This document shows, one piece after another, positions 1 through 63,102 of a DNA stretch of 63,102 nucleotides; position 1 is the stretch's first letter, and each line of letters begins with the position of its first letter. This DNA is from Actinomycetota bacterium. Its GTDB lineage: Bacteria > Actinomycetota > Geothermincolia > Geothermincolales > RBG-13-55-18. The notes below the pieces were generated by a model, which did no database searches, was not told the DNA's origin, and was given only the letters and a program-made list of their open reading frames with translations. The stretch lies in assembly GCA_013178005.1 (NCBI GenBank), contig JABLXL010000025.1:1-63102 (forward strand), read 5' to 3'. The position numbers and the translations under genes were made by a program.

Positions 1-1864
1 TGGCGCGCTCCGCCACCACCGGACGGTCGGCGTGCACGTGGGTGGAGACGTCGCTCGAGGCGACCAGGGAGTTCACGTTGAGGGTCAGCCGGGACCGCCC
101 GGGCATGGTGAAGCTGTGCTCCTGGGTGTCCCCACCAGGCTTCATGAAGGTCACCTGGAGGGAGCAGGCATCGGGGTTGGGATTCTGGATCAGCACGTAC
201 TCCTCGAAGCCCCAGGCGGTGGTGCCCTCGGCCAGGTACCAGTCGGCGGAGGGACGGGGCTGGGAGTCGTTCCGGTAGACGGTGACGGTGTCCTCTCCAT
301 ACGTCGAGTACGAGGAGCCGGAGGCCACCGCCCGCACGGTTATCTCGCTGGCTCCGGTCCTCAACCCGGAGAGGTCGTAAGAGTCGAAAGTATGGCTCAC
401 GGAGCTGCCCGGGACCGGCAGGGCGTAGCTTTCAACCAGCTCTCCGTTTACCCAGAGCTCAAGATCAGTGATGGTGGCCCCGCTGGCCTGCGCGGAGGCG
501 GAGACCCTGCCCGCCTCCGGATACGAGTACTCCTGCGGGCTGGTGACGGTTACCAGAGGGGAGCGCAGCGATGCGTTAGCGTCAAGCAGACCCCACCCGT
601 AATACTCGTCGTATCCCGGCACCCCCAGGTCGCGCGCGCCGCTTTTAAGCCGTCGCCATATCTCGTCCGGAGACGCGGAGGGGTCCTGCGCCAGCAGGAG
701 CAATGCCGCGCCCGAGACATGGGGGGTGGCCTCCGAGGTGCCCGATCCGCGCTCATACCCGCCCCCCGGCGCAGGCCCTAAGATGCGTTCGCCGGGCGCC
801 ACCAGGTCCACGGTGGAGTTATGGTTGGAGAAAAGGGAGCGGTTCCCGGCCTGGTCGGTCGAACCAACCCCGATGACGTAGGGGAGTCCGGCGGGGTAAT
901 TCACGCGTTCGTCCCCCTCGTTGCCGGCCGCCGCTGCCAAAACGCACCCCCGTGAACGGGCGTATTCCACCGCGTCCGCTAGCGCCTGGGAATAGGTGTC
1001 CGAGGTGAGGCTCATGTTGATAACGTCCGCGCCGTAATTGGCCGCGTGCATGATGCTGTTGACCACGCTGTCGAGGTAACCCTCCCCGTCCGCTCCCAGG
1101 GCTTTGAGGGGCATCACCCTCGCGTGCCAGTCCAGCCCCGCCACTCCCGTGGAGTTGTCGGTGTTGGCGCAGGCCATCCCGGTTACCATGGTCCCGTGGC
1201 CGTTGTCGTCCCAGGGATCGGAATCGCCGTTGAAGTAGTCCCATCCTCCGCTGCGCCGGCCCGCGAGGTCGGGGTGGGTATAGTCCATGCCCGTGTCCAC
1301 CACCGCCAGGGTCAGCCCCGCCGAACCCCTCGACACATCCCACGCCTCTGGAGCCCGCACCCCGTATTCACCGCGGAGGTTCCACTGCTGAGTGTAAAGG
1401 GGGTCGTTGGGAACGGTTTCCGCCGCTTGGAAGACGACGTTCGGCTCCGCCAGCCTGACCAGGGGAGAGCCCAGCAACCGCCTCGCGGCCTCAAGCTCGT
1501 CCACCCCCGGCAGCAGGCGCAGGCGCACCGCCGTCGTCTCGGGTGCGGCGTCGACCCGCGCTGCGGCCGCGGCCTGTTCTCCGGCCAGCATTCCTGCGAA
1601 ATCAGCGCATAGTTCCGCAAGGCTCTCCCGGGAAGGCGACTCGAGGACTACCACCACCTCTCCCGGCAGGTAGCTGTCCTCGGGGTAGTTCGCGGCTACC
1701 AGCCTGGCCAGCGCGACCGCCTTGCCGTCCACGTCCCAGTTAGCGGCACGCCGCGATCCATCCGCCTGGGCGGTGAGAGCGCATGAGCATAAGGCCAGGG
1801 ACACCAGGCAGGCTAACACCGCCGAGCGCCTGGCTGCGCCTCGATTCTTGCCTCCACCCGTCAA
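1..1864 (-). CDS. Secreted subtilisin-like serine protease (S8), C-terminus beyond window edge
   Basis: Extracellular subtilase; 621 codons are visible and the gene runs off the left edge. The TTG start at 1864 is chosen because GGAAGGGG lies about 6 nt upstream. Residues 1 to about 34 form a signal peptide (basic start, hydrophobic core, ALTAQA before the cleavage site). A propeptide-like region follows. The peptidase domain carries the catalytic triad: D190 in VVDTG, H223 in GHGT and S377 in GTSEATP. An Ig-like beta domain follows at about 425-535, then a domain opening with WYLAEGTT at 542-549, a motif I associate with large secreted proteins of uncultured actinobacteria. The substrate is unknown. 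It is the last gene on this strand after murA and is probably transcribed separately. Confidence 0.93.
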   Translation of the reverse strand, partial: MTGGGKNRGAARRSAVLACLVSLALCSCALTAQADGSRRAANWDVDGKAVALARLVAANYPEDSYLPGEVVVVLESPSRESLAELCADFAGMLAGEQAAAAARVDAAPETTAVRLRLLPGVDELEAARRLLGSPLVRLAEPNVVFQAAETVPNDPLYTQQWNLRGEYGVRAPEAWDVSRGSAGLTLAVVDTGMDYTHPDLAGRRSGGWDYFNGDSDPWDDNGHGTMVTGMACANTDNSTGVAGLDWHARVMPLKALGADGEGYLDSVVNSIMHAANYGADVINMSLTSDTYSQALADAVEYARSRGCVLAAAAGNEGDERVNYPAGLPYVIGVGSTDQAGNRSLFSNHNSTVDLVAPGERILGPAPGGGYERGSGTSEATPHVSGAALLLLAQDPSASPDEIWRRLKSGARDLGVPGYDEYYGWGLLDANASLRSPLVTVTSPQEYSYPEAGRVSASAQASGATITDLELWVNGELVESYALPVPGSSVSHTFDSYDLSGLRTGASEITVRAVASGSSYSTYGEDTVTVYRNDSQPRPSADWYLAEGTTAWGFEEYVLIQNPNPDACSLQVTFMKPGGDTQEHSFTMPGRSRLTLNVNSLVASSDVSTHVHADRPVVAERA

Positions 1865-2296
1865 CTCGATCCCCTTCCTTTCTCCCCCTTTATCGCAGCC
1901 CGGCGCTTAATCCGATTCCCACCGCCCAGCCCCTGGACAGGATATCCTCGTCGTTGTGGCGCATGCAAACCTACACATACCCTCCCGTGCCGAGGGATCC
2001 CTTCAGCGCGAATGCGCAGCCTTTCCGAATGCGCGTGTCGGCTTGCCGCTTTCGAACGCTCCATCCGCCGCCCCACGAGCAGCCCGCCGAGTCCCAGCCT
2101 CCGAAAACTCTTTTAGTGGATACGCGCGAAAGCTCATAAACCATAACGCGCCTCGGGCCGACGGATAACGCGCGCCCAGGGAAAGGCAATTCCCTGGTGC
2201 CAGCGCGGATTTCGTCGCGGCGGCTTCGGATTCCTGCCTGGGAGAGCACATCGCTCGTGGCGGACCTGTCCGGTCCCCAGCGGCAGCGGATCGCGG
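1865..2296. other. Intergenic region with a decayed repeat
   Basis: No convincing gene. Around 2196-2220 the sequence GGTGCCAGCGCG followed by TTTCGTCGCGG resembles the core of the 135-bp units at 50506-51062, so this may be an eroded member of that family. No clear terminator was found between murA and the protease. Confidence 0.4.
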
Positions 2297-3559
2297 TTAA
2301 TCCGCTTCCTCCCTGCGTATATCGGCCCCGAGGGCGGACAGCTTTTCCTCCAGCCTCTCGTATCCCCGGTCCACGTGATGTATGTCCAGTACGTGCGTCT
2401 CCCCTTCCGCCGCCAGCCCGGCCAGCACCAGTGCCGCCCCGGCCCTCAGGTCGGGAGCGCTCACCTCCGCCCCGCTCAACCTCCCCACCCCCTTCACGAT
2501 GGCATGGTGGCCTTCGATGGAGATGTCGCACCCCATGCGGTTGAGCTCGTCCACGAACATAAAGCGGCTCTCGAACACGTTCTCCGTGACCACGCTGATG
2601 CCTTCGGCCAGGCTCAGGAGCACCATCATCTGGGGCTGCAGGTCGGTGGGAAACCCAGGGTAGGGAAGGGTGGCGAGATCGACCGAGCGGTAATCGCCCT
2701 CTCCTTTCACGCGGATGCCGCCGTCCGCGTTCTCGGCCACCACCCCCGCATCGCGCAATTTCTCCAGGGGCATCCCGAGGTGAAGGGGGTCTGCTCCCTC
2801 GATGACCACGTCGCCCCCCGTCACCGCCGCGGCCACCGCCAGGGTTCCCGCCTCGATACGGTCCCCGACGGCCGTGTGCTCTACCCCGTGCAAGGGGGTC
2901 GGCCCCGTGACCTCCACCACCGGCGTGCCGGAACCCTCGATATGGGCGCCCATGGAAACCAGGAAAGAGATGAGGTCCTGTATCTCCGGCTCGCGCGCGG
3001 CGTTCTCTATGCGCGTGGTCCCCTCCGCCCCCACCGCCGCCATGACCAGGTTCTCGGTCGCGCCCACGCTGGGAAAATCCAGTAAGATGTTCGCTGCCTT
3101 GAGTTTTGTTGCTCGGGCGCGCACGTAGCCATGCTCGGTGGTGATCTCCGCGCCCATCTCCGCCAGCCCCTTGAGGTGCATGTCGATCTTTCGCGAGCCT
3201 ATGTTGCACCCGCCGGGGATGGCCACCGAAGCCTCGCCCCAGCGCGCCACCAGCGGGCCGAGGACGACGATGGACGCGCGCATGCGCCGCACCAGGTGGT
3301 AGGGCGCCTCCCGGAAGGCGAAATCGCCGGCCCGGATGCGCAGCGAATCTCCTTCCCTCTCGACCCCGGCCCCCAGGTGCCGCAGCACCTCGGACATTAT
3401 CTCCACGTCGGCGATGCGGGGGGCGTTGTGGATGACGCATTCCTCGGGGGTGAGCAGGCTCGCGGCCATCAGCTTGAGCACGGAGTTCTTGGCCCCGCCC
3501 ACGCGGACCCTGCCCCGCAGGGGGATCCCTCCCCTTATCACGAATTTACTTTCCACCAT
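2297..3559 (-). CDS. murA: UDP-N-acetylglucosamine 1-carboxyvinyltransferase
   Basis: First committed step of peptidoglycan synthesis: transfers enolpyruvate from PEP to UDP-GlcNAc in the cytoplasm. At 420 aa it has normal family length. K24 in GGAKNS and the catalytic, fosfomycin-sensitive C118 in PGGCNIG are both present, and the two-lobed EPSP-synthase-like fold is full length. No clear Shine-Dalgarno precedes the ATG at 3559. Immediately upstream lie tandem copies of a dispersed repeat. It follows the V-type ATPase operon on the same strand, the position murA often holds behind F-type atp operons in actinobacteria. Confidence 0.97.
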   Translation of the reverse strand: MVESKFVIRGGIPLRGRVRVGGAKNSVLKLMAASLLTPEECVIHNAPRIADVEIMSEVLRHLGAGVEREGDSLRIRAGDFAFREAPYHLVRRMRASIVVLGPLVARWGEASVAIPGGCNIGSRKIDMHLKGLAEMGAEITTEHGYVRARATKLKAANILLDFPSVGATENLVMAAVGAEGTTRIENAAREPEIQDLISFLVSMGAHIEGSGTPVVEVTGPTPLHGVEHTAVGDRIEAGTLAVAAAVTGGDVVIEGADPLHLGMPLEKLRDAGVVAENADGGIRVKGEGDYRSVDLATLPYPGFPTDLQPQMMVLLSLAEGISVVTENVFESRFMFVDELNRMGCDISIEGHHAIVKGVGRLSGAEVSAPDLRAGAALVLAGLAAEGETHVLDIHHVDRGYERLEEKLSALGADIRREEAD

Positions 3560-3577
3560 GACAACGAGATGATATCA

Positions 3578-3763
3578 CCCCCGCCGTCCCCGGGACAGGC
3601 CCGGAATGGGCGGCCTCCCGATCTTTTTCAACCCGGAAAGCGCCAGTGGAGACGATACAGCACCCATCGCCCCCGCCGTCCCCGGGACAGGCCCGGAATG
3701 GGCGGCCTCCCGATCTTTTTCAACCCGGAAAGCGCCAGTGGAGACGATACAGCACCCATCGCC
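3578..3763. repeat. Two tandem copies of a 92-bp repeat (dispersed family A)
   Basis: Copy 1 spans 3578-3669 and copy 2 spans 3670 to about 3763, essentially identical. The core (GGGCGG, CTCCCGATC, TTTTTC, ACCCGGAAAGCGCC, GAGACGATAC) recurs in diverged form at 42272-42365 and 59364-59462. A partial tail of a further copy (GATGATATCACCCCC) abuts murA. The ORFs inside are low-complexity by-products and are not called as genes. Confidence 0.85.
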
Positions 3764-3918
3764 GAAACCAGCCGGCGGGATCCCAGGCGGAGGTGTGAGC
3801 CGGCGTGTCGAGGTAGCGTTCCCACGCGCCTGCGACATCACGGTGAGGGAGGCGTATAGGTAAAAGCCCTCCGGCACGCCGCTGCGCGCTACTACGCACG
3901 GTACTTGAACCTCATCTC

Positions 3919-4072
3919 TATGTCTGAATCGCGATAATGACGGGACAAGAGCGCACCACTGCGCCAGGCCGCTGTCGGGCCATGAGTTTTGCCTGCATAT
4001 GTGAATCGCAATAACAATAATTAGGAAAGAGCAAGAATACGCCGCTGCGCGAGGCCGCGATCAGGCCTTGAG
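3919..4072. repeat. Degenerate direct repeat of the atpD 3' end
   Basis: The segment about 3997-4072, which includes the last codons and stop of the subunit D gene, is echoed at about 3919-3986. Shared blocks are TATGT-TGAATCGC-ATAA, GAGC and GCGC-AGGCCGC. Many substitutions separate the copies, so this is an old duplication. The rest of 3764-4060 shows no gene. Confidence 0.5.
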
Positions 4073-4720
4073 CCTCTCCAGGCGGGCCTCCTCCTTGCGC
4101 TCCAAGGCCTTCTTCACCTTCTTGAGGCGGAAGATGTCCTCGCGCGCCCGCTCCTCGAGGCTCATCTGGATGAACTTGATCTGTTCGTCGTAGTCTGGGA
4201 TGACGATATTCTCCAAAGCGTTGACGCGCCGGTTGGTCTTGCGCAGCTCCTCCCCCAGCCGGCGCAGGCGGGTCTCGATATCCGCCGATTCGATGATCAC
4301 GTCGATGATCTCCTCGAACTTTTCCGCCGCCGCGTCCACCCGGCTGGAGACGCCGGTGATGCTGTAGCCGCGCTTGAGGACGCTGCGCATGGTGCTCTGG
4401 CCCTTGCGTATCACGGGTATGGGGACTCCCATGACGTGGGTGCCGGTTATATCCACCAGCACCTCACCCTGGGTGGCATAGGAAGCGGAGCGAACCTCCG
4501 GGCCCCCGTCCTTGGCCTTGGCCATCGCCAGGTCGAACTGGGCATCGGCGGTCACCCTCTCCAGGCGCAGCGACAGGCGCATGGTCTCGTCGATGATGGG
4601 CATGAACTCCGCCAGCAGGGCGTCGCGCTTGCGCTTGAGCAGGTTCATGCCCTGCTCGGCCAGGGTGCGGTTGGCCTTGCGCTTCAGCAGCTCGCTCCTG
4701 GTGGGATGTACCTGCTCCAT
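4061..4720 (-). CDS. atpD: V/A-type ATPase subunit D (central stalk)
   Basis: Central-axle subunit of the rotary V/A-type ATPase, linking the A3B3 head to the membrane ring. It is 219 aa, typical for the family. It begins with the conserved PTRSELLKRK segment, and most of the chain is two long charged coiled-coil helices, with a variable region near residues 75-120. It is the last gene of the operon, 33 bp after subunit B. Its 3' end is partly duplicated downstream. Confidence 0.95.
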   Translation of the reverse strand: MEQVHPTRSELLKRKANRTLAEQGMNLLKRKRDALLAEFMPIIDETMRLSLRLERVTADAQFDLAMAKAKDGGPEVRSASYATQGEVLVDITGTHVMGVPIPVIRKGQSTMRSVLKRGYSITGVSSRVDAAAEKFEEIIDVIIESADIETRLRRLGEELRKTNRRVNALENIVIPDYDEQIKFIQMSLEERAREDIFRLKKVKKALERKEEARLERLKA

Positions 4721-4753
4721 GTCCTTTTACCGCCCGCCTTCCTGCCGATGCGA

Positions 4754-6175
4754 TCAACCCTCGGTGGCGGCGAACTCCTCCGCCGCTTCGGGGTTGTAGT
4801 ACTTGTCGATGTACTCCGTCTTGATGCGCTTGATGGACTCCCTGGGCATCATGCTGATGAGCTTCCACCCCAGCTCCAGGGTCTGCTCAAGCTCCCGGTT
4901 CTCGTCCTTCTGGTCCAGGTAGTTCTGCTCGAAGGCGTCGGCGAACTTTAAGGCCATACGGTCCTGGTCGGTCAGGGCTTCCTCGCCCACGATGGCCACC
5001 AGGCGCCGCAGGTCGACTCCCTCGGCGTAGTAGGCGTAGAGCTGGTCGGCCACCCCGCGGTGGTCTCCCCGCGTCCTCCCCTCACCGATGCCCAGGTTCA
5101 TGAGGCGGGAAAGGCAGGGCAGCACGTCTATGGGCGGGAAGATGCCGCGCCGGTGCAACTGGCGCGAGAGCACGATCTGCCCCTCGGTGATGTATCCCGT
5201 GAGGTCGGGGATGGGGTGGGTGATGTCGTCGTCGGGCATGGCCAGGATGGGCACCTGGGTGACTGAACCCGGCTTGCCCTTGATGCGTCCCGCCCTCTCG
5301 TAGATGGAGGCCAGGTCGGTGTACATGTAACCGGGGTACCCGCGCCTGCCCGGCACCTCCTCGCGGGCGGTGGAGATCTCGCGCAGGGCCTCGCAGTAGT
5401 TGGTCATGTCGGTGAGGATCACCAGCACCTGCATGTCGTGCTCGAAGGCCAGGAACTCGGCCACGGTTAGGGCGCAGCGCGGGGTGAGAAGCCGCTCCAC
5501 CGTGGGGTCGTCGGCGAGGTTGAGGAAGAACACCACCCTCTCCAGGGCCCCGGACTTGGCGAAGCTGTCCTGGAAGAAGGAGGCCTCCCGGCGCGTGATG
5601 CCCATGGCCGCGAAGATGATGGCGAACTCCTCCCCGCCCAGGATCTTGGCGTTGCGCACGATGGCCGCGGCCAGCTCGTTTCCGGGCAGCCCGGCTCCGG
5701 AGAAGATGGGCAGCTTCTGGCCGCGTACCAGGGTGTTCAACCCGTCGATGGCGGATATGCCCGTCTGGATGAAATCGCGCGGCTCCTCGCGGCTCCATGG
5801 GTTGATGGGGGAGCCGGTGATCTCCCGCTCCTCCTCCGGGAACACCTCCGGCCCGCCGTCTATGGGCTGGCCCATGCCGTTGAGGATACGTCCGAGGAGG
5901 TTGACGGAGCAGGGCATCTTGGCCACCTCACCCCGGAAACGCACGTTGGTCTTGTCCACGTCCAGGCCGGCCGTGGGGCCGAAGACCTGCACCACCGCCA
6001 GCTCCCCGGCGAGCTCGATGACCTGGCCGTACTTCACGGTTCCGTCGGCGGAGTGGATCTCCACCATCTCGTTGTAGGCGGCTCCCTTCACCTTGCTCAC
6101 GAAGAGCAGGGGTCCGGCGACCTCTCCCACGGTGCGGTATTCCGTGGTGGCCAGGAAAGCGCTACCGTTCGACAT
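4754..6175 (-). CDS. atpB: V/A-type ATPase subunit B (non-catalytic)
   Basis: Non-catalytic nucleotide-site subunit of the A3B3 hexamer. At 473 aa it has normal length. The P-loop position reads GAGLPGNE rather than GxxxxGKT, as expected for B subunits. Other conserved stretches are [10 protein letters not shown] and [11 protein letters not shown]. It begins 24 bp after the subunit A stop, which fits a 1:1 stoichiometry. Confidence 0.97.
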
Positions 6176-6199
6176 CTTATCTCTCCCGTCCTCTTCCTC

Positions 6200-7948
6200 T
6201 TACCATTCGCCCAGCGCCCTCAGCTCGCGCTGCACGCGGTCCAGCAGGTCGGAGATCTTCTCCTCCGCTTCCTCCGAGGGGATCTCCTTCATGCGCGCGA
6301 TCTCGTTCTTTATGGGATGCTCCGTGGCCTGGCGCAGGGGCACGCCCTGCACCAGCACCTCCTCCAGGCAGTCGTAGTAGGCCAGGATGACCTTGAGCAT
6401 GAGGTACGCCTTGCGCAGGGAGCAGAAGGCGTCGGTGTCGGAGAAGGCGAACTGCTGCAGGAAGTCCTCTCTGAGCATGCGCGTGGTCTCCAGCACCGCC
6501 TTGGCGAAATCTGGCAGGGCGTCCGGTCCCACCAGTTGCACGATCTCCTGCAGCTCCACTTCCTTCTGCAGCAGGCTCATGGCCTTGTCGCGCAGCGTCC
6601 TCCAGTCCTCGGCTACGTTCTTTGTGTACCAGTCCTGGATCTGATCCAGGTATAGGGTGTAGCTCTTGATCCAGCTTATAGCGGGGAAGTGGCGGCGGTA
6701 GGCAAGGCTGGTGTCCAGGGCCCAGAAGGCGCCGGTGATGCGCAGGGAGTTCTGGGTCATGGGCTCTGAGAAGTCGCCGCCGGGGGGAGAAACCGCCCCG
6801 ATGGCGGTTATGGAGCCCATGCGCTCGTCGCTCCCCAGGCAAACCGCGCGCCCGCAGCGCTCGTAGAAGTCCGCAAGGCGGGTGGCGAGGTAAGCCGGGT
6901 AGCCCTCCTCTCCCGGCATCTCCTCCAGGCGCCCCGAGACCTCGCGCAGCGCCTCGCCCCAGCGCGAGGTGGAATCGGCCATCAGCGCCACGTTGTAGCC
7001 CATGTCGCGGTAGTACTCGGCGAGGGTGATGCCGGTGTAGATGGACGCCTCCCTCGCCGCCACGGGCATATTGGAGGTATTGGCCACCAGGATGGTCCGC
7101 TGCATAAGGGGAACGCCCGTCTTGGGGTCGATGAGGCTGGGGAACTCCGCCAGCACCTCGGTGATCTCGTTGCCCCTCTCGCCGCACCCTATATATATTA
7201 CTATGTCCGCATCCGCCCACTTGGCCAGGGTGGTCTCGGTCACCGTCTTGCCGGTGCCGAAACCTCCGGGGATGATGCTGTAGCCGCCCTGGGCGATGGG
7301 GAAGAAAGTGTCCAGGATGCGCGTGCCGGTGATGAAGGGAACGGTGGGGTTCTCCTTCTTTTTCACCGGCCTAGGCACGCGGGCGGGCCAGGTCTGGTGG
7401 AGCTTTATCTCCGCGCCTCCCTCCAGCACCACCACCGTCTCGTCGACGGTGAACTCGCCCTCCTTGACCTCCGCCACCCGGCCGGAGAGTCCCGGGGGCA
7501 CCATGATGCGGTGGGTTATGTGCGTGGTCTCCTGGACCTCTCCCACCACGTCGCCTTCCTGCACCTCGTCCCCCGCCTCCACCATGGGCTGGAAGGCCCA
7601 CTTGCGGTCACGCGGAAGGGCGACGGTGGTCACGCCGCGCACCACGAAATCGCCGTAATCCTCGGCGATGTCCGTGAGGCGCCGCTGGATGCCGTCGTAA
7701 ATGGAGGAGAGGAGGCCGGGTCCCAGCTCGAGGAGCAGGGGCTCCTCGGTGCACTCCACCTTCTCGCCCACCCTCAGTCCCGAGGTATCCTCGTAGACCT
7801 GCACGATGGCCACGTCCCCGTCCAGGCGCACCACCTCGCCGATGAGGCCAAGCTCCCCGACCCTCGCGATATCGTACATCTTGGCGCCGGACATCCCCTC
7901 CGCGCTGACCACGGGCCCGGATACCTTGGCAATGCTTCCTACGATCAT
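6200..7948 (-). CDS. atpA: V/A-type ATPase subunit A (catalytic)
   Basis: Catalytic ATP-hydrolysing or ATP-synthesising subunit of the V/A-type rotary ATPase. At 582 aa it matches the family and includes the bulge (non-homologous region) between about residues 110 and 190 that separates V/A-type A from F1 beta. Walker A is GGFGTGKT at 228-235, and the catalytic Glu lies in GERGNE at 257. The gene sits in a co-directional block, 82 bp after subunit F. Confidence 0.98.
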
Positions 7949-8030
7949 TCCGACACTCTCCCGTCTCTAAACCGTCCTACCGCCAGATGATCTTAAACTC
8001 TCCCGTTCCGCGCGACGCGCCGGCCTCCGC

Positions 8031-8372
8031 CTACTCGCCCTCCCTGCCCCGCAGGGTGATGTCGAACCCTATGGCGCGGTGGATGAGCCGGGCGAGGTAC
8101 GCCCGCCTCTCTCCCGCCATCTCCACCGTCTCCTTGATGGGAAGGGGAATGACGATGGGCCGGTAGATGCTGTCGATCTTCTCCTGCGTCTTCTCGTCTA
8201 TGTTGTTGTAGAAATGCTCGTTCACCGCCAGTATGCCGGCGTTGGGGTCGTCCAGGAGGAGCTTGATCTTCTCCAGCGCCTCGTCGGGGTTCTCCGCCTC
8301 CACCACGCTGACGCCCGCCAGGCGGAAGCCGTCCGCCGTCTCCGGGTCGGTCACCACGATGGCCTTGTACAA
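8031..8372 (-). CDS. atpF: V/A-type ATPase subunit F
   Basis: Small regulatory central-stalk subunit (113 aa) with the expected Rossmann-like alternating fold and the YRPIVIPLP segment typical of NtpG/AtpF. It lies between subunits C and A in the order also seen in Thermus. Confidence 0.92.
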   Translation of the reverse strand: MYKAIVVTDPETADGFRLAGVSVVEAENPDEALEKIKLLLDDPNAGILAVNEHFYNNIDEKTQEKIDSIYRPIVIPLPIKETVEMAGERRAYLARLIHRAIGFDITLRGREGE

Positions 8373-8398
8373 GACTGCTCACCCCCCAGGGCGCGGGA

Positions 8399-9499
8399 TC
8401 ACCCGCCCCTTTTCTCCTCTCCCCACAACACCATCTCCTTGCGGATCTGGGACTCGATGAGCCCGATGCTCTTACCCCTGACGATGATGCGCAGGTTGGT
8501 GATTTCCAGGTATTTCCTCCACATGTACTCGATGATCACCCCGATGCCCAGGGGATCCTTGCCCATCTTGAGACAGGTCCGTATGATGTGCTTCTGCATC
8601 TCGTCCTCGAAGACGCTCTCGCCCTTCTCCTCGAAGGCCCTCCACGCGCCGGCGAGCGCCTCCTTGTAGGGCATCTTGTGGGAGAGCGTTTCGTAAACAC
8701 GCTCCGGTTGTCCCTGGGACATGATCCTGGCGAATTCCCCGGCGTTCTTGATGGTGCCGCCGGGAACGAAATAATCTTCGACGCGAAAGTCTTTCAACTC
8801 CAACCCGCAGATGCGCATGAGGGTGGCGATATTCACGGCGTCCACCTCCATGACCATCACCTCCCGCACCAGGGCGGTGTCCGCGTCACCTTGCCGCAGG
8901 ATCTTCCCCAGCTCCTGGTAGTGGAACCTGTCCAGGGCCAGCTCCAGCACGGAGAGATCGTGCTCGCGGAGGTACTCGGTGAGGTGGGCCATAAGGGCTT
9001 TGCCGTAAGGAATAGGCCATTCGCGCCCGAACACCACCATGGCGTCCATGGCCGCCCTGAGGTCGGGCTGCGCGATGATCTCCTCCAGGGTGACCAGGTC
9101 GATCGCTCCTATGGGGACCAGGTTCCTGGCTATCTCCGCCTTGGGGATGAGCGCGCGCATGCCCCTGAGGATGGTCTTTAGATTATAAGGATCCCAGCGG
9201 GATAGGAGCGCGTTGACAAGCTCCTCGGGTCTCCCGATGAAGAATTCCTTTATCTTGGAGAAGGTCCTGGCCAGGTTGCGGTTGAAGGCGCGGTCGATGG
9301 TGGTGGGACGCGCGCCCTCCAGCATGAAGTGCTCGATGTCCGGCCCGTACTCCGTGTTCTCCAGCACCGCCAGCGCCTGGTTGTAATCCGGCGCCTCCAG
9401 CAGTTCCTTGTACACGCGCGGCTCCAGCAGGCGCCCGGACATGGCGCGCACCCGCGCGTTGGCGTAGCTGTAGTCTTTAAGCGGTACCTGAACCATCAC
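8399..9499 (-). CDS. atpC: V/A-type ATPase subunit C (d-type socket)
   Basis: Funnel-shaped subunit that seats the central stalk on the proteolipid ring (homologue of eukaryotic subunit d). It is 366 aa, all-alpha, starting with YSYANARVRAMSGRLL, which is typical. It belongs to the same operon as E and F. Confidence 0.93.
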   Translation of the reverse strand: MMVQVPLKDYSYANARVRAMSGRLLEPRVYKELLEAPDYNQALAVLENTEYGPDIEHFMLEGARPTTIDRAFNRNLARTFSKIKEFFIGRPEELVNALLSRWDPYNLKTILRGMRALIPKAEIARNLVPIGAIDLVTLEEIIAQPDLRAAMDAMVVFGREWPIPYGKALMAHLTEYLREHDLSVLELALDRFHYQELGKILRQGDADTALVREVMVMEVDAVNIATLMRICGLELKDFRVEDYFVPGGTIKNAGEFARIMSQGQPERVYETLSHKMPYKEALAGAWRAFEEKGESVFEDEMQKHIIRTCLKMGKDPLGIGVIIEYMWRKYLEITNLRIIVRGKSIGLIESQIRKEMVLWGEEKRGG

Positions 9500-9564
9500 A
9501 TCATGCTTTCAACACGCCCTTCGACTCCGCAGGAAACGGCGCCCGCATACTGAAAGAGGGGGCC

Positions 9565-10176
9565 TTACCCCCCTCCCGCCGCGGCCTCCGCCTCATCCTC
9601 GTCGAAGAGGACCTTGGATACCTGCATGCGCAGCTTTTCCCGCGCCCGGTTGAGCCTCTCCTCCACGGTGTTGATCACCGTCACCCTCTCCGCGGCGTCG
9701 GAGACCACCGCCCCTCCCAGGGTGCGGATGTCGTCGCGGAGCTCGTAATCGATCCCCAGGCCGCGCATGATCCCTTCCGCGAGCTCACGATCAGCGGGGT
9801 CTACGCGCAACACTGCTTTGCCGCTGATACGCGTGAGGCCTTCCTTAACCAGGCCCTCCAGGATCGCAGGGTAATCCGAGCGCTCCCTCAACCCCTTGAG
9901 GTTGCTCTCGGCCTCCCGCAAGGCCTCCTCCGCCATTCTCTCCTTGGCGGAAATAACGGCGTTCTTCGCTTTCAGCCGGGCGGAGTAGAGCATGGACACG
10001 CTTTCGCTGCGGGCCTCGGCCTCCAACTTCTCAAGGCGGGAACGCCGGATGGCCTCGGCGTCGGCCTGGGCCCGATCCATGATCTGCTTGGCCTCCTGCT
10101 CCGCGCGCCGGAATATCTCACGGCATTCCTCCCGGCATTCGTCGTCCAGGGCCTGCAGGATGTCCTCTATAGACAT
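9565..10176 (-). CDS. atpE: V/A-type ATPase subunit E (peripheral stalk)
   Basis: Peripheral stator subunit. It is 203 aa: an N-terminal Glu/Arg/Ala-rich coiled coil (about 1-95) followed by a compact C-terminal globular domain. It should pair with the small coiled-coil protein encoded at the head of the operon (12594-13022). Confidence 0.92.
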   Translation of the reverse strand: MSIEDILQALDDECREECREIFRRAEQEAKQIMDRAQADAEAIRRSRLEKLEAEARSESVSMLYSARLKAKNAVISAKERMAEEALREAESNLKGLRERSDYPAILEGLVKEGLTRISGKAVLRVDPADRELAEGIMRGLGIDYELRDDIRTLGGAVVSDAAERVTVINTVEERLNRAREKLRMQVSKVLFDEDEAEAAAGGG

Positions 10177-10233
10177 GCCCTCACTTCCCGTCTGAACAAA
10201 TAGCGGCTCGTATTAGAGCCGGTCCGCCGACCT

Positions 10234-10458
10234 CTATTCGCCGGGTTTCAAACCCGTGATCAAGAACGAGATAACGAATCCCAGCACCACCATGGTCTCG
10301 GGGATGGCGATCATGATGATGGCGTTACCGGCGAGCTCCGGCTTCTCGGCTAGGGCTCCCGCCATGGCGGCCCCGATCTTGGATTGCGACCATCCGGTCG
10401 CCAGGGCGGACAACCCGATGGCGAGGGCCGCCCCGATGGCGATAAGTCCGAGTTCCAA
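10234..10458 (-). CDS. atpK: V/A-type ATPase proteolipid subunit K (c-ring)
   Basis: Membrane-embedded ion-carrying ring subunit: a single two-helix hairpin with the ion-binding Glu in the second helix (PETMVVLGF). A GTG at 10467 overlaps the AGGAGG (10467-10472), so the TTG at 10458, with 8-nt spacing, is the better start and gives 74 aa. That start also removes an overlap with subunit I. Relative to the TTG start the Gln in helix 1 is residue 25 and the Glu is residue 54. The Gln plus Glu-Thr arrangement is also present in the Thermus ring protein, so H+ versus Na+ coupling cannot be decided. Confidence 0.93.
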   Translation of the reverse strand: MELGLIAIGAALAIGLSALATGWSQSKIGAAMAGALAEKPELAGNAIIMIAIPETMVVLGFVISFLITGLKPGE

Positions 10459-10459
10459 G

Positions 10460-12478
10460 CTATTCACCTCCTGATCGTTTGAAGGGCTTGTAAACCACGT
10501 CCGATTCCTTGTAAAACTTGGTGAAGCTTTCCACCAGGTTGAGACGCAGCGACTGTATGGAGGGGCTGAGCACTCCCAGTGCTATGTTGAGGGTGTGGAG
10601 CAGGGCCGCGACCACCACTCCCAGGACGATCATCGCCCCTCCACCGAACTCGGCCCCCAGCTCGTTGGAGACCTCCGCCAGGATCACCGAGGCCAGACCG
10701 ATACCGTAGAGACGGGCATAGGAGAGGAGGTTGCCGAAGGTAAGGGCTGCTTCCAAACCACCTCCGAAACCACCACCGTATCCCGCCATCCCGATACCCA
10801 CGAGGGACATCACCGCTCCCAGGGGAACCGCTACCCCCTTGGCGCTCTTGATGCCCCACAGGCTGCCGAAGATCACCACCAGTCCCAGTATGAAGAGGAG
10901 GTAGCCCGCTTTCTCGATAGCATGCTTGCGGTCCTTGTGCCTGATCCCGTCGATGAGGCCGATGAGCAAGGCGCCTCCCATGTGCAGCACGCCTATTATG
11001 ATCACGATGATTAGCAATAGCTTGAACATGTCGGGGTTGGCCTGGGCAATACGCTCCAATGGCCACCCAAAGGGCTTTCCGTTGGATGTATACCCCCAGA
11101 CCCACTGCACCTGCAGGTGGCCGGCGGCGTCTTTCCAGCCGAAGAGGCGGAAGAGCAGATCGCCGAAGAACTCGAAGTACAGCAGCCCGAACACGAACGA
11201 GGATATGGAACATATCAACAAAACGTTGGTGAAAAGCTCGAAGAAGAGGCTCCTCGACTCCCGCTTCTTCAATATTCGCTTCATGAGGAAGACCACGCCG
11301 AGGAGCACCAGGGCGTACCCCATGTCGCCAAGCATGAAGCCGAAGAGCAAGGGGAAGAAGATGGCCACCAGGAAGGTGGGGTCTATGTGGCCGTACTTCG
11401 GCGGCTTGATGAGCATGTATATGAACTCGAAGGGCCTGACTGCGCCGGGATTCTTGAGGGCCGTTGGCGCCTCCTCCATCTCGTCGTGGGAGGGGATTTC
11501 CTCGGTGAGCTCGACCTTGCCCTCGAACTTCTCCTCCAGGATGCGCCTCGTTTCCTCCACCTTCTCGGAGGGCATCCAGCCCGTGATCACGAAAACGTGC
11601 CCGGACTGCCCGAACTTGGGGATGGCGTTTAGGGACTCGATGCGATCGGCGAGGTAGTCCTTGAGGGCCACGAGGGTCAGATACCATTTGTTGGAAATAT
11701 CCTCCAGCTCCTCTCTCACTTTTTTCAGCTTGGGCGGGATCTCTTCGTAGCGCGTCTCGATCTCCTTCAGCGCCTCGTCGTAGGGTTTGTCCGCGAGCTC
11801 GGAGGGAAGCCGCACCTGGTTCACGTTCTCCGCCGCCAGGAAGTTGTGCACTTGCTCGGAGTAGCGCTTATGAAAGACGAGAATGGCGGCGTGGGTGTTC
11901 TCGTCCACCCGCGCCGAGAAGACCTCGCACTGCCCGCCGGTTATCTTTTCCAGCTCTTTCTCGATGTATTCCAGGACCTGCTTGTAACGCTCTTCGATGA
12001 GCAGGGCGATAGAAGTGTAATTCTCCGTCGCCGTCACCTTGCTGGCCAGGGGGTACACCTTCTTGATGATGGGCTCGTACTTGGAGAGGCGCGAGAGCTC
12101 GACCTCAAGCTCGTTCTTGTAGCTGAGGAGCTCGCGGGTGGCCTTTTCCTCCTCCTCCACCATGGCGGAGATCTCGCCCAGTGTCTTTCCCTTGAAGGAA
12201 TTGTACTTTTTCTCGAGTTCCGCCCGGCTTATCTTCTCATCGGGGGGAACCAGCTCGGCCAATATGGCGTTATTGCGCATGGCCAGGTTCTGCAGGAGGT
12301 TCCTCTCCTCCTCCAACGCCGGGTCCATCTCCATGGGGATGAGATCCGCGTAGCGCGGGCCCCTCTTCTTGGTGATGTCCTCGAGATGCAGGGTCCCCAG
12401 GTCCTGCAACACTTCCAGGACCTGGAAGAAGAGGCTCTTCACCCCCACTATCTCCACTTTCGACATGGTCAGAAGCAT
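10460..12478 (-). CDS. atpI: V/A-type ATPase subunit I (stator a-subunit)
   Basis: Forms the ion half-channels against the proteolipid ring and anchors the stalks. At 672 aa it is full length. The N-terminal half (about 1-350) is soluble with long coiled coils; the C-terminal half has about seven to eight membrane segments, including the conserved FPLLFGFMLGDMGYA stretch. It lies second in the operon, and its stop ends 1 bp before the preferred proteolipid start. Confidence 0.95.
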   Translation of the reverse strand: MLLTMSKVEIVGVKSLFFQVLEVLQDLGTLHLEDITKKRGPRYADLIPMEMDPALEEERNLLQNLAMRNNAILAELVPPDEKISRAELEKKYNSFKGKTLGEISAMVEEEEKATRELLSYKNELEVELSRLSKYEPIIKKVYPLASKVTATENYTSIALLIEERYKQVLEYIEKELEKITGGQCEVFSARVDENTHAAILVFHKRYSEQVHNFLAAENVNQVRLPSELADKPYDEALKEIETRYEEIPPKLKKVREELEDISNKWYLTLVALKDYLADRIESLNAIPKFGQSGHVFVITGWMPSEKVEETRRILEEKFEGKVELTEEIPSHDEMEEAPTALKNPGAVRPFEFIYMLIKPPKYGHIDPTFLVAIFFPLLFGFMLGDMGYALVLLGVVFLMKRILKKRESRSLFFELFTNVLLICSISSFVFGLLYFEFFGDLLFRLFGWKDAAGHLQVQWVWGYTSNGKPFGWPLERIAQANPDMFKLLLIIVIIIGVLHMGGALLIGLIDGIRHKDRKHAIEKAGYLLFILGLVVIFGSLWGIKSAKGVAVPLGAVMSLVGIGMAGYGGGFGGGLEAALTFGNLLSYARLYGIGLASVILAEVSNELGAEFGGGAMIVLGVVVAALLHTLNIALGVLSPSIQSLRLNLVESFTKFYKESDVVYKPFKRSGGE

Positions 12479-12593
12479 TTCCGCCTCCCCTTATTACAGC
12501 TGCCTGATCCCCTTTCGGCAGAGCCGCTCTTTCGTTCCTTTATCATGCTGTATTGAGTGACCTCCTGATCAGCCGGAAGCAAAACCCGCCCTT

Positions 12594-13022
12594 TTAGTCC
12601 GGCTCCCCGGTCTTGAGGACGGCGTTCACGATGAGCTCCACCGCCTTTCCCAGCCTGGCGGCGCCGATTTTCTCCACTCGGGAAATCTCTTCGGAGGTGG
12701 ATCTCTCGATATTTTCGATCTCGGCGCGGGTTTCCGCTATTATCCCGTCGTAGGTATCCCTGCCGATGTCCTCGAGGGTTGCCTTGCGTCTAAGCGCCGC
12801 GGCCTCTCCCTTGGCGTCCTCAACCAGGCGCTCCGCCCTGGCCCTCTCGGCGCTTACCTTGGAGCGGATCTCGCTTTCCTTGGCGGATATGCGGCTGAAA
12901 ACCTCGGTGGCGGTGCCGATGTACTTCTCTTCCAGCTGGTCGGTAAGGTGTTTGCCTGTTCTTTTCCCTTCGTGAGCCTTGTCGGGCTTCCTAGCCTTTA
13001 CCTTCAACTTGGACCCTGCCAT
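12594..13022 (-). CDS. V/A-type ATPase G/H-like stator subunit
   Basis: First gene of the ATPase operon; 142 aa, highly charged. A basic N-terminal tail (about 1-25) precedes one long Ala/Glu/Arg-rich coiled coil, as in subunit G/H, which pairs with subunit E in the peripheral stalk. Sequence conservation in this family is low, so the call rests on the coiled coil plus operon position, which matches the Thermus order. Confidence 0.8.
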   Translation of the reverse strand: MAGSKLKVKARKPDKAHEGKRTGKHLTDQLEEKYIGTATEVFSRISAKESEIRSKVSAERARAERLVEDAKGEAAALRRKATLEDIGRDTYDGIIAETRAEIENIERSTSEEISRVEKIGAARLGKAVELIVNAVLKTGEPD

Positions 13023-13121
13023 CTGTTTCGACCTCTGCTTCGACTCTGGCCGGCTTCTCCAATCCCAGCTTTCCAGCGGGTGTTTTTCCTGCTATGGGAC
13101 GCGTTCTCGCGGTCCCGTAAC

Positions 13122-13150
13122 ATAATATATGGGGTGACTAAGGCTGTCAA
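13122..13150 (-). promoter_or_regulatory. Sigma70-type promoter of the ATPase operon
   Basis: On the minus strand TTGACA (13145-13150) and TATTAT (13122-13127) are separated by exactly 17 nt. Transcription would begin near 13115, about 90 nt before the first ATPase gene. This is the best promoter match in the window. Confidence 0.8.
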
Positions 13151-13193
13151 TAAAACCTGGGTGTTAAGCGCCGCGGTTCGCCCCGGTCGCCGT

Positions 13194-13970
13194 TCAGCTC
13201 CCCTTCCCGGACCGTCTTTCGTAAATGAGGCGCAGGCCGTGCAGGGTGAGCAGGGGATCATGGGCGTCGATGGTGCGGCACTCCCCCACCACCACCTCGG
13301 CCAATCCTCCCGTGGCCACCACCTTGACCCCCTCTCCCATCTCCTCCTTCATCATCTCCACGATGCGGTCCACCTGGCCCGCGAATCCGAACACTATCCC
13401 CGATTGCAGGCTCCACACCGTGTTCTTGCCGATCACCGACGAGGGGCGGTGCACCTCCACCCGGGGCAGGCGCGCCGCGGCGTTGAAGAGGGCTCGCGAG
13501 GATATCTCGATGCCGGGGGCGATGGCGCCGCCCAGATATTCCCCGTCGGGGGAGACGGCGTCGAAGGTGGTGGCGGTGCCGAAATCCACCACCACGCTGG
13601 GGCCCCCATAGCGCTCGAAAGCGGCCACGGCGTTCACCAGGCGGTCCGGACCCACCTCGCGGGGGTTGTCGATGAGGACCTTGATGCCCGCGTCCACGTT
13701 GTAGCCCACGATGAGGGGCTCAAACTCCCAGTATTCCCTGGTCATCTGCTCAAGGGACATGGTGGCGGCGGGGACCACCGAGGAGATGATCACGGCGTCG
13801 AAGCTGGCGAAAGACAGGCCCTTGAGCATAAGGAATCCCTGGTAGTAGAGGGCGAGTTCGTCCTCGGTCTTGTTGGCGTCGGTGGAGATCCTCCAGTGGC
13901 CTACCAGGTCATCGCCACGGTAAGTCCCGATAACCGTCTGGGTGTTTCCCACATCTATGGCCAGCAGCAC
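13194..13970 (-). CDS. coaX: Type III pantothenate kinase
   Basis: Phosphorylates pantothenate with ATP, the first step of CoA synthesis. Type III enzymes use monovalent cations and resist feedback by CoA. At 258 aa it has family length. The ASKHA-fold motifs are the N-terminal DVGNT phosphate-1 motif, GPDR and DFGTATTFD. The GTG start at 13970 has GAGGAGGGG 5 nt upstream. It stands alone between the nad block and the ATPase promoter, complementing panC and panD nearby. Confidence 0.97.
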   Translation of the reverse strand: MLLAIDVGNTQTVIGTYRGDDLVGHWRISTDANKTEDELALYYQGFLMLKGLSFASFDAVIISSVVPAATMSLEQMTREYWEFEPLIVGYNVDAGIKVLIDNPREVGPDRLVNAVAAFERYGGPSVVVDFGTATTFDAVSPDGEYLGGAIAPGIEISSRALFNAAARLPRVEVHRPSSVIGKNTVWSLQSGIVFGFAGQVDRIVEMMKEEMGEGVKVVATGGLAEVVVGECRTIDAHDPLLTLHGLRLIYERRSGKGS

Positions 13971-14301
13971 GTCAACCCCTCCTCGCGGTCCCGGCGTCTA
14001 CGACCCCTCATTCCGTCACGGACACGACCTCGGACACGACCTAATTCTACATGAAACCATATACCGAGGGACTCCATGCATCCAGAGCTCCCCCGGCTCC
14101 GCCCCTCGTCCGACTCCCCTTCGCCCGCGCGCCGGCTCCATCGGGCGTGGTTGCCGCGGCCCTTGATCCGCTTCAGATTCGCATGGCAACCGTGACCACG
14201 ACCAAGATGCCGCCAAGCGTAGATCCAACCCAACCCACGGGGGCATGGACTATCGGCCATTACGGATGCCTCCCGGCCTCGTCTCTGGCCTCACCTCCGC
14301 T
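13971..14301. other. Intergenic, no gene seen
   Basis: About 330 bp between nadC and coaX. A short direct repeat (CGGACACGACCT, twice near 14021-14042) is the only structure noticed. No confident promoter or terminator. Confidence 0.4.
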
Positions 14302-15156
14302 TCACGCGCGTACAGGTTCAAGGTCGAGGGCCAGGTCGAGGGCCCTGGCGCTGTGGGTGAGCGCCCCCACGGAGATGAAGTTCACCCCCGTGGCGGCATA
14401 GGCCGCCACGTTATCCAGGTTTATCCTCCCCGATGCCTCCAGCTCTACCCGGCCCCGCGCCAGCCTCACCGCCTCCTCCACCTCTCCGACGTCCATGTTG
14501 TCCAGCATAACCCGGTCGGCGCCGGCCTGGATGGCTTCCTCGAGGTCCGCAAGCCTCTGCACCTCCACCTCGACGGGGAATTCGTCCCCCAGCGCCTCAC
14601 GCGCCCTGCGTACCGCCTCCCCCACTCCGCCGACGGCGGCGACGTGGTTGTCCTTGATGAGCACTGCGTCGAAGAGCCCGAAACGATGGTTCCTTCCCCC
14701 TCCCGCCCGCACCGCGTATTTCTCCAGCGCCCTCAGGCCGGGAGCGGTCTTGCGCGTGTCGAGGATGACGGCGCCGTGGGGCGCGGCCTTGGCCACGAAA
14801 AGGGACGTGAGGGTGGCGATGCCCGAGAGGCGTTGCAGGAAGTTCAAGGCCGTCCTCTCCCCTTCCAGGATGCCGAGGGCGGGGCCTTCCACCTCGGCGA
14901 TGACGCTCCCGGCGGGAAGCTTTTCTCCGTCGTTGGCCAGGGAACGGAAGGAGACCTTGGCCCCCAGGGCGCGGAAGGTCATGGAGGCCAGGGGCAGTCC
15001 CGCCACCACGCCCTCCTCGCGCATGACCACGCGCCCCCTGGCCCTGGTCCCCGGGGGGATGACCGCCTGGGAGGTGATGTCTCCCCTGCTCTGCAGGTCC
15101 TCGTCCAGCGCCCTGCGCACCGCCTCCATGCAGGCGCGCCTGAAGCCCTCGTCCAA
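14302..15156 (-). CDS. nadC: Nicotinate-nucleotide pyrophosphorylase (QPRTase)
   Basis: Converts quinolinate and PRPP to nicotinate mononucleotide, CO2 and PPi, the third step of de novo NAD synthesis. At 284 aa it is full length. Conserved motifs include DTRKTAPGLR and IKDNH plus the C-terminal barrel segment VMLDNM. It is last in the nadA-nadB-nadC set, 15 bp after nadB. Confidence 0.97.
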   Translation of the reverse strand: MDEGFRRACMEAVRRALDEDLQSRGDITSQAVIPPGTRARGRVVMREEGVVAGLPLASMTFRALGAKVSFRSLANDGEKLPAGSVIAEVEGPALGILEGERTALNFLQRLSGIATLTSLFVAKAAPHGAVILDTRKTAPGLRALEKYAVRAGGGRNHRFGLFDAVLIKDNHVAAVGGVGEAVRRAREALGDEFPVEVEVQRLADLEEAIQAGADRVMLDNMDVGEVEEAVRLARGRVELEASGRINLDNVAAYAATGVNFISVGALTHSARALDLALDLEPVRA

Positions 15157-15171
15157 CTTGCCTCCCTTCTT

Positions 15172-16842
15172 CTACCCGTCTTCCTCCCACGCGTAGCCGC
15201 CCTCGGCGAGCCGGCCCACCTCCCTGAGCTCGCGTGTGACCCGCCCGCCGCGCGCCCTGAACACCACGTGCCGGCGCCAGAACTCCGCCTCCCCCGGGAA
15301 GTCCACGCGGTGATGGCAGCCCCGACTCTCCTCGCGCTGCAGGGCCGCGCTGACCATCAGCCGGGCGAGGGTAATCATGTTCTGCAGCTCAAATCCGGAC
15401 GGGCTCAGGTATTCGACTCTCAGCACCTCGAGGTTGTCATCCAGGAATTCCCATGCCTCCCTCAAGCTTTCCTCGCTGCGGCGAAAACCCACGCAATCCT
15501 GCATCATCTGCTGCAGGAACCGGCGCAGCAAGCCCACCTCCACCGGCAGGCGGCTTCTCTTGGCCTTATGCCCGATGCCCTCCAGCTCCTTCCTGGGAAC
15601 CCTCCCCACTTCAACCCAGCCCGGCAGGTCCTGCATGATGCGCCAGCTGAACACCAGCCCCTCCAGGAGGGAATTGGAGGCCAGGCGGTTGGCCCCGTGC
15701 ACGCCCGTGCAGGCGACCTCTCCGCAGGCGTACAGGCCTTTGACCGAGGTCCTCCCGTGGAGGTCGGTGACCACACCCCCGCTCATGTAGTGCGCGGCGG
15801 GGGATACGGGGATGGGGGCTCGCGTGATGTCCAGCCCTGCCTCCAGGCAATGGCGGTATATAGTGGGAAAGCGCTCCTTGAGCTTCTCCGCCGGAATGCG
15901 CGTGGCGTCCAGGAAGAGGTGGTCGCGATCCAGCTCCTTCATCACCCGCACCATCTCGTTCACCACCACGTCGCGGGGCGCCAGGTCCTCCATGGGATGA
16001 ACGCCGCGCATGATCCTCCTCCCGGTGTGGTCCACCAGCACCGCCCCCTCACCACGCACCGCCTCGCTGATCAACCAGCGCGGGGTCTCGGGGAGGTGCA
16101 GGGAGGTGGGGTGGAACTGCAGGAACTCCAGGTCGGCCACCTCGGCTCCCGCGCGCAAGGCCATGGCGACCCCGTCGCCGGTGCAGATCTCGGGATTGGT
16201 GGTCACGGCGTAAAGCTGTCCCATCCCTCCCATCGCCAACACCACCGCGGGGGCGTGGAAGAAACTCATGGTGCCGGAGAGGGCGTCCATGGCCAGCACG
16301 CCCGCGCAGCGCCCATCCACGGTGACCACGTCCACGGCGTAATAATTCTCGAAAACATCCAGGCGCTTGTTGTAAAGAAGACGGCGGGTGAGGCTGGCCT
16401 CCAGCTCGCTGCCGGTGGCGTCCCCCTGGGCATGTGCCACGCGGCGCCTCGAATGCCCCCCCTCCAGCGTGAGGTCAAGGTGGCCGTCCAGGGTGTCGAA
16501 GTGCGCTCCCACCTCCTCGATGAGCTCGGTGACGCGCATGGGGCCCTCCCTCACCAGGGTCCACACCGCCTCTTCCTCGCACAGCCCCTTTCCCGCCGCT
16601 ATGGTGTCCTGGAAATGCAGCTCCGGGCTGTCGTCCGCGCCCAGGGCGGAGGCGATGCCCCCCTGGGCGATACGGGTTGCGGTGACGGTGAGGGTGGTCT
16701 TGGTGAGCAGGGCCACGCGGTAGCGGCGCGCCGCCCTGAGGGCGGTGGAGAGCCCCGCCACGCCGCTCCCTATGACCAGAACGTCGAAGGGCAGGCAGGG
16801 GATGGCGTCCAGGTCGAAGTTGACCAGGTATCGCGGAACCAT
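15172..16842 (-). CDS. nadB: L-aspartate oxidase
   Basis: FAD-dependent oxidation of aspartate to iminoaspartate, feeding NadA. At 556 aa it is full length. It has a GSGVAGLS dinucleotide-binding motif near residues 25-32, the succinate-dehydrogenase/fumarate-reductase flavoprotein fold, and GGVVTDLHGRT near the active site. Its first codons lie inside a 111-bp tandem duplication shared with the nadA 3' end. Confidence 0.97.
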   Translation of the reverse strand: MVPRYLVNFDLDAIPCLPFDVLVIGSGVAGLSTALRAARRYRVALLTKTTLTVTATRIAQGGIASALGADDSPELHFQDTIAAGKGLCEEEAVWTLVREGPMRVTELIEEVGAHFDTLDGHLDLTLEGGHSRRRVAHAQGDATGSELEASLTRRLLYNKRLDVFENYYAVDVVTVDGRCAGVLAMDALSGTMSFFHAPAVVLAMGGMGQLYAVTTNPEICTGDGVAMALRAGAEVADLEFLQFHPTSLHLPETPRWLISEAVRGEGAVLVDHTGRRIMRGVHPMEDLAPRDVVVNEMVRVMKELDRDHLFLDATRIPAEKLKERFPTIYRHCLEAGLDITRAPIPVSPAAHYMSGGVVTDLHGRTSVKGLYACGEVACTGVHGANRLASNSLLEGLVFSWRIMQDLPGWVEVGRVPRKELEGIGHKAKRSRLPVEVGLLRRFLQQMMQDCVGFRRSEESLREAWEFLDDNLEVLRVEYLSPSGFELQNMITLARLMVSAALQREESRGCHHRVDFPGEAEFWRRHVVFRARGGRVTRELREVGRLAEGGYAWEEDG

Positions 16843-17050
16843 GGCAAGCCTTTCGCCTCGCGCCGGGCCTCACCCAGTGGCCGGCGTCCTCTCCACCCCG
16901 AGGAGCGCGCCGAGGCGTATGTCCTCGGGGACGACCCGGCACCGCGGAACCATGGCAAGCCTTTCGCCTCGCGCCGGGCCTCACCCTATGGCCAGCATCC
17001 TCTCCACGCTGAGGAGCGCGCCGAGGCGTATGTCCTCGGGCACCGTAACC
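16832..17050. repeat. 111-bp tandem duplication of the nadA/nadB junction
   Basis: Copy A runs 16832-16942 and copy B begins at 16943, both opening with CGCGGAACCATGGCAAGCC. The unit joins the nadB start to the nadA 3' end. It leaves a minimal ORF (16953 down to 16870, 27 codons) that begins like NadB (MVPR) and ends like the NadA tail (EDIRLGALL), a chimera made by the duplication. The copies differ at few positions, so the event looks recent. Confidence 0.9.
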
Positions 17051-17907
17051 CGCGGTTGCAGTTCCCGCAAGGCCTTTTCCACTTTCTCCGGGGTGATGAG
17101 CTTCATGTCGTGACAGAGAGGTTCCGCCGCGGGGAAAATGAACCTCACCTCGGGGAACTTCCTGCTCAAGGGGTACCCCATCCCCACCTCGGTGAGGACG
17201 ATGACCTCTCTGGCCCCGCTCTCCTGGACCACGCGGAACATGCCCGAGGTGCTCGCCACCGCGTCCGCCAGCTCCAGCACCTCTTCCCTGCACTCCGGGT
17301 GCGCCACCACCAGGGCGGAAGGGAACTCGCGCTTGCGCTCCCGCACCATCTCCGCCGTGATGCGGTCATGCACCGGGCAGCGGCCTTCCCAGATGATGAG
17401 CTCTCTCCCCGTGATCCTTCGCACGTACCTTCCCAGGTTGCCGTCGGGGGTGAATATTATCTCCGGGGCGTCGATGGCCTCAACCACCTCAACGGCGTTC
17501 CCTGAAGTGCAGCAGTAATCGCTGGCCGCCTTCACCGCCGCCGAGGAGTTTACGTAGGTCACCACCTTCGCGCGGGGGTGGAGCCCTTTCAGGGTGGCTA
17601 TGCCTTCGGGGGTCACGGTATCCGCCAGGGGACAGCCGGCCCCGGGCTCAGGTAGCAGGGTGATCTTATCCGGGTTTATGATGGCCGACGTCTCGGCCAT
17701 GAAGTGGACGCCGCAGAAGACGATAACCTCGGCGTCCACCTCCGCAGCCTTTCGCGCGAGCCCCAGGGAATCGCCCGTGAAATCCGCAAGGTCCTGGATC
17801 TCGGCAGGCTGGTAGTTGTGGGCGAGGATGACAGCGTTGCGCTCCCTGCGCAGGATCTCGATCCTCCCTATGAAGTCGCCCTTATCGACATCGCCCTTTT
17901 CGCGCAT
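16981..17907 (-). CDS. nadA: Quinolinate synthase
   Basis: [4Fe-4S] enzyme condensing iminoaspartate with dihydroxyacetone phosphate to quinolinate. The three cluster cysteines are visible in FCGVHFM, EGRCPVH and HPEC. The ATG at 17907 (308 aa) is preferred. An upstream ATG at 17940 would place the start inside the panD terminator hairpin. Length is typical. The 3' end is duplicated just downstream. Confidence 0.95.
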   Translation of the reverse strand: MREKGDVDKGDFIGRIEILRRERNAVILAHNYQPAEIQDLADFTGDSLGLARKAAEVDAEVIVFCGVHFMAETSAIINPDKITLLPEPGAGCPLADTVTPEGIATLKGLHPRAKVVTYVNSSAAVKAASDYCCTSGNAVEVVEAIDAPEIIFTPDGNLGRYVRRITGRELIIWEGRCPVHDRITAEMVRERKREFPSALVVAHPECREEVLELADAVASTSGMFRVVQESGAREVIVLTEVGMGYPLSRKFPEVRFIFPAAEPLCHDMKLITPEKVEKALRELQPRVTVPEDIRLGALLSVERMLAIG

Positions 17908-17923
17908 GAGTTTTCCCCACAAT

Positions 17924-17957
17924 AAAAAAAGCCGGGGCATCCACGAGCGCCGCCCCG
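17924..17957 (-). terminator. Intrinsic terminator between panD and nadA
   Basis: On the minus strand a CGGGGC/GCCCCG stem with a 13-nt loop is followed by GC and seven T residues. It lies 8 bp after the panD stop and only 16 bp before the preferred nadA start, so nadA either relies on read-through or has its own promoter. Confidence 0.7.
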
Positions 17958-17965
17958 CCTTTCCC

Positions 17966-18349
17966 TCAACAGATGTCCTCGGCGGAGACGTGGTCCTCCA
18001 CGTGGCTTATGCGGTTGAGCCCGTCAACGTACACGATGCGCGGCTTGTAATACCGCGCCCGCTCCTCCTCCACGACGCTGAAGGAAAAAATGATCACCGT
18101 GTCTCCCTTGTGGATCAGGCGGGCCGCCGCCCCGTTCATGGCGATGACGCCCGATCCTGCCTGGCCTCCAATGACATAGGTTTCCAGGCGACTGCCGTTG
18201 TCGATATCCACCACCATTACGCGCTCGTAGGGAAGGAGGTCCGCGGCCTCCATGAGGTCCTCGTCGATGGTGATGCTTCCCATGTAGTGCAGGTCCGCAT
18301 CGGTCACCGTGGCGCGGTGGATTTTGCTCTTGAGCATGATGCGCTGCAT
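17966..18349 (-). CDS. panD: Aspartate 1-decarboxylase
   Basis: Pyruvoyl enzyme making beta-alanine for pantothenate. It self-cleaves at the Gly-Ser bond in YMGSITID. The start at 18349 (127 aa, [13 protein letters not shown]) matches the family N-terminus; an in-frame ATG at 18397 would add 16 untypical residues. It follows panC and ends at an intrinsic terminator. Confidence 0.94.
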
Positions 18350-18514
18350 GGCCTGGTCCGTCTCTCCTTTTTCGCTCGCCCACACCTGGAATTCCACGAG
18401 CTTATTACGTCCGCCGTCCCCAATAAATATAGCATAAGGTCCATATCGGCGGAAAAGGGGGTGTCCATGACATCCTCGTCGGGGGACGGCTTCCGCGGGC
18501 TTCCTCCCCGCCGC

Positions 18515-19369
18515 TCATCCGCCTTCGATCTCCAGTATTACGTTGTCTATGAGACGCGCTTTTCCCACCCGCGCCGCCAGGGCTATGAGCACCTGCCCCT
18601 CCAGCCGCTCCACCGGCTTGAGCAGCCCCCAGTCCACCACCTCGACGTACTCCGGCTCCACCAGGGGCTCGGAGGCTATGGTCTCCCGAATCGCCGCGAC
18701 GAGCTTTCCGGCCTCCCTTTCCCCCGCCACCGCCATCTCCTCCGCCAGACGCAGGGAACGGTAGAGCACCGTGGCGGCCTTTCGCTCCTCCTCCCCCAGG
18801 TAGATGTTGCGTGAGCTCATAGCCAGTCCGTCCGCCTCGCGCACCGTGGGGCAAGCCACGATCTCGATGTCGAAGTTCAGGTCCTCCACCATGCGGCGGA
18901 TGACCATGACCTGCTGGGCGTCCTTGAGGCCGAAGTAAGTCCGGTGGGCTGGTATAATATGGAATAGCTTGGCGACCACCGTGGCCACGCCACGAAAGTG
19001 GCCCGGCCGCAAAGCCCCGCAAAGGCCCTCACTGACGCCCTCGACCTCCACGTAGGTGAGGTAGGGCTGCGGGTACATGTCCTCCACGCGGGGATGAAAG
19101 ACGCAGTCCACCCCCGCCTCCGCCGCCATCTCGCTGTCGCGGGCCAGGTCGCGGGGGTAATCCTTGAAATCCTCCCGCGGACCGAACTGGGTTGGATTCA
19201 CGAAGAGGCTCACCACCACGAAATCGTTCTCGGCGCGCGCCGCCCGCATGAGCGAGAGATGACCGGCGTGGAAGTAGCCCATGGTGGGAACGAGGCCCAC
19301 GCTCCTTCCCGCGGCCTTGACCTCCTTGACCGCGCGGAGCATCTCCTCCGGCGAGGTCACGATGCGCAT
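18515..19369 (-). CDS. panC: Pantoate-beta-alanine ligase
   Basis: ATP-dependent condensation of pantoate with beta-alanine to pantothenate. 284 aa. It has the nucleotidyltransferase HxGH-type motif FHAGH and the MSSRN loop equivalent to KMSKS, together with FVNPTQF for pantoate binding. It pairs with panD and coaX. panB and panE are not seen in the window. Confidence 0.97.
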   Translation of the reverse strand: MRIVTSPEEMLRAVKEVKAAGRSVGLVPTMGYFHAGHLSLMRAARAENDFVVVSLFVNPTQFGPREDFKDYPRDLARDSEMAAEAGVDCVFHPRVEDMYPQPYLTYVEVEGVSEGLCGALRPGHFRGVATVVAKLFHIIPAHRTYFGLKDAQQVMVIRRMVEDLNFDIEIVACPTVREADGLAMSSRNIYLGEEERKAATVLYRSLRLAEEMAVAGEREAGKLVAAIRETIASEPLVEPEYVEVVDWGLLKPVERLEGQVLIALAARVGKARLIDNVILEIEGG

Positions 19370-19409
19370 GCGCGACCTTCCTTCATGTACTTGAGCTCGC
19401 CTCCCTTGC

Positions 19410-20297
19410 CTACAGGTAATGCCTGAGAAGCTCCTCGAGCTCCTCGCAGCGGGACTTGCTGACCTCGGCCTCCGCGAGATCCAGGGCGTAGAGGCTAAGG
19501 GCGGCGTAAACGCGCAACAGCAGTTCCCGCTCTTCGCCCTGCAGGCACTCCAGGTGGCGGCGCACCACCCCGATGTCGCCTCTGGCCACCGGGCCCGTGA
19601 GCGCCCCCTCCGTTCCCAGCCTCCGCAGGTTGGATACCGTGCCCTCGATTAGGGGGAGCAGGGCTTTCAAGGCCGTGTCCTTATAGATGCCGATCTCCTG
19701 GTAGACCAGTTCCGCCGCGTGCTCCAGGGCGACAAGCAGGTTGCTCGCCACCACCGCCCCGATGTGGTAGAGGGTCTTGTCCCTCTCCGCCAGCGGCACC
19801 GGCTCTCCCCCCATGCTGCGCACCAGCGCCTCGGCCCACTCCCGCGTCGCGTCGTCCCGCGCCGTGACCGCGAAAACCGATCCCGGTATCCGCTTCACCG
19901 CCCCCTTGACGTCGGCGAAGGTCTGCAGGGGGTGCACGCTCGCCGTCCTCGCCCCCGCCTCGCGGGCGGGCTCGAGGACATCCAGGCCCAGCGCCCCGCT
20001 CATGTGCAGGACGTGAATGCCCCTCCTCACCGCCCCTCCGCTGGCCAGGCTCAGGCAGGTGTCGGCGATGAGGTCGTCGGGGGTGGTGATGAGGATCGCG
20101 TTGCCCTTCCTGCCCGCCTTCACCACGTCGGTGGTCATCACGGCGCCTTCGATGAACTCCGCCGCCCTCCGTAGAGAATCCTCGCTCCGCGAGGCCACGG
20201 CCGCAACCTTGAAGCCCGCGCCCTGCAACAGGTGCCCGACCGCGGTGCCCACCCTGCCCGCGCCGATGATCACGAAACGTTCCTCTCGCTTAGCCAT
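19410..20297 (-). CDS. Rossmann-like and DUF2520 domain protein, possible ketopantoate reductase
   Basis: Putative NAD(P)-dependent dehydrogenase of 295 aa. The N-terminal Rossmann domain has IGAGRVGTAVG, and HPLQTFAD marks the junction to the all-alpha DUF2520 domain (about 150-290), which in this superfamily resembles the dimerisation domain of ketopantoate reductase. It lies between folK (8-nt overlap) and panC. Supplying pantoate is therefore a reasonable guess, since no panE is present here, but the activity is unproven. Confidence 0.85.
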   Translation of the reverse strand: MAKREERFVIIGAGRVGTAVGHLLQGAGFKVAAVASRSEDSLRRAAEFIEGAVMTTDVVKAGRKGNAILITTPDDLIADTCLSLASGGAVRRGIHVLHMSGALGLDVLEPAREAGARTASVHPLQTFADVKGAVKRIPGSVFAVTARDDATREWAEALVRSMGGEPVPLAERDKTLYHIGAVVASNLLVALEHAAELVYQEIGIYKDTALKALLPLIEGTVSNLRRLGTEGALTGPVARGDIGVVRRHLECLQGEERELLLRVYAALSLYALDLAEAEVSKSRCEELEELLRHYL

Positions 20298-20811
20298 GCC
20301 ATTCCTCCTCGCCGAAGCGGAACAACTTCACGGTATGCCCCGGCTGCCTGGGCTTCCACCTCCTCACCGCCTCCGCCATCCCGGCGGGGAAAGCCTCCGG
20401 CGCCAGCTCCAGGAGCGGCACCATCACGAAATCCCTCTCCAGCATAAGCGGGTGGGGTATCACCAGCTCATCGTCCTCCCATTCGAGCCCGTCGTACAGC
20501 AGCACGTCCACGTCGATGATGCGCGGGCCCCATTTCCGTTCCCTGACCCTGCCCAGCTTTTTTTCGACCTCGCGGCAGGCCTCCAGGACCCCGTGGGGAC
20601 CGCGCTCGCTCTCCACCATGGCCACCAGGTTGAGAAAGCGTGGTTGGTCCTCGAAACCCCAGGGCTCCGTCTCGTAGACCGAGGACACCTCCCGCACCGC
20701 CAACCCCTCCATGGCATCGAGCATCTTCAGGGCCGCCAGGAGGTTTTCCCTTCGCTCTCCGAGATTGCTTCCCAGGCCCAGGTAGACCCGGCTCCTACCC
20801 TCGCCCCTCAT
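20290..20811 (-). CDS. folK: 2-amino-4-hydroxy-6-hydroxymethyldihydropteridine pyrophosphokinase
   Basis: Transfers pyrophosphate from ATP to hydroxymethyl-dihydropterin in folate synthesis. 173 aa. Key motifs are GLGSNLG, WGPRIIDVDVLLYD (metal-binding Asp residues) and IPHPLMLERDFVMVPL. It overlaps folB by 17 nt and the DUF2520 gene by 8 nt, implying translational coupling. Confidence 0.97.
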   Translation of the reverse strand: MRGEGRSRVYLGLGSNLGERRENLLAALKMLDAMEGLAVREVSSVYETEPWGFEDQPRFLNLVAMVESERGPHGVLEACREVEKKLGRVRERKWGPRIIDVDVLLYDGLEWEDDELVIPHPLMLERDFVMVPLLELAPEAFPAGMAEAVRRWKPRQPGHTVKLFRFGEEEWHG

Positions 20812-21181
20812 CCCTCGAGAAACTCATCTCCACCCCCACCCATTCCACTTCACGGCTCATGGGCGCCTCGGGCTTGCGCACCCGCACCGTGGCGCGCAGG
20901 GCGGGAGTGGCGCGCATAACGTGGGCCCCGATCTCGGCCGCCAGGGTCTCTATGAGGTCGTGCTTTCGCCGCGTCGCCAGGTCGTGTACCTCCGCTGCGA
21001 GGCGGTCGTAATCCAGCGCCTGGGAGAGGTCGTCCCCCTCCACCGCGGCCCGGGCATCATACTCCACCTCCAGGTCGATGAGGAACCTCTGTCCGTGACG
21101 CTTCTCCTCCGGCGTGCAGCCATGGTAGGCGAAGACCTCCAGCCCCGAGACCAGGACCCTCGCCGGCAGCGCCTCGCTCAT
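20795..21181 (-). CDS. folB: Dihydroneopterin aldolase
   Basis: Cleaves dihydroneopterin to hydroxymethyl-dihydropterin and glycolaldehyde. 128 aa, T-fold. It has FAYHGCTPEEK near the N-terminus and the pterin-binding region LDYDRLA followed by LIETLAAEIG. It lies upstream of folK with a 17-nt overlap. Confidence 0.95.
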   Translation of the reverse strand: MSEALPARVLVSGLEVFAYHGCTPEEKRHGQRFLIDLEVEYDARAAVEGDDLSQALDYDRLAAEVHDLATRRKHDLIETLAAEIGAHVMRATPALRATVRVRKPEAPMSREVEWVGVEMSFSRDEGRG

Positions 21182-21206
21182 CCCGCCCCCGCCGCCGCTC
21201 CGGCGC

Positions 21207-21905
21207 TCATTTCTCCCTCACCGTCGCGCTGATGAGCACGTCGGTGGTCTCCAGGGAATCGACCACATCCATGCCCTCGGTCACCTTGCCGAATATGGTA
21301 AAATATGGATCAAGAGAGGTGGTGTCCCGCTTGAGGATGTAGAAGTCAGTGGTGGCGGAGTTCGCCTGCGGTTGCTGCGTCTGGGGATCGGAGGGCTTGG
21401 CCATCCCCACGGTTCCCCTGAGGTTGGAGTGCTTAATCTCGTCCATGACCACCCCCACCTCCTGGTCGCGCATCATCGCCTCCTGGAGCTTATCCTGGTC
21501 CGGCTCGCCTCCCTCCGCCTCCGCCATCAGGGATTGGTAATGGCTGCCGGTCTGGACCACGAAATCCTCCACGCGGTACCACCTGAGGCCGTCGTAGAAG
21601 CCCCTGCCGACCAGGTCGGTCACGTGCTGCACGGTTAGCGGGGTGTCATCCCCGTAGAGGCCGATCACTATCTCCCCCTTGGTGGTCTCGAGCACCAGCT
21701 CTTGCGTTATACGGGGCTCCGAAGCCTTTATCTCCTCTTCCTTTTTCAGGTGGTTCACGAGCAGGATGAGGCCCACGGTGACGGCGACGGCCAGGATGGA
21801 GGCAACCACCATGATGGCGACGCGCCTCGCTTCCTTGCGCTTCTCGAGCCGCTTCCTCTCCTCCTCCTCCTTGCGCTGCTGCTTGAGCTTCTGGGCCCTA
21901 CCCAC
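21207..21905 (-). CDS. Membrane-anchored cyclophilin-type peptidyl-prolyl isomerase
   Basis: 232 aa: a cytoplasmic basic coiled-coil tail (about 1-27), one membrane segment (about 29-50), then an extracytoplasmic cyclophilin domain. The domain retains TTKGEIVIGLYGDD, a region around NSATTDFYI (normally NSQFFI) and FGKVTEGMDVVD. The usual catalytic Arg/Phe pocket is altered (RVEDFVVQTG), so catalytic strength is uncertain. It is embedded in the folate operon and overlaps folP by 8 nt. A link to folate is not evident; it probably acts in folding of exported proteins. Confidence 0.88.
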   Translation of the reverse strand: MGRAQKLKQQRKEEEERKRLEKRKEARRVAIMVVASILAVAVTVGLILLVNHLKKEEEIKASEPRITQELVLETTKGEIVIGLYGDDTPLTVQHVTDLVGRGFYDGLRWYRVEDFVVQTGSHYQSLMAEAEGGEPDQDKLQEAMMRDQEVGVVMDEIKHSNLRGTVGMAKPSDPQTQQPQANSATTDFYILKRDTTSLDPYFTIFGKVTEGMDVVDSLETTDVLISATVREK

Positions 21906-23124
21906 CGTTTTCTTCTCCTCCTTTTCCCAGGATGGCGTCGGCTACGCGCGCCACCCTCACCATCTCCTTAACGTCGTGAACCCTCACGATATCCGCTCCC
22001 CCCGCTATCCCCAGCGCCACGCTGGCCGCGGTGCCCTCCAAGCGCTGGTCCTCGGCGAGCTCCAGTATCCTTCCTATGAAGCTCTTGCGCGAGGTCCCCA
22101 GGAGGATGGGATACCCCAGGGAGCGGAATTCCTTCAGCCGTCGCAGGATCTCCAGGTTGTGCCCCAGGGTCTTGCCGAAACCTATCCCCGGATCCACGAG
22201 AATTTTCGCGGGGTCTACCCCCGCCTCCACGGCCGCCTCCGCCCGCTCCCGCAGGAAGGACGAGATCTCCCCCACCACGTCGTCGTAATGGGGATCCACC
22301 TGCATGTCCTTGGGCATGCCGCGCATGTGCATGAGGCACACGGGCACCCCTTTGTCCGCCACCAGGCCCGGCATCTCCGGGTCCAGGCGCATGGCGCTTA
22401 TGTCGTTGACCATGGCGCACCCGGCACCCAGGGCCTGCCTGGCGACCTCGGCCTTGGTGGTGTCGATGGAGACCGGGACCTCGACACGGCCCATGATCCC
22501 CTCCAGCACCGGCATGACCCTCTTCAACTCCTCGTCCAGGGTTACGAAATCGGAGCCGGGCCGGGTGGATTCGCCCCCGATGTCCAGGATATCCGCGCCC
22601 TCCTCCTCCAGGCGCAAGGCGTGCTCCACTGCGGCGCGGGGGTCGTAGTAGAGCCCCCCGTCCGAGAAGGAATCGGGGGTCACGTTGACCACTCCCATGA
22701 CCAGGGTGCGCCGTTCCAGGTCGTAGTCACGGCCCCCGAGGCGCAACACACGCTCTCCCTGCGTGAAGCTCGGGCGCAACAGCTCCTCCAGCTCCGCGGC
22801 CAGGGCCTTCAACCCGAAGGGCTGCCTCTTCAGCTTGGCAATCAACTGCTTGTAGTGCTTGAGGTTCCCGGAGATGACCGCCGAGACCCGCTTTCCGCCG
22901 TAATCGAAGACCTCCCGGGGGAGCGAAACCTCTCCGCCGATGGAGAGCATGTTCTGCTTGAGGATGTTGGCCGCCTTGGTGTCGATGTCGTCCACCCGCA
23001 CCACGCGGTGCACCATCTTGGGGGCCATGATGGCCCTGCCCTGGTCGCTTGGCTTTATCTCGTCCAGCCGCGCGTAAGCGTCCTTGAGGCCATCCACCTC
23101 GAGCAGGCGGGGGTTGAATCTCAT
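21898..23124 (-). CDS. folP: Dihydropteroate synthase with N-terminal extension
   Basis: Condenses dihydropterin pyrophosphate with p-aminobenzoate. The C-terminal TIM barrel (about residues 140-400) has GVVNVTPDSFSDGG, GGESTRPGS, PVSIDTTK, DPGIGFGKT and a final SxRVHD-type segment. An extra N-terminal domain of about 130 residues (IMAPKMVHRV, NILKQNMLSIGGEV) has the form I recall from some clostridial FolP proteins; its role is unknown. It follows folE by 9 bp. Confidence 0.96.
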   Translation of the reverse strand: MRFNPRLLEVDGLKDAYARLDEIKPSDQGRAIMAPKMVHRVVRVDDIDTKAANILKQNMLSIGGEVSLPREVFDYGGKRVSAVISGNLKHYKQLIAKLKRQPFGLKALAAELEELLRPSFTQGERVLRLGGRDYDLERRTLVMGVVNVTPDSFSDGGLYYDPRAAVEHALRLEEEGADILDIGGESTRPGSDFVTLDEELKRVMPVLEGIMGRVEVPVSIDTTKAEVARQALGAGCAMVNDISAMRLDPEMPGLVADKGVPVCLMHMRGMPKDMQVDPHYDDVVGEISSFLRERAEAAVEAGVDPAKILVDPGIGFGKTLGHNLEILRRLKEFRSLGYPILLGTSRKSFIGRILELAEDQRLEGTAASVALGIAGGADIVRVHDVKEMVRVARVADAILGKGGEENGG

Positions 23125-23133
23125 GGCGGCACC

Positions 23134-23700
23134 TCAGCTCCTGTGGCGAATGAGGGACATGGCCTCGGCCCGGGAAGCGGCATTGGTGTGGAAGGTGCCC
23201 CGCATGGCGGAGGTCACGGTGAGAGCCCCGGGCTTCTTCACCCCGCGCATGGACATGCAGAGGTGTTCCGCCTCTATCACCACCAGCACCCCACGGGGCC
23301 TCAGGGCCTCCACCAGGGTATCGGCGATATCGGTGGTCAGCCTCTCCTGCACCTGCAGCCGCTTAGAAAAAACGTCCACCACCCTGGCCAGCTTGCTGAT
23401 GCCGGTTATCTGGCCCTCCGGCCCGGGTATGTAGGCGACGTGCGCCTTGCCCAGGAAAGGCATAAGGTGATGCTCGCATATGGAGTAAAGCGGGATGTCC
23501 TTCACCAGGATCATCTCCTCGTGTTCCTCCATGAACATGGCCTGGATGACGCTGGCCGGCTCCACCTCCATCCCCCAGAGTATCTCCTCGTACATCTTGG
23601 CGACGCGCTCAGGGGTGTCCTTGAGCCCCTCCCTCTCCAGGTCCTCCCCGATCCCCTCAAGGATCATCTCGACCCCGCGCTTTATCTTCTCCCTGTCCAA
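23134..23700 (-). CDS. folE: GTP cyclohydrolase I
   Basis: First enzyme of folate synthesis, GTP to dihydroneopterin triphosphate. The zinc/active-site residues are present in [10 protein letters not shown] and [10 protein letters not shown]. The TTG at 23700 (188 aa) has AGGAGG (23707-23712) at 6-nt spacing. The ATG at 23706 directly abuts that ribosome site and is less likely, and an ATG at 23778 would add an untypical tail. It heads the fol operon. Confidence 0.96.
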
Positions 23701-24328
23701 TTCCATCCTCCTTGGCGGCGCTCCGCTTTCATGCCGCCTATTATAACCCAGGCGACCGAGGGGCGGGGGCGACGTCACAGGCGCGCGGAAAGCCGCCGAT
23801 CATGGCCGCACGCAGGGTAAGGCGAACGGCTTTCCGGCCCACACCCCTCCCGCGCAAACGCCCGTAAAACATACCGCATCAAATCCTTTTCCATCTGTGA
23901 GCATTCATTTGGTGGGGAGCTCTCGTGTGATGATCAGCGATAGACCCCGTTATCCGCTCCGACTGAGTTTATTTAAATAGCACATTCCCTTGCTTCTTGC
24001 TTTACAAGTAGATTGTATGGGGTGACCACATTGATCATGAAACCGGGGACTCCGCGGTCTTCTTTCGATACACGCTCGTAATCAAGCCGGCGCGCGCCAC
24101 AGAGCGGGATCCCCGGCCGCCTGTCTCCAGCGGAAGGGGCACTCTACTTGCCCGCCTGTGCCCCTCATTCCTTCGGCGCCCCCGCCGGTTGGACGTTTAT
24201 CCCTCATGAAAGGGAAACCTCCCACTCCCGCCTCCCGGGGCCGCGATGGCTCCTTCGGGCTCGATGGAGGTTTCTCGCGGATGAAGGTCATCCTACTTTT
24301 TCGCGCCCAGCCTTCACTTTCTTTTCCG
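23701..24328. other. Intergenic region upstream of folE
   Basis: About 630 bp without a convincing gene. It contains the AGGAGG of folE and an AT-richer stretch near 23930-24015 (TTTATTTAAATAG) that could hold a promoter. I found no recognisable tetrahydrofolate riboswitch and no clear -35/-10 pair. Confidence 0.4.
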
Positions 24329-25561
24329 TCAGGGGATGATGAAGCGAAAGGCGGAGCCCCCGCCCTCGCGGGGCTCGCACCATATGGAGCCGCCATGCGC
24401 CTCCACCACCTCGCGGGCGAAGAACAAGCCGAGGCCGAGCCCGCCGGTGCTGCAGCCCGGCGTGGACTCCGCGCGGTAGAAACGCTCGAATATCCTCTCC
24501 CGCTCCCCCTCGGCCACCCCCGGCCCGCGGTCCAGCACGGAGACGAGCGCGTAGTGGCCGCTCCTTTCCAGCGTCACCTCGACGGGCGAGCCCGCGGGGG
24601 AATAGCACACCGCGTTGTCCATGAGGATGATCAGGATGGAGACGAACTTCTCCGCGTCCACCTCCTTGGGTCCGGGGTCCTCCACCACCACGAGCTTCAC
24701 CGATTCGCCGCAACACCTCGCGCCCATCTCCGCCACCGCCCGCTCAACCAACCCCACCAGGTCGCAGCGGCGCCTGTCCAGGGACAGCCTGCCTCGGGAT
24801 ATGCGGGAAACGTCCAGTAGTTCCCTGGTGATGTTATCCATGCGCTCCGCCCCCTCGATAACGCAGGCCAGGAGCTCCTCGCGCTCCTGCGCATCGATCC
24901 TGCGCCAGTTTTGCGCCAGGTGGACAGCGTAGCCCTTCACCAGGGTTATGGGGTGGCGGAGCTCGTGGGACGCGATGCCCACGTAGTCCCTGAGGTCCCT
25001 CTCGAACGCCAGCCGCTCCTCCTCGACGGCCACAGCCCGCGCGAGCATCTCCAGCGCCTGCTTCTCCAGGGCGGTGAACCTCCTTTTTCGCACGTCGCAC
25101 ATGCAGTACGATCCCACCACCTTGCCTCGCACGCTCACCGGGCAACCCAGGTAGGACTTAAGGCCGTACTTGACCACGTTGGGATCGGTGTCCTCATAGA
25201 CGGTGCCCTCCAGGTTCTCGATGGCCACCACGTCGTCACCGCCCCCCACGATCACGTCGTAACAGATGTGCCCCTCGGGGCGGTCCTCTGGGTTGTAGCC
25301 CTCTGGTTCATGCCAGATGGACCAGGTGCAGAGGAGGCCGCGGTCACCGTCCAGGCGGTTGTAGAGCGTGCAGGCGCCGCCCAGGATCTCTCCCCCCGCC
25401 TCCACGATTTTCTCGATGTTCTTCCTGGCGTCCTTCCCTAGCGAGAGCAGGCAGCGGATTATCCTCTCGTATACGTCCCGCTCGCGCTCCGCCTCCCCTT
25501 TGGCGAGGGGCTCCATGCCGTTCGCATATTCGTCCCGGGCTGCTCCCGTTTCCTTGTCCAT
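24329..25561 (-). CDS. Cytoplasmic sensor histidine kinase with GAF domain
   Basis: 410 aa without membrane segments. An N-terminal helix is followed by a GAF-like sensor domain (about 30-185) containing Cys at 64, 78, 100, 140, 153 and 155. The HisKA phospho-acceptor is H199 in SHELRHPI. The HATPase domain has an N box (LMDNAVCYSPAG), DRGPGV and GGLGLGL. No response regulator is adjacent; the nearest is at 48637. The cysteines make a redox, metal or heme cofactor conceivable but unproven. Confidence 0.93.
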   Translation of the reverse strand: MDKETGAARDEYANGMEPLAKGEAERERDVYERIIRCLLSLGKDARKNIEKIVEAGGEILGGACTLYNRLDGDRGLLCTWSIWHEPEGYNPEDRPEGHICYDVIVGGGDDVVAIENLEGTVYEDTDPNVVKYGLKSYLGCPVSVRGKVVGSYCMCDVRKRRFTALEKQALEMLARAVAVEEERLAFERDLRDYVGIASHELRHPITLVKGYAVHLAQNWRRIDAQEREELLACVIEGAERMDNITRELLDVSRISRGRLSLDRRRCDLVGLVERAVAEMGARCCGESVKLVVVEDPGPKEVDAEKFVSILIILMDNAVCYSPAGSPVEVTLERSGHYALVSVLDRGPGVAEGERERIFERFYRAESTPGCSTGGLGLGLFFAREVVEAHGGSIWCEPREGGGSAFRFIIP

Positions 25562-25620
25562 TTGTCCTCACCCTGACCCCATTGCCTTGCCTATTTCACG
25601 CCCTTGCATACGAGTGAGGA

Positions 25621-27605
<1,985 letters not shown>

Positions 27606-27609
<4 letters not shown>

Positions 27610-28154
27610 CTCAGCCTTCCACTTCCTTCCTGATCCTCAAGCACCCCGACGTAGGGGAGTTGCCGGAAACGCTCGGCGTAGTCCAGCCCGTAGCCGACCA
27701 CGAACAGAGGCGGCACGTCGAAGCCGCTGTACTTGACCTCAAGATCAACCTTACGCGCCTCAGGCTTGTTGAGCAAGGCGCATATCTCCACCGACGCCGG
27801 CCCCCTCTCCTTGAGCAGCCCCACCAGGTATTTCAAGGTGAGCCCGGTGTCCACGATGTCCTCCACCAGTAGCACATCCTTGCCGGCTATGTCCAGGTCC
27901 AGGTCCTTCATGATCCTCACCACCCCCGAGGACTCGGTGTCGGACCCGTAGCTGGAAACGGCGACGAAATCTATCTCCAGAGGGATCCTCACCCTCCGCG
28001 CGAGGTCCGCGAGGAATACGAAGGCTCCTTTGAGGACACCCACCATCACCAGGTCGCGACCGGCATAGTCCTCGCTTATCTCGCGCGCCAGCTCCTCGGT
28101 GCGCCGCCCTATCTCCTCCGCGCTGATGAGCACCCTTCCCGGCTTCCCCTTCAT
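27606..28154 (-). CDS. hpt: Hypoxanthine phosphoribosyltransferase
   Basis: Purine salvage: hypoxanthine or guanine plus PRPP gives IMP or GMP. The start at 28154 (182 aa) has GGAG 5 nt upstream and removes an unlikely 26-residue extension. The PRPP loop is [14 protein letters not shown], and the [13 protein letters not shown] segment is typical. It overlaps ftsH by 4 nt, the common tilS-hpt-ftsH arrangement, although tilS here is 400 bp away. Confidence 0.96.
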
Positions 28155-28551
28155 AATGGCTCCGTTTTTTCCTCTCGCCCGCCCGGCCTCTCGAGGGAAC
28201 CGGCGAACGGACTCGTCCGAGCCACCCCGCAACGGCTACACCCCCACCGCAACGCATATCCGCCGCCGCCTTTGTGTCCCGGGGCGCCTCCAGGTCCACA
28301 ACGGCCCGGGCAAGGCACCTCGAGGGCGTGGGGTCTCCCTTTCATATCACTCTCATATCACTCTTATCATATCGTCTCCAGAGCTCCATGGCTGAACAAT
28401 TACCATGATCCGATCTGAGTGATCCAATCGACGGGGCGATCGAATTCCCCATAACAGGCTCCGTGGCTGAACAATCCCGAAGGGCTGATCCAGCTGCGTG
28501 GAAGGAGTGCAGGGGTGGCGCGCGAGGACCGCCGCGGGCCATGCCCGTGGC
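28155..28551. other. Intergenic region between tilS and hpt with short repeats
   Basis: No gene called. An 18-bp imperfect direct repeat (GCTCCRTGGCTGAACAAT) occurs at 28382-28399 and 28458-28475, and an 11-bp unit TCATATCACTC is tandemly repeated near 28343-28365. The spacing breaks what is usually a tight tilS-hpt junction. Confidence 0.5.
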
Positions 28552-29973
28552 TCACGTTCGGCGGCCGACCCGGAACATAGGCAGTCCCGAGGCCTCGAGG
28601 ACCGCCACCCTGCCGGTGTCGCTCCTCACCTTGAACCTCTCGTCGACGCGCAGCCCGATCACCCAGGCTATCTCGCCCGCCGACTCCAGCAAAAGGACCT
28701 CGTGGCGCCTCTCGCGCGGGATCTTCAAGTCGACGAGGAAATCCTGCAGCTTGCGCCGCCCCGGTGAACCCAGAGGGTGGAAGCGGTCGCCGGGCAGCAC
28801 TCCCCGCACCAGCAACGGAAAACGCAGCAGGTCGGCGTCGAGCCAGGCTATGTGCTCTCCACGAACCGCCTTTCGGGGGTCCTCCCCTCCCCGCTCCCTC
28901 AGCTCCAGCCTGAGGGTGACACCGGAATCGCCCAGGGCGTGGACGCCCTCGCCCGGTATCTCCACCCGGGGTGCCTCCCTCTCGCTGCCCGCTTGCCCCA
29001 TCACCACCTGCCCGTATCTCCTGCGCGCCTTGAGGCCGCCCCCCAGGTCGAGGGACGGGTTGCCGCCGCCTTCCAGAAGCTTGCGGCGTATGTCCTCCAC
29101 CAGGCGGAACTCCGGCTCGCGCCCCAGCCCCCGCAGCATCCCGGCGATGACCTCCCGCAGCGTCGCCACGTCCAGGTCGCGCGCTTTCTCCACGTCCATC
29201 CGCCACTCCCCTTCCCCGGACGAGACCACCTCGGCCGCGGCGGCCGCGGCCCGGCCCCTCAATGCCTCCGCCATCCCCGAGAGCAACTCCGCCTCCGCGA
29301 GGAGGGTGCGCCTGACGGATGGATTGTAATATTTTTCCAATAAGGGCAGCAGCTCATGCCTCACGCGGTTGCGGGGTATGGAGAGGTCCAGGTTGCTCTC
29401 GTCCAGGCGGGGCGCGAAGGGCAGGAGGCGCGCGTATTCCTCCACCTCAGCGCGCCACACCCCGATGAGCGGCCTGATATAGGGGCCTCGCACAGCCGGT
29501 ATGGAGGCCAGCCCGCCCGCGCCCGCGCCCGCGATCAGCCTGAGCAGGAAGGTCTCCACCCTGTCGTCGGCGGTGTGCCCGGTGGCCAGACGCCTGGCCC
29601 CCGTCTCCTCCAGCAACGCCTGGAAGACCCGGTATCGCTCGTTCCTCAGCCATTCCTCCGGGCTCTGCCCTTCCCTTTCGCTGGCCGTCTCCAGGCGCTC
29701 CACGCGACAGGGCAGGCCGTAATGGGCGGCGACACCGCGGACGAAGGAGGCATCCTCTCCGGAGGAAGGGCGCACGCCGTGGTCCACGTGCACCACGTGA
29801 AGGGAAATGCGCAACCACTCCGCGAGGGCGACCATCGCGTCGAGGAGCACGAGGGAATCGGCGCCGCCGGAAACCGCCACCAGCACCAGGTCTCCGGCCT
29901 CCACCATGCGCCGGCCGCGCAAGGCCTCCCCGACCTTGCGCACCACGGCGTAACGTTCTCTTTCCAGCTTCAT
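28552..29973 (-). CDS. tilS: tRNA(Ile)-lysidine synthase
   Basis: Attaches lysine to C34 of the CAU-anticodon tRNA-Ile so that it reads AUA. 473 aa. The PP-loop ATPase motif SGGADS is at 35-40, followed by HVDHGVRP, LATGHTADD and PLIGVWRAEVEEYA. The C-terminal TilS domains carry GDRFHPLGSPGRRKLQDF. It starts within a 4-nt overlap of the CapA-like gene. Confidence 0.96.
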   Translation of the reverse strand: MKLERERYAVVRKVGEALRGRRMVEAGDLVLVAVSGGADSLVLLDAMVALAEWLRISLHVVHVDHGVRPSSGEDASFVRGVAAHYGLPCRVERLETASEREGQSPEEWLRNERYRVFQALLEETGARRLATGHTADDRVETFLLRLIAGAGAGGLASIPAVRGPYIRPLIGVWRAEVEEYARLLPFAPRLDESNLDLSIPRNRVRHELLPLLEKYYNPSVRRTLLAEAELLSGMAEALRGRAAAAAAEVVSSGEGEWRMDVEKARDLDVATLREVIAGMLRGLGREPEFRLVEDIRRKLLEGGGNPSLDLGGGLKARRRYGQVVMGQAGSEREAPRVEIPGEGVHALGDSGVTLRLELRERGGEDPRKAVRGEHIAWLDADLLRFPLLVRGVLPGDRFHPLGSPGRRKLQDFLVDLKIPRERRHEVLLLESAGEIAWVIGLRVDERFKVRSDTGRVAVLEASGLPMFRVGRRT

Positions 29974-31151
29974 CTCCCGAGCTCCAGCCGGGCGGAGCCG
30001 TAGCCGGAAGAGACGCGCAGGTTGACATCCGGCGAGGCGCCCACGAGCTCCTCCAGGACTCCGCGCGCCTCCTCGCCCTGGAGCAGTTCCAGGCCGCCTC
30101 CCTTCTGTCTCACCGGGAATAACTCCACGCTGCGCAGAGTCCCGTCCTGGAAACGGCAGCTCGCCAGCAACCCCGCCGCGCGGCTTTCGCCCTCGAGGCC
30201 GATGAGGCTTCCCAGGGAATAGATGACCGTGGCGCCCTCGATGACCTCTATCCCCTGCGGGGACCGGGGGTGACAGCCGACCACCAGGTCCGCGCCCGCC
30301 CGCGCGCAGGCGTAGGCGACCTCCCTCTGCCGGGAGGTTATCTCCTTCTCTCTTTCCCCGCCCCAGTGGACGAACACCACCACGTACGGCACCTCTCCCG
30401 CCGCGTTGCTGACCGCCTCGCTCATCTCCTCGAGGGAGGTCACGGCATTAACCCCGGGAGTGTCCTCACCTGCTGCGTACGATCCCGGACCCACGTCGTT
30501 GAAGGAAAGCAGCGCCAGCTCCGCGCCCCGCGGCGACTTAAGCACCAGGGGCTGCCCCGCCGCTTGGCGGTCCGGGCCCGCCCCGCAAACCCCGACCTTT
30601 TCCCCGCGCAGCAGGTTAAGGGTCTCCTCCAGCCCCTGGTAGCCGTAGTCCATGGCGTGGTCGTTGGCCACGCACACCGCGCTTACCCCCGCCGCGGCCA
30701 TGGAGGCCGCGTTGGATATGTCCCCGCGCAGGCAGGTGGAAGGCTGGTCGGGGTTGGGGCTCCCCCCGCGGCAGAGGGGGCTTTCCAGGCTCACCACGTT
30801 GAGGTCATGCCCGGCGAGGAAGGACCTTATTCCCTCCCAGGGCGAAACGTTTCCCGCCGCCTGCAAGGCCGCCGACGAAGAAGAGGAAAGGGCCAGGTCG
30901 CCTCCCAGCCCCAGGTCCAGGGACAGATCTCCCGGCTCAGGCGCCTGTTGAAACGCCTCGGCTGGGGCTTCCGCCGTCGCCCCCTCCGTCTCCACCGCAG
31001 GGAACTCCTCCCCGCCGCCGGGATACCGTCCCGAGGTCAGTGAAAAGACCAGGAAAACCAGGCCCAGGACCAGGGAACACCCCAGCGCCAGGAAAAGCGA
31101 CTGGCGCCTCTGGCGCCGCCGCCTCAACCTCTGCTGCTGCGTCCTGGTCAT
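29970..31151 (-). CDS. CapA/YwtB-family metallophosphatase-like protein
   Basis: 393 aa: a strongly basic N-terminus, one membrane anchor (about 19-39), a low-complexity Glu/Ala/Pro linker, then the PGA_cap domain with SLESPLC, ANDHAMDYG, FVHWG, GCHPRSPQGIE and YSLGSLIG. The family is linked to poly-gamma-glutamate capsule synthesis in Bacillus, but many members stand alone, as here, so the polymer or role is unknown. It overlaps tilS by 4 nt. Confidence 0.88.
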   Translation of the reverse strand: MTRTQQQRLRRRRQRRQSLFLALGCSLVLGLVFLVFSLTSGRYPGGGEEFPAVETEGATAEAPAEAFQQAPEPGDLSLDLGLGGDLALSSSSSAALQAAGNVSPWEGIRSFLAGHDLNVVSLESPLCRGGSPNPDQPSTCLRGDISNAASMAAAGVSAVCVANDHAMDYGYQGLEETLNLLRGEKVGVCGAGPDRQAAGQPLVLKSPRGAELALLSFNDVGPGSYAAGEDTPGVNAVTSLEEMSEAVSNAAGEVPYVVVFVHWGGEREKEITSRQREVAYACARAGADLVVGCHPRSPQGIEVIEGATVIYSLGSLIGLEGESRAAGLLASCRFQDGTLRSVELFPVRQKGGGLELLQGEEARGVLEELVGASPDVNLRVSSGYGSARLELGR

Positions 31152-31552
31152 GCTCCGCGCTCCTCCGCGCCCGCCCCTGAAACATGCGGCAAAGCGCGCT
31201 CACGCCTTCCGCGCACGCCCCACCGGCGGGGAATGTTATACCGCGACCCGCCGCGGGGATACCCACGGCGGACAGCATCCGCCCCCTTCCCTCGACGCAT
31301 CCCCGCGCACTTCTTCTACGGCCGTCGCGCCATGTCCTGCGCCCCGACGGAACCCCGCTTTTCTCCGCGATGGGTTCCCGGGAGGCCTGGCGAGGGAAAC
31401 CGCGCCGCCTGCATCCCTCCGCCCAAACCGGGGGCACCGGTTACCACCATCATAGCGCACACCCGCGCGGTTATTTCATACACCAGGAGGGAAATCGTTC
31501 GTTTTCTCTCTGCAGGGAGCGTCCCGGGCCGCCCGCCGCCAGAGCACAGGCC
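31152..31552. other. Intergenic, no gene seen
   Basis: About 400 bp between cobQ and the CapA-like gene. Minus-strand TATGAT at 31449-31454 could be a -10 element for the CapA-tilS pair, but no matching -35 is visible. Confidence 0.3.
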
Positions 31553-33118
31553 TCAGCCGCCCTCCATGTCCAGCAGGCGGTATATCTCCTCCATGCGCAA
31601 CGAGGCGCGCGCCACCCGCGCCAGGCGGTCCAGGCGCTCCTCTCGCACCACCCACCACTCGGGCGCCTCCCCCGACGCTGCCTCTCTCGTGATGACCCCG
31701 CGCCGCTCCCAGAGGGCGCGGATAAAGCCCTCCCGAACACAGGGGTTCTCGAATAGCCCGTGCAGGTAACAACCGAACACGGGCAGGCTCTCGTGCATCG
31801 CCCCCTCCTCAACCCGCGCCTCCGCGCCGTCCCGTTCCACGATAAGCAGGGGGGGATCGCCGGCAAAGGACGAGCGGCCCATGTGGATCTCATAACCCGA
31901 TATGGGCGGGGACTCTCGGTCCAGACCCAGGACCGGGATCTCCTTGAGCGCCCTGGCCCGCACGAGGTGGGTGCTCTTCTCCCCGGTGAGCACCGTGACC
32001 AGGGGAAGGAGCCCCAGGCCGGGCACCTCTCCCGGCGCCGACTCCACGCCCTCGGGATCCTCCAGCCTCTCTCCCAGCATCTGGTAACCCCCGCATATGC
32101 CCAGGACCGGCACACCGGACTCCGCCAGCCGCTTCACCCGGGCGGCGAGTCCGCTCTCACGCAGCCACGCGAGGTCCGAGGCGGTGGTCTTGGAGCCAGG
32201 GAGGATGACCGCGTCCGGGGAGTCCAGCCGCGCAGAACTGGAGACGTAACGCAGCGCTACCCCCTCCTCATGGGAGAGGGGCTCGAAGTCGGTGGCGTTG
32301 GAGATGTGGGGCAAGCGCACCACCGCCACGTCCAGCAACCCTTCGCCCGGCGCGGGAGGCGCTGAGTCCGGCAGGACGTCGAGGTTCACCGTGTCCTCCT
32401 CGTCCAGGCCCAGGTCGCGCACGAATGGCACCACCCCCAGAACTTGCTTCCCCGTCCTCCTCTCCAGGTATCGCAACCCATCCTCCAGCAACCCGACATC
32501 GCCACGGAATCGGTTGATGACCAGTCCGGCCACCGCCCTCCTCTCCCTCCAGGGCAATAGCTCCAGGGTGCCCACCAGCGAGGCGAAAACGCCCCCGCGG
32601 TCGATGTCCCCCACCAGGATCACCGGCGCATCCGCCGCCATGGCCATGCGCATGTTGGCGATATCGCGTTCCGCCAGGTTGATCTCCGCCGGGCTCCCCG
32701 CCCCCTCCATGATCACCACCTCGAAATCGCGGCGCAGGCTCCGCAGCGCCCGCAAGGCCGTGGGCAGCAGCTTTTCCCACAGCGCGCCGCGCTCTCCCGC
32801 CTCCAGGTACCCGGCCGGCCTGCCCTCGAGGACCACCTGAGACCCGCGCCCAGAGGTGGGCTTGAGGAGTATGGGGTTCATGCGCGTCTGCGGCTCCAGT
32901 CCCGCCGCCTGCGCCTGGAGCACCTGGGCGCGCCCCATCTCCCCGCCCTCCGCGGAAACCCCGGAGTTGAGGGACATGTTCCAAGCCTTGAAGGGAGCGA
33001 CGCGCACGCCGTCATCCCTGAGGATGCGGCAGAGGGCGGCCACGAGCACGCTCTTTCCCGCGTGGGAGGAGGTGCCCTGCACCATGAGGCAACGCGCCGG
33101 CTTCTCCCTCGCGGTCAA
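31553..33118 (-). CDS. cobQ: Cobyric acid synthase (glutamine-hydrolysing)
   Basis: Amidates adenosylcobyrinic acid a,c-diamide at four positions to cobyric acid. 521 aa: an N-terminal dethiobiotin-synthetase-like ATPase domain (VQGTSSHAGKS), then a class I glutamine amidotransferase domain with the nucleophilic Cys in GICGGYQMLG and a later YLHGLFE. The usual KAQNMSLNS reads KAWNMSLNS. It is the last gene of the B12 operon and overlaps the ABC ATPase gene by 4 nt. Confidence 0.96.
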   Translation of the reverse strand: MTAREKPARCLMVQGTSSHAGKSVLVAALCRILRDDGVRVAPFKAWNMSLNSGVSAEGGEMGRAQVLQAQAAGLEPQTRMNPILLKPTSGRGSQVVLEGRPAGYLEAGERGALWEKLLPTALRALRSLRRDFEVVIMEGAGSPAEINLAERDIANMRMAMAADAPVILVGDIDRGGVFASLVGTLELLPWRERRAVAGLVINRFRGDVGLLEDGLRYLERRTGKQVLGVVPFVRDLGLDEEDTVNLDVLPDSAPPAPGEGLLDVAVVRLPHISNATDFEPLSHEEGVALRYVSSSARLDSPDAVILPGSKTTASDLAWLRESGLAARVKRLAESGVPVLGICGGYQMLGERLEDPEGVESAPGEVPGLGLLPLVTVLTGEKSTHLVRARALKEIPVLGLDRESPPISGYEIHMGRSSFAGDPPLLIVERDGAEARVEEGAMHESLPVFGCYLHGLFENPCVREGFIRALWERRGVITREAASGEAPEWWVVREERLDRLARVARASLRMEEIYRLLDMEGG

Positions 33119-34377
33119 CGCCCCTCCCCTCCGATCACCAGGGCGATCAGCTCTGCGCGGTCTGCCACCTCAACCGCCCCCTCCGCCTGCAGGCTGCGGT
33201 AGAGCTCGGAGGCGGCGCCTCGGGCGTAGTCCCTTTCCTCGATGGGTCGGGAGGAAAGGAGATAAACCCGCTTGCCTCCGCGCAACGCCTCGCGCGCCGC
33301 CTCCAGGTTCAGCAGGTTGCCGGGGCCCACGTAGAGGTCCGTGACCACCACCGCGTCGGCCTCCCTCACCAGCTCCAGGTTCGCGAGGTGGGCCTCGTCC
33401 GAGATGCGGGAAAAGGGGGCTTCCACCGCCATGCGGATCTCCAGGGCGCGCCCCACCTCCTCGTCTCCATCCCCACGGTTGAGCGCCCCCGCGGTGACGT
33501 AACACCCCGCCTCCAGCAGCTCGCGCATGAGGGCGGCGCCGCTGGCTCCGCCGCAGATGAGGTGCACCCTGGGGCCCGTGTCCCGCCGGCTTTCCCCGGT
33601 GGGGAGGAAGATGACATGCGGCCTTTCCGTCACCGCGTGGCGCGTGACGATGGCGTCCACTCCGAAGACCTCCCGCAGCGTGGCCGCGGTCAGCACCTCT
33701 CCCGGGGACCCACGCGTGTATTCCCTCCCCCCCTTGATTACCAACAGCCGGTCGCAGTACTGCGAGGCCAAATTGATGTCGTGCATGACCATGACCACCG
33801 CCAGCCCCTGCGCGCACATGCCCGCCAGCAGTTCGAGGAGGGACAGCTGGTGGCTGATGTCAAGGTGCTGGGTGGGCTCGTCCAGCAGGAGCAGCCCGGT
33901 GTCCTGCGCAAGGGCCTGGGCGATGATCACCCGCTGTCGCTCCCCTCCGGACAGCTCGGTCACGGGACGGTCGGCCAGGTGCCAGACATTGGCCCTCTCC
34001 ATGGCCAGCCGGGCCCTTTCCAGGTCGTGCGGGCCGGCCGCCTGAAGGCGGCCGAGGTGCGGGTTCCTGCCCATGAGCACCACCTCCAGGGCGGTGAAGG
34101 CGAAGGAGACGGCGGTCTCCTGGGGCACCATGGCCAGGTCCCTTGCCACCTCGCGCGCGGGCAAGCGGTAGAGGTCCTCACCGCCCAGCAGCACCACGCC
34201 CCTGCGAGGCCTCAGCGCGCGCGAAAGGGTTTTGAGGAAGCTCGTCTTGCCGGACCCGTTGGGCCCGATGACGCCGATAAAGTCCCCCGACATGACGGTG
34301 AGGCTCAGCCCGGACACCACGTCCTCGTCGCGGTAAGCGGCGCGCAGGTCCCTCGCTTCCAGCGTTTTCCATTCCAT
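33115..34377 (-). CDS. Corrinoid ABC transporter ATPase fused to a C-terminal domain
   Basis: Powers BtuFC-type uptake of corrinoids. The ABC domain (about 1-258) has Walker A GPNGSGKT at 38-45, the signature SGGERQR from 141, Walker B LLLLDEPTQHLD and the switch His in VMHDIN. A further domain of about 155 residues (266-420) starts GPRVHLICGGASG and looks Rossmann-like (EADAVVVTDLYVGPGN, GKRVYLLSSRPIEERDY). It probably senses or handles a nucleotide or cofactor, but I do not recognise it. The gene is 21 bp from the permease. Confidence 0.93.
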   Translation of the reverse strand: MEWKTLEARDLRAAYRDEDVVSGLSLTVMSGDFIGVIGPNGSGKTSFLKTLSRALRPRRGVVLLGGEDLYRLPAREVARDLAMVPQETAVSFAFTALEVVLMGRNPHLGRLQAAGPHDLERARLAMERANVWHLADRPVTELSGGERQRVIIAQALAQDTGLLLLDEPTQHLDISHQLSLLELLAGMCAQGLAVVMVMHDINLASQYCDRLLVIKGGREYTRGSPGEVLTAATLREVFGVDAIVTRHAVTERPHVIFLPTGESRRDTGPRVHLICGGASGAALMRELLEAGCYVTAGALNRGDGDEEVGRALEIRMAVEAPFSRISDEAHLANLELVREADAVVVTDLYVGPGNLLNLEAAREALRGGKRVYLLSSRPIEERDYARGAASELYRSLQAEGAVEVADRAELIALVIGGEGR

Positions 34378-34398
34378 GGTCCTGGATCCTCCCCCGCC

Positions 34399-35472
34399 TC
34401 AGGACAATCCTTGCCTGCTCCGCTTGAGCAGGTATATGAAGAAGGGGGCGCCGAAAAAGGCGGTCACGATCCCCACCGGAAGCTCGTTGGGCGCGATGAC
34501 GGTGCGCGCAAGGGTGTCGGCGAGCACCAGGAAGAGCCCTCCCCCCATGATGGACCCGGGTATGAGGAAGCGGTGGTCGGGCCCGGTGAGCAGGCGCACG
34601 ATATGCGGGGTCATCAACCCCACGAAACCGATGATGCCCGATACCGAGACGGCGGCCCCCACCGCCAGCGAGGCCACCACGATCATCGTCCACTTGAAGC
34701 GCTCCGTCTCCAGGCCGAGCTGCGCCGCCCTCTCCTCGCCCAGCATGAGCAGGTTCAGGTCCCTGGCCATAAAGAGAGACACCACGATGCCCACGGCTAT
34801 GAAGGGCAGCACCGCCAGCACCATGTCCCAGTTTCCGGTGCCCAGCCCCCCCATGAGCCAGAAGAAGATGTTGTGCATGCGGTCCTCGCTCACCACCATG
34901 AGCAGCGAAACGATGGAGGCCAGGAAGGAGGAGAGCGCGATGCCCACCAGGAGGAGGGAGGCTATGGAGGCGCGCCCTCCCGCCCTGGCGATGACGTAGA
35001 CGGCGAACACCGCCAGCAGCGACCCCGCGAAGGCGAAGAGGGGAACGGCGGACAGGCCTCCCAGCCCCACCTTGATGCCGAAGAAAAAGGCGATGGTCGC
35101 CCCCAGGGCCGCCCCCTGGGAGGATCCGATGATGCTGGGGTCCGCCATGGGGTTGCGGAAGAGACCCTGGAAGATGGCCCCCGCCAGGGCCAACCCCATC
35201 CCCACCAGCAGGGCGAGGAGAACGCGCGGCAGGCGCACCGAGATGATGATGGTCTCCTGGGTGGGAGTCCAGGTGGCGTCCACCAGCCTGCCCAGCAGGG
35301 GAAGTCGGGAGAAGATGATACGGGACGAGGTGGCGAGGGGGACGTACACCGCCCCCAGGGCCACGGCGACGACCGCCGCCACCAGCATCGCCGCCGCCAG
35401 GCACAACAGCACTACGGAGCGCCGGCGCCGCAGCGCATCCAGTTTTCCCGTCACCCCAGACACTTCCTTCAT
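34399..35472 (-). CDS. btuC: Corrinoid ABC transporter permease (FecCD/BtuC family)
   Basis: Membrane channel for substrate delivered by the binding protein. 357 aa with about ten hydrophobic segments and the family motifs LPRVLLALLVGMGLALAG, QGLFRNPMADPSIIG, GIIGFVGLMTPHI and NELPVGIVTAFFGAPFF. The corrinoid assignment comes from context (riboswitch-headed cob operon); FecCD permeases also move siderophores. Confidence 0.93.
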   Translation of the reverse strand: MKEVSGVTGKLDALRRRRSVVLLCLAAAMLVAAVVAVALGAVYVPLATSSRIIFSRLPLLGRLVDATWTPTQETIIISVRLPRVLLALLVGMGLALAGAIFQGLFRNPMADPSIIGSSQGAALGATIAFFFGIKVGLGGLSAVPLFAFAGSLLAVFAVYVIARAGGRASIASLLLVGIALSSFLASIVSLLMVVSEDRMHNIFFWLMGGLGTGNWDMVLAVLPFIAVGIVVSLFMARDLNLLMLGEERAAQLGLETERFKWTMIVVASLAVGAAVSVSGIIGFVGLMTPHIVRLLTGPDHRFLIPGSIMGGGLFLVLADTLARTVIAPNELPVGIVTAFFGAPFFIYLLKRSRQGLS

Positions 35473-35520
35473 GGCATCCCATCCTCATCGGCGCAGTCGC
35501 TTTCGCATCTCCGCGCGAAC

Positions 35521-35735
35521 GTATTCGCGCCAGGCCTGGACCTCGCAGCTCCCGCTTGGGGCACGCTCCGCTCCGTACATGGCCTAAAGCGGCGCCGGCT
35601 CTCCCTCGCATCCACACGTATTCGCGCCAGGCCTGGACCTCGCAGCTCCCGCTTGGGGCACGCTCCGCTCCGCCCAGGCACTGGACACGCCGGGCCTCCC
35701 TTCGGTCGGCCCTGTCGCTTACGCGACGCAGTCTT
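35521..35735. repeat. Direct repeat, dispersed family B locus 1
   Basis: A 55-bp sequence at 35521-35575 recurs at 35618-35672 (GTATTCGCGCCAGGCCTGG to CTCCGCTCCG). Just upstream GCGCGAA-CGTA-TTCGCGC forms a perfect inverted repeat. The block CGAACGTAT-CG-GCCAGGCCT and a downstream TCGCTTACGCGACGC match the reverse complement of the 135-bp units at 50506, so both loci belong to one family. It lies between btuF and btuC. Confidence 0.8.
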
Positions 35736-35746
35736 CCCAACGGGTG

Positions 35747-36676
35747 TTATTCATCCGATGGGTAGAGGGCTGCGTGTATCGCCTCCAGGCCGTCGATGAG
35801 CCGCGGTCCGGTGCGGTAGAGCAGGTTCTCCTCGATAACATACACCCTGCCGTCCCTTACCGCCTCCATGCGGTCCCATCCCGGCCGGGAGGCTATGTCG
35901 CCGGGGTCGGACATGGACCCGCTTCCCACCAGGTATACCTGGGGATTCTGGGAAAGCAACTCCTCCACGCTGAACTCGTAGTAGTCACCGGACTGCATAT
36001 CCCCTACGTTCTCGCCCCCCGCCTGGCGGATGAGGTCGGAGATGATGCTCCCCTTCCCCGCCGTCCACACGTTGTTCTCGTAGTAGATCTCGAAGAAGGC
36101 GCGGGGCCTCTTCTTTCCCTCTTTCTCCATCTCGTTGACCCGGCGGGCCACTTCCGCCGCCCGCTGGTTCATGTCCGTCACGATCTCCTCCGCCTTCTCC
36201 ACGGCGCCGGTGATCTCCCCTACCTCGAGTATAGTGGCAAGGGTTTCATCGAAGGTGGTGGGGTTGACGGCGTAGACGGTGAGCCCCAGCTCCTCCATGC
36301 GGTCGAGCATCTCCGCCTGCACCCCGCCCGTGGCCAGCACCAGATCCGGCTTCAAAGCCACGATGGCCTCGAGGTTGGGGGTGGTGAAGGTGCCGATCTT
36401 CTCCTTTTCCAACGCTTCCTCAGGGTAATCACAATACTCCGTGACCCCCACCACCTTGTCTCCCAGGCCCAGGCCGAAGAGGATCTCGGTGCAGGCGGGA
36501 GAGATGGAAACGATGCGCGAGGGCGCCTCCTCCAGGCTCACCTCCCTCCCCAGGTCGTCGGTGAACACGGTGGGCCTTTGCTCCTCCGCTTTCTTTTCCG
36601 CCCCTCCGCATCCAGACGCCAACAGGACCGCCAGGATGCATGCCGCCAGCACCGCGATCAGCGATCTCTTGCTCAA
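35747..36676 (-). CDS. btuF: Corrinoid-binding lipoprotein of an ABC transporter
   Basis: Class III periplasmic-type binding protein (309 aa). The signal peptide ends in the lipobox LASGC with lipidated C23. The mature part has the helical-backbone fold (RIVSISPACTEILFGLGLG, LKPDLVLATGG, DLIRQAGGENVG). It captures corrinoid outside the membrane for the BtuC/ATPase pair. A 274-bp repeat-bearing gap separates it from btuC. Confidence 0.93.
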   Translation of the reverse strand: MSKRSLIAVLAACILAVLLASGCGGAEKKAEEQRPTVFTDDLGREVSLEEAPSRIVSISPACTEILFGLGLGDKVVGVTEYCDYPEEALEKEKIGTFTTPNLEAIVALKPDLVLATGGVQAEMLDRMEELGLTVYAVNPTTFDETLATILEVGEITGAVEKAEEIVTDMNQRAAEVARRVNEMEKEGKKRPRAFFEIYYENNVWTAGKGSIISDLIRQAGGENVGDMQSGDYYEFSVEELLSQNPQVYLVGSGSMSDPGDIASRPGWDRMEAVRDGRVYVIEENLLYRTGPRLIDGLEAIHAALYPSDE

Positions 36677-36790
36677 CTCCGTTCCTCCTTTCCTTGCTCC
36701 GTGCTCTTTTCGTTCCCTTTACTTCCTCCATCCGCGGCTCCCCGCCCTCATGGGCAAACCGCACGCCGCCTCCCTCTTCGCGGGATGTTC

Positions 36791-37939
36791 CTAGCCGAGG
36801 GACGCCTCCCGCGCCACCTCCTCCAGCGCCTTCAGGAGGCGCCGGTTCTCCTCCGGCCTCCTCACCGCCACCCGCAGGTATCCGCTCCCGAGCCCCCGGA
36901 AATCCGCGCAATCGCGAACCAGTATCCCCCTCTTCCCCAGGGCGTCCACCAGCTCGCCCGCGCCGATCTCCCCCCGCGACAGGCGCAGGAGCAGGAAATT
37001 GACCCGCGAGGGGAAGACCTCGAAGAGCCCGGTGTCCAAGAGCCGGTCCGCCAGCTCCTCCCTCCATGCCGCCACCGCGGCGCGCGTTTCCTCCAGGTAT
37101 GCCTCTTCCTCAAGCGAGGCCAGGGCGGCGGCCTGCGCCGCCACGTTGACCCGCCAGGGCACGGCCGCTTCCTCTAGACGGGAGACCAGGTCCACGGGGC
37201 CGGCGAGCCAGCCGGGCCCCCGCAGCCCCGCCAGGGCGAAGGCCTTGGTCAAGGTGGAGAACACCACCAGCCCTTTCTCCCCCAACAACCCCAGCATGGT
37301 CGCCTCCTCTACCTCCCCGGGAGGGACGAAGGCCATGAAGCTCTCGTCCACCGCCAGTACGCCTCCGGCCTCCCGGCAGGCCTCCAGTGCCGGAGTCAGC
37401 TCCTCCCTGGGGTAGAGCCTGCCCGTGGGGCTCGCCGGGTTGCAGAGGAAGGTCAGCCGCGAACGGGCGGCCTCCTCCGCCAGGGACGCCGGGCGCAGGG
37501 AGAATCCCTGGTGGGGAAGGAGCTGGTAAAAGGCCGGCTCCACGCCCGCGATCCGCGCCGCCCGCTCGTATTCCCCGAAGGCCGGCGCCACCACGGTCAC
37601 CCCGGACCGGCCGCGCGCGGCCTCGCCCCTACGCCCCGGCGACCCCGCCACGCAGCGAACCAGGAGGTGGATGAGCTCGCTCGATCCGTTGCCCAGCACC
37701 AGCGATTCCTCACGCAAAGCCAGGTGGCGCGCCAGGGCCGACTTGAGCTTCGCGGCGTTCGGTTCCGGGTATCGGGCGGCTTCGTTCACTGCGGCGCGGG
37801 CCGCCTCCAGGGCCCGCGGGGGCGGACCCAGGGGGTTGACGTTGGAACTGAAATCGATGAACTCCTCCGCGGCCAAGCCGTAGCGCTCCGACGCCCATTC
37901 CAGGTTTCCGCCATGGGCTGGAAAGTTTTCCCTCTTCAT
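36791..37939 (-). CDS. cobD: L-threonine-O-3-phosphate decarboxylase (CobD type)
   Basis: PLP enzyme producing (R)-1-aminopropan-2-yl phosphate, the linker that joins cobyric acid to the nucleotide loop. 382 aa, aminotransferase class I/II fold, PLP lysine K232 in STLTKAFALAG, with SSNVNPLGPP near the N-terminus. HisC-like aminotransferases look similar; its place overlapping cbiB by 4 nt in a B12 operon decides the call. Confidence 0.9.
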   Translation of the reverse strand: MKRENFPAHGGNLEWASERYGLAAEEFIDFSSNVNPLGPPPRALEAARAAVNEAARYPEPNAAKLKSALARHLALREESLVLGNGSSELIHLLVRCVAGSPGRRGEAARGRSGVTVVAPAFGEYERAARIAGVEPAFYQLLPHQGFSLRPASLAEEAARSRLTFLCNPASPTGRLYPREELTPALEACREAGGVLAVDESFMAFVPPGEVEEATMLGLLGEKGLVVFSTLTKAFALAGLRGPGWLAGPVDLVSRLEEAAVPWRVNVAAQAAALASLEEEAYLEETRAAVAAWREELADRLLDTGLFEVFPSRVNFLLLRLSRGEIGAGELVDALGKRGILVRDCADFRGLGSGYLRVAVRRPEENRRLLKALEEVAREASLG

Positions 37940-38913
37940 GTCGCCCTCCCCGCTTCCACTGCCCGCGCCAGGACCATCGCCAGGGCCATCCCCAGCAGCG
38001 ATGCCGCGCGCAGCAGCTTCACCGCCTCCCGAAGGTGCGCCGTGGTGGCCTCTACGGCGCCATCGCCGATGGTCGGGTAGTCATAGGTAACGCCGCGGTA
38101 TTTCACCGGCCCCCCGAGCTCTATGCCCAGGGCCCCGGCGAAGGCGGCCTCGGGGTGGGCGCTGTTGGGGCTGGAGTGCCGCAGCCGGTCCCTGAGCCCC
38201 GTCCTCCACGCCTCCGCCCCGTCCAGGCCGCGCAGGAAAGCGGCGGCGCATATCAGGGGAATGGACGCCCTTGCGGGCAGGAACACGGCCAGGTCGTCGA
38301 GGCGCGCTGGGCACCACCCCAGGTGGAGGTGGCGCTCGTCCCTGTGCCCGAGCATGGAATCCATGGTCGAGACGGCCTTGAAGGCCAGCGCCGCCGGGGC
38401 TCCCCCCGCCGCGGCCCAGAGCAACGGCGCGAGGACGCCGTCGCAGTAGTTTTCCGCCACCGACTCCACAACCGCCCGGCACACGGCGGCCCGGTCGAGC
38501 TCCTCCGTATCGCGGCCCACCAGGGCGCGCAGGTGAGACCTCGCCGCCTCAAGGTCCCCATTCTCAAGTTCGTTCGCCACCCTCAGGGCGCTTCTTTCCA
38601 GGTCCTTCCAGGCGAAGGCGGTGTACAGGAGGAGCGTCTCGATCGTCCCGGAGCAGGGCAGTGCCAGCAGGGCCCGCCCCGCTGCCCAGCTTCCCCCCGC
38701 CACCAGGGCCGCCAGCAGGCAGCCGCGTAAGCGCGCCCCTCGGTCGTCCGCGTTGCGTTGGCCCAGCAGCGCCTCCAGCCTCGCTATGCAGGCCCCCATG
38801 ACGCGCACGGGATGGGGATATCCCTCCGGGTCTCCCAGCAAAGCGTCGAGGGCAAAGGCCGCGCATATGCGTGCCGCCCTTCCGCGCTTTCTCTCCACCG
38901 GCTTTCCCTTCAC
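37936..38913 (-). CDS. cbiB: Adenosylcobinamide-phosphate synthase
   Basis: Integral membrane enzyme attaching the aminopropanol (phosphate) side chain to cobyric acid. 325 aa with several hydrophobic segments and the signatures LLGDPEGYPHPVR, ESVAENYCDGVLAPLLW, STMDSMLGHRDER and SPNSAHPEAAFAGALGIELGG. It overlaps cobD by 4 nt. Confidence 0.96.
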   Translation of the reverse strand: MKGKPVERKRGRAARICAAFALDALLGDPEGYPHPVRVMGACIARLEALLGQRNADDRGARLRGCLLAALVAGGSWAAGRALLALPCSGTIETLLLYTAFAWKDLERSALRVANELENGDLEAARSHLRALVGRDTEELDRAAVCRAVVESVAENYCDGVLAPLLWAAAGGAPAALAFKAVSTMDSMLGHRDERHLHLGWCPARLDDLAVFLPARASIPLICAAAFLRGLDGAEAWRTGLRDRLRHSSPNSAHPEAAFAGALGIELGGPVKYRGVTYDYPTIGDGAVEATTAHLREAVKLLRAASLLGMALAMVLARAVEAGRAT

Positions 38914-39012
38914 TTCATCCCGCTTCCCACGACCTCCACGCCTGACAGGCGCGAAGCCGTCTCCAAGCGTCGCCGAGACGTCCTTACACTCTCCATGAAC
39001 CCGCCTTCCCGC

Positions 39013-39813
39013 TCAGATGAGGAGCTCCGGCACGCGGCTCGCCAGGAGCAGCAGGACCAGCGCTTCGCAGAGCATCCCCGCCGCTCCAACGCAATCCCCC
39101 GTCACCCCTCCCAGGGCGCGCTTGAAGTAAGATCCGACAAGTTCGGAGAAGGCGAGGGCGAAAACGGCGAGAGCCGCGATGAGCACGGGTATCCGCACGA
39201 CGAAGACGAAGCACCCCGCGAGGGCAGCCAGGGCGATGGCGCTCGCCGCCGCCAGGCTCGCCGTCCTCGCGCCGGTGATGACGGCCGCTCCCGTTCCCTC
39301 CTCGCGAGCGTAGGGGAAGCGCACGCAGAGATAGGACATCGTCCACCTCCCCAGGACGGGGAAGGCGAGCAGTGCGGCCCAGCGCAGGCGCCCCGGGGAC
39401 GCAGACACGCGCGCCGGGAGGGCGTACACGGCGGCGAGCTCCACCAGCAGGAAAAGCGCCAGTGCGGTCACGCCCAGCGCGCCCGCCCGCGCGTCCTTCA
39501 TGATGCGCAGCCGCTCCTCGCGCGACCTCCTGCCCCAGAAGGCGTCGGCGACGTCCATGAGCCCGTCGTGGTGCAGCCCCCCAGTGAAGACGGCATAGAC
39601 CGCCAGCACCAGGGCGGCGGACAGGAAATGCGACACCCGGGGAAAGGCGTGCCCGCAAGCCCAGTCGACGAACACCAGCGCACCCCCCAGGGCGGCCCCC
39701 ACCAGGGGGAAAAAGGCCACCGATGCGGACAGGTCGCCCTTTTTCCCGCCGCGCGGCAGGGGCAACGCGGTCAGGAAACGGAAGGCGTCCAAGGCCGCGC
39801 CCATCACGCGCAC
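39013..39813 (-). CDS. cobS: Adenosylcobinamide-GDP ribazoletransferase (cobalamin synthase)
   Basis: Last membrane step: joins adenosylcobinamide-GDP and alpha-ribazole(-phosphate). 266 aa, about six membrane segments, with the Asp-rich metal motif GGLHHDGLMDVADAFWG and GVTGDCVGA near the C-terminus. It lies between cobT and cbiB. Confidence 0.95.
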   Translation of the reverse strand: MRVMGAALDAFRFLTALPLPRGGKKGDLSASVAFFPLVGAALGGALVFVDWACGHAFPRVSHFLSAALVLAVYAVFTGGLHHDGLMDVADAFWGRRSREERLRIMKDARAGALGVTALALFLLVELAAVYALPARVSASPGRLRWAALLAFPVLGRWTMSYLCVRFPYAREEGTGAAVITGARTASLAAASAIALAALAGCFVFVVRIPVLIAALAVFALAFSELVGSYFKRALGGVTGDCVGAAGMLCEALVLLLLASRVPELLI

Positions 39814-39961
39814 CCCCTCTCCGGGCTCGAGGACGCGGCATCGCTCACCGGCGCCTCGTCCGGCCCTCGTCCTCGCCGGCCATGGTGGCGGGGCGCCGGG
39901 GGCGACCCCAAACCGAGATGGCCACCGGCCTTATATCGAGCGCGCATGTCCGGCCGTTCCC

Positions 39962-41026
39962 TCAACCATCTCCTCCCTCCGGGCCCGATACCCCCGCTTC
40001 GCCGAAGGTGGCCATCTCGGAGAGGATCTTCAAGGCCGCCTCCACCAGGCTGAACCCCAGCGCGGCTCCCGTGCCCTCGCCCAGGCGCATGTTGGCCTGG
40101 ATGATGGGGTGGAGGCCCAGGCGCTCGAGGATCACGGCGTGGCCTCTCTCCACGGAGAGGTGCGAGGCGAGCATGAATCGCGGCGCCAACGGGCAGAGTC
40201 CCGCCGCCAGAAGGGCTCCGGCCCCCGAGATGAAACCGTCCACCAGCACGGGCCGGCGCGCGGCCGCCGCCGCCAGCATAACCCCAGCGATGGCCCCGAT
40301 CTCCAGCCCCCCCACCTTGGCGAGGACGTCGAGGGGGTCGGCGGGATCGGGTCTGTTCGCCTCCAGGGCCTTGCGTATGACCTCCACCTTGCGCTCGAGA
40401 CCCTCGTCGTCAAGCCCCGTGCCCCTGCCGGTGACCTCCCGCGGGTCCAACCCGGTCAACGCCGCGGTGATGGCGCTCGCAGCGGTGGTGTTCCCGATGC
40501 CCATATCGCCGGCGGCCAGGAAAGAGGCTCCTGCCTTAAGCTCCTCCTCCGCCACCTCTATGCCCGCCTCCACGCAGGCCCTCGCCTCCTCGCGGGACAT
40601 TGCCGGCCCCTCGGACATGTCGGAGGTGCCCCGCCTGACCTTGCGCACCGTCAGGCCCTCCGCCTCCACGTCCGCCGCCACCCCCACGTCCACCACCCGC
40701 ACCTCCGCCCCCACGTGGCGGGCGAGCACGTTGATGGCCGCCCCCCCGGCGAGGAAGTTGAGCACCATCTGGGCGGTCACGTCGCGCGGGTAGAGGCTGA
40801 CCCCGCGCGCGGTCACCCCGTGGTCTGCCGCCATGACCAGGACCACCTTGCGCCCCGGGCGCGGCATGGCCTCTCCCGTGATACCCGCGATCTTGATGGA
40901 TATGTCTTCCAGCACCCCCAACGCACCCGCGGGCTTGGTGAGCTGATCCTGGCGCTCCCGGGCTGCGCGCATCGCTCCCGCGTCCGGCTCGCTTATCCGT
41001 CCCAAGGTTTCCTCGAGCTTTGCCAT
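39962..41026 (-). CDS. cobT: Nicotinate-nucleotide-dimethylbenzimidazole phosphoribosyltransferase
   Basis: Activates the lower-ligand base by exchange with nicotinate mononucleotide. 354 aa with DQLTKPAGALG, AADHGVTARGVS, GDMGIGNTT and the catalytic Glu in RLGEGTGAA. It follows cobU by 49 bp. Confidence 0.97.
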   Translation of the reverse strand: MAKLEETLGRISEPDAGAMRAARERQDQLTKPAGALGVLEDISIKIAGITGEAMPRPGRKVVLVMAADHGVTARGVSLYPRDVTAQMVLNFLAGGAAINVLARHVGAEVRVVDVGVAADVEAEGLTVRKVRRGTSDMSEGPAMSREEARACVEAGIEVAEEELKAGASFLAAGDMGIGNTTAASAITAALTGLDPREVTGRGTGLDDEGLERKVEVIRKALEANRPDPADPLDVLAKVGGLEIGAIAGVMLAAAAARRPVLVDGFISGAGALLAAGLCPLAPRFMLASHLSVERGHAVILERLGLHPIIQANMRLGEGTGAALGFSLVEAALKILSEMATFGEAGVSGPEGGDG

Positions 41027-41075
41027 TTCCTTCCTTTCATCCTATGCACTTCCACGCGGCTTCCGCCGACCGGAC

Positions 41076-41648
41076 TCAAGGCTTAAGGCGCAAGGGCAAT
41101 CCCGCCGCCACCAGGTACGCCGCGTCCGCCCGCTCGGCCAGGCCCTGGTTCAACCTTCCCGCAAGGTCGCGGAACACGCGGCCCAGGCGGAAGGGCGGCA
41201 CCACCCCCATGCCCACCTCGTTGGCCACCACGATGAGCTCAGAGACCGACTCGCGCAGCCGGTCGACCAGCCCCAGCGCCTCATCCTCCACCTCATCCAT
41301 GCGGCGCAGCACCTCCTCCTCGGGCATGAGGCCCTCCTCCTCGACGGGCCAGTCCAGCCCGGCCCGCGCCATGAGGTTGGAGAGGTACACGGTGAAGCAG
41401 TCCATGAGCACCAGGTCCTCTTCCGGGGGAAGTTCGGGAAGGTGCACGCCGCCCGCGAGCTCCAGGGTGACCCAGCCCTCGGGACGTTCCTCGCGGTGCC
41501 TCCCTATCCGTTTCTCCATCTCCTCGTCACCCGGATCCGCGGTGGCGAGGAAGCAGACCCGCCGCCCCGAAGCGGCGGCCAGGCCTTGGGCGAAGGAGCT
41601 CTTCCCGCTGCGCGCTCCTCCCAGCACCAGGACCATGCGGTGTTCCAC
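41076..41648 (-). CDS. cobU: Adenosylcobinamide kinase / guanylyltransferase
   Basis: Phosphorylates adenosylcobinamide and transfers GMP to it. The P-loop GGARSGKSSFAQ lies near the N-terminus. The GTG at 41648 (190 aa) is preferred: AGGGGA sits 6 nt upstream, and any longer reading to 41753 would run through the riboswitch terminator. It is the first gene after the cobalamin riboswitch. Confidence 0.95.
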   Translation of the reverse strand: MEHRMVLVLGGARSGKSSFAQGLAAASGRRVCFLATADPGDEEMEKRIGRHREERPEGWVTLELAGGVHLPELPPEEDLVLMDCFTVYLSNLMARAGLDWPVEEEGLMPEEEVLRRMDEVEDEALGLVDRLRESVSELIVVANEVGMGVVPPFRLGRVFRDLAGRLNQGLAERADAAYLVAAGLPLRLKP

Positions 41649-41732
41649 AACCCATCCCCTTTCGTTCGTACTCTCGTCTTCCGCGCTCCGCCCTTCGCCG
41701 CGGGTCGAGGGGAAAGCGGGAGCGGGAAAAGA

Positions 41733-41764
41733 AAGCCCCGCTCTCTCACCCAAGAGCGGGGCTT
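41733..41764 (-). terminator. Riboswitch-linked intrinsic terminator
   Basis: Perfect 12-bp stem AAGCCCCGCTCT/AGAGCGGGGCTT with an 8-nt loop, followed on the minus strand by TCTTTTCCC. It lies between the cobalamin aptamer and cobU, so B12 binding most likely promotes transcription termination. Confidence 0.88.
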
Positions 41765-41805
41765 GTTTCCCGACTCGCCAGGTTTCTCCCTAGGGCGGAG
41801 AGCTA

Positions 41806-42003
41806 ACTGGCGCCTTCCGGGCAGGTCTTCTGACTCCTGGATCCTCGCTCCGCCCCTCCTTCCCAACGTGTCGTCAGTGGATAAGCGGGGCCTCGCTCCC
41901 CAGTCACAGCGGCGCTACCGTGCCGGATTCCCACCGGCTTCCCTCTTGGCCCTCTCGGGGCCCGGACGGCACTTTCCCGGCCGGTCGATCCAGCCGACAA
42001 CCG
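41806..42003 (-). promoter_or_regulatory. Cobalamin (AdoCbl) riboswitch
   Basis: The minus strand shows the B12 box GAGTCAGAAGACCTGCC at 41820-41836 and, about 75-110 nt upstream, the conserved core GGTGGGAATCCGGCACGG with CGCTGTGACTGG. The order and spacing match cobalamin riboswitches. It controls the cobU-cobT-cobS-cbiB-cobD-btuFC-ATPase-cobQ block through the terminator at 41733-41764. Confidence 0.93.
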
Positions 42004-42271
42004 AGGCCTCCCGTGATCGCCCAGCTCTCCATCGCGAGCGCCGCCGCGATCCCGTTCGGGCCCGTCACCGGCCGGCCTCTCGGCCGTTCCTTCTTATTCA
42101 TCTCTCAAGGAACGGACACGAAAATCCTAACACCGCGCATTGGGGCGGTCAAACCGGTGCCCCGCGCCCGGGGTCTTTTCCGTTACCCTCTCCCGCGCGC
42201 GCTTTGGAAACCAGGTGTGGCGCCATATCGCCCAGGTCGAAGGTTCGAGAGATCTCACCTTTTCTCCCGTC

Positions 42272-42365
42272 TAATTTGCTTGTTTTGCCAGGATGATGGG
42301 GCGGTCTCCCGACCCTTTTCCGCCCGGAAAGCGCCCGGCGAAACGATCCGGCATCTTTCGCCCGC
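42272..42365. repeat. Dispersed family A repeat, locus 2
   Basis: TAATTTGCTTGTTTTGCCAG is followed by a GGGCGGTCTCCCGACC, CCCGGAAAGCGCC, GAAACGATCCGGCAT core. It shares the leading 20 nt with the copy at 59364 (one mismatch) and the core with the tandem copies at 3578. It lies upstream of the riboswitch leader on the minus strand. The rest of 42006-42519 shows no gene. Confidence 0.8.
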
Positions 42366-42519
42366 TGAAAACGTCCTGCGCGGGTTCCCGCCGCAGTTCG
42401 CGACCCGCCACCGCGACGCGCTGGGCGCGCCCAGCCCGCCCGCGGCATGAAGCGCACGCCTCGGTAGGTTATATGCACTGGCGTCGTTCCCTCGCGATGC
42501 CTGCGCGGGAGGGCGGGTG

Positions 42520-43695
42520 TCAAACCCGCTCGACGACCATGGCGATGCCCTGGCCCCCGCCGATGCACAGGGAAGCCAGACCGTACCTCGCGTCGAGCTC
42601 CCTCATGGCGGTGAGCAGGGTGACCACGATGCGCGCGCCCGTGCACCCCACCGGGTGCCCCAAGGCGATGCCGCTGCCGTAGATGTTGGTTATCTCCGGG
42701 TTCAACCCCAGTTCCTTGATGCAGTAGTAAGCCTGGGAAGCGAACGCTTCGTTGAGCTCGATGGCCCCGATGTCATCGAGCTTCAATCCCGCCTTCTCAA
42801 GGGCTTTGGGTATGGCATATATAGGGCCCACACCCATGATATCGGGATCAACGCCCACGTAGGAGTAGGAGAGCACCTTGGCCAGGGGCTTCAAGCCGAG
42901 TTCCTCCACCCTCTTGCCGGACACCAGCACCAGGGCGGCGGCGGCGTCGTTGATGCCGGAGGCGTTGCCGGCGGTCACGGTGCCGTCCTTCTTGAAGGCG
43001 GGGGGCAGGGACGCGAGCTTCTCCAGGGTGGTGTCGGTGGGATGCTCGTCGGTGTCGATTACCTCCACTCCCTTGCGGGTCTTCACCTCCACGGGGACTA
43101 TCTCGTCCTTGAACTTGCCCGCCGCTATGGCCGCGAGCGCCCTCCTCTGGCTCTCCAGGGCGTAGCGGTCCTGCTCCTCGCGGGTGACGCCGAAGCGCTC
43201 CGCGATGTTCTCGGCCGTGAGCCCCATGATCAGCCCGTTGTAGGGATCGTGCAGCACTTCCCAGAGCCCGTCGATGAACTCCCCGCTGCGCATGCGCTTT
43301 CCCCAGCGCATGTCGTTGCTGTAGTAATGGATGGAGCTCATGTTCTCGGCGCCCCCCGCCACCACGACGCGGGAATCCCCCAGCCGGATGGCGCGCACGG
43401 CATCGATCAAGGCCTGCATGCCCGAGCCGCACCCCCGTATCACTCCCTCCGCGGGCACGGTGTAGGGGAGCCCCGCCTTGAGCGCTCCCAGCCTGGCAGC
43501 CAGGCAGTTCTCGTCCGTGCGGGGAACCACCTGGCCGAATATAACCTCGTCCACGTCGCCCGGGGAAATGCCCGCGCGTTTAATCGCCTCCTCGATGACG
43601 ATGCGCACCAGCTCTCCCGTCTTGACGTCCTTGAGGCCTCCTCCGAACTTCCCGATGGCAGTGCGACAGGCTCCTGCGATATAGACTTCCTCCAT
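42520..43695 (-). CDS. Acetyl-CoA acetyltransferase (thiolase)
   Basis: Reversible Claisen condensation or thiolysis of 3-ketoacyl-CoA. 391 aa, with catalytic residues C89 (IRGCGSGMQAL), H347 (ALGHPVG) and C377 (LCIGGGQG). Whether it is biosynthetic or degradative cannot be read from sequence. The nearby acyl-CoA dehydrogenase at 49346 would fit beta-oxidation. Confidence 0.95.
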   Translation of the reverse strand: MEEVYIAGACRTAIGKFGGGLKDVKTGELVRIVIEEAIKRAGISPGDVDEVIFGQVVPRTDENCLAARLGALKAGLPYTVPAEGVIRGCGSGMQALIDAVRAIRLGDSRVVVAGGAENMSSIHYYSNDMRWGKRMRSGEFIDGLWEVLHDPYNGLIMGLTAENIAERFGVTREEQDRYALESQRRALAAIAAGKFKDEIVPVEVKTRKGVEVIDTDEHPTDTTLEKLASLPPAFKKDGTVTAGNASGINDAAAALVLVSGKRVEELGLKPLAKVLSYSYVGVDPDIMGVGPIYAIPKALEKAGLKLDDIGAIELNEAFASQAYYCIKELGLNPEITNIYGSGIALGHPVGCTGARIVVTLLTAMRELDARYGLASLCIGGGQGIAMVVERV

Positions 43696-43748
43696 TTCTC
43701 CCTCCTTGCCTCCGTTCCTTTCAGCGACTCACGTTCCTCCGGCTCCCC

Positions 43749-43946
43749 TCATCGGCACGCCATGAAGCGCCGGATGGAGCGATCGTAGGTGCGCTCCACC
43801 TCCGGCGGGAAATAGCATGCCGGGAGCTCTCCATTGCGGCGGTGGTAGTGCAGGCATTCGCAGCAGTAGCCCTTGCGGGAGCAGGGCTCGTAGGTGCAGT
43901 TGCACTTCTCCAGGTTTGCCCGGTAATTCTTGCACTCCTGGGACAT
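43749..43946 (-). CDS. Cysteine-rich DUF6485-like small protein
   Basis: 65 aa with nine Cys (C5, C15, C17, C22, C28, C29, C31, C44, C64). The patterns [21 protein letters not shown] and LPACYFPP fit a small metal- or Fe-S-binding protein. The start at 43946 has GAGGAGG 5-6 nt upstream; longer in-frame starts to 44024 are unlikely. It follows no partner closely and ends 53 bp before the thiolase start. Function unknown. Confidence 0.85.
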
Positions 43947-44184
43947 GGGGACCTCCTCGTCACGTACTGACACGGCGTCGAAAAACGCCTTTATAAAATA
44001 AATCGCCGTCATGGCGGCGCGCAAGACGCAATGGTCGTGGGGATTGGGCGCGGCGAAACGCGGCGATTCCCACGGGCCGGCTCAGCGCGGATGCCCGAAG
44101 GCTCGCGTGGGGCAGATGCATGGGCTTATACGTTTCCTAGCAGACAAGCGATGGATGCTCTTCCCGCAGGGCTGGCATGAGGGC

Positions 44185-45003
44185 TCACCCTACCGCGGGA
44201 CCATAGATAATAACGATGTCTCCGGGGCATGAACCGGTGCGCGCCGCGAGGCTGCCCCCGTTCACACCCGCGGCCATCACCCCCGAGGAATCCTCGTAAA
44301 GCAATGCCTCCCCGACTTCCACCTCCCCGAAGGTGGAGGCCAGGACCGCCTCGACCTCCTCGTCGCCGATCCCCAGGATCACCCCCTCCCCCTCTCGGCA
44401 GCCCAGGGCCCTCACCTGCTCCGGGTGGGCGTTGAGGCGCAAGGACCCGAAGCGGTCGACGTCCACCACCGTGGCGTAGACTGCGCCCTCCCCCTCGCGG
44501 GCGCGTCCCCAGGGGGCGGGCACCAGGTTTCCGGGATCCATGGGCGATCCCATATCCCTGGGGTCCGCTCCCAGGGACAGGTGTGCCGCCACCGGCGCGA
44601 AGATGTCGCGCGCGTGGAAGGTAGGGTGCACGGGGCGGCGGAAGAACTCCTGGTTGTCGAGGAAGTACGCCTCCGTCACTCCCCCGAGCCTCTCCGCCGC
44701 GGGCATGAGAAGGCCGTTGTCCGGCCCCACCAGCATGTCCCCCCGGGCCGCGCGCAGGGCCACCGCCAGGCGACTCGTCCCCACCCCGGGGTCCACCACC
44801 GCGAGGTGCACGCCCACCGGCACGTGGGGGAGGGCCGCGGCGAGCAGGAAGGACCCCTTCCCGATATCGAAGGGAGGGATGTCGTGGGCGATGTCCAGGA
44901 TCACCGCGGCGGGGTTGATGGAGAGGATCACTCCCTTGACCGTCCCCACCCATTCCTCCGAGAGCCCGAAATCGCTGGCGAAGGTGATGATCTTATTCAC
45001 CAT
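44185..45003 (-). CDS. SAM hydroxide adenosyltransferase (DUF62 family)
   Basis: Family related to fluorinase/chlorinase; most members hydrolyse S-adenosylmethionine to adenosine and methionine. 272 aa, with FASDFGL near the start, VDPGVGTSR (Asp and Arg of the hydrolase set), GPDNGLL and [17 protein letters not shown] (His), matching the hydroxide-type rather than halogenase-type enzymes as far as can be seen. It overlaps yjbQ by 11 nt. Confidence 0.9.
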
Positions 45004-45397
45004 GGGGAATCACCGTCACCATTATGCGCCTGCGGCGCGGCCCGTCGAACTCGCAGAGGAAGATCCCCTGCCAGGTGCCCAGCGAGAGATCCCCGGACTC
45101 CACGGGCAGCGCCTGCGAGAAGCCCATCATGCTCGCCTTGATATGAGCGTCTGCGTTCCCCTCGCGGTGGCGGTAGCGTCCCCTGGGCACCAGCCGCTCC
45201 AGGTGCTCGAGGATGTCCGCCGCCACGGCGGGATCCGCGCTCTCGTTGACCGTGACGCCGGCTGTGGTGTGGGGCACGTACACCACGCATACCCCCTCCT
45301 CCACTCCCGCGCGCCTCACCGCCTCGCGCACCTTCGCGGTGATGTCCACCATCTGGCCGCGCGCCGACGTGGAGACCTCGAAAGTCTCGAAAGCCAT
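44993..45397 (-). CDS. YjbQ / UPF0047 family protein
   Basis: 134 aa single-domain protein with [26 protein letters not shown] and [15 protein letters not shown], all conserved in the YjbQ family. Members have weak thiamine-phosphate synthase activity in vitro; the physiological role is unclear. The start at 45397 follows GGGGTGAGAGG. It lies directly after a ThDP-dependent enzyme gene (4-bp gap), which may be meaningful. Confidence 0.92.
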
Positions 45398-45401
45398 CCT
45401 C

Positions 45402-47075
45402 TCACCCCATTCCCATGCGCAGGGTGGCCTCCAGGTTGAGGGGAGGAAGGTCGTCGGGGTCGATGATGACGTCCACCACCGCCGGCCCGGGCGCGGACAG
45501 CGCCTCCTCCAGCACGGGCACGATCTCATCCGGCCTCTCCAGCCTCCACCCCGCCGCCCCGAAGGTGCGCGCCAGGGCGGCGAAATCGGGATTGCCGTGG
45601 CAGGTCCCGAGTATCCTGCCCCCGCACTGCAGGCGCTGCCTGAGGTTGAGCACCCGGTACATGTTGTCGTTGATCACCAGGACCCGCACCTTGATGCCCT
45701 CGCGGCAGGCCGTCTCCAGGTCCTGCAGGGTCATCATGAAATCCCCGTCCCCAAGGATAGCCACCACCTCTTTCTCCGGGTGAACCAGCTTCGCCGCCAG
45801 CGCCGCGGGGAAGCCGAAGCCCATGGCGCCGAAGTTGACGGCGGAGAGGTAGGTGAGGGGCTCGCGGCAGGGCAGGAAGGCCATGGGGTAGAGGACATGG
45901 GTACCTCCTCCCACGGTGACGATGTGCCTCTCGGGCAGGAGGCGGGAGAGCTCGTGTATCACGCGGCCCGGGGACAGGGGCACCTTGTCTGAGGTAACGG
46001 CCTCGTCCAGGCGCGTTTTCCATTCCCGCCGTTTATCTTCCAGTATCTTCCACCACTCCGCGCGGGCCGGCGGGGGGTAATCCCGCAACGCGCCCAGCGC
46101 CTCGGAGAGGAAGTCCTTCACGTCGGCCTCCACCATGTGCTGGGCCCGGAAGCGGCTGGTGAGCATGGCCCCGAGGTCGATGTTCACCAGTATCACCTCG
46201 CCGCTCACGGGCAGGGTGTACTCGTAGGTGGTCATGTCCGAGAGGGTGCACCCCAGCCCCAGCACCACGTCGGCCCCGCTCAAGGCGGCGTCGGCCACGG
46301 TGTTCCCTCCCCCGAAGCCGGCGCGCCCCAGGCACAGCGCGTGGTCCTCGGGGATGGTCCCTCGTCCGTTGCCCGTGGTGATCACCGGGGCCTGCAGGGC
46401 CTCCGCCAACCGGACCATCAGCTCGGAGGAACGCGAGTAAGCCACGCCGCCGCCGGAGAGCAGCAGGGGCCGTCCAGCGCCCTTGATCAACTCCAGAGCC
46501 CGCCATACGTCCTCCACGTGGAGCGGCGGGCGGTACTCCGGGGCGAGGCGGAAGAGGGGCCGGTCCTCTCCCGACTCCTCGCCCCACACGTCCTCGGGGA
46601 CCTCTATGAGCACCGGCCCCCGCGCCCCCGAAACGGCGAGGCTATGGGCTTTCGAAAAGACCGCGGCCGCGCTCGCCGCGTCCTCCACCCTGAACACTCC
46701 CTTGCAAAGGGGCGCGAATATGGCCGTGTGGTCCGCCTCCAGCATGCCGTCGGACCCCTTCAGCCGCCTCTTCACCGCCCCGCTGAGGAGGATGAGAGGG
46801 CTGCAGTCCTTATAGGCGTTGCCCACCGAGATCAGGGCGTTGAGGGTGCCGGGGCCGGAATGGGTGAGGGCCACCCCGGGGACCCCTGTGAGGCGTCCCT
46901 CCGCGTCCGCCATGCTCGCCGCAACCTGCTCGTGGCGGCAGGATACGTACCTTATCTCGTCCTGGTGGTCGTAGAGGGCGTCGACGAAGGAGAGGTTCGA
47001 AGTCCCTATCACCCCGTATATCCTCTTCGCTCCCATGGCCTTGATGCCCTCGATGAGCACTTGCGCGCAGTTCAT
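45402..47075 (-). CDS. ThDP-dependent enzyme, acetolactate-synthase-like
   Basis: 557 aa with the three-domain POX/AHAS architecture. The ThDP-activating Glu is E49 ([11 protein letters not shown]). The central domain is TPP_enzyme_M, and the Mg-ThDP motif begins [11 protein letters not shown] and ends about 27 residues later at INDN. Acetolactate synthase usually has a partner regulatory subunit, absent here. Acetolactate synthase, a 2-oxoacid decarboxylase or another C-C lyase are all possible. It clusters with a 2-hydroxyacid dehydrogenase. Confidence 0.88.
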
Positions 47076-47119
47076 GCCCCCTCCCTTTCTCTCTCACCGC
47101 GACTCAATGGCGCCCCCAG

Positions 47120-48103
47120 TCACTCCACTCCGTTAACGACGTAGAGGGGCTTTTCCCCCGAGAGAACCCTGGCGATATTCTCCATGGTGACCTGGAGCAT
47201 CCTCACCCGGCTCTCGTCGGTCCCCCCCGCGATGTGGGGGGAGAGGATGACCTTATCCGATGACAACAGGGGGTTGCCGGGGTCAACGGGCTCCCGGGTG
47301 AAGACGTCTATGCCCGCTCCCGCCAGCCTCCCCTCCTCGAGCGCGGAAGCCAGGGCCTCCTCGTCGACCACTTCCCCCCGCGCCAGGTTGAGCAGGTAGG
47401 CATCGCTTTTCATGAGGGCCAGCCTTTCGGCGTCGATCAGGTGCCTGGTCTCCGGCGTGAGGGGAACGTGCAGAGACACTATATCGGAGGCGCGCAGCAG
47501 GTCCTCGAGTCCCACGCCCTCGGCCCCCAGCTCCTCTTCCTCCTCGGGGGAAAGGGGCTTGAGGTCATAATAGAGGATGCGGCACCCGAAGGCCCTGGCC
47601 CTCGTCGCCACCTCGCGACCGATATGGCCCATGCCCACGATACCCACGGTCTTGCCGTGGAGCTCGCGCATGCCCAGGGTGAAGATATCCGCCTGGCCCC
47701 ACTCCCCCCGCGCCGTCTTGGCGTGGAAGTAAAGCGCCCGCTTGAGCAGGCAGAGCATGAACATGATCGCCTGCTCCGCCACCCCGATGGCGTTGGCGGC
47801 TCCCACGTTGGCCACCGGGATGCCCGCCCTTCGCGTGGCCTCCAGGTCGATGTGCTGGTACCCGATGCTGGGTTGCTGGATAAGCCGGCACCCCCGCGCC
47901 GCCTCCGCCGTGCGCGCGTCGATGGGCAGCCGGAAGGTGAAATCGCCGACGATGATGTCGGCGCCCCTTACCGCTTCCTCCAGTCCCTCACCCGGATCGC
48001 CGGTGTATGCGAGGACCTCGATGTCCTCGCCGCCCGCCGACTGCGACGCCATGCCCTTTACCGCCTCCCCGGGTATGGGGGCGAGCACCACTATCTTGGC
48101 CAT
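47120..48103 (-). CDS. D-isomer-specific 2-hydroxyacid dehydrogenase
   Basis: NAD(P)-dependent reduction or oxidation of a 2-oxo/2-hydroxyacid pair. 327 aa from the ATG at 48103 (GGAGGTGATC upstream). GMGHIG at 158-163 binds the nucleotide, and the catalytic residues appear as R242 (ARGE), E271 (REP) and H290 (SPHIAGGT). The substrate is unknown. It is first in the cluster leading to the ThDP enzyme. Confidence 0.93.
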   Translation of the reverse strand: MAKIVVLAPIPGEAVKGMASQSAGGEDIEVLAYTGDPGEGLEEAVRGADIIVGDFTFRLPIDARTAEAARGCRLIQQPSIGYQHIDLEATRRAGIPVANVGAANAIGVAEQAIMFMLCLLKRALYFHAKTARGEWGQADIFTLGMRELHGKTVGIVGMGHIGREVATRARAFGCRILYYDLKPLSPEEEEELGAEGVGLEDLLRASDIVSLHVPLTPETRHLIDAERLALMKSDAYLLNLARGEVVDEEALASALEEGRLAGAGIDVFTREPVDPGNPLLSSDKVILSPHIAGGTDESRVRMLQVTMENIARVLSGEKPLYVVNGVE

Positions 48104-48636
48104 GATCACCTCCGGTCCACATCGTCCAAGCCATCCCGCGCCCCGGCCGTACAACCAGGTTATACCCCTTCCAGCGTTTATATATGCGGGAAGGAGACAG
48201 ACTCCCTTCGCTTCCGCAGGCGCGGGCACGAAGCCCGACCGTCGCGTTCCAGGAATCCCCGGCACTGCGAGGGGGTCGCCTTTGCCCAGGTGCGTGGATC
48301 GCCACCGCCGCCGTGCGAGCCGCCGCTGGCTTTCCGGCGCGCCCTACGGGCGGGATGATGGACGGCCGGAGGGATCCCTGCACGCGGTTCGTCGTGGATC
48401 TTCCCGCCTTGTCCCTCTGCAGATCTGGACAGGTGGTCTATACGAAAAAAGCCCGGGGGCTCGATAGAATCCCGGACTTGAAGGCGAGCGCGCAAAACGT
48501 CCGGCAGCTCCGTATTGGACGCCAACTAGAGAGGATGACCATTCAGCCCATGGTCGTTTCTCGTCTGGATCTTTGAAGACGGTCGAGATGGAACGGAGAT
48601 TACCTCGAGATCTAAGACCTGCCCTTTGATGCCGGC
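48104..48636. other. Intergenic region, no gene seen apart from a terminator
   Basis: About 530 bp. Apart from the terminator at 48444-48479 nothing convincing is visible; ORFs here have unnatural composition. Confidence 0.45.
48444..48479 (-). terminator. Intrinsic terminator downstream of the response regulator
   Basis: On the minus strand AAGTCCGGG pairs with CCCGGGCTT (one G-U pair) around a 13-nt loop, followed by TTTT. It lies about 160 bp after the regulator stop and would insulate the dehydrogenase cluster. Confidence 0.75.
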
Positions 48637-49071
48637 CTATTCCTCGATGAAGATGTCCTTGAGGCGCTCCATCTCCTCCTGCCTCTTGGCAAGCCTTTCC
48701 TCGGGGGTGGCGGCCAGCACCTTGCGCAGCGCGTCGGCGAGGTTGACGGGGTTGAAGGGTTTCACGATGTAGCCGTCGGCCCCCATCCTCCACCCCCTGG
48801 CCATGTCCTCGTCCTGCACCTTCGCCGTGAGCACCACCACGGGCAAGTCCCTCAGGCCCTCGTCCTCGCGCATAAGCTTGAGGATCTCCCACCCGTCCAT
48901 CTGGGGCATCATGATGTCCAGCACCAGGAGGTCGGGGGGGTTCTCGCGCATCATCTTCATCGCGGTCCTGCCATCCCAGGCCTCCTCCACCTCGAATTGC
49001 TCCAGCTCGAGGTTGATGCGAACCAGCCTCGTCACCATGGGATCGTCGTCCACCACGAGAACGCGGTACAT
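48637..49071 (-). CDS. Single-domain response regulator (CheY-like)
   Basis: 144 aa receiver: acidic pocket DDD at 8-10, phospho-acceptor D52 (LVLDIMMPQMDG), T82, and K104 (YIVKPFNP). There is no output domain, only a short charged C-terminal helix. The start at 49071 has AGGAGG 5 nt upstream. It probably acts by protein contact or as a phosphorelay intermediate; the orphan kinase at 24329 is a candidate partner on the basis of isolation alone. Confidence 0.93.
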   Translation of the reverse strand: MYRVLVVDDDPMVTRLVRINLELEQFEVEEAWDGRTAMKMMRENPPDLLVLDIMMPQMDGWEILKLMREDEGLRDLPVVVLTAKVQDEDMARGWRMGADGYIVKPFNPVNLADALRKVLAATPEERLAKRQEEMERLKDIFIEE

Positions 49072-49274
49072 GGCCACCTCCTTCATCCCCCCGATCTTAA
49101 CAGTATTCTACAATATCCCGGACGATTTTTCCTTCATGCCCTGCGAACGGCATGGTGCCATCCGGCATCGTGGAACAACCTCCCGAGACCGCCGGTTCCG
49201 GAGGCCTGCCCCAGCGGCGCCGCTGGAAGGCCCTCCCGGGGGGAAGGCGAACCCGGTTCCGGGCCATCCCGCTG

Positions 49275-49283
49275 TGATATAAT
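49275..49283 (+). promoter_or_regulatory. Extended -10 promoter of the acyl-CoA dehydrogenase gene
   Basis: TGATATAAT (TGn plus consensus TATAAT at 49278-49283) lies about 62 bp upstream of the ATG. The -35 region is poor, as is common for extended -10 promoters. GGAGGAAGGG is the ribosome site. Confidence 0.65.
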
Positions 49284-49345
49284 TTCCCCGCGTTCAAGGC
49301 ACCGGAGCGACCTCCCGGCCGCTCCGTTACCACAGGGAGGAAGGG

Positions 49346-50488
49346 ATGAGTTACGACATCTTTCAGCCGGTGCACGAGGATTTCCGCAAGACGGTGAGGG
49401 AGTTCGTCGAGAACGAGCTCGCGCCGCACGCCGACGAATGGGAGGAGGCCGAGGAGTTCCCGCGCGAGGTGTTCACCCGCATGGGGGAGCTGGGCTTTTT
49501 AGGCATGTCCTACCCGGAGGAATACGGCGGGGACGACGACCGGCTGGCGGAGGCGGTGCTCCACGAGGAGATGACCCGTTGCGGATCCGCGGGGGTGGCC
49601 TCGGGCATCGGGGCCCACATCGGCATCGCCATGCCCCAGATCAACCGCTTCGGCACCCCGGAACAGAAGGAGAAGTACCTGGTGCCGGGGATCAAGGGCG
49701 AGACCATCGGCGCCCTGGGGATAACCGAGCCGGAGGCCGGCTCCGACGTGGCGGGGATCAAGACCTACGCGGTCAGGGACGGCTCCGACTGGATCATCAA
49801 CGGCTCCAAGACCTTCATCACCAACGGCGTGCGCTGCGACTGGGTGGTGGCGGCGGTGAAGACCGACCGTGACAAGGGATACGCCGGCATCTCCCAGTTC
49901 ATCATCGACCGCGGCACTCCCGGCTTCGAGACCTCCAAGAAGATCAAGAAGTTGGGCTGGAAGGCCTCGGATACCGGCGAGCTCTCCTTCATTGACGTCC
50001 GCGTGCCGGCCGACGCCCTGCTGGGGGAGGAGAACCGCGGGTTCTTCCAGATCATGGCCAACTTCGTGTGGGAGCGCCTGATCATGTCCCTGGGCGCGGT
50101 GGCGGGAGCACAGCTCCTGCTCGACATCTCCATCCAGTACGCCAAGGAGCGGCAGGCCTTCGGTAAGCCCATCTCAAAGTTCCAGGCCATCGCGCACATG
50201 CTGGCCGACATGGCCACGGAGATCGAGCTGGGACGCGCCTTCACCTATCACGTGCTCAAGCTCTACGTGGAGGGCAAGGAGCCGGTGAAGGAGGTGGCCA
50301 TGGCCAAGCTCTTCACCCAGTCCATGGCGGTCAGGGTCGCCGACCGGGCCATCCAGATCCACGGCGGCTACGGCTACACCGAGGAGTACCCCATCGCCCG
50401 CGCCTGGCGCGACATGCGCCTGGGCCCCATCGGCGGCGGCACCGACGAGATCATGAAGGAGATCATCTCCCGCTCCCTCGGATTATAG
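49346..50488 (+). CDS. Acyl-CoA dehydrogenase
   Basis: FAD-dependent alpha,beta-dehydrogenation of an acyl-CoA, passing electrons to ETF. 380 aa, full length: GITEPEAGSD, a C-terminal GYGYTEEYPIARAWRD segment, and GPIGGGTDEIM. The Glu that is the catalytic base in medium-chain enzymes (YEGT) is Gly here. E243 in WERLIMSLGAVAG aligns with the base of isovaleryl- and long-chain-type enzymes, so the enzyme should be active. Chain specificity is unknown. Confidence 0.95.
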   Translation: MSYDIFQPVHEDFRKTVREFVENELAPHADEWEEAEEFPREVFTRMGELGFLGMSYPEEYGGDDDRLAEAVLHEEMTRCGSAGVASGIGAHIGIAMPQINRFGTPEQKEKYLVPGIKGETIGALGITEPEAGSDVAGIKTYAVRDGSDWIINGSKTFITNGVRCDWVVAAVKTDRDKGYAGISQFIIDRGTPGFETSKKIKKLGWKASDTGELSFIDVRVPADALLGEENRGFFQIMANFVWERLIMSLGAVAGAQLLLDISIQYAKERQAFGKPISKFQAIAHMLADMATEIELGRAFTYHVLKLYVEGKEPVKEVAMAKLFTQSMAVRVADRAIQIHGGYGYTEEYPIARAWRDMRLGPIGGGTDEIMKEIISRSLGL

Positions 50489-50505
50489 ATAACGTTCGTT
50501 AGATT

Positions 50506-51062
50506 GCATCGCGTAAGCGATTGCGCCGAGCGGAGCGAGGCGCAACGGTGCCAGCGCGTTGTGTCGCGGAGCGATGCAAGGCCTGGCACGTATACGTTCG
50601 GATAAATACGCCGGGCTTACCCGCCCCCGCCCGAAAGCCAGCATCGCGTAAGCGATTGCGCCGAGCGGAGCGAGGCGCAACGGTGCCAGCGCGTTGTGTC
50701 GCGGAGCGATGCAAGGCCTGGCACGTATACGTTCGGATAAATACGCCGGGCTTACCCGCCCCCGCCCGAAAGCCAGCATCGCGTAAGCGATTGCGCCGAG
50801 CGGAGCGAGGCGCAACGGTGCCAGCGCGTTGTGTCGCGGAGCGATGCAAGGCCTGGCACGTATACGTTCGGATAAATACGCCGGGCTTACCCGCCCCCGC
50901 CTAAAAGCCAGCAACGGTGCCAGCGCGTTGTGTCGCGGAGCGATGCAAGGCCTGGCACGTATACGTTCGGATAAATACGCCGGGCTTACCCGCCCCCGCC
51001 CGAAAGCCAGCAACGGTGCCAGTGCGTTGCGTCGCGGAGCGATGCAAGGCCTGGCACGCATG
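50506..51062. repeat. Tandem array of 135-bp and 99-bp units, dispersed family B locus 2
   Basis: Three 135-bp units begin at 50506, 50641 and 50776. A 99-bp unit at 50911 and a partial unit at 51010 both lack the 36-bp GCATCGCGTAAGCG...GAGGCG part. Each unit holds nested inverted repeats: TTGCGCC/GGCGCAA around 11 nt, and GTGCCAG/CTGGCAC around about 35 nt. The array fills the gap between the converging acyl-CoA dehydrogenase and M24 genes. Since 135 and 99 are multiples of 3, long ORFs remain open across it, but they are not called. Confidence 0.93.
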
Positions 51063-51090
51063 CATCCCGGGGATTGTTCCCCCGACCTCT

Positions 51091-52260
51091 TTATAGGTCC
51101 AGCACCGTGAGCTCGAGGGGAGTGGTGTTGAGCATCTCGCCCCCATCGGGGGTCACTCTCACCACGCACTCCAGCCTCATGCCGCCCACGCCCGGAACGT
51201 TCATGACCAGCGCGGCCACCTCGACCACGTTCTCCTGCAGCACCACGTCGCGGAACTCGTCGCTGTTGATGATGGCGGGGTACCACTCATGGCCGATGAC
51301 CCCGATGCCGTGCCCGAAGGCGGGCAGGGTGTAATCGGCGTAACCGAGAGACGAGACCTCGTCGTACACCTTCTGCCACACTTGCCCCACGGTGACTCCC
51401 GACTTTAGCGATCCGATGAGCAACTCCGCCGTCCTCAGGTAGGCATCGGCCAGTTTTCTCTGTTCGCCGGAGGGCTTTCCCAGGATGTAATTGTGCGATA
51501 GGTCGGAGTAATAGCGCCTGTAGGTGGGGTGCATGTCGACCAGCAGATTCTCGTTGGGTTGAAGTATCTTGTCGGTGGGCGGGGTGCACCCCCCTATCGG
51601 GTACCAGGTCCGGTAGCCGGAGGCGATCTCGGAGGATCCCGTGACCGGCCAGTGGAACTCGCTTCCCAGCTCGCGCATGGCCAGCTCGCCTATGCCCGCT
51701 ATCTCCTGCTCCGTCATCCCCACCCGCAGCGACTCCCTCACCCTGGCCTGGGCTGCGTCCGCGATGGCGGCCGCCTGGCGCAGGAGCTTTATCTCCTCCG
51801 GATCCTTGACGTAGGTAACCACGTCCATGAGGTCCAGTGCGTTAACGAAGGTCGCTCCGGGCAGGCTTTCCTTGAGGAACTCGTATTCGGTGGCAAAAAG
51901 GTAGCCCGCGATCATGCGGGGAGAATGTCCGAGCTCCACCCCGATGACCGCATTTTCCCAACCATGCTCCCGTATCTGGCGCACGGTCACATCCCACAGC
52001 TCGAAGCCCGGGATGGGCCCGCAACCGGTGACGTTTTCCAGCCAGGAATCGTCCTTCACCCTTTCGGCGTCCATGAGCAGCGTGTTCAAGCCCACGTACC
52101 CATCCCTCGAAACCATGGCCACACTGCGCCAGGGTATAAACGCTCCCCCGATATAGGTGACGCTCTTTCCCCGCGTGGCCAGGAGGAGATCGATCCCCCG
52201 CGCGGCCATCTCCTCCTTTATCCGGGCGATCCTCTTGCCGTAATCGATGTTCGCCTCCAC
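51091..52260 (-). CDS. M24-family (pita-bread) protein, Xaa-Pro peptidase-like
   Basis: 389 aa: a creatinase-type N-terminal domain (about 1-145) and the M24 pita-bread domain. Metal ligands D242 (LVDMHPTY), D253 (YSDLSHN), H317 (FGHGIG) and E364 (MRLEC) are visible, but the position usually held by Glu in MVFTIEP aligns with Ala350. That makes ordinary dimetal aminopeptidase activity doubtful. Creatinase-like or hydrolase roles on small amides are alternatives. Confidence 0.87.
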   Translation of the reverse strand: MEANIDYGKRIARIKEEMAARGIDLLLATRGKSVTYIGGAFIPWRSVAMVSRDGYVGLNTLLMDAERVKDDSWLENVTGCGPIPGFELWDVTVRQIREHGWENAVIGVELGHSPRMIAGYLFATEYEFLKESLPGATFVNALDLMDVVTYVKDPEEIKLLRQAAAIADAAQARVRESLRVGMTEQEIAGIGELAMRELGSEFHWPVTGSSEIASGYRTWYPIGGCTPPTDKILQPNENLLVDMHPTYRRYYSDLSHNYILGKPSGEQRKLADAYLRTAELLIGSLKSGVTVGQVWQKVYDEVSSLGYADYTLPAFGHGIGVIGHEWYPAIINSDEFRDVVLQENVVEVAALVMNVPGVGGMRLECVVRVTPDGGEMLNTTPLELTVLDL

Positions 52261-52373
52261 CTCATACCTCCCTCTCTCTAACAGGACTCAAGAGATTCGC
52301 GGCGCTATAGGGTCTGGCGGTCGACGCGGCGACCCGGCACGCGATATCAAGGTTATACCCCTTCGTTGCGCCA

Positions 52374-52625
52374 TTACAACGGGTCGCGCGCGGCATGAGC
52401 AAAGCGCGTTCTTTCGGAGGCAAGAACGGCGGGAGCGCGAACCGTGCAAGTTAACCACGGCATATTATGGGATAAAGTGAAGATGCGACCCCCTCCTTCT
52501 TTACAACGGGTCGCGCGCGGCATGAGCAAAGCGCGTTCTTTCGGAGGCAAGAACGGCGGGAGCGCGAACCGTGCAAGTTAACCACGGTATATTATGGGAT
52601 AAAGTGAAGGTGCGAACCCACCTTC
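52374..52625. repeat. 127-bp tandem repeat with hairpins
   Basis: The unit begins TTACAACGGGTCGCGCGCGG at 52374 and again at 52501, and the copies differ at only a few positions. Each holds the inverted repeats GTTCTT/AAGAAC around an 8-nt loop and CCGTG/CACGG around 9 nt, then an AT-rich TATATTATGGGATAAA. It lies 120-370 bp upstream of the propeller lipoprotein and could be a structured leader RNA. No known riboswitch class was recognised. The rest of 52261-52743 has no gene. Confidence 0.85.
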
Positions 52626-52743
52626 AGGGTGATGCCGGAGAAGAGGCGCAGTATACTGAGGCCGGGAGATCCTGCGCGCGAAGATGCAGCCGTCCGATTC
52701 TACCCTGTAAGTTGCGGAGAAATAATCCCAGGAGATAGGCGAG

Positions 52744-53931
52744 ATGAACGCCGTTAGGGCGGGTTGGCGATCATATGCCATAGCGATCTGCTCGATGCTC
52801 CTGGGGATTGCAGGCTGCACAAGCAGCGGAGGCGGAGAAGCCGGGGAGGCGATCCCGCAGGACGCCTATCGAGGGCGGGAAGTCGAAAACATCCAGATTA
52901 TCCAGGAAAACGGCGGCCGTGCCTGCTGGTCCCCGGATGGAGACAAGATCGCCTTCGACCGCCAGAACGAGGACGGGTACTTCGACCTCTATGTCATGCG
53001 GCTGGGAGAAACCTCCGCCTTCCCCATCACGCAGGGAAATCCAGGCGCGAACCAGCTCAATAACGGCAATCCCGCGTGGCATCCGCTGGGCGGATACATC
53101 GTCTTCGTATCCGAGGAGGAGAGGCATTACGGCGCAGGGAGCCGATGGCCCAGCAACCCCGGTATCGGCGCCTTCTGCAACCTGTGGGCAACGGACGAAG
53201 AGGGCGGCCGTTTCTGGAAGCTGACCGATATCCCCGTGAAACAGGAGAGGGACGACGGCCTCCCGGTCATGGGCGTCATGAACCCCCGCTTCTCCCGCGA
53301 CGGATCGAGGTTGATGTGGACGGAGAGGTATGGAGAAGGCGGCAAATGGGGCCGATGGAGGATCAAGGCGGCGGACTTCCGCATCGGCGATGATGGTCCG
53401 CGGCTGGAGAATGAAACCGTTCTCTTCCAGCCCGGAGCCGGTATGGGCTGTTACGTCACGGCCATGGGGTTCAGCCCCGACGATCGCTCCATCCTCCTCG
53501 CCGGCAACCTCGACGGGCAGGATGAGTTCGGCATGGATCAGTACGTCTACGATCTCGAGACTGGTGAGCTCACCAACCTGCAGAACTCGCCCACCGCGTG
53601 GGAAGAAGGAGCGTGCTGGTCTCCCGACGGCAAGAGCATAGTCTATATGACCGACCTCGGCTCCTCGCTGGATTTCAACGATCCCCACTGGTACTGGCAG
53701 CCACGTACGGGGGAGTACTGGATAATGAACGCGGACGGGTCCGGCAAGAGGAGGTTGACCTATTTCAACGATCCCAAATACCCGGAGTATGTTGGGAAAC
53801 CGGTTATCGCCGCGGTCTGTTCCTTCGACCGGGATGGGGAGAAGCTGGTGGGAGTCATAGGCGTGGACGAGGGAACGGAGGAGAAGGCGGATTTCAGGCT
53901 GCAGCTGGTATTGATAGAGATGCGCCGCTGA
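52744..53931 (+). CDS. Lipoprotein with TolB-like beta-propeller repeats
   Basis: 395 aa. The signal peptide ends in the lipobox GIAGC with C25. The mature part contains several PD40/TolB-type blades: CWSPDGDKIAFDRQ, PAWHPLGGYIVF, RFSRDGSRLMW, GFSPDDRSILLAG and CWSPDGKSIVYM, with IMNADGSGKRRLT near the end. Predicted to sit on the outer face of the membrane and bind protein or glycan; no enzyme motif is seen. The gene stands alone, converging with the exporter gene. Confidence 0.88.
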   Translation: MNAVRAGWRSYAIAICSMLLGIAGCTSSGGGEAGEAIPQDAYRGREVENIQIIQENGGRACWSPDGDKIAFDRQNEDGYFDLYVMRLGETSAFPITQGNPGANQLNNGNPAWHPLGGYIVFVSEEERHYGAGSRWPSNPGIGAFCNLWATDEEGGRFWKLTDIPVKQERDDGLPVMGVMNPRFSRDGSRLMWTERYGEGGKWGRWRIKAADFRIGDDGPRLENETVLFQPGAGMGCYVTAMGFSPDDRSILLAGNLDGQDEFGMDQYVYDLETGELTNLQNSPTAWEEGACWSPDGKSIVYMTDLGSSLDFNDPHWYWQPRTGEYWIMNADGSGKRRLTYFNDPKYPEYVGKPVIAAVCSFDRDGEKLVGVIGVDEGTEEKADFRLQLVLIEMRR

Positions 53932-54016
53932 GCGTGGGAGCGACCGGTGCCCGCGCGAAACCCGCATGCGATGGACAAAGCACCATGAATCGCTCCCGTC
54001 AGCGCTTATCCTCGCC

Positions 54017-56437
54017 TCATGCGCGAGTGGATCCCGACCGCGCCGCGATCTCTTCCCGCTTGCGCTCCACCTTTTCCGCCCACCAGGCGAGTATGGAGGG
54101 CAGGACCAGCAGGGACGCCAGGAGGGCGAAGGTCAGGGAGAGGGCGGTGATGCCCCCGAAGCGGCGCAGGGGAGTGATGTCGCTTACCGCGATGATGGCG
54201 AAAGCCCCTGCGGTGGTGACCGCCGCGGCGACCAGGGCTTTGCCTACGTGAAGCACGGTGAGTCGGATGGCTTCGTCTATATCCAGCCCCCCTCGGTGCC
54301 ACTCCTCGCGGAAACGGTGGGTGACGTGGATGCCGAAGTCGATCCCCGCCCCGATGACCAGGGAGGAGATCATCACGGTCATGAAATCCAGGGGCCAGCC
54401 CAATAGCACCAGCGACCCTATCTCCAGCGCGATGCCCAGGAAGACCACGCTGGTGGCCGCCAGCCCCAGGAAGAAGGACTTGAACACGGCCATCACCACC
54501 AGGGCGCATAGCAACAGCGCCAGCCCCGAGGTCTTGAGTTGGGTGGGCAAAATGTTACTGAGCAGGTCGCTCATGAGCACGGGCATGCCGCTGTAGCCCA
54601 TGCTTATCCCCGGGTTCTCCGCCGTCACCCCGGCGCCGGTTTCGCGCATGATCTTCGCGATGCGCTCCATGTCGCTCTCCCTGCCGCGCGCGACGCGTAT
54701 GCTGATCATGGCCGTCCTGCCGTCCTTGCTGATGAGGCGCGCGCCGCTTCCTCCCCCGTTCCCGTTGCCCTGCAACCTGGTCAAGGAGGAGATCACTTCC
54801 TCCTTGCTCCCGGGAACGACGCCCTGGTTGGCGTTGCGCACCACATCCGCGATGCTCATCACCTTTTCCCGGGAGATCAGGGCCTCGCCCTCCTCGTCGG
54901 TTTCGCCGGTGGAGGATATGGCGTCCTCGTAGGCGAGCATGGAGCGAAGGTTCTCCGGCTCCAGGATATCCCCCTCCACCAGCGCGTAGGCCACGCTCTG
55001 CCCCCCGAAGTATTCGCTGATCTTGCTCGAGGCCTGCATGGAAGGGGCGTCGGCCTTCATCATGCTGGAGAGATCGGCCTCGGTGGAGATATTGAACCCC
55101 AGCGCGATACAGGCCGCCAGCACCAGGAGGGTGACCAGCCCCACGGTCAGGCGGTGGTGCTCGGAGAGGACGGCGACCTTGGCCAGGGAACGGTCGAGCC
55201 ACGTCTCACCTGTCTTCCCCTGGCGTTTGAGGTTCCTGCGCTCCCAACGCTCCTGTGCCCTGGGGCCGCGGTCGCGCAGCACCAGGGCGGCCGGCAGGAG
55301 GGTGATGGAGAGCAGGAAACTGAAAAGCACGCCCGCGACGCAGAGCACTCCGAACTGCACGATGGGAGGCATGTCGGATATGGAGAAGGAGGCGAAACCA
55401 AAGGCGGTGGTCACGGCGGTGAGGAAGACCGCCACCCCCGTGGTCACCACCGCGGTGACGCTGGACGCATGGGGGTCGCCGCCTCCGCGGCGCTCCTCGT
55501 AATAGCGGGATAGCACGTGTATGGCATAGGCGATGTCCACCCCCAGGAGGAGGGGCATGATGGCCGTGCTCTGGTAGGTGAACGGGAAGCCCAGCCATCC
55601 CGAGAGGCCCATCACCCACAGGATGGTGACGATGATAACCCCGAGGGTCAGCAGCACGTCGGAGATCCTACGGAAGGTGAGGAAGAGAACCACGATGATG
55701 AAGAGAAGGGCCAACCCGAAGAGCAACCTGGTCTCCTTCATGGTCTGCTGGTTGGAATCGCGGTTCTGGGTGGCGCTTCCGCTCTCGTAAAGGTCCACGC
55801 CCTCGAGGCCGGAGAAGTAATCCCGCGTGCGATCCTCGAACGGTCCGACTCCCTTTATCTGCTGCGAGGTGCTCAGGTCAGGGTTGATCTTGGCGGTGAT
55901 GAGCAGCGCCCCGCCGTCGCCGGAGATGCCGTTCGAACCTCCCCCGGTCATCCCCAGCTTCCTGGCGCGCTCCGCGGCGAGCTCGAGGTTTCTCCTCACC
56001 TGTTCCTCAAGCTCCCCGTCGCTCAACTCGTCCGCCTTATCGACGAGAAGCTCGCCCCCGGGCACCGGCTCGGGACCGGGGAAATAACTCATGCCGTCGA
56101 GAGGGGTCTCGATCTCGGTCACGAAGCTTCCCCACACCTCTGCGTCCTCGCGCATGTGGGCGGGATAGCCCGCCACCCTGCGCAGCACCTCCCCGGAGAG
56201 CACGTCGCCCTCGAGCAGTATCTGCTCCTCGCTGGTCCCCCCGAAGATGTCCTGCGCCTTTTCCAGCACCTTCACGGACTCGAGGTCCTTGGGCAGCATG
56301 CTCTTGTACCCGTACTCCGCCTTCAGGAACCTGAACCCCACCATCGCCAGCGCGGTCACCGCTAGGACCGCCAGGATGACCAGCACCGGCCTCTTCTCGC
56401 TCTGCGACGCCAACCCGCGAAATACCTTTTCCATCAT
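54017..56437 (-). CDS. MMPL/RND-superfamily exporter
   Basis: 806 aa with the two-fold RND layout: TM1 (about 17-35), a large extracytoplasmic loop, TM2-6 (about 240-395), then a repeat of TM, loop and five TMs. The motif GVDIAYAIHVLSRYYEE in the first half has its counterpart GAGIDFGIHVTHRFREEW in the second. This resembles the archaeal/actinobacterial MMPL-type lipid or hydrophobe exporters driven by ion gradient. It follows marR on the same strand. Confidence 0.92.
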   Translation of the reverse strand: MMEKVFRGLASQSEKRPVLVILAVLAVTALAMVGFRFLKAEYGYKSMLPKDLESVKVLEKAQDIFGGTSEEQILLEGDVLSGEVLRRVAGYPAHMREDAEVWGSFVTEIETPLDGMSYFPGPEPVPGGELLVDKADELSDGELEEQVRRNLELAAERARKLGMTGGGSNGISGDGGALLITAKINPDLSTSQQIKGVGPFEDRTRDYFSGLEGVDLYESGSATQNRDSNQQTMKETRLLFGLALLFIIVVLFLTFRRISDVLLTLGVIIVTILWVMGLSGWLGFPFTYQSTAIMPLLLGVDIAYAIHVLSRYYEERRGGGDPHASSVTAVVTTGVAVFLTAVTTAFGFASFSISDMPPIVQFGVLCVAGVLFSFLLSITLLPAALVLRDRGPRAQERWERRNLKRQGKTGETWLDRSLAKVAVLSEHHRLTVGLVTLLVLAACIALGFNISTEADLSSMMKADAPSMQASSKISEYFGGQSVAYALVEGDILEPENLRSMLAYEDAISSTGETDEEGEALISREKVMSIADVVRNANQGVVPGSKEEVISSLTRLQGNGNGGGSGARLISKDGRTAMISIRVARGRESDMERIAKIMRETGAGVTAENPGISMGYSGMPVLMSDLLSNILPTQLKTSGLALLLCALVVMAVFKSFFLGLAATSVVFLGIALEIGSLVLLGWPLDFMTVMISSLVIGAGIDFGIHVTHRFREEWHRGGLDIDEAIRLTVLHVGKALVAAAVTTAGAFAIIAVSDITPLRRFGGITALSLTFALLASLLVLPSILAWWAEKVERKREEIAARSGSTRA

Positions 56438-56568
56438 CTCCGCCTTATTCGCCTCCCCACTTCATTCAACTTTTCGCCCCACTAATTTCCTGCATGCATT
56501 TCCCACAAGCGAATATTCGTTCGCCCGGGAATCGAGGAGTCGGCGCGGCACCCCAGGCGGTCGCGCCT

Positions 56569-56683
56569 CTCCAACCCGTGTCCCTTTTTCCGCCGCTTTC
56601 GGCTCGATACAGGGCTTTTCACGCAGCCTTTCCGCCATAACGTCTTTCAGCCCGTGTCCCCTTTACCGCCGCGTTCGGCCTCC
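56569..56683. repeat. Degenerate duplication of the marR 3' end
   Basis: About 37 bp covering the marR stop region (56645-56683, CCCGTGTCCCCTTTACCGCC and onward) recurs 76 bp downstream at 56569-56605 with several substitutions. It parallels the duplicated 3' ends of nadA and atpD. Confidence 0.65.
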
Positions 56684-57111
56684 ATCCGGTCGGCTATCTT
56701 CCTGAAGACCTCCAGCAGACACTTCCTCTCCGCGGAGGACAGGTTGCGCAACACCGCTTTCATGTCCTCGATGCGCATCCTCTCGATGCGTCTCGCCAGG
56801 CGCTTACCCTCCGGCGTCAAGGTCAGCCTGACCACGCGGCGGTCGTCGCGGTCGCGCGCCCTTGCTATGAGGCCTTTCTCCAGCAGGCGATCCGCCGTGC
56901 GGGTGATCACGCCCTGGGTAACGCACAGGTACTTCGCCACCTCTCCCGCGGTCACGTCCCCTCCCTCGGCGATGAACAACAGGAGCATCACCTGGGGGAA
57001 GGAAAGGTCCTCGCGTACCCTCCATCTCCGCTCCTCGCGGAAACCGTGAAAAGCACGAATCACCGCCTCGAGCAACTCGCGGGCGTACGCTTCCAGCTCT
57101 TCCTCGTCCAT
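56647..57111 (-). CDS. MarR-family transcriptional regulator
   Basis: 154 aa winged helix-turn-helix dimer protein. It has a helical N-terminus, recognition region AGEVAKYLCVTQGVITRTADRLLEKGLI, wing with RDRDDRRVVRLTLTPEG, and C-terminal dimer helices. It lies just before the MMPL exporter (209-bp gap), the usual pairing in which a MarR protein represses an exporter and itself. An AT-rich, palindrome-bearing stretch precedes the gene. Confidence 0.94.
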   Translation of the reverse strand: MDEEELEAYARELLEAVIRAFHGFREERRWRVREDLSFPQVMLLLFIAEGGDVTAGEVAKYLCVTQGVITRTADRLLEKGLIARARDRDDRRVVRLTLTPEGKRLARRIERMRIEDMKAVLRNLSSAERKCLLEVFRKIADRMEAERGGKGDTG

Positions 57112-57119
57112 CTTTTATC

Positions 57120-57165
57120 CCATATATTTCGCTTTACTAAATTTTTGCTAAAACAAATAATAGCG
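57120..57165. promoter_or_regulatory. Candidate MarR operator/promoter region
   Basis: Strikingly AT-rich compared with its surroundings. It contains TTTACTAAA (a palindrome around one base) and a similar TTTTGCTAAAA, inside an outer CGCT/AGCG pair. The position just upstream of marR suits autoregulation; no exact half-site rule is claimed. The rest up to 57458 shows no gene. Confidence 0.45.
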
Positions 57166-57458
57166 AGATTCTAGCGCCCACCCGCGGGCCTGTCAAGGGA
57201 CTTCCGCCATGTCACCGCAATCGGGTGGTGTAAGGGGGACGAGGACCGGGGGCGCAAGTTTAAACAGTAGAGCAGTGGTGATAATTTAAACATGAGAAAC
57301 GGACATCGCAAGGCATAGCGGAAGGCTACGAAACCCCGCCAGGGTCTCCACCATGTGATGAAAGCGACGAGGGAGAGCGCCCTGCGCTCGACCCAAAGAG
57401 GCGGACGACCGGGGATCAGGAGGAACACCCGGAAGGGCGGAAACGGTGGTGGTTCACG

Positions 57459-58097
57459 GTGGAGCGGGAACCTTTCAGGGCATGGAAGGCAGCGATCGCG
57501 ACCATCGCACCCTTGATGATCGCTTTCACACTCATCGCGGGGTGTGGTAAGGAGAAGACGGCCGTGCCGGAAACGGCAGGGCTTAACGTCGCGGAAGCGG
57601 AGGCGGCACTCCACGAGGCAGGCCTTAAGCTGGGAGCGTTGGTGGAGGACTTCTCGGATGCCGTGCCGCGGGGCAAGGTCGTCTCCAGCGAGCCGGGAAG
57701 CGGCAGCCATGTTGAACTGGGCTCAGAGGTCGAGCTTACCGTAAGCCGGGGACCGGAGAAGGTCACGGTCCCCTCGGTGCTGGGCATGGCGGAAGCGGAA
57801 GCCGTGTCCATCCTTGACGAGCTGGGTTTCCGGGTCGAAATCAAACGCGCGTACAGCGAGGACACAGCTCCCGGCCTCGCCTGCGGTTTGGACCCGAGTC
57901 CTGGCACGGTAGCGGCGAACGGCTCCGCCATAACCTTGACCATAAGCGAGGGGTCAGCGTATGTGACCTGCTCAAATTGCAACGGAAGCGGCATACTGAC
58001 AAGTTCTTCCACCTGCGCGCGCTGCGGGGGGACGGGTACCGTGGCATACGAAGAGACCTGTCCGGAATGTGGAGGCAGCGGGCTTTGCCCCACTTGA
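57459..58097 (+). CDS. PASTA-domain lipoprotein with DnaJ-type zinc-finger motifs, ending at an in-frame TGA
   Basis: GTG start at 57459; 212 aa to the first stop. The signal peptide ends in lipobox LIAGC (C29). Two PASTA-like domains follow (about 35-98 with GLNVAEAEAALHEAGL; about 102-165 with PSVLGMAEAEAVSILDELGF), which usually bind cell-wall fragments. Then come CxxCxGxG motifs: CSNCNGSG, CARCGGTG and CPECGGSG. The fourth motif reads CPT-stop-GG: the TGA at 58095 (codon 213) replaces the expected Cys, and three more motifs continue in frame. It may be truncated by mutation or contain selenocysteine. Confidence 0.85.
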   Translation: MEREPFRAWKAAIATIAPLMIAFTLIAGCGKEKTAVPETAGLNVAEAEAALHEAGLKLGALVEDFSDAVPRGKVVSSEPGSGSHVELGSEVELTVSRGPEKVTVPSVLGMAEAEAVSILDELGFRVEIKRAYSEDTAPGLACGLDPSPGTVAANGSAITLTISEGSAYVTCSNCNGSGILTSSSTCARCGGTGTVAYEETCPECGGSGLCPT

Positions 58098-58244
58098 GGG
58101 GGCGCGTACGTGCCGTGCGGTTCGTGCGGCGGAACCGGCAGGATAACGAAGGCTCACGGCTGTCCTGATTGCGGCGGGGATGGGACGGTGCGCCAGAAGG
58201 CCACCTGTTCCACCTGCGGTGGATCGGGTAGGGTGCGCCGCTGA
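58098..58244 (+). other. In-frame continuation of the zinc-finger lipoprotein after TGA, with SECIS-like hairpin
   Basis: The same frame stays open from the TGA to a stop at 58242-58244, encoding CGSCGGTG, CPDCGGDG and CSTCGGSG and ending GRVRR. Read through, the protein would be 261 aa. Hairpin 58112-58130 (8-bp stem GCCGTGCG/CGTGCGGC with two G-U pairs, loop GTT) begins 15 nt after the TGA, with its G-first loop 23 nt after it, a geometry compatible with bacterial SECIS elements. Confidence 0.6.
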
Positions 58245-58430
58245 GGGCTTGCCGGGTTTGTGACAACCACTGCGCCGCGGTGGCGAGACGCCGCGCGGTC
58301 GTTCTCTTTGAGTTCGAAGGTCGCCGAGTGGGTTTGCCGATTGGCGCTTTTGCCCATATTGCAATAGATGTAGCACCATACGGGAAATCGCATTCCACGG
58401 TCAAAGGCCTGTCGGGCAGTCTCGTTCCGG

Positions 58431-59249
58431 CTACCGCTCTTCGGTCGAGGGTTCCGCGTCTGCCTGTGCCTTCTCACCGCCTTCCCCTACTGCCGACATT
58501 TCGCTTTCCGCCGTTTTCCTCTCCCTGTAGTAGAGAAGAAGGCCGGCGGCGCAGGAGGCGAGGGCGAGGCTCGCCGCCTGGAAGAAAAGGCCCGCCCGCG
58601 CGTCGGCGTGGAAGCGGAAGAACTCGTTTATAAACCGAACCAGGCCGTAGCCCGCCAGGGAGAGCAAAAAGAGGTCCCATCCTCGCCGCAGCCTCTTCCT
58701 CGCCGCCAGCAGGAAGGCGAATAGCGCCAGGTCCAGGACCATCTCGTAAAGCTGGGTGGGATGCACGGGAGAAAGGGAGCCGGGGAAGGTGACGGCCCAG
58801 GGCAGGCCGGAGGGCTTGCCGCCGCAACAACCGTTGAGGAAGCAACCCACCCTGGCGATGGCCAGGGAGAGGGGCAGGGCCAGCCCCACGGAATCGGCGA
58901 CATCCCCCGCGGGGAGCCCGAGCCGCCTGACCAGAAGCAGGCAGGCCGGCACGGCGAGGGCGAGCCCGCCATAGTAGACCAGCCCGCGCATGTTGAAGTC
59001 GATGACCCTGCCCCAGTCCCCGGAGAACTCCTCCAGGTGTCCCAGGACGTAGAACAACCTGGCCCCCAGCACCCCGCTTATGGCCGCCACCGCGCCGATG
59101 AGATAGATGGCGGAGCTGTCGAGGCCGCGCCTCGCCAGTTCCGCGCGCGCCACCATTATCCCCGCCAGAAAGGCGAGGAAGAGCATCACCCCGTAGGAGT
59201 ACACGGGGTATGAGCCGATGTGAAAGAGCACGGGCCGCACCGCGTCCAC
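58431..59249 (-). CDS. lgt: Prolipoprotein diacylglyceryl transferase
   Basis: Adds diacylglycerol to the lipobox Cys of prolipoproteins in the membrane. 272 aa, seven membrane segments, with signature ARVGCFLNGCCGG, YGGL before it and SPVHPTQLYE. The C-terminal 25 residues are charged and variable. A GTG start at 59249 is used. The window also encodes several predicted Lgt clients. Family A repeat copies lie about 110 bp upstream. Confidence 0.96.
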   Translation of the reverse strand: MDAVRPVLFHIGSYPVYSYGVMLFLAFLAGIMVARAELARRGLDSSAIYLIGAVAAISGVLGARLFYVLGHLEEFSGDWGRVIDFNMRGLVYYGGLALAVPACLLLVRRLGLPAGDVADSVGLALPLSLAIARVGCFLNGCCGGKPSGLPWAVTFPGSLSPVHPTQLYEMVLDLALFAFLLAARKRLRRGWDLFLLSLAGYGLVRFINEFFRFHADARAGLFFQAASLALASCAAGLLLYYRERKTAESEMSAVGEGGEKAQADAEPSTEER

Positions 59250-59363
59250 CTCGCCGTCTTCCCGATGTCCAAGGGCTGCACAGAGACATAATTCTACCAG
59301 TCCGGGGCCGAATCGAGTGAATAGATCCTATCCCAGGTTCGGAAACATGGTGGACATCCACTA

Positions 59364-59462
59364 TAATTTGCTTGTTTTACCAGGATTACAGGGCGGTTCC
59401 CGACCTTTTCGACCCGAAAAGCGCCCGCCGAAACGATACGATATCGCCCCCCCGCCGCTTTT
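59364..59462. repeat. Dispersed family A repeat, locus 3
   Basis: TAATTTGCTTGTTTTACCAG, then GGGCGGTTCCCGACC, ACCCGAAAAGCGCCCG, GAAACGATACGATATCGCCCCC. It is diverged from the copies at 42272 and 3578. On the minus strand it lies upstream of lgt. The rest of 59250-59681 has no gene. Confidence 0.8.
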
Positions 59463-59681
59463 CAGCTACGGCCCCTCTTGAACGAAGAAAGGAAAAGCCG
59501 CTGCGATCTCCGCCTTTCTGGACTCGGCAGCGCCAACTGAATGGCAACCTTTTCTCGGCAGGGGCGACCGCTCGTTTCCAACCCAGCGGATATGGGCCAG
59601 GACCATACCATCGCGCCCTCGGCTCCCGCTTCCCGATTAGGCTGAAGCCCATCCATCTCGCCGGCATCCGTGCCGACGGCC

Positions 59682-61370
59682 TCAGGGCTGCTCCATGAGC
59701 ACGAAGACCACTTGCGCCGCGTAATCTCCCGGCGCGTCCTCCCAGTCAAGGGTGAGCATGAGGTCGAGGTCCACGTTGCCGCCCCCCGGCTGGGGCGTCC
59801 TGTCCCGGGCGGGCGAGAACATCTCCGCGCCTGCGAGGTCGAAGGGCCGCCAGGCGCCCGCCCCCGCGAGGGACCACTGCAGCCTGGACACGGGGATGAC
59901 CGCCGGGGGCGTCTGGGTGCTGTCCACGAGGTCGGAATGTGCTCTTACCATTATATTCCATCGCGTGGAACTCAACACCCTAAAACGCACCGCGTAAGGC
60001 GGCGTTCCGCCCCCCACCACGAAGGGAGATCCCTCCGGGCTCATGGTTCCGAAATCCACCGACCCTCCGCCCGGCGTCCCGTCCCGGTTGTAGGTCTCGG
60101 ACAGGCTCAAGCTGAGGATGTCGGCGGTGCGGAAGGTCCAGGTATATGGCGCCGCCAGGGGATTCCCGGCGAGGTCCTTCACTCCCGTGGTCAAGGTGGC
60201 GGTATAGGTATAACCGTAGAAAAGGTCCGGGTCGGGGTCGAAGGTGGCGGTGAGGGTGCCCGCGTCGAAGGAGACGCTTCCGGCCACCGGAGCGCCCTCC
60301 TCGTCCACGATCGTGAACGTGGTGGCGTCGAGGGTCGCGGGGTCGATGCCGCTGGCCTCCAGGAAACGCGCCTGCACGTTCGCGCCCACGTTCACGTTTA
60401 TCTCTCCCTCACCGGGCGTGGTCCGTTCCACCCGTGGCGGCGTCCAGTCAACCACCAAGCGCACGCCCGCCCCCGGGACTTCCACGTTCGCCGCTCCGTC
60501 AGCGGCACGGCTACGCACGGTATAGGTGCCCTCGGCGGGGATGCTCCAGTCGTAGCTCCAGGTGGAGTAGTCACCGGGCGTTCCCGGCACGGCCGGGTTC
60601 CAGCTCGTGCCGCCGTCCACGGACACCGACACCTGGGCGACGCCGCTGGAATCCGGGGAGGGATCGACGGAGTCACCGCGGACGACGTAAGTGCTTCGAT
60701 TGGTGTGCTCGAGGTCGGAAGGCGCGGTGACCACGGACGACGGCGGGGTCACGTCGTAGGCGAACTGGGCCCTCAGGAGATCGATGTAGATGTCCGACCT
60801 GGCGCCGTCGCCGCCGCCGTACCTGGTGTTCCCGTCGGCCAGCCTCAGCCTAAAAGCACCGGCCGTGGACACGAAGCTTCTCGCCCGCTCAGCATCTCCC
60901 ACCCTGACCTCAATGGTGCTATCGGGGGCCCCTACATTGAGGGCGCCCATGGTGTACCATGCGGTGTCCCAAGATCCCGTGTTGTAGTTGTAGAACTGCA
61001 GGTGCCAGGTATCTCCGGCGTTCGACTGGTACCCCTCGAGCAGGACGCGGATGTCTATCAGCTTGGCCCTCGAAGCCTCGCTGAACGCCTGCCACGTGTT
61101 CCACTGCATGTCGATGTACCTGATGCCGCCGACGAGCTGTTCCCTTATCCTCATGCGGGTGTTGTCCGAGGTCTGTACGTTCGTGTAACTGCCGGAAACG
61201 ATCGCACCGCGGACAATGGTCGGGTTGGCCGTGGGGACCTTGTAGGCTGAATCCGCCACTACCGGTGGCGAAAATAGGGGGCAGGCAAGGACCGCAACGG
61301 TAATAAGTACGGTAAGTGCCCAGTCCAAGGCGCTCCTTCCAAGATAACGGGCACGGGTTGCTTTTCTCAC
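59682..61370 (-). CDS. Secreted multi-domain surface protein with Ig-like (SbsA/Big_5) domain
   Basis: 562 aa, no enzyme motif. A signal peptide (about 1-40, cleavage after VVADS region) is followed by an N-terminal beta-rich domain to about 205, an Ig-like region with DWSIPAEGTYTVRSRAADGA, a Big_5 domain at about 312-418 (TTPGEGEINVNVGANVQARF ending PYTWTFRT), and a C-terminal WxL-like domain with FGTMSPEGSPF. No sorting motif or C-terminal anchor is visible, so binding is presumably non-covalent or via the partner gene, which it overlaps by 4 nt. Confidence 0.8.
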   Translation of the reverse strand: MRKATRARYLGRSALDWALTVLITVAVLACPLFSPPVVADSAYKVPTANPTIVRGAIVSGSYTNVQTSDNTRMRIREQLVGGIRYIDMQWNTWQAFSEASRAKLIDIRVLLEGYQSNAGDTWHLQFYNYNTGSWDTAWYTMGALNVGAPDSTIEVRVGDAERARSFVSTAGAFRLRLADGNTRYGGGDGARSDIYIDLLRAQFAYDVTPPSSVVTAPSDLEHTNRSTYVVRGDSVDPSPDSSGVAQVSVSVDGGTSWNPAVPGTPGDYSTWSYDWSIPAEGTYTVRSRAADGAANVEVPGAGVRLVVDWTPPRVERTTPGEGEINVNVGANVQARFLEASGIDPATLDATTFTIVDEEGAPVAGSVSFDAGTLTATFDPDPDLFYGYTYTATLTTGVKDLAGNPLAAPYTWTFRTADILSLSLSETYNRDGTPGGGSVDFGTMSPEGSPFVVGGGTPPYAVRFRVLSSTRWNIMVRAHSDLVDSTQTPPAVIPVSRLQWSLAGAGAWRPFDLAGAEMFSPARDRTPQPGGGNVDLDLMLTLDWEDAPGDYAAQVVFVLMEQP

Positions 61371-62068
61371 GAACCTTCATCCCCCGCCTTCTTGCCGCTA
61401 ACGGCACGTTTCCTTCCCTTGATGCGAGCCGCCGTAAACGCTGCTCCTGCGGCAAGGATAATAGCCCCCGCGGTTGTGACGACGATCAGCGACACCGGAG
61501 TTCCTCTCCCTTTACCGCCCTCCGGCCCGGGAGGCGCATGCACCTCGAGATCGACCAGGACCCCTACCCCTCCCGTCATATTCACCCCTTCGTCCTCTTT
61601 CCTCGCCAGCTCGAAGTAAACGGTGAATTGGTACGCCGCGGGCACCACGTCGGAGGGCACGTTGACCGCTAAGGGGCAAGCCAGGTGGGCGAAAGGGGCC
61701 AGGTTCAGCTCGTCCTTTCCCGGCGAGATCCAGGCGCACCTCTCGTCCTCCACGAGGCTCCACCCCCCCTCCGTCCCGCTTTTCAGCATAGCCACCCTCG
61801 GGATCAGCTCGACTGACTCATCGCCCTGGTTGATCAGTTCGACGAAGCCCGACCACTCCTCGCCGGGGGCCATCTGGAGGGGAATGCGCGTGGGAGTAAC
61901 CGCGATGACCGCACCGCCCACGGCCCGCGCCGGCCGTGACGTCACCGCTGGGACAACGAAAAACACGGCTCCCAGGACCGCCGCCATCGCCACCGCGACG
62001 CATAGAGGCCTCCCCCTCCCGCCTCGCGGGGCGGCCATGCCGGCCGAACGGTGCGAGCGCTTAGTCAA
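61367..62068 (-). CDS. Membrane-anchored surface protein, DUF916/WxL-interacting-like
   Basis: From a TTG at 62068 (GGGTGGGA upstream), 233 aa; an ATG at 62038 is the alternative. Signal peptide about residues 20-50. An Ig-like domain opens VIAVTPTRIPLQMAPGEE and contains ELINQGDESVEL, as in DUF916-type proteins. The C-terminal membrane helix (IVVTTAGAIILAAGAAFTAA) is followed by a basic tail. A role in holding its downstream partner (4-nt overlap) at the surface is inferred from similarity to WxL/WxLIP pairs. Confidence 0.75.
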   Translation of the reverse strand: MTKRSHRSAGMAAPRGGRGRPLCVAVAMAAVLGAVFFVVPAVTSRPARAVGGAVIAVTPTRIPLQMAPGEEWSGFVELINQGDESVELIPRVAMLKSGTEGGWSLVEDERCAWISPGKDELNLAPFAHLACPLAVNVPSDVVPAAYQFTVYFELARKEDEGVNMTGGVGVLVDLEVHAPPGPEGGKGRGTPVSLIVVTTAGAIILAAGAAFTAARIKGRKRAVSGKKAGDEGS

Positions 62069-62803
62069 GGATTCCCACCCCAAACTACTATCATGCCTCC
62101 CTTCTCTCCAGCGGGCCTCTTTGGACCTGCCGCCGTTCATCTCGACACTATATCTTTCGGCCGTAAGCGCCCCTTGGATTACATCTTGGCGGGTTCCGGC
62201 CTTAACTCCTCCATGACCTGGATCAACCCGACTTCCGCCCCTTTGCCGCCCCGCATGACGCGGGCTTCGACCGCTACCGTCAGGGGGATGGTTTCCATTG
62301 ATCCGGTTTCCGAACTTGCCCACCGCGGAACGCGGGCCCCGTTCGCCCTCTGCGGGAATGGATCCCATCGAGCGGGTTGACCGAACTCGCCGCCCCATGA
62401 TACACATGCCCCGTCCGCCACAGGAAAACCGCCTTGGACGTTTGCCACCTGCATGTACCCCTGCGTGCGAAACGGGAGGTGCCCCGGACCGGGGCGCGAT
62501 AAAGATCTGCCTGCGGGCTCAATATTGGAGCTCGCCTCGAGATTGCCGGCTGAAATTCGCGTCACGCCGCGATCCGCGTGTTCGAACCCGCGGCTTCATC
62601 GCTTGCAAGCATCCCTACTGAAACGTCCGCGATACCCGCGAGATGCCATATAATGATCGCGTCGCTTGCTCTTTCCGCGGCCGACAAGGCGCGGGGCGAC
62701 GAATAGCGCTATGGGAAATGGGGAATCACCCTTTCTCGCTATGTTTCGCATGCCCTTCCATGCCGTCTACATGGTTGAAGGATAGCGAGGAAAGGAGGGA
62801 GAC
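62069..62803. other. Long intergenic region between divergent surface genes
   Basis: 735 bp. No gene is called confidently. A minus-strand ORF of 128 aa ending at 62179 has a protein-like C-terminus only. No terminator is expected between divergent genes, and no clear promoter pair is visible. Confidence 0.4.
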
Positions 62804-63025
62804 ATGCGCGGGCTAGCGGGCCGGATGACGGCGCTCATCCTCTTATTGCTGGTATTTTCGCTCATGTCTTTCCCGGCCTTTTCCCTGGCGGGCGGGTCGG
62901 GTTCCGTCTCCGTGAGCGCCGTGGTCGGACCGTGCATCAGCGTGACCTCCGGCGGCGAGGTGAGGAGCAACATCTCCGTCGCCGCCTTCGCGGACGCCGA
63001 CTTCCTCACCGTGCTGGCCCGCTAG
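62804..63025 (+). CDS. Small secreted protein of unknown function
   Basis: 73 aa with a strong ribosome site (AAGGAGGGAG) before the ATG. The signal peptide occupies about 1-29 (LILLLLVFSLMSFPAFSLAGG). The mature part is about 44 residues, beta-prone (GSVSVSAVVGPCISVTSGG), and resembles the opening of WxL-like or surface beta domains, then stops. It may be a complete small protein or a surface protein truncated early. A 16-bp piece of its 3' part recurs at the window end (63087-63102). Confidence 0.65.
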   Translation: MRGLAGRMTALILLLLVFSLMSFPAFSLAGGSGSVSVSAVVGPCISVTSGGEVRSNISVAAFADADFLTVLAR

Positions 63026-63102
63026 GCTCCCGGCCTTCGCCCTCTTCCCCCTCTTTTTCGAGCCTATGCATGGTGCTCAACCCCGACGTCGCCGCCTTCG
63101 CG

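Follow-up and report, generated by a model that had tools for sequence, protein, structure and literature searches.

An exported PASTA lipoprotein with an in-frame TGA in a DnaJ-type zinc domain: very probably a selenoprotein and the founding member of a new family

The stretch of DNA analysed here (the window) comprises 63,102 nucleotides of contig JABLXL010000025.1 from an Actinomycetota assembly (GCA_013178005.1). Close to its end lies a gene that starts at 57459 and contains an in-frame TGA at 58095-58097; reading through this codon adds 48 further codons up to a second TGA at 58242-58244 (ORF translation). The features of the locus are as follows.

57459..58244, + strand: predicted complete selenoprotein gene, GTG start, TGA stop, 261 residues with Sec213; nine orthologues align over the whole length
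57459..57545, + strand: signal peptide and lipobox, LIAG-C29 (from sequence)
57561..57746, + strand: PASTA domain 1 (Pfam PF03793, best stretch, residues 35-96)
57753..57953, + strand: PASTA domain 2 (second PF03793 stretch and structural model; boundaries approximate)
57969..57992, + strand: additional CxxCxGxG motif (alignment; only in the window gene and in genome G014)
58014..58037, + strand: DnaJ-type motif 1, CxxCxGxG (alignment to the DnaJ Cys-rich domain, 1exk)
58059..58082, + strand: DnaJ-type motif 2 (alignment to 1exk)
58086..58097, + strand: CxxU dyad C210-P-T-U213; C210 and TGA213 invariant in 10 of 10 orthologues
58095..58097, + strand: in-frame TGA, almost certainly decoded as selenocysteine (TGA in 10 of 10 orthologues, no Cys form found)
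58111..58131, + strand: candidate bacterial SECIS-type hairpin, 9-bp stem, loop GUU, 22 nt between TGA and loop
58116..58139, + strand: DnaJ-type motif 3 (alignment to 1exk)
58161..58184, + strand: DnaJ-type motif 4 (alignment to 1exk)
58206..58229, + strand: further CxxCxGxG motif (alignment; only in the window gene and in genome G014)
58431..59249, - strand: neighbouring lgt, prolipoprotein diacylglyceryl transferase (NCBIfam)

The whole-length alignment has two reservations on the side of the relatives, as one orthologue (L019) runs off the end of its contig, so that only its remaining part aligns, and another (L030) contains an assembly gap. A hydrophobic N-terminus ending in a lipobox-like Cys was seen in all nine copies with an intact N-terminus when the alignment was inspected by eye. 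The PASTA assignment is firm: the whole protein matches PF03793 in two stretches with 98.8 bits (cut-off 23.2, E 1.7e-28), AlphaFold predicts both domains confidently with many residues above 90, and in a fold search the model resembles solved PASTA structures, namely those of PknB/PrkC. The zinc domain is modelled with moderate to low confidence, and the Cys-rich region scores 25.8 bits against PF00684, below the Pfam gathering score of 32.7. Its motifs 1-4 nevertheless match E. coli DnaJ (1exk) in order and over the whole domain length; in one orthologue (L018) motif 4 is without its first Cys. Pfam and NCBIfam profile searches of the window protein returned no match to a J domain. Two more CxxCxGxG motifs are carried by the window gene and its closest relative.

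The codons around the TGA read TGC CCC ACT TGA GGG GGC, that is C-P-T-U-G-G. A sequence-only reading of the window had described this TGA as in frame and followed by three CxxCxGxG motifs, both of which are correct. It had also taken the TGA for a Cys position of the fourth CxxCxGxG motif; here the CxxU pattern stood and the position did not, because in the alignment to 1exk the TGA forms the second half of an additional dyad in the loop between motifs 2 and 3, a place where E. coli DnaJ has no Cys. The alignment therefore indicates that the eight zinc cysteines are kept and that the Cys-Sec pair is extra.

To follow the codon through related organisms, orthologues were searched in the family (15 genomes) and then in the order, class and phylum (396 genomes). 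Nine further intact or nearly intact genes were found, sharing 35-60% identity with the window protein. Eight of them belong to the same family (L013-L019, L030), and the ninth, L090, comes from a different family of the class. All ten genes carry TGA at the same codon, none TGC or TGT, in the shared context C-P-x-C-x-G-[ST]-G-x-C-x-x-U-x-G, and motifs 3 and 4 then follow in every orthologue. The homologue alignment proposed in the sequence-only reading thus gave a uniform answer, with the same motifs continuing in all nine relatives and none ending at the TGA. SelB was found in each of the ten genomes carrying the gene. An independent DNA pattern that permitted TGA, TGC or TGT at the Sec codon was run over the 396 genomes of the phylum; its ten matches with TGA were exactly the ten genes, and its single match with TGT is an unrelated small protein. 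Neither this pattern nor the homologue search found a Cys form of the gene among the 396 genomes.

Several candidates for Cys homologues were examined and rejected. L051 and L092 combine PASTA with DnaJ-type motifs yet have no extra dyad, and L109 is a small Cys protein of no relation. A scan of public genome contigs yielded no more than a 36% Hydrogenedentota match, in which no CxxCxGxG-rich domain was seen. Of the two PASTA proteins, one (L077/L051, G015:C27) is a lipoprotein that has four DnaJ-like CxxC motifs and so the same two-domain arrangement without Sec; the other (L092, G016:C70) bears a long CxxCxGxG array at its end, and SelB was not found in its genome, G016. Two degraded copies of the selenoprotein gene itself also exist. 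One (L078, G009:C126:3500-5500) lies beside lgt, like the gene in its relatives, and is heavily decayed, the corresponding codon no longer being TGA and many of its cysteines lost, and the other (L076, G015) is frameshifted and retains both TGA and hairpin; hence the gene can be lost. A second TGA-plus-hairpin copy was not found in the window genome, where the sole other match has two mismatches and a reversed control gives equally many.

The course of divergence along the gene points to translation of the sequence after the TGA in the same frame and under coding constraint. On the 3' side of the hairpin, divergence is 0.60 at third codon positions versus 0.33 and 0.29 at first and second positions, and the corresponding upstream values are 0.59 (third), 0.42 (first) and 0.33 (second). 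The pN/pS ratio is 0.32-0.60 after the hairpin versus 0.47-0.67 before the TGA, and length changes among the orthologues keep the frame.

The core of the window hairpin (58112-58130) reads GCCGTGCG-GTT-CGTGCGGC. Its coordinates had been given correctly in the sequence-only reading; the first base of the loop is G, and a ninth pair, U-G, extends the stem to 58111-58131. The bacterial SECIS (bSECIS) model allows an apical loop of 3-9 nt in which one of the first two bases is G, a stem of 4-16 bp, a spacing of 16-37 nt and an energy of at most -7.5 kcal/mol (PMC13188914), and the window hairpin, at -11.7 kcal/mol, conforms to it. In stem, loop and spacing all ten genes do so, with stems of 6-9 bp, loops of 3 or 6 nt that have a G at the first or second base, and a spacing of 16-22 nt; their energies range from -7.4 to -11.7 kcal/mol, and the two genes at -7.4 lie marginally above the limit, by 0.1 kcal/mol. 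Taken by itself the hairpin counts for little, since an equally strong one arises in 4-12% of synonymous recodings, which justifies the earlier caution that repeated Cys codons themselves favour hairpins. It was accordingly dropped as a proof in its own right, and tests of synonymous constraint and covariation were used instead.

At codons +5 to +9 after the TGA, 161 of 161 pairs with like amino acids use identical codons versus 68 expected from the genes' own codon usage, the highest synonymous constraint of 187 windows along the gene. The family uses two hairpin registers, with a loop of either GUU/GUA or CGUGCA. The latter is found in six genes, among which L090, the most distant, has changes on both sides of three base pairs without loss of pairing; 100% of cells in this group are paired, and only 2 of 500 shuffles match the three double-sided changes. 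The compensatory events are nevertheless few, as all three changes stem from this one sequence. In the two-register comparison the window gene's own register shows no compensatory change because its pairs hardly vary. A single conserved hairpin for all genes was also considered and discarded: RNAalifold run on nine genes gave an invariant 6-bp stem without covariation, and two registers fit better. The loop GGUCU of the formate dehydrogenase genes in the window genome, which occurs at similar spacing, is like the GGUUC of the window hairpin, as a resemblance only.

The window genome (3.6 Mb in 98 contigs, about 97% complete) holds the Sec machinery for which the sequence-only reading had proposed to search. 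Profile searches detected SelA (E 1e-154) and the SelB C-terminal domain, a tRNA with UCA anticodon is tRNA-Sec according to both Rfam and ARAGORN, and selD, on the same contig as the other Sec machinery genes (C49), has a TGA at its own catalytic residue (KSG-U-AAK). The cluster on this contig (L079, L001) consists of the Sec-containing selD followed by a small SirA/YedF-like gene, selA, selB and selC. The selenoproteome was sampled by family searches, which yielded four formate-dehydrogenase-like genes with an in-frame TGA at the Sec site U-H-S-x-T-V.

G000:C25:31625-32896: formate-dehydrogenase-like gene L071, in-frame TGA at the Sec site
G000:C12:109945-111228: formate-dehydrogenase-like gene L072, in-frame TGA at the Sec site
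G000:C6:31474-32745: formate-dehydrogenase-like gene L073, in-frame TGA at the Sec site
G000:C33:4997-6580: formate-dehydrogenase-like gene L075, in-frame TGA at the Sec site

UGA is thus read as Sec at other places in the window genome, which has the full machinery and TGA at the known Sec sites of formate dehydrogenase and SelD. With normal gene calling, all four formate-dehydrogenase-like genes would be broken in two at their TGA. The genome also encodes a Sec-tRNA-like tRNA-Cys (G000:C33:22273-22362, - strand; also L003:1497-1590) of about 94 nt with a long variable arm. Its score with the Rfam tRNA-Sec model is 65 bits, against a gathering score of 47, yet its anticodon is GCA and ARAGORN identifies it as tRNA-Cys.

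The case for Sec rests on the conserved TGA, the synonymous positions and the pairing taken together. Selenocysteine, which the sequence-only reading had put forward as a candidate, is now supported by the same TGA codon in all nine orthologues, by frozen synonymous positions and by conserved pairing, and on this comparative evidence TGA 213 of the window gene is almost certainly read as Sec. That the gene is instead a pseudogene in which a Cys codon became TGA, by a recent nonsense mutation or through an assembly error, offered earlier as the simpler alternative, would accord with the existence of decayed and frameshifted copies in relatives (G009, G015), but the same TGA stands in ten independent genomes with coding constraint behind it and a synonymously frozen hairpin, and the decayed G009 copy, from which many cysteines are gone, is precisely a copy without TGA at the corresponding codon. 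Sequencing error is untenable because ten independent assemblies carry the TGA, and we reject mutation and assembly error as having virtually no chance of being correct. It is very improbable, too, that the codon is translated as something other than Sec, either by general readthrough or because UGA has been reassigned to a standard amino acid. Translation plainly continues past the codon, Cys would be tolerated in the dyad, and a tRNA-Cys of Sec-tRNA-like length and shape is present, though with anticodon GCA and not UCA; on the other hand, TGA is the terminal stop of eight of the nine first-found family members including the window gene, the genome has a full Sec cassette with a UCA-anticodon tRNA, the formate dehydrogenase and SelD sites show that UGA means Sec when a hairpin follows, and a frozen hairpin would not be needed for reassignment.

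At every Sec UGA, the insertion of Sec has to compete with termination. This competition would permit the UGA to act as a selenium-dependent switch that yields a functional short form at low selenium and a functional full form otherwise, and the short form, made up of the PASTA part and half a zinc domain, would indeed retain both PASTA domains. It would, however, stop after zinc motif 2 and be without motifs 3 and 4, and no sequence feature marks a function for it, so that we regard such a switch as unlikely.

On the preferred reading, UGA 213 is very probably decoded by SelB and tRNA-Sec under the direction of the stem-loop just downstream, as the comparative evidence indicates; either of the family's two hairpin registers may be the one that SelB binds. 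The domains suggest that the product is exported as a lipoprotein and that the lipid and the two PASTA domains hold it at the cell envelope, where the latter may bind the cell wall. The additional Cys-x-x-Sec dyad would be displayed in the loop that joins zinc motif 2 to motif 3 of the DnaJ-type Cys-rich domain, whose eight Cys may hold two zinc ions as a rigid scaffold. Motif and scaffold are consistent with a C210-U213 pair that cycles between the selenol/thiol and the selenenylsulfide state, and outside the cytoplasm this cycling may let the protein reduce disulfides, shuffle them or remove oxidants. DnaJ-type domains have been credited with oxidoreductase activity in some proteins, whereas the measured activity of ZnJ2 was independent of its cysteines (PMC5818400). 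A thiol/selenol redox role, to which the CxxU motif and the DnaJ-type scaffold point, is somewhat favoured, and the product is probably a surface-anchored thiol/selenol oxidoreductase.

The main functional rival to a redox role is that the CxxU of the selenoprotein binds a soft metal or metalloid (mercury, arsenic, selenium) for capture or resistance and does not take part in thiol-disulfide exchange. Metal-related selenoproteins have been catalogued, namely SaoL/MerB-like proteins, MbdU and a mercuric transport protein (PMC13188914), and an arsenite methyltransferase gene adjoins the selenoprotein gene in G004 (L101:1526-2338) and G003 (L102:857-1684). The arsenic-related neighbour occurs in these two related genomes only, though, while lgt, adjacent in the window, is also the neighbour in most other relatives, and the neighbourhood comparison showed no metal-resistance genes conserved beside the gene; metal or metalloid binding is hence a possible but doubtful function. 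The relatives compared have no conserved operon, the neighbours being lgt and housekeeping genes that indicate no pathway. G003, G004 and the distant G029 have another neighbouring gene family in common, which matches nothing in Pfam.

Altogether we assign a probability of about 0.88 to the reading that the gene encodes a selenoprotein, of which this is the founding description as a new family, with a likely thiol/selenol redox role of the exported lipoprotein. It is filed as a new family because the NCBIfam selenoprotein models gave no match (only PASTA kinase, DnaJ-like and other non-selenoprotein models matched, below cut-off), no comparable PASTA, DnaJ or lipoprotein entry is among the 119 prokaryotic selenoprotein families and subfamilies catalogued in 2026 (PMC13188914), and a full-text search for PASTA-domain selenoproteins, mainly over papers outside subscription, returned a single paper, apparently on comparative mycobacterial genomics. 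The best reading is thus a new family, on a scaffold with no Sec-bearing precedent in these sources.

The catalogued CxxU selenoproteins (GrdA, SelW-like, AhpD-like, DUF1858 and others) likewise have the UGA at the second dyad position, a hairpin just downstream, and SelB and tRNA-Sec in the genome, but neither a DnaJ-type zinc domain nor a PASTA lipoprotein is listed among them (PMC13188914). The FmdB-family zinc-ribbon selenoprotein is likewise a small Cys-rich, putatively metal-binding protein with Sec (PMC13188914); it belongs to a different family, in which UxxU replaces CxxC cysteines, whereas the window protein keeps its zinc Cys and adds a CxxU. With the DnaJ Cys-rich domain (PF00684, 1exk) it shares the same four motifs in the same order, but it has no J domain, would lie outside the cytoplasm and has a shorter loop between motifs 2 and 3 that contains the extra CxxU. 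LQY1, a DnaJ-type zinc-finger protein of plant thylakoids with reported disulfide isomerase activity (PMC5818400), is also a membrane-linked stand-alone zinc domain; compared by description only, it differs in being a plant protein with neither Sec nor PASTA. The PASTA kinases Stk1/PknB (NF033483) have PASTA domains that the two of the window protein resemble, but the window protein is without a kinase domain, has a lipid anchor in place of a transmembrane one and scores 102.6 against the NCBIfam cut-off of 450.

Many selenoproteins are thioredoxin-like. Most selenoprotein families, moreover, have many Cys homologues (PMC12013277), and that none turned up among the 396 genomes tells to some degree against the selenoprotein reading. 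As the new family has no Cys counterpart in these genomes and is not thioredoxin-like, a search built on Cys homologues would overlook it. We see an even chance that it is a Sec-only family in which an extracytoplasmic DnaJ-type zinc finger has been turned into a surface selenol oxidoreductase by a CxxU inserted between the two parts of a single zinc site, with the chemistries of zinc and selenium then acting jointly at the cell wall. Ordinary gene calling stops at every TGA and would truncate the window gene as well as other TGA-containing genes in uncultured Sec-decoding lineages. The protein would add selenium to the DnaJ-type zinc finger, a class of scaffold with a debated redox role, and would offer a natural system in which this role is testable by a one-residue change.
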